Position numbers and translations under genes: made by a program. The notes beneath the pieces are model-generated. The model did not search any database and was not told the origin of the DNA. It was given only the letters and a program-made list of their open reading frames with translations. Shown here piece by piece: positions 1 to 12,593 of a stretch of 12,593 nt of DNA. Position 1 is the stretch's first letter. Each line of letters starts with the position of its first letter. The DNA comes from Candidatus Dormiibacterota bacterium (GTDB taxonomy: Bacteria; Chloroflexota; Dormibacteria; Aeolococcales; Bog-877), in contig PLDE01000133.1 of assembly GCA_003135035.1 (NCBI GenBank), positions 1 to 12,593 of the forward strand, given 5' to 3'.

Positions 1-204
1 GGGAGGGCCAGCGCTGGCGAGTAGGTAAGCCACCGCCGTTGGCTGAATCGCGAAGGTGGCGATGATCCGGAGGCTGCGCGGTCTGGCAAACGGTCCCGCT
101 CTCCAAGGGGCTCCCGAGGGATGACCAACCCTCCGATCGGCAAAGGCCCTCTCGGGAGCTAACTAAATCGCGAGCCGCGGTCGCGCCGACACCGTGGGTC
201 TGAG
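1..204. other. Left edge, no assignable gene
   Basis: No complete gene is visible. On the plus strand, frame 3 is open from the window edge to a TGA at 63-65, giving about 20 residues ending in a basic stretch (ESRRWR). This could be the tail of a gene entering from outside, but it is too short to assign. The rest is non-coding and holds the hairpin described at 110-159. Confidence 0.4.
110..159 (-). terminator. Hairpin downstream of the 205-918 gene
   Basis: GCTCCCGAG at 110-118 pairs perfectly with CTCGGGAGC at 151-159 around a 32-nt loop. A smaller alternative stem, GAGGG at 116-120 with CCCTC at 129-133, overlaps it. The structure lies about 45-95 bp beyond the stop of the minus-strand gene. 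No T-run follows on either strand, so intrinsic termination is only a guess. Confidence 0.3.
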
Positions 205-918
205 CTAAGGGTGCTCGGGGGGTGCCTTCGGCGGGATCGTCTCAAACGACGAGAGAACGACGCTCGAAGTGGTCTCGCCGGTCGTGAAAGTTTGCGGGAC
301 CGGGTCCCCCGGCCAGAGTTCGATGGCTCTCGCAGTCGCCTCGAGAAACATGTTCGCTTCGATCTCGCGTCTAACTTCGGGGATTCCCATGCCCGGCCAT
401 TCGCAGACGAAAGCGACCGCGCCGGGAGGAGGCAACGGCCATAGCCACCAGCGCTGCTCGTAGCTCATCTCACCACCCGAGCCACCAGTGCTGGTCAAGG
501 AGATGGAGGGAGCATCCTCCGCGTCCTGACGCCGATGCCCGGAAAAGCGAGTGAGGTTGGTAGCCGCTCGGCCATCCGAGAACGCCACTCCAAAGCGAAG
601 TCGACTTGCCTGGAATGTCTGGCTGCTAGCAGAGCTCACTCCGGGGTGGGGTCGCAGGTGGCCGTTCACCATCTCGGACAGGCCGAAAGCCAGTGAATCG
701 ATCGAACGAAGGCGTACCAGCAACGTGAAGGCAACACCAGTTGGGTAAGCGGCGGCATTCGAGACCGCGACAGCAGCCGTGTCGGTGCGACCGATAAGAA
801 GCTCCAGCGGCACCCCACCTGGGATAACGCCCACCGGTGGAGCGCTCCACGGTGGGGGCGGAGGCCCGGGTCGGTCCTGGGAGCTCTCCGCAGCTGGGAG
901 CGGCTCGAAGAAGGGCAT
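205..918 (-). CDS. Conserved hypothetical protein, 237 aa
   Basis: A complete ORF from ATG at 916-918 to TAG at 205-207. The first 30 residues are rich in Pro, ending in PGPPPPPWSAPP. A body predicted to be mostly beta follows, with GGVPLELLIGRTDTAAVAVS, AYPTGVAFTLLVRLR and ASRLRFGVAFSDGR, then a Gly/Ser-rich turn and RWWLWPLPPPGAVAFVCEWP. The C-terminal part (IEANMFLEATARAIELWP) looks helical. No signal peptide or membrane segment is seen, so it is probably cytoplasmic. From memory, proteins with this layout (Pro-rich head, 'LRFGV.FxDGR', 'WVWPLPPPGPL.FVCEWP') are common uncharacterised proteins of actinobacteria and relatives. I know of no function. There is no Shine-Dalgarno before the ATG, but TAGAGT lies 6 nt upstream, which fits a leaderless mRNA. 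It is transcribed alone, away from the MFS gene. Confidence 0.85.
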   Translation of the reverse strand: MPFFEPLPAAESSQDRPGPPPPPWSAPPVGVIPGGVPLELLIGRTDTAAVAVSNAAAYPTGVAFTLLVRLRSIDSLAFGLSEMVNGHLRPHPGVSSASSQTFQASRLRFGVAFSDGRAATNLTRFSGHRRQDAEDAPSISLTSTGGSGGEMSYEQRWWLWPLPPPGAVAFVCEWPGMGIPEVRREIEANMFLEATARAIELWPGDPVPQTFTTGETTSSVVLSSFETIPPKAPPEHP

Positions 919-1311
919 TGCCGCACTCTACGCCTGCGGGTTGCTGCGGCGAGCCGGTAATTTTGGTCCTGGTGTGGACTAGCAGGCCCGCGCGAAACTT
1001 CCTGAGCCGACGAGCGCGGGCAAGTCAGTTCTCTTCCAGGCAGGCCGAACAGGGTCCCGAGCGCGACGACTCCTCCCATGACACTCCAAGCGGCTCTCCA
1101 CGACTGCCACGGCGTCTCACGCCGAATGTGCGAAGCAAGGAGGCGATGGTCACGACAAGGTCAGAGCTCGACACTCTTGACGCTGCGTCTACGGTGTCTC
1201 GGATGGGTATTCTCACGTCGCGTCGAACTTGTCCGGGACAACGTTTCGGAGATGCCTCTTGAGGGAGCGTACGGCTCTCCTAGCAGGCTAATCAGAGGAG
1301 AGGAAGGTCGC
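919..1311. other. Intergenic region of about 390 bp, possible gene remnant
   Basis: This divergent gap separates the 237-aa gene from the MFS unit. No ORF in it is convincing. On the minus strand, 1216 down to about 1110 reads as a plausible N-terminus (MRIPIRDTVDAASRV..., DLVVTIASLLRTFGV). A second minus-strand frame continues at about 1115-1020 with a hydrophobic stretch, MGGVVALGTLFGLPG. The two are in different frames, so a decayed or frameshifted small gene is possible but unproven. A small dyad GGCGT-CTC-ACGCC lies at 1111-1123. A weak promoter-like pair for the MFS unit, TTGAGG at 1259-1264 and TAGCAG at 1281-1286 with a 16-bp spacer, sits at the right edge. Confidence 0.35.
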
Positions 1312-1377
1312 ATGGTGACTGCGGTAGCTCAAGCGCGCCCTGCTGCTGTTCCCTCGCAGCGAGCGTGCGCCATCTGA
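1312..1377 (+). CDS. Candidate 21-codon leader ORF upstream of the exporter
   Basis: ATG at 1312 follows the strongest purine tract of this region (GAGGAGAGGAAGG, ending 4 nt before the ATG), whereas the MFS start itself has no clear Shine-Dalgarno. The frame encodes 21 residues (MVTAVAQARPAAVPSQRACAI) and stops with TGA at 1375-1377, inside the first codons of the MFS gene, which begins at GTG 1365 in another frame. The 13-nt overlap would allow translational coupling or ribosome-stalling control of the exporter, as known for some drug-efflux leader peptides. Alternatively a single-base error or real frameshift separates the true N-terminus from the rest of the MFS gene. No other in-frame start exists for the MFS ORF back to a stop at 1281-1283. 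Confidence 0.4.
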   Translation: MVTAVAQARPAAVPSQRACAI

Positions 1378-2639
1378 TCCCCTCCAAGTTAGGGCGCCTA
1401 CTGACGATTCGGGAGTTCGTCCTCCTGTGGTCGGGTAGCACTGTGTCGCTCTTCGGCGACGGCATCTACTTTGTCACCATCGCCTGGGAGGTGTACCGGC
1501 TCTCCGATCTACCCACGGCCCTGGGCATCGTCTCGGCTGCATTCGCCCTGCCGCAGGTTGTGCTCCTGGTCTTTGGCGGAGTCATCAGTGACCGGATGGA
1601 CCGTCGCCTACTGATGCTCTGGATGAACGCCGTCAGCGGCCTGATGATCGGTAGCCTGGGCGTGCTGGTGTTGCTCGACCGGATCCAGCTCTGGGAGATC
1701 ATCGTGCTGGTGGCGGTCTACGGAGTCAGCCAGGCATTCTTCCTCCCAGCGTCGCGAGCGATTGTTCCCAGTCTGGTCGACCCCGACCTGCTCCCTCAGG
1801 CAATGGCCGTAGAACAGTTCGTCCAACCGCTGACCGGGAGTCTTTTGGGACCGGCGGTGGGAGGGCTGCTGATCGCCGCCGGGGGCACCGGACTGGCATT
1901 CTTGATTGACGCCGCGACCTTTTTGGTGGCAGCGGGTACGTTATCGGCGATGGCCTCGGCCGTCGCTGCGGACGCTGTCGGCGACCGGGCCGAGCCCCGA
2001 CCAGGGCGATTTGCCATCCTTCACGAGGCGGGCTTGGCAGTGCGCTTCATTCGCGGTCTGCCCTGGATGTGGGCGGGACTCGCCGCCGCAGCGATCGCCA
2101 ACCTCGCCCTCACCGGTCCCCTGATGGTGCTGATCCCATTCCTCATCAAGTACCGTCTCCACTCCGGTCCCGAGGCGCTTGGCCTGGTCAGCGCCGTTGG
2201 GGGTCTGGGCGCGATTCTGGCCGCCGTTTACGTGAGCTGGCGGGGCTTGCCCCGTCAGGACATCAGCTGGATGTTCATTTGTTGGGCCGCCGCTCCGGCG
2301 GCGATGATTCCGATGAGCCTGGTCAACTCGGCCTGGGAGTTGATGCCCCTTACCTTCATCGCCATGGGTGGGCTGGCGTTCGGCAACATGGTGTGGTTCG
2401 CCAGGTTGGGGGCCCGGGTTCCTGGCCACATGCTGGGGCGAGTAGCCAGCTTCGACATGATGCTGTCTTTCAGCCTGACTCCGGTGTCAATGGCGGTAAC
2501 CGGCCCACTGGCGGGACTCATTGGGGTTCGCCATCTTTTGCTCTGGTCCGGAGCCCTGGCCTGCGCGCTCACTCTGGTATTTCTCCTGGTACCGGGCCTA
2601 CGGGTGACGGGCCGGCAGGGTATGGAGATCGGTGCCTAA
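1365..2639 (+). CDS. MFS transporter (MFS_3 / EntS-like exporter), 424 aa
   Basis: An integral membrane protein of about 12 hydrophobic segments and normal length for a major facilitator family exporter. The N-terminus (LLTIREFVLLWSGSTVSLFGDG, read in two parts) matches the layout of the MFS_3 group, which includes enterobactin exporter EntS and macrolide efflux Mef. The loop 2-3 motif A is present as GGVISDRMDRR at residues 71-81. Transport would be proton-driven efflux of a small molecule at the cytoplasmic membrane; the substrate cannot be read from sequence. The only in-frame start is GTG 1365, which lacks a good Shine-Dalgarno and overlaps the 21-codon ORF at 1312-1377. The C-terminus ends shortly after the last membrane segment. 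The gene stands alone, with a 200-bp gap before DUF2277. Confidence 0.9.
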   Translation: MRHLIPSKLGRLLTIREFVLLWSGSTVSLFGDGIYFVTIAWEVYRLSDLPTALGIVSAAFALPQVVLLVFGGVISDRMDRRLLMLWMNAVSGLMIGSLGVLVLLDRIQLWEIIVLVAVYGVSQAFFLPASRAIVPSLVDPDLLPQAMAVEQFVQPLTGSLLGPAVGGLLIAAGGTGLAFLIDAATFLVAAGTLSAMASAVAADAVGDRAEPRPGRFAILHEAGLAVRFIRGLPWMWAGLAAAAIANLALTGPLMVLIPFLIKYRLHSGPEALGLVSAVGGLGAILAAVYVSWRGLPRQDISWMFICWAAAPAAMIPMSLVNSAWELMPLTFIAMGGLAFGNMVWFARLGARVPGHMLGRVASFDMMLSFSLTPVSMAVTGPLAGLIGVRHLLLWSGALACALTLVFLLVPGLRVTGRQGMEIGA

Positions 2640-2800
2640 CGATCCCACCTCGACGCGCTCGCCTGAGCGACACGTCTGCCCATGTTCCCGACCGCACCAG
2701 CGGGGGATGCAGTTGCAGTAGAGCAACGTGGCCTTGCGGCCGTGAAGTTTGGTGACGGCAGTTCGGACCAGGTGGGCGAACCGCCATCCTCTATGAGTGG

Positions 2801-2816
2801 GCGGTCAGGTGACCGC
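2801..2816. promoter_or_regulatory. 16-bp perfect dyad, candidate operator
   Basis: GCGGTCAGGTGACCGC reads as two 7-bp arms around GG. It covers about where a -35 box would lie for the TAGCAT element at 2827-2832, so a bound dimeric regulator could block or recruit RNA polymerase for the DUF2277 gene. No regulator gene is adjacent on that side apart from the PadR gene, whose own sites (GATATATC) look different. Confidence 0.45.
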
Positions 2817-2826
2817 TGACTCAGCG

Positions 2827-2832
2827 TAGCAT
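2827..2832 (+). promoter_or_regulatory. -10 element for DUF2277 (leaderless)
   Basis: TAGCAT lies exactly 7 nt before the ATG at 2840, and there is no Shine-Dalgarno. Transcription would start on or next to the start codon, giving a leaderless mRNA. The same arrangement occurs before three other genes in this window. Confidence 0.5.
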
Positions 2833-2839
2833 CGCGTTC

Positions 2840-3094
2840 ATGTGTCGAAACATCACCACCCTCCGAGGCCTAGAGCCGGCCGCGACCAACGGGGAGATCG
2901 AAGCCGCTGCCCGCCAGTACGTGAGGAAGGTCAGCGGCGTGCAGGAGCCCTCCAGTCGCACCGAGGAAGCGTTTGAGGCCGCGGCCCGCACGGTAGCCGC
3001 GGCAACCCTTGAACTGTTGGTAGACCTACCGCCGCGACAACTGCCGCCCCGTACGACACCCCCGCTGAGGCGCCTTCGGGCGACGGGTGAGTAA
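2840..3094 (+). CDS. DUF2277 family protein, 84 aa
   Basis: A small cytoplasmic protein starting MCRNITTLRGLEPAATNGEI, the hallmark N-terminus of the DUF2277 family (MCRNIKxLxNxEPPAT-type). The middle (AARQYVRKVSGVQEPSSRTE) also fits: the 'QFVRKVSGxxxPS' segment is typical. A helical stretch and a Pro/Arg-rich tail follow. The length is usual for the family. The biochemical function is unknown. The start is fixed by the conserved N-terminus and by the -10 element 7 nt upstream. A CGCC-TTCG-GGCG mini-hairpin at 3071-3082 lies near the 3' end. It converges on the PadR gene and appears to be a single-gene unit. Confidence 0.93.
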   Translation: MCRNITTLRGLEPAATNGEIEAAARQYVRKVSGVQEPSSRTEEAFEAAARTVAAATLELLVDLPPRQLPPRTTPPLRRLRATGE

Positions 3095-3195
3095 GTCGGT
3101 CAGAGGCTGGCCGCGGGCGGGCCATCCGGGCTAGCCACCCCGAAAACCGTTAGCGCTGCGGCACGGGAAGGTTGCTGCGCCGGTTCGGCCCAGCC

Positions 3196-3234
3196 GCTCA
3201 GCTGAGCTCACCCAGGCGCGCTAGCTGCCTGGGT
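3196..3234. repeat. Two inverted repeats in the convergent gap
   Basis: GCTCAGCTGAGC at 3196-3207 is a perfect 12-bp palindrome. Directly after it, ACCCAGGC at 3210-3217 pairs with GCCTGGGT at 3227-3234 (8 bp, 9-nt loop). They lie between the ends of DUF2277 and PadR and probably help end transcription, though no T-tract follows. Confidence 0.5.
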
Positions 3235-3251
3235 CGCCGCGAGGCAGGGTG

Positions 3252-3289
3252 GCCCTGGGGCCCCGACCAAAGGGTCGGAGCCCTGGGGC
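3252..3289. terminator. Long hairpin between convergent genes
   Basis: The arms 3252-3268 and 3273-3289 pair over 17 positions around an AAAG loop, with one C/A mismatch and two G-T pairs. This is the strongest hairpin of the gap and lies just beyond the stop of the PadR gene (3305), 158 nt past the end of DUF2277. Its position fits a bidirectional terminator. Neither strand has a following T-run, so the mechanism is not certain. Confidence 0.5.
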
Positions 3290-3304
3290 GGATGTCTTGG
3301 CTCC

Positions 3305-3943
3305 CTATGCGGAAGTGGACCCGCCGGGCGCGGTCTCTTCCTCGGCCAGTATCCGGTAGAGGTTCCGCTTTGTTTCCTTCAACAGATGGGCAGCCTTGGC
3401 CACTTGGTCAGGGTTGCCGGCCTGGGAGACCTGGACCATGGCGGCCATGGTCTGGCGCATCAGCGAATGCAGCTCGTGGACGTCGTCGCCAACTGTCCCG
3501 GCAAGCGCCTCCCAGGGAGACCCAAATTCGGCGCGGTGCTCCTCGGTATAGGACTTCCCCGCGTCGGTCAGCGTGAACAGGCGCTGGCCATCCGTCTCCT
3601 GGGAACGAACCAGTCCTTCGTCCTCCAGCTGCTGGAGAGCGGGATACACAGACCCCGGGCTCGGACTCCAGACACCCTTGCTGCGTTCGGTGATCTCCTG
3701 CATGATTTGGTAACCGTTCCGGGGCTGCTCGTCGAGGAGGAGCAGGGTGGCCGCCCGGACGTTTCCACGGGGCACCCGACCTCCCCGGCCACCGCGCATT
3801 CTGGCCCCCCATGCCCGCCGGAACGGTCGGTCGAAATCGTGATCCCCGAAGGGACCAGAGCGGCCCCTGGGGTGGCGGCCGCTCTGGCCCGGGTGCTCCG
3901 CACCCGGATCGTGGCCAGGCCCTGCTGGGAAGTTCGTCATCAT
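3305..3943 (-). CDS. PadR-family transcriptional regulator, 212 aa
   Basis: A winged-helix repressor. Residues 1-58 form a His/Gly/Pro/Arg-rich head; residues about 59-135 carry the PadR DNA-binding domain (RGNVRAATLLLLDEQPRNGY, then SPGSVYPALQQLEDEGLV at 94-111 with the recognition helix and wing, then RLFTLTDAGK). Residues 140-212 are mostly helical and probably form the dimer arm of a class-2-like PadR. It should bind its operator as a dimer and release it on binding a ligand or drug; the ligand is unknown. ATG at 3941-3943 is supported by AGGAGG with a 7-nt spacer. The promoter region is shared with the divergent propeller gene and holds two GATATATC palindromes, which suggests autorepression and control of that neighbour. 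Confidence 0.93.
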   Translation of the reverse strand: MMTNFPAGPGHDPGAEHPGQSGRHPRGRSGPFGDHDFDRPFRRAWGARMRGGRGGRVPRGNVRAATLLLLDEQPRNGYQIMQEITERSKGVWSPSPGSVYPALQQLEDEGLVRSQETDGQRLFTLTDAGKSYTEEHRAEFGSPWEALAGTVGDDVHELHSLMRQTMAAMVQVSQAGNPDQVAKAAHLLKETKRNLYRILAEEETAPGGSTSA

Positions 3944-3963
3944 GTCATCGCCTCCTCTAGATT

Positions 3964-3971
3964 GATATATC
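3964..3971. promoter_or_regulatory. GATATATC palindrome, candidate PadR operator 1
   Basis: An 8-bp palindrome overlapping the plus-strand -35 box and lying just downstream of the expected start of padR transcription. It is continued by TATCCGATA at 3968-3976, a second small dyad. Its centre is 31 bp, about three helical turns, from the matching palindrome at 3994-4003. Confidence 0.5.
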
Positions 3972-3993
3972 CGATACGGTCATGCTAGCTCAA

Positions 3994-4003
3994 CGATATA
4001 TCG
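3994..4003. promoter_or_regulatory. CGATATATCG palindrome, candidate PadR operator 2
   Basis: A perfect 10-bp palindrome containing the same GATATATC core. It sits between the -35 and -10 boxes of the minus-strand padR promoter and over the expected start of plus-strand transcription, so bound repressor would block both directions. Confidence 0.55.
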
Positions 4004-4082
4004 ATTGTCAAGAGAGAAGAGGAAGGGGGTTCGGACGGAGAGTGGAGCGGTCTGGCAACAGCCGCTGCTATGGTCACCGGCA

Positions 4083-5354
4083 ATGTTGTGCCTGCGCGGA
4101 GGGCCGAGCCATCAGGCCGGGCGCCTGCTCGCTGGCCTGGCCTTCGCCGCCATCCTCTGGGCGCAGCCCATGGCCGCCAAGGCCGCGACGCCATCCTTCG
4201 GGACGGGACAGTTGGGCGTGCTGTCCAGCGTCAGCGCCACGGCGAGCGACGCCTGGGCGGTGGGCGAGGGAACCGACCCCGTCACGGGCGCCCACACAAC
4301 CCTGGTACTGCACTGGAACGGAGCCAGCTGGAGCCAGGTGGCCAGCCCCAATCCGGGAGGCACGAAGGCGCGCAGCGACAGCTCCGCCTTAGACGGTGTG
4401 AGCGCTCTCTCGACGACCGACGTGTGGGCGGTGGGTAGCTATACCAGTCCGACGACGGGCGCCCACGAGTCACTCATTCTGCACTGGAACGGCAGCAGCT
4501 GGCGCCAGGTAGCCAGTCCCAACCCCGGGGGCACCACGTCCAGTGGATCGGGCACCAACCTCCAGGCGGTGAGTGCCGAGACCGCAAAGGACATCTGGAT
4601 CGTCGGCGGCTACCTCAACCGAGCCTCCGCAGCTGACCAGACGCTGACCCTGCATGGCGACGGGAGAAGCTGGAGCGTCGTCGCGAGTGGGAGTCCCGGG
4701 GGGATCAAGAAGGACGATCTCAGTGATCTCGATGGCGTGGACGCCATTTCGAAGAGCGATGTCTGGGCAGTCGGTGAGTACAGCACCCAGGCGAAGAGCT
4801 CCGGCCGCGATGCCGTGGTGCTGCACTGGAACGGCGCCCGGTGGTCGCGGGTGGCTAGCCCTAACGCGTCTGGTCAGAGTGGCCAGAGAGTCACCAATCT
4901 AGCTAGCGTGACGGCCACCTCGGCCCGCTTCGCCCTGGCCGTCGGAGCCTTCAGCTCGGATCCCGCGAGCAGTGCCCTGGAGTCGCTGAGTCTGCGCTGG
5001 AGGGGCTCGGCATGGGAGCAGGTGGCCAGCCCCAATCCGGGCGGCGTCACCGGAGTCGCAGATTTCACCAGTCTCGCCAGCGTCAGCGCCGTCTCGGCAG
5101 AGAACGCCTGGGCGGTCGGGGACGACACCGACGCCAGCAGTGGAGCACTGGACAGCGTGGTGCTGCACTGGAACGGCAGCAAGTGGGCCCGAGTCAGCAG
5201 CCCCAACCCGTCGACGACCGCCACCTACCTCTTCAGCGTTTGTGCGGTTTCGGCAGCGGACGTCTGGGCGGTCGGTTCGTACTATGACGCCACTACCAAG
5301 TCTGACTACACGCTGGTGTTGCACTGGAACGGGATCAGTTGGTTGCCAGCCTGA
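4083..5354 (+). CDS. Secreted seven-repeat beta-propeller-like protein, 423 aa
   Basis: The protein has an N-terminal signal peptide: a basic start, a hydrophobic core LLAGLAFAAILW at residues 15-26, and an A-x-A site (AKA|ATPS) near residue 34. From residue 47 to the end it is seven tandem repeats of about 56 residues, of the form L..VSA.S..DVWAVGSY......LHWNG.SW..VASPNPGG. The seventh is cut short after HWNGISW. Repeats 3 and 5 are the most diverged (DIWIVGGY/LHGDG and ALAVGAF/LRWRG). Seven copies fit one closed seven-bladed propeller, outside the cell. No catalytic residues are obvious; binding or surface attachment is a guess. ATG 4083 places the signal peptide correctly but lacks a Shine-Dalgarno. 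An in-frame TTG at 4005 would add 26 residues. It is divergent from padR and probably under its control. Confidence 0.85.
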   Translation: MLCLRGGPSHQAGRLLAGLAFAAILWAQPMAAKAATPSFGTGQLGVLSSVSATASDAWAVGEGTDPVTGAHTTLVLHWNGASWSQVASPNPGGTKARSDSSALDGVSALSTTDVWAVGSYTSPTTGAHESLILHWNGSSWRQVASPNPGGTTSSGSGTNLQAVSAETAKDIWIVGGYLNRASAADQTLTLHGDGRSWSVVASGSPGGIKKDDLSDLDGVDAISKSDVWAVGEYSTQAKSSGRDAVVLHWNGARWSRVASPNASGQSGQRVTNLASVTATSARFALAVGAFSSDPASSALESLSLRWRGSAWEQVASPNPGGVTGVADFTSLASVSAVSAENAWAVGDDTDASSGALDSVVLHWNGSKWARVSSPNPSTTATYLFSVCAVSAADVWAVGSYYDATTKSDYTLVLHWNGISWLPA

Positions 5355-5384
5355 CCAGAGCAGCCTACCTGCCGATGCGGCTGG

Positions 5385-5696
5385 CTACTCCGCGGACTGG
5401 CCGGCCCTGCCTGCGTCAAGCCAGACCGACCATGGCTCAATCAAGCCGATCCTGAGAAGCTCCATCGCCGCCCAGGGATCCTCGCCAAACCGCGCTTTGA
5501 TCTCGTTCTCGTTGCCGGCCTCAACGACGACCATGACCCGCTGCCCGTCGCCGATAGGCCCGCCCAGGATCACCAGCTTCTCCGCCACCAGTTGATCCAT
5601 GAAGGCGGCGTGCTGATCCCAGCCCTCCTGCTCGCGGATCGAGCGCGAGCTGTCCCATCGCGGGCCGTGCACCATGGTCACGACGAAGAAGCTCAC
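5385..5696 (-). CDS. YciI-like (YCII-related domain) protein, 103 aa
   Basis: A small alpha/beta protein of ferredoxin-like fold with the sequence order of YCII-related proteins: strand FFVVTMVHGP, a helix with GWDQHAAFMDQLVAEK, the turn VILGGPIGDGQRVMVVVEA, a second helix EIKARFGEDPW, and the closing IGLIEPWSVWLD. The helix His (H30, in DQHAAFMD) is in the position of the family's conserved His. Members include muconolactone-isomerase-like and stress-linked enzymes, but most are uncharacterised, so no reaction is claimed. The start is GTG 5694-5696, 6 nt after TAGACT and without a Shine-Dalgarno, which fits a leaderless mRNA. It converges with the propeller gene (30-nt gap) and diverges from the small-protein pair. 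Confidence 0.88.
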   Translation of the reverse strand: MSFFVVTMVHGPRWDSSRSIREQEGWDQHAAFMDQLVAEKLVILGGPIGDGQRVMVVVEAGNENEIKARFGEDPWAAMELLRIGLIEPWSVWLDAGRAGQSAE

Positions 5697-5702
5697 TCAG
5701 CG

Positions 5703-5708
5703 AGTCTA
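5703..5708 (-). promoter_or_regulatory. -10 element for the YciI-like gene
   Basis: Read on the minus strand this is TAGACT, followed by 6 nt and then the GTG start. No convincing -35 box is seen. The same TAGACT and GTG pairing recurs before the Ddn-family gene. Confidence 0.5.
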
Positions 5709-5815
5709 TTTCACGTGGTCGAGGGTGCTGGCTTCCCAGGGGACGCGCCGCTTCTACACTTCTGAGCAGACGATCAGGTCCGCCAACAGAAGCGACACGT
5801 ATAGGAGGGGAGAGC

Positions 5816-6103
5816 ATGACGTATTCCCAGGGGGACGCTGGCAATCGTGGGCCGACGTCGGAGTGGGAGACGTACGGTCGCGCCATGCTTGACTCGATGG
5901 CGGAGGTGCTGGCGGAGGCGCCGGAGACCGTCCGCCATCTGCTCCTGGAGACGGCCGACTACTGGCTCGCCGTGGGTCTGGCTCTGGGAACCAAGGCCCC
6001 AGACCAAGCCAAGCGGCTCCTCCAGTTGCTGGAGAGCGAGGAGGCCGAGCGGGCTGAGCTCGAGCGCGACGGAGCAGCCTTTGCCATCGAGGCCACGAGT
6101 TGA
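5816..6103 (+). CDS. Uncharacterised small helical protein, 95 aa
   Basis: I do not recognise a family. The start is well supported: AGGAGG at 5803-5808 with a 7-nt spacer before ATG 5816. After a polar head of about 17 residues the chain looks helical throughout, with EWETYGRAMLDSMAEVLAEA, then PETVRHLLLETADYWLAVGL, then an acidic helix AKRLLQLLESEEAERAELE. The stretch YWLAVGLALG is apolar but too short for a clear membrane span. It is acidic overall, in contrast to the very basic 49-aa product encoded 14 nt downstream, which could mean that the two bind each other. It is divergent from the YciI-like gene across a gap of about 120 bp that must hold its promoter, which I cannot place. Confidence 0.75.
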   Translation: MTYSQGDAGNRGPTSEWETYGRAMLDSMAEVLAEAPETVRHLLLETADYWLAVGLALGTKAPDQAKRLLQLLESEEAERAELERDGAAFAIEATS

Positions 6104-6117
6104 GGCGCAGGAGCCTG

Positions 6118-6267
6118 GTGAGCGACCTCTACCGGACCGCCCGAATGGCCAACGATGTGAGCACCCTGGCCTCAGGCAACCCGCACCGGATTGCCCGGCG
6201 CGCCAAGAACAAGATCGTAGGTCGGGCCCTGGCACGAGCCGGAATCTGGCGGGCCCTCTGGCGCTGA
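6118..6267 (+). CDS. Uncharacterised basic 49-aa protein
   Basis: This short gene starts at GTG 6118, 14 nt after the stop of the 95-aa gene, with AGGAG at 6109-6113 as ribosome-binding site (4-nt spacer), and ends at TGA 6265-6267. The product begins MSDLYRTARMANDVSTLASG, then has a strongly basic stretch HRIARRAKNKIVGRALARAG and the end IWRALWR. I recall similar small proteins with a '...RRAKNKxxGRALxxxGxWRxLWR' tail from other high-GC bacteria, but no function. The basic, amphipathic tail with three Trp/Ile-type anchors suggests nucleic-acid or membrane contact. It is probably co-transcribed and translationally coupled with the acidic 95-aa protein. It converges on the CPBP gene 33 nt away. 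Confidence 0.65.
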   Translation: MSDLYRTARMANDVSTLASGNPHRIARRAKNKIVGRALARAGIWRALWR

Positions 6268-6300
6268 GTGCTCGGTTGGGCTAGTCCTCTGTGGTCAGGC

Positions 6301-6936
6301 TCAGCTGACCGCCTGGGTGGGACGCACCAGGAAGATCCATACATCCCAGAGGGCGTGACTGACGATCAGAGCCGGCATGGGCGTGCCCACCGCCGCTAGC
6401 CCCGACCATCCCGCGCCCGCGACAGTGGCGGCTCCCACCAAGGTGGGGTTGCCGGTGCAGAGGTGGGCACCCCCGTAGAGCGCGGCCGAGACAGCAGCTG
6501 CCCGACCCCGTCCCAGCCGTCGGCTCAGAGTCTCCTGGAGTAGACCGCGCCAAAACAACTCCTCAGCGGGAGCGATCACCAGGGCCAGCCGCAGCGCCAA
6601 CTCCGCCCGGGGACGAAGTCGGCGCAGCTGGTAGATGTTGCCGATGTCCTGGTCGCCGTGAGGCATGACCACCCGGGCCGCCCGATCGCCGACCGCGAAT
6701 ACCGCGTAGAGGCCGCCCGCGATGGCGGCGCCCAGGGCAAGGTCGCTGGGGCCCACTTTCTGGTGGCGCAGATGGCGGCTGCTCAGCAACGAGATGGAGC
6801 CGAGGCCGAGCGCTGTCCCTGTCATGCGCTGCCAGAAGCGCTTGCGTGGCCCCCGGAAGGTGGCGGCGAAGGCGAGGTAGGCGAAGACCGAACTGGCCAC
6901 CACCAGCGCCGGCTTCGGTTTCTCCGGGAGAGCCAA
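6301..6936 (-). CDS. CPBP-family intramembrane metalloprotease, 211 aa
   Basis: A membrane protein of the CPBP/Abi group (Rce1-like). The glutamate motif EELFWRG is at residues 125-131, a His in YGGAHLC at 158, and the closing motif HALWD at 194-198; these are the expected metal-binding and catalytic positions. Several hydrophobic segments surround them (for example ALGAAIAGGLYAVFAVG and ALRLALVIAPAEELFW). Rce1 cleaves prenylated proteins; bacterial members often serve in bacteriocin immunity or are of unknown role, so the substrate is open. The start read here is TTG 6934-6936, 11 nt after the stop of the LLM-UbiA gene with only AGG as a weak ribosome-binding site, which points to translation coupled to that upstream gene. 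It is the last gene of the minus-strand run. Confidence 0.87.
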   Translation of the reverse strand: MALPEKPKPALVVASSVFAYLAFAATFRGPRKRFWQRMTGTALGLGSISLLSSRHLRHQKVGPSDLALGAAIAGGLYAVFAVGDRAARVVMPHGDQDIGNIYQLRRLRPRAELALRLALVIAPAEELFWRGLLQETLSRRLGRGRAAAVSAALYGGAHLCTGNPTLVGAATVAGAGWSGLAAVGTPMPALIVSHALWDVWIFLVRPTQAVS

Positions 6937-6947
6937 GATGACCTGGC

Positions 6948-8927
6948 TCAGCCCGGGTGCCAGGAGACGCTGATCGCGATCCCGGCCACTAGGAGCAGGC
7001 CGAAGGCCGCGTGGAGCTGGGCTGTCTCCAGGTCGATCATGGCGATGGCTCGCTGCTGACCGGCGGCGCCCAGCTCAGAGGCGTTGAGGGCGCGGACCAG
7101 AAGCGGCAGGGAAAGCAGTGCCAGCAGGCTGAGCCGGGGGAGCAGGCCGACGGCGACGGCAAGGGCCAGGGTGACGAAGGCTCCCACCAGCAGGCCCACG
7201 TACAGGTGATGGGCAAAGTGACGGCCGGCACGGATGGAGAACGTGCTGATCCCGGCGCGCGCGTCCTCGCCAATATCGCGCCACTCGTTGCCGTGCAGGA
7301 TGGCGGTGACCAGGAGGCCGATGGGAACACTCGCCGCCCCGGCCGCCACGGCGAGATGGCCGGTGATGGTGAAGTAGGCCCCCAGCACCATCAGCGGTCC
7401 CATCAAGAGGAAGACCAACGGCAGTCCGGCGGCCCGGTACTTGTACTGCAGCGGCGGGGCGGTGTAGCCCCAGCCCCCGATCAGGCCCAGGGCGCCGAAG
7501 ACGAGCAGGGGCCAGCCCCGGGTGAGGATGAGCACGACTCCAATCAGCGTCGCCAGCAGAAATGCGGTTCCCGCCAGAAAGAAGGCCTCGCGCTCTCTGA
7601 CTCTGCCGGTGAGCAAGGCCTGGCTGGCCCGAGGCGAGGTGATGGCATCGATGCCCTTGCGCACGTCATAGATCTCGTTGATCACGTTGGTGCCAACCTG
7701 GAGCAGGACGGCGCCGACCAGGACCAGAGCGAAGAGGGGCCAGCTGAAGCCGTGTCGAAGCGCTGCCAGGGCCGCCGCCGCCGACACCGGGACGATGGAG
7801 GCGGTGAGAGCGAAGGGGCGGGTGATCTCGAGCCAGCCGCGGGATCGTCGGAGCAGACCGATCCTGTCGTTGGACTTGGTCGGCCGTCGCCGCGAGCCCC
7901 AGGCCGGCGCCATCGCGCCCGCCGAACCGTAGATAACCGCGGCCTCGATCACCGCCTCCACCTGAGCCTCCTCCTGGACGACGGGCTGCAGGATGGGGAG
8001 GTCCATCCCCGCCTCGCGGAAGCGTTCGGCTCCGGCCGCAACCTCCTCCCTGGTGCCGCAGAGGAGGAAGGCGTCGACCAGCTCATCGGGGATCAGCTGG
8101 GCGGCCCCGTGGTAGTCCTCTCTGCGCCAGGCCGCCAGGATCGGCTGCCGCAGAGCCGGGTCCATCCCGGTGCGCCGCATGGCGACGTCGGTCTGCACCG
8201 CCAGCATGTAAATGGCGAAGGGCTCGCGCTTGGCGCGGTCCAGGGCCGCTCGCCGACTGCTGTCAATCAGAGAGAGGAGATAGCCGCCGATGACGACCTC
8301 GCCGGGATCGCGACCGGCTGCCACGGCGGCCGCCCGGATTCGCCTGGCTGCCAGCGCCACCGCCTCGATCGGCTCGGCCGGTCGAGCCAGATACCCGTCG
8401 GCAAGACGGCCGGCGAGTTCGTGGAACGAGCGACGGTACCCGGCCGCCCAGATCGGCACCTGGTGGACCGGGGGAAACATGGGCTCCACCTCGGGGACTC
8501 CCGGAGCTCCCAGGGCCAGGCGCTCTCCCCGCCAGAGCAGGCGCAACTCCTCCATCGTCTTGCCGACCTTGGCGACCGCTTCCTCGGAGTGGTAAGGAAT
8601 CCCCATCTGGGCCAGCCTCAGGGGAAGGGCGGTTCCCAGGGCGAGGGTGATCCGCCCGGGAGCCAGGTCGTCGAGGGCGCTCACCGTCATGGCCAGGACC
8701 ACCTGGTTGCGGGTGTTGGGGTTGAGCGCTCCCAGGCAGATGCGCAGGCGGGGCACGCTGGTGGCAACGGCGGTGGCGTAGGTCACCGCGTCCCGGGCGA
8801 AGTAGGACTCATGGAACCAGATCGAGTCCAGTCCAGCCCGCTCCGCCATCTCCGCTTGTCGCACGGCGTCGCGCACCTCGCCCTGGGCGTTCAGCCCGAG
8901 ACCGACCGCGCGTGCCAGAGAGGGCAT
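6948..8927 (-). CDS. LLM-class oxidoreductase fused to MenA-like UbiA prenyltransferase
   Basis: One uninterrupted frame of 659 codons joins two enzymes. Residues about 1-335 are a luciferase-like (LLM) TIM barrel of the F420-dependent type (ARAVGLGLNAQGE, AERAGLDSIWFHES, DDLAPGRITLALGT, VPIWAAGYRRS). After a basic linker (SRRRPTKSNDR) residues about 365-659 form a UbiA membrane prenyltransferase with both Mg-diphosphate motifs: N-INEIYDVRKGID (N417, D421, D427) and NEWRDIGEDARAG (N547, D551, D555). The second motif and WGYTAPPLQY resemble MenA, which prenylates 1,4-dihydroxy-2-naphthoate in menaquinone synthesis. A likely reading is a membrane-tethered F420 oxidoreductase tied to quinone or another prenylated product. 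The start at 8925-8927 is chosen because AGGAGG lies 6 nt before it; an ATG five codons upstream would include that AGGAGG as coding sequence. It is followed at 11 nt by the CPBP gene. Confidence 0.9.
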   Translation of the reverse strand: MPSLARAVGLGLNAQGEVRDAVRQAEMAERAGLDSIWFHESYFARDAVTYATAVATSVPRLRICLGALNPNTRNQVVLAMTVSALDDLAPGRITLALGTALPLRLAQMGIPYHSEEAVAKVGKTMEELRLLWRGERLALGAPGVPEVEPMFPPVHQVPIWAAGYRRSFHELAGRLADGYLARPAEPIEAVALAARRIRAAAVAAGRDPGEVVIGGYLLSLIDSSRRAALDRAKREPFAIYMLAVQTDVAMRRTGMDPALRQPILAAWRREDYHGAAQLIPDELVDAFLLCGTREEVAAGAERFREAGMDLPILQPVVQEEAQVEAVIEAAVIYGSAGAMAPAWGSRRRPTKSNDRIGLLRRSRGWLEITRPFALTASIVPVSAAAALAALRHGFSWPLFALVLVGAVLLQVGTNVINEIYDVRKGIDAITSPRASQALLTGRVREREAFFLAGTAFLLATLIGVVLILTRGWPLLVFGALGLIGGWGYTAPPLQYKYRAAGLPLVFLLMGPLMVLGAYFTITGHLAVAAGAASVPIGLLVTAILHGNEWRDIGEDARAGISTFSIRAGRHFAHHLYVGLLVGAFVTLALAVAVGLLPRLSLLALLSLPLLVRALNASELGAAGQQRAIAMIDLETAQLHAAFGLLLVAGIAISVSWHPG

Positions 8928-8933
8928 CGACAA

Positions 8934-8939
8934 CCTCCT
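8934..8939 (-). promoter_or_regulatory. Ribosome-binding site that sets the LLM-UbiA start
   Basis: AGGAGG on the minus strand, 6 nt before ATG 8925-8927. The longer alternative start at 8940-8942 reads ATG-AGG-AGG, meaning the Shine-Dalgarno itself would be translated; that start has no ribosome-binding site of its own. Confidence 0.7.
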
Positions 8940-9040
8940 CATCGAGCCGGACCGGGGCCTGATCTAGGGCCGCTCTGATGAAGGGTACCCGGTCACCAAC
9001 CGGTCCGAGGAGGCGGCGTTAGCGCGTGTGCCCGAGCCGA

Positions 9041-9066
9041 CTCATCCCCGCTCAGGCGGGGGTGAG
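9041..9066 (-). terminator. Hairpin with the Ddn-family stop codon in its loop
   Basis: CTCATCCCCGC at 9041-9051 pairs with GCGGGGGTGAG at 9056-9066 (11 pairs, one of them G-T) around the 4-nt loop TCAG. On the minus strand the loop contains the TGA stop (9052-9054) of the Ddn-family gene. It could end or attenuate transcription into the LLM-UbiA gene, or stabilise the upstream mRNA end. There is no T-run. Confidence 0.45.
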
Positions 9067-9486
9067 CACGACCAGGGGTATCGGGCGCTGGGTCCTACTC
9101 TGGTAGACGTCGTAGCGCCCGTGGTTGGTGTCGTTGACCAGGCGCCAGAGCCGGGGATATTCGGGATCGCCGCGCTCCACCACGCCGGCACGGGCTGCGG
9201 TTCGCTGGCGCCCGCGCAGCAGCTCCACCTTTGGACTGGCGCGGAGATTGAGTAACCAGGCGGGAGGCCGGTCCTGGCCATCGTTGGAGGCGACGACCAC
9301 CAAGGTGCCCTGGTCGGCGGCGTAGACGAGGGCGTTGCGTCGGGTGACCCCGCTCTGTCGCCCGGTCGTCTCCAGGAGGAGAGTGGGCACCCCGATCATG
9401 TGGTGCCCCAACGCTCCACCGCTCTGACGATAGACCCAGCCGTGGAAGCGTAGAAACCAGTGCTGCAACTTGCTACTCACGCCCAC
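9052..9486 (-). CDS. Ddn-family F420-dependent nitroreductase/quinone reductase, 144 aa
   Basis: This is a split-barrel protein of the deazaflavin-dependent nitroreductase (Ddn) family. It shows the amphipathic N-terminal helix (LQHWFLRFHGWVYRQSGG), the strand-turn PTLLLETTGRQSGVTRRNAL, a strand VVVASNDGQD, the segment WLLNLRASPKVELLRG, and the C-terminal Tyr- and Arg-containing end (YDVYQSRTQRPIPLVVL). M. tuberculosis Ddn uses F420H2, activates pretomanid and can reduce menaquinone; the same type of activity is probable here, at the membrane face. The start at GTG 9484-9486 is preferred because TAGACT lies 7 nt upstream; TTG at 9490-9492 would add two residues. The upstream PP2C gene ends 41 nt away, the LLM-UbiA gene begins 124 nt downstream. 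Confidence 0.92.
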   Translation of the reverse strand: MGVSSKLQHWFLRFHGWVYRQSGGALGHHMIGVPTLLLETTGRQSGVTRRNALVYAADQGTLVVVASNDGQDRPPAWLLNLRASPKVELLRGRQRTAARAGVVERGDPEYPRLWRLVNDTNHGRYDVYQSRTQRPIPLVVLTPA

Positions 9487-9493
9487 CAGCAAG

Positions 9494-9499
9494 AGTCTA
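9494..9499 (-). promoter_or_regulatory. -10 element for the Ddn-family gene
   Basis: TAGACT on the minus strand, 7 nt before GTG 9484-9486. It would give a leaderless mRNA independent of the PP2C gene upstream. No clear -35 box. Confidence 0.45.
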
Positions 9500-9527
9500 G
9501 AGCGGCTCGGGCAGCCCCCCTAGTTCT

Positions 9528-10172
9528 TCAAGCGAAATAGACGACCAGGGCGGTCTTGTCATCGTGCTTGCGCGCCATCTTGACCAGCTGTCCAGCCGCG
9601 ACTTGGGGATCATCACTTTCGAGCGCGGAGGCGAGATCCTGGGCGCTGAGCAAGTCGGGCGGGTAGTCGCCGGTGATGCCATCGGTTGCCAAGAGCAGCT
9701 TGCTTCCCGGACGAAGGGGAAGGCTGCCCCGCTGAGGAGCGACACTGGCACCGGGGCGCTCATCTCCCTCGCCCAGGGCATTGAAGAGAATCCGGCCCTC
9801 GCCCTCATCGACCGTCATTTGAACCAGCTCGGACGTCTCGTCCTCTTGGAGATAGAGGCGCGAATCTCCCACTGAGACGTAGACAAGCTGATCCCCAAGA
9901 ACGCGGGCCACGGTCGCGGTTGTCGCTCCCAGCGATCTCTGTCTAATCACGCGATCGGCGCTCTCGCAGCCTGCCACTAGGGCGTCCATAGGGGACAGGC
10001 TGGTGCTTCGGCAGGCTTCGCTGATCACTTCCGCCGCGGTACGGGCCGCCTCACCGCTCCGTGCGAACTGGCCAACGCCGTCAAAGACCCCGAACAGCCC
10101 CAGATCAAGATCGACCAGCGCGCGATCCTGATCGTGCAGGGGGATCTCCGCCAGTCCGACCCGCCATCTCAC
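9528..10172 (-). CDS. PP2C-family Ser/Thr protein phosphatase, 214 aa
   Basis: A single-domain, soluble Mn/Mg-dependent phosphatase, shorter than the usual 230-260 residues at its N-terminus. Metal and core motifs are present in order: HDQDR at 13-17 (where NEDR is usual), GVFDGVGQF at 28-36, GATTATV at 82-88, VSVGDSRLYL at 99-108, LLATDGITGDY at 160-170 and HDDKTALVV at 203-211. It should remove phosphate from Ser/Thr of target proteins opposite Hanks-type kinases, none of which is encoded here. The GTG start (10170-10172) shares GTGA with the stop of the upstream glycosyltransferase gene, a 4-nt overlap that points to translational coupling. The partner or target may therefore be connected with that membrane enzyme, though this is inference. 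Confidence 0.92.
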   Translation of the reverse strand: MRWRVGLAEIPLHDQDRALVDLDLGLFGVFDGVGQFARSGEAARTAAEVISEACRSTSLSPMDALVAGCESADRVIRQRSLGATTATVARVLGDQLVYVSVGDSRLYLQEDETSELVQMTVDEGEGRILFNALGEGDERPGASVAPQRGSLPLRPGSKLLLATDGITGDYPPDLLSAQDLASALESDDPQVAAGQLVKMARKHDDKTALVVYFA

Positions 10173-11611
10173 ATCTGGCCGTCGGGAGTCGCGCGGCGGT
10201 AGGGGGAGACGTCCGCTGTCACGCGGGGGGCGTCGGCCACTTCTTGGCTGCTCCCGAGCGGCTCGCTCCGGAGATCGCGGCCAGCCAGCAATGCCAAGAT
10301 CGCTACCACCGCCAGCAACGGCACCTGGGCCATGTACTCGTCGAGACTACGCCAGCTCAGCCAGAAGGCCGCCAGAGTGAGAACTCCGGCACTGACCCGC
10401 CAGCTCGGCCGGAGCCGACCCCAGAACACAATCAGGGCCATGGCGGCGGCGGTTGCCGCCAAGAAGAGGTCGGAGGGCAGGGGCTTGATCACCCCCTGCA
10501 GGATGAGGACGACCGGGCCGTAACCGAGCGGAAAGGTGGGAGCCGCCAGATTGCGCCAAATGGTGCTGATGGCATCGGGATACGCCACCAGCAGGGGAAC
10601 GACGGCCAGCGCCAGAGTCGCCACCAGGGCGACCAGTCTCCGGAGCTTGCCATCGAGAGCCAGACAGAGCAGCAGGTAGGCGGGAAGAAAGAAGAGGGCC
10701 AGTTCATTGGAGCCCACCGCGAGTCCGAGGCAGACGGCCGAGAGCACTGGCCGTCTGATCCAGAGGACCGATGCGGCCATCAGCAGATAGGCCACCGACT
10801 CGGCGTTGCCAAAGCTGGCGAAGTTGAGCGCGGAGCCGGGTATGAAGTAAGTTGCCAGGAATGCGGCTAGCGCAGCCGCCCAGAGGGAGCCGGCCGCAAC
10901 TCCCAGGAGGACGGCGAAGATCGCCGCCGCCAGCAGCGTCCAAAGGGAACGCATCTGGGACGACATGCTGGCGACCGGAATCATGGAGACCGGATCTAGC
11001 GGCGGCTTGGCGAGTCCAGAGAAGACGTTCGCCGTACTGCCAGCGCTGCCCGCTGAACGGGCGGCCGCCTTGATCCGGGCGGCGGAGGGATAGGTGTCAA
11101 CACCGGCGAACGGGCCCACCCGTAATGGGGTTGCCAGGGTGACGGAGAGCCCGAGCTGGCGCAGGCAAGCAATCTCATTCACCTGATAGGGGTCTTGACC
11201 CTTGGTGATCGCCTGGGCCCCACACACCGCCATGGCGTTGGCATCGTCGATGCGCTGGGAGTCGCCAGGCAGGGAATTGACGATGGAGGCCAAGACGAAG
11301 CCACCGACCACCAGCAGGACGACCGGGGAGAGAACCAGGATTCTCCCCGGGTGACGCCGTCTGATCCAGTCGGGCAGGACGCTTCGGCAGCTGAGCGCGA
11401 TCAGAACCACGAAGGCCAGATAGCAGCAGAGCTCCAGAGCATCGTTGGCATAGAGAGCGGCCCGTCCCGGGATGGTCGGCGAAATCTCCTGGAAGTTGGC
11501 GAACTTCAGGGCTACCAGCGCCAGGGCGATCAGGACGAGGCGGTCCGCTGTCTCTGAGCGGAGGCTCCCGCCACGGGGAAGCCACCTTCGCCAGCGCGCC
11601 ACCACCGTCAA
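10169..11611 (-). CDS. GT87-like (DUF2029) membrane glycosyltransferase, putative, 480 aa
   Basis: A polytopic membrane protein with about ten or more hydrophobic segments, for example RLVLIALALVALKFA, ILVLSPVVLLVVGGFVLASI, LLAAAIFAVLLGVAAGSLW and LRRLVALVATLALAVVPLLV. The loop after the early segments carries acidic DDANAMAVC at 122-130 followed by KGQDPY at 137-142, the layout of GT-C enzymes that use polyprenyl-phosphate sugars, such as GT87 mannosyltransferases. ASFGNAESVAYLLMAA and GLAVGSNELALFFLPAYLL also fit this group. The exact sugar and acceptor are unknown. A Ser/Ala-rich loop (residues 177-200) is unusual. The start read is TTG 11609-11611, with GGAGG about 10 nt upstream; GTG two codons later is an alternative. 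The last 40 residues are cytoplasmic and polar. It is the first gene of the minus-strand run and overlaps PP2C. Confidence 0.75.
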   Translation of the reverse strand: MTVVARWRRWLPRGGSLRSETADRLVLIALALVALKFANFQEISPTIPGRAALYANDALELCCYLAFVVLIALSCRSVLPDWIRRRHPGRILVLSPVVLLVVGGFVLASIVNSLPGDSQRIDDANAMAVCGAQAITKGQDPYQVNEIACLRQLGLSVTLATPLRVGPFAGVDTYPSAARIKAAARSAGSAGSTANVFSGLAKPPLDPVSMIPVASMSSQMRSLWTLLAAAIFAVLLGVAAGSLWAAALAAFLATYFIPGSALNFASFGNAESVAYLLMAASVLWIRRPVLSAVCLGLAVGSNELALFFLPAYLLLCLALDGKLRRLVALVATLALAVVPLLVAYPDAISTIWRNLAAPTFPLGYGPVVLILQGVIKPLPSDLFLAATAAAMALIVFWGRLRPSWRVSAGVLTLAAFWLSWRSLDEYMAQVPLLAVVAILALLAGRDLRSEPLGSSQEVADAPRVTADVSPYRRATPDGQM

Positions 11612-11956
11612 CTCTGAGACGCCTCCTTTCCCGAGGAGCGGGCTACCAACCTACCCGCACGCCGGTTGATCGATTGCCTCCCCGCGTGCCGATCGCGGCC
11701 CTGTCGACGCCTGGGCGAGCTGCCGGAGCCGCTTGCAGGGGACGTTGCGGTCCCCATCAGTCTGGAACCGTGACCTTAGGAACAGCTGGGCGAAGCCGTC
11801 TGGACCGTGATGGCGGCGATCTCCCCACCGCTACAGGTAGAACTCGATCTCCATCCTAAGGGCAAGGCGGTCCAAGATGGAGCCGATGGCCCAGCGGAGC
11901 GCGGGAGCGGGCCCGGCTCTCCCCCGGGGAGTCGGCGAGGCTATCCTCCGAGCCAG
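11612..11956. other. Divergent intergenic region of about 345 bp
   Basis: No supported gene: the short ORFs here lack recognisable sequence. It must contain the promoters of the glycosyltransferase run (minus) and the CDF gene (plus). On the minus strand AAAGGAGG at 11622-11629 serves the glycosyltransferase start. A hairpin, CTCCATC at 11849-11855 with GATGGAG at 11876-11882 and a 20-nt loop, lies about 75 nt before the CDF start and might be a control element; nothing further can be said. Confidence 0.5.
11942..11947 (+). promoter_or_regulatory. Possible -10 element for the CDF gene
   Basis: TATCCT lies 9 nt before ATG 11957, which has no Shine-Dalgarno. This would give a 5' leader of only a few bases. 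No good -35 box is visible. Confidence 0.35.
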
Positions 11957-12593
11957 ATGAGCCATGAGCGCGCGCCGAATGCGCTAGGGCAGAGCATCGG
12001 GCCCGAGGCGGATCGCCGTTATATCTACGCCGCGCTCGGCCTGATCGTGGCTTTCATGATCTTCGAGGTCACCGCCGCTGTGCTGGCAGGTTCGCTGGCG
12101 CTACTGGCTGATGCCGGCCACATGCTGGCGGACGTGGGCGCGCTCGGGGGGGCCCTCTGGGCGACCTACCTAGCGGCGCGACCGAGCAGCAACCGTTTCA
12201 GCTTCGGACTCAAGCGAGCCGAGGTACTGGCCGCCGCCATCAACGGTGTGACCCTGCTGGTGGTCGCCTTTCTCATTGGCCTAGACGCGATCGGCCATCT
12301 GGTATCGCCCCGACCCGTCCACGGGCTGACCCTGCTCATCGTCGCTGGGGTGGGAGTCGCGGTCAACCTGCTCGCTGTCCGGATCTTGGCTCGAGCCGAC
12401 CGTACCTCGATGAGCATTCGTGGGGTAACCGCCCACGTTCTCACCGATCTCTACGCATTCATCGCCACCGTCATTGCTGGAGCGGTGATTCTGCAATTCG
12501 GCTTTGCTCGTGCCGACTCGATCGCGTCGCTGGTGGTTGTCGGGCTGATGCTGCGAGCCGCGGCCGGGTTGCTCCGCGCCTCCGGGCGGATTC
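11957..12593 (+). CDS. CDF-family zinc/cadmium exporter (CzcD-like), 5' part
   Basis: The first 212 codons of a cation diffusion facilitator; the gene runs off the window. Five to six membrane segments are visible. The metal-site residues of the Zn/Cd subgroup are present: H55 and D59 in DAGHMLADVGA (TM2) and H160 and D164 in TAHVLTDLYA (TM5). FSFGLKRAEVLAAAINGVTLL at 81-101 is typical of the loop 2-3 and TM3 region, and DSIASLVVVGLML matches TM6. The His-rich loop between TM4 and TM5 is absent (only ARADRTSMSIRG), as in many bacterial members. It would export divalent metal from the cytoplasm in exchange for protons. ATG 11957 gives a short polar cytoplasmic head of about 20 residues before TM1. 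No metal regulator is seen next to it. Confidence 0.93.
   Translation, partial: MSHERAPNALGQSIGPEADRRYIYAALGLIVAFMIFEVTAAVLAGSLALLADAGHMLADVGALGGALWATYLAARPSSNRFSFGLKRAEVLAAAINGVTLLVVAFLIGLDAIGHLVSPRPVHGLTLLIVAGVGVAVNLLAVRILARADRTSMSIRGVTAHVLTDLYAFIATVIAGAVILQFGFARADSIASLVVVGLMLRAAAGLLRASGRI

Follow-up and report, generated by a model that had tools for sequence, protein, structure and literature searches.

An oxidoreductase domain and a membrane prenyltransferase in one protein

Why should a luciferase-like oxidoreductase be joined in a single polypeptide to a membrane prenyltransferase? The question is raised by a gene in the window (the whole 12,593-nucleotide stretch of DNA that was analyzed, from a Candidatus Dormiibacterota bacterium), in which one open reading frame at positions 6948 to 8942 of the minus strand encodes 664 amino acids with a luciferase-like (LLM) domain and a UbiA domain. 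In profile searches, both matches were over the Pfam cut-offs (Bac_luciferase, PF00296, residues 16 to 314, 154 bits; UbiA, PF01040, residues 384 to 618, 107 bits). The second ATG of the frame is the likely start and is preceded by GAGGAGG at 8940 to 8934. The features of the gene are as follows.

6948..8942, minus strand: LLM-UbiA fusion gene (664-amino-acid frame; likely true start ATG 8927)
8001..8897, minus strand: LLM/LLHT TIM-barrel domain (residues 16 to 314; nearest solved structures F420-dependent Mer)
8727..8732, minus strand: Gly71-Ala72, aligned with the Mer non-prolyl cis-peptide Gly61-Val62 under F420
7857..7922, minus strand: basic linker (residues 341 to 362)
7089..7793, minus strand: UbiA prenyltransferase domain (residues 384 to 618; MenA/UBIAD1-like)
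7647..7679, minus strand: first Asp-rich motif, N422-E-I-Y-D426-V-R-K-G-I-D432
7263..7289, minus strand: second Asp-rich motif, N552-E-W-R-D556-I-G-E-D560

The linker is short and basic (~22 residues here and 19 to 64 across 42 homologues) and is mostly modeled at low confidence, with residues 344 to 358 at a pLDDT of <50. In the Asp motifs, N422-E-x-x-D426-x5-D432 and N552-x-x-R-D556-x3-D560, the named residues are identical in all 42 aligned homologues. The Pfam matches and this alignment bear out the preliminary description of the locus, which had reported a one-frame LLM-UbiA fusion with a basic linker and both Asp motifs. We found no description of such a fusion in the titles and opening abstract lines of open-access papers.

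The fusion recurs across independent assemblies

An assembly artifact is excluded by the fact that both Pfam domains occur in all 120 listed of 2125 scored homologues and that relatives, most of them full length, are encoded at 41 loci from named assemblies; the fusion is present in dozens of independent assemblies. Thus, in the homologue comparison that the preliminary description had proposed, the LLM+UbiA architecture recurs, and the two domains are not as a rule encoded by separate, unlinked genes. Among the 41 loci, a few relatives are cut by contig ends and one (L047) is frameshifted, its two halves lying in overlapping frames. Some homologues have a single domain only, most of these on short contigs and some on long ones (e.g., P0130 and P0246, both on a 547,464-base contig); together with L047, those on long contigs show that split or frameshifted versions of the fusion exist. 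Among 72,556 plasmid records, none had a relative at E 1e-30. One carrier, that of P0026, is Acidothermaceae bacterium B102, which has the look of an isolate.

Within the class, the fusion is present in 11/11 f1 genomes and 15/18 f3 genomes. The class table covers 61 genomes, and its tally of 29 carriers was counted as 28 by excluding G005, in which the UbiA part alone matches, and by including G029 and G052, whose copies are cut by contig ends (a UbiA search of the 61 genomes served solely to choose stretches).

A second kind of fusion, in which a related UbiA domain follows a different N-terminal domain, occupies the same chromosomal position. Pfam and PDB sequence searches assigned that N-terminal domain to no family. 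It may be a split barrel, a low-confidence reading of a model (pLDDT 67) for which Foldseek returned 6eci, which we take to be a split barrel, at E 0.046, along with weaker matches; that fold was not among the matches listed in a second structural search.

The LLM domain has the fold of Mer and a different active site

The LLM domain is a TIM barrel whose nearest solved structures are those of F420-dependent Mer, as expected from the F420-type fold proposed earlier. In Mer, the non-prolyl cis-peptide Gly61-Val62 is described as lying under F420 (PMC11094777). Gly71 of the fusion, which the alignment places at jMer Gly61, is Gly in 42/42 homologues. A non-prolyl cis-peptide may also occur in FMN relatives. 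The catalytic Glu6 of Mer and its pterin contacts Asp96, residue 178, and Phe233 correspond here to G16, L106, R187, and Y245, the mapping of Glu6 to G16 being an ungapped extension of the alignment by six residues, and the replacement residues are strict (41/42 for each of G16, L106, and R187 and 42/42 for Y245). Because the catalytic Glu and the pterin-site residues are replaced, Mer (methylene-H4MPT reductase) activity is ruled out.

We infer that the domain binds F420 and not FMN. The cofD gene is over the cut-off in the genome that holds the window and in 22/28 carriers, as well as in 25/33 non-carriers, and in the former genome CofG and CofH are also over their cut-offs (a CofG/CofH-type FbiC), so that the F420 genes for which the preliminary description had suggested a check are present.

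The UbiA domain is close to MenA but distinct from it

In both sequence and fold, the solved structure nearest the UbiA domain is UBIAD1 (8djk/8djm); no solved MenA is among the matches listed, so this is proximity, not membership. The second motif, N-x-x-R-D-x3-D, is of the MenA type. The scores are nonetheless below the MenA equivalog cut-offs (TIGR00751, 92.1 versus 102.15 bits; NF004749, 161.9 versus 277; NF004751, 158.5 versus 264), and in a tree of 81/139 rows, with near-identical and surplus rows dropped and no characterized MenA among the rows, all fusion rows form one clade (100/99) and canonical MenA forms another (100/99). Since it falls under every MenA equivalog cut-off listed and in a clade apart, the UbiA domain is distinct from MenA proper; what holds of the earlier MenA-like assignment is that the domain is MenA/UBIAD1-like and not far from MenA. 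Hence, none of the objections that the preliminary description had raised against its own proposal (unlinked domains, a UbiA domain distant from MenA, a genome without F420 genes) held outright.

Carriers appear to lack the known quinone pathways

Across the 61 class genomes, 28 have the fusion, 25 have menB, and none has both; menD tracks menB. In the 28 class carriers, neither menB nor menD is over the cut-off, and menB is likewise over the cut-off in 0/17 further carriers, with a single sub-cut-off match of 300 bits (G076). These 17, for which genome completeness was not given, were picked from the 41 loci because they are probably not among the 61 genomes drawn; L039, L040, L041, L044, and L047 may belong to the class, the L044 copy being cut by a contig end and that of L047 being the frameshifted one. 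As menD is missing too, mere replacement of MenB by another enzyme is ruled out for the 28 class carriers. MqnA/D (PF02621) has no match in the 61 class genomes or the 17 further carriers and has a match in 4/14 control genomes, and MqnC has no match over the cut-off in the 61 genomes. Sub-cut-off TIGR03699 matches occur in 7/11 f1 genomes; the one in the genome that holds the window is the CofG-CofH (FbiC) protein and does not support MqnC.

The genomes of two f3 carriers include a cytochrome b-Rieske/oxidase cluster (of ten ctaB stretches, five were listed), which implies that a quinol is needed. Given the absence of MenB, MenD, and MqnA/D and the mutual exclusion with menB, the fusion is a marker of lineages that have no known quinone pathway. 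Judged from their genomes, carriers seem to lack both known routes to vitamin-K quinones, and the fusion may indicate the way in which they synthesize or rescue them. According to a survey published in 2026 that covered 26,264 genomes, many lineages, mostly Bacillota and Chloroflexota, apparently lack known quinone pathways, and there may be further quinones yet to be discovered (PMC13386864). The fusion turns this open gap into a testable question with a named gene.

Neighboring genes support a link to quinone biosynthesis

The gene downstream of the fusion is as follows.

6301..6936, minus strand: CPBP polytopic membrane protein (Rce1-like, EExxxR), separated from the fusion by 11 bp

By direct search, a CPBP gene adjoins the fusion in 38/42 loci, making it the most conserved neighbor, and EExxxR is found in 36/38 of the CPBP ORFs. 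The preliminary description did not mention this gene, whose product is perhaps a scaffold or chaperone. A MenG/UbiE methyltransferase is a neighbor in 11/42 loci and a polyprenyl-diphosphate synthase in 4/42. Earlier clustering of neighbors had given 23 loci for CPBP and 6 for MenG, which direct search raised to 38 and 11; clustering of all neighboring ORFs was dropped because it was swamped by antisense ORFs. The MenG and polyprenyl-diphosphate synthase neighbors strengthen the link of the fusion to quinone biosynthesis, which gene context thus supports.

A proposed role and its alternatives

The architecture, the conserved motifs, the neighbors, the F420 genes, the absence of MenB, MenD, and MqnA/D from the carriers tested, and, in two carriers, the cytochrome b/oxidase genes are the sequence-derived observations on which we base our preferred, still tentative, explanation: the fusion may couple a MenA/UBIAD1-branch membrane prenyltransferase to an N-terminal F420H2-dependent reductase and serve a route, distinct from both the Men and the futalosine pathways, by which quinones are made or rescued. 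The starting compound would be an oxidized aromatic head group, likely a naphthoquinone or the corresponding carboxylate, from the environment or an unknown pathway. The LLM domain would transfer hydride from F420H2 to yield the hydroquinone, the form alkylated by a MenA-type enzyme; the UbiA domain would add a polyprenyl chain supplied by the polyprenyl-diphosphate synthase whose gene lies alongside in some carriers; and a MenG/UbiE enzyme, whose gene is likewise a neighbor in some carriers, would methylate the ring to give a product used by the cytochrome b-Rieske complex. The acceptor is presumably a quinone head group and the order of steps presumably the one given. More doubtful is a broader claim, that of a third respiratory (naphtho)quinone route, independent of Men and Mqn, with the fusion as its signature enzyme, in uncultured Chloroflexota/Dormibacterota and some Actinomycetota. 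In it, an F420H2- or flavin-dependent head-group reductase would be covalently coupled to prenylation, a coupling that would have arisen in two forms, differing in N-terminal fold, at the same chromosomal position.

It is unlikely that the LLM domain acts after prenylation, by F420H2-dependent saturation of one or more polyprenyl double bonds of the nascent quinone, with tethering giving access to the lipid. MenJ, which has a different fold, saturates the polyprenyl chain of the quinone in mycobacteria. The fusion would hold the reductase at the membrane interface beside the fresh chain, F420 is described as able to drive challenging redox reactions (PMC8498797), and the neighboring genes point to quinone synthesis under this reading as well; however, the invariant polar R187 and Y245, at Mer substrate-site positions, are better matched to an acceptor that is small and either polar or aromatic than to a polyprene, and the absence of MenB and MenD from carriers would be left unexplained.

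We consider improbable the proposal of the preliminary description, an F420:menaquinone oxidoreductase in which the LLM domain would hand hydride from F420H2 on to prenylated quinones of the pool, with a Ddn-family protein as a parallel enzyme. Such a gene is indeed present upstream on the same strand.

9052..9492, minus strand: Ddn/FDOR-A-type protein (PF04075 F420H2_quin_red, 124 bits), next gene upstream

It adjoins the fusion in only 2/42 loci (38/42 have at least 1 kb upstream), so that its adjacency is not conserved, the supposed Ddn/fusion module is unsupported, and such a module is ruled out as a conserved feature. The F420 genes and the reduction of menaquinone by Ddn-family enzymes (PMC8498797) are in keeping with the proposal, but the menaquinone reductases described in that source are split-barrel FDOR enzymes and a pool reductase has no need of a prenyltransferase. 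Moreover, a plain feed of electrons into an existing menaquinone pool is unsupported because carriers are without MenB, MenD, and MqnA/D, the known routes to that pool.

We also doubt strongly that the substrate prenylated and reduced by the fusion is an aromatic other than a quinone and the product a secondary metabolite or membrane protectant. UbiA enzymes take many aromatics, and 9/11 f1 genomes retain a separate canonical MenA, both of which would suit this reading, whereas the MenG and polyprenyl-diphosphate synthase neighbors, the mutual exclusion with menB, and a presence throughout f1 and in most f3 genomes that is unlike that of a secondary metabolite all argue against it. Least probable is that the LLM domain is a degenerate or structural anchor or stabilizer in an ordinary divergent MenA fed scavenged DHNA, since, although all four compared Mer active-site positions are replaced and some bacteria are known to use quinones, or quinone precursors, from other organisms (PMC10746273, PMC5738691), the substituted residues are strict in their turn, the Gly of the cis-peptide position is retained throughout, and the second kind of fusion, at the same chromosomal position, has another N-terminal domain ahead of a related UbiA domain.

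Comparison with known systems

Covalent coupling of putative F420 chemistry to prenylation is what the fusion offers. Unlike Mer and the F420-dependent LLHT group (Adf, FGD), it has its catalytic and pterin residues replaced and its LLM domain joined to a membrane enzyme. It shares with MenA the UbiA domain, both Asp motifs, and, in some loci, adjoining MenG and polyprenyl-diphosphate synthase genes, but it differs in that the first Asp of motif 1 is Glu in 42/42 fusion homologues, in its fused LLM domain, in its equivalog scores and tree position, and in being carried by genomes without menB and menD. UBIAD1 is an animal enzyme without a fused reductase. The Ddn/FDOR-A menaquinone reductases provide a described precedent for F420H2-to-quinone chemistry (PMC8498797), whereas they have a different fold and are encoded by a separate gene that is rarely adjacent. 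The IspH-UbiA “Rosetta stone” fusions described in PMC4746011 likewise join a redox enzyme to a C-terminal UbiA-like prenyltransferase, IspH being an Fe-S enzyme of isoprenoid supply that is fused in this way in sulfate-reducing anaerobes; here, in contrast, the partner is of the F420/FMN type and the hosts are without known quinone pathways.

A single-frame LLM-UbiA fusion and its surroundings

As proposed in the preliminary description, a luciferase-like (LLM) domain and a UbiA domain are encoded in one frame, and both (Bac_luciferase, residues 16-314; UbiA, residues 384-618) score above the Pfam cut-off. The genes referred to are the following.

4005-5354 (+), secreted-looking protein of 449 aa with no confident Pfam family; by eye, its repeats end in DVWAVG or close variants
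6301-6936, CPBP/Rce1-like membrane protein, 11 bp downstream of the fusion
6948-8942 (-), LLM-UbiA fusion, single frame, 664 residues
9052-9492, Ddn-family protein, upstream of the fusion
9528-10172 (-), PP2C-like phosphatase, clustering only with a gene of locus L009 that itself lies beside that locus's Ddn gene
10169-11611 (-), membrane-like protein of 480 aa with zero Pfam matches

The top NCBIfam models for the fusion were MenA-type prenyltransferases and Mer/F420-LLM families; the 25 matches shown, of 40, all scored below their respective cut-offs. An AlphaFold model made with 42 homologues as input had a mean pLDDT of 87, its low-confidence regions being the linker (344-358) and a loop behind the first Asp motif (432-439). 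The fusion is not a local sequencing or assembly artefact, as all of the best 120 of 2125 scored homologues have both domains (61-92% identity). Homologues with named sources came from Dormibacterota, Actinomycetota and Chloroflexota, and relatives are encoded at 41 loci of named genome assemblies. Split or frameshifted versions occur in a few places; at L047 (genome G076) the gene is apparently frameshifted between its two domains.

The fusion marks genomes without either known menaquinone route

We compared the fusion with quinone pathway markers across 61 genomes from four families of the class (f1, the family of the window, to f4). The fusion is present in 28 (f1, 11/11; f3, 15/18; f4, 2/21; f2, 0/11), and menB, a marker of the classical Men pathway, was above its cut-off in 25 (f4, 19/21; f2, 6/11; f1, 0/11; f3, 0/18). 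A second marker, menD, was above its cut-off in 24 of those 25 and was represented in the 25th (G060) by two pieces below it. None of the 61 genomes had fusion and menB together (Fisher p 1.7e-10, a value that exaggerates the evidence since the genomes are related), and eight had neither. The most telling case is the contrast within f4, where the only two carriers of the fusion among 21 genomes, G024 and G036, are also the only ones without menB, menD and canonical MenA. MqnA/MqnD, markers of the futalosine pathway, were found in none of the 61 genomes by a search that was positive in 4 of 14 control genomes. In 17 further carriers, neither menB above the cut-off (0/17) nor MqnA/MqnD (0/17) was found; one of these, G076, had a menB-like match of 300 bits, below the cut-off. 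We concluded that the fusion marks genomes without either known menaquinone route, a stronger point than the preliminary description had made.

A simple replacement is argued against by f1, in which 9 of the 11 genomes have canonical MenA as well as the fusion; by eye, in the four f1 stretches read, it adjoins dnaA-dnaN-recF-like genes and not men genes. Canonical MenA was above the cut-off in none of the 18 f3 genomes. The F420 biosynthesis marker cofD was above its cut-off in 47 of the 61 genomes (carriers, 22/28; others, 25/33). In G024 and G036 it scored about 245 bits, just short of the curated threshold of 257, so that F420 status is less sure there than in f1.

A requirement for quinone holds for two carriers, G002 and G014 of f3, in which Rieske, cytochrome b and COX1 genes are clustered; cytochrome c, COX2 and a CtaA-CtaB fusion were also confirmed in the G002 cluster. 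No Rieske, cytochrome b or oxidase genes were seen within the ctaB stretches examined from carriers G019, G013 and G024.

Two f2 genomes, G007 and G016, lack menB, menD and the fusion alike. Each has a distinct stand-alone MenA-like UbiA (L182:7316-8461 and L183:6563-7726) in an apparent trp/aroA cluster (by eye), which perhaps points to a further quinone route. In G024, a TPP-enzyme-like gene (by eye) overlaps a further divergent MenA-like UbiA (L162:1-2581).

The fused UbiA domains are MenA-like

UBIAD1 was the nearest solved UbiA to the fused domain in both sequence and fold. A tree was built from 81 UbiA domains, all from the retrieved sequences and without a characterised reference MenA. 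In it, the fused domains formed one clade (100/99) and canonical MenA a separate one (100/99). A larger group (97/88) united both with a second fusion type and two f2 genes, set apart from heme-O-synthase-like and other UbiAs; the branching order within it is not firmly backed (90/78), and the tree program warned of long branches meeting.

Genes neighbouring the fusion

We surveyed 42 loci, the window and 41 others, with at least 1 kb of sequence upstream in 38 and downstream in 37. In 38 of the 42, the fusion is followed by a same-strand CPBP homologue, and 36 of these 38 ORFs contain EExxxR. Of the four loci that lack the homologue, L030, L044 and L046 end at or soon after the fusion, and L026 continues for several kb. 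A MenG/UbiE homologue occurs at 11 loci (nine divergent and directly upstream by coordinates, two downstream), with 54-70% identity to the probes, or 100% at L042, the probe's own source; two of them exceed NCBIfam cut-offs. At four loci (L042:4629-6008 (+), L040, L043 and L047), a polyprenyl-diphosphate synthase with a YjbQ/UPF0047 domain fused in front lies directly upstream. Among 47 other stretches from carriers and non-carriers of the class (593 kb), there were two MenG-type matches, at 30% identity, one stretch with Ddn, and no synthase or CPBP homologue. The preliminary description was right in part, in its link to quinone biosynthesis; the partnership it proposed with Ddn, of the F420H2-quinone reductase family (PF04075), was not borne out, Ddn lying beside the fusion at 2 of the 42 loci.

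A second fusion type and a possible purpose

A related UbiA lies behind a different N-terminal domain of ~130 residues at four places (L023, G005, G038 and G041). This domain had zero Pfam or PDB sequence matches, and its predicted structure, of modest confidence, is a six-stranded barrel. The best non-UbiA Foldseek match was 6eci, an FAD-binding protein (E 0.046, prob 1.00); FMN-binding and PNPOx-like proteins ranked lower. In G005, which has no LLM fusion, the second fusion sits between HPRT and PgsA genes, in a locus divided between two contig ends; in G002, the LLM fusion with its CPBP gene stands between these same two genes. Both genomes have the order glcF, methionyl-tRNA formyltransferase, IscA, response regulator (names by eye), with 53-85% identity across seven genes and a DegP-like gene of G002 unmatched in G005. 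At L023, the two fusion types stand in tandem. MenA-like enzymes at the same place thus carry two dissimilar N-terminal domains, each probably redox, which suggests that the purpose of the fusion is reduction coupled to prenylation.

MenA-type enzymes alkylate a hydroquinone; a dedicated reductase beside the prenyltransferase would make sense if the head group reached the enzyme oxidised. Alternatively, the LLM domain might act in chain saturation or in pool reduction, the fusion might serve a non-quinone prenylation, or the LLM domain might be inert. For reduction followed by prenylation, the head group could be scavenged or come from a further pathway, and both would fit. UBIAD1, which turns menadione into menaquinone, offers a precedent (PMC6786277), and some bacteria use quinones that other organisms produce (PMC10746273, PMC5738691).

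Comparison with described systems

In its available text, a 2026 survey (PMC13386864) describes many lineages, mainly Bacillota and Chloroflexota, seemingly without quinone pathways, several of which contain fermenters, and states that further quinones may await discovery; the stem "dormi" is not used in that text. The available text of an F420 review (PMC8498797) has no words starting with UbiA or prenyl, and titles and abstract openings in the open-access literature gave no description of an LLM-UbiA fusion or of the quinones of carrier lineages. Within that literature, the nearest published architecture found is that of the IspH-UbiA fusions (PMC4746011).
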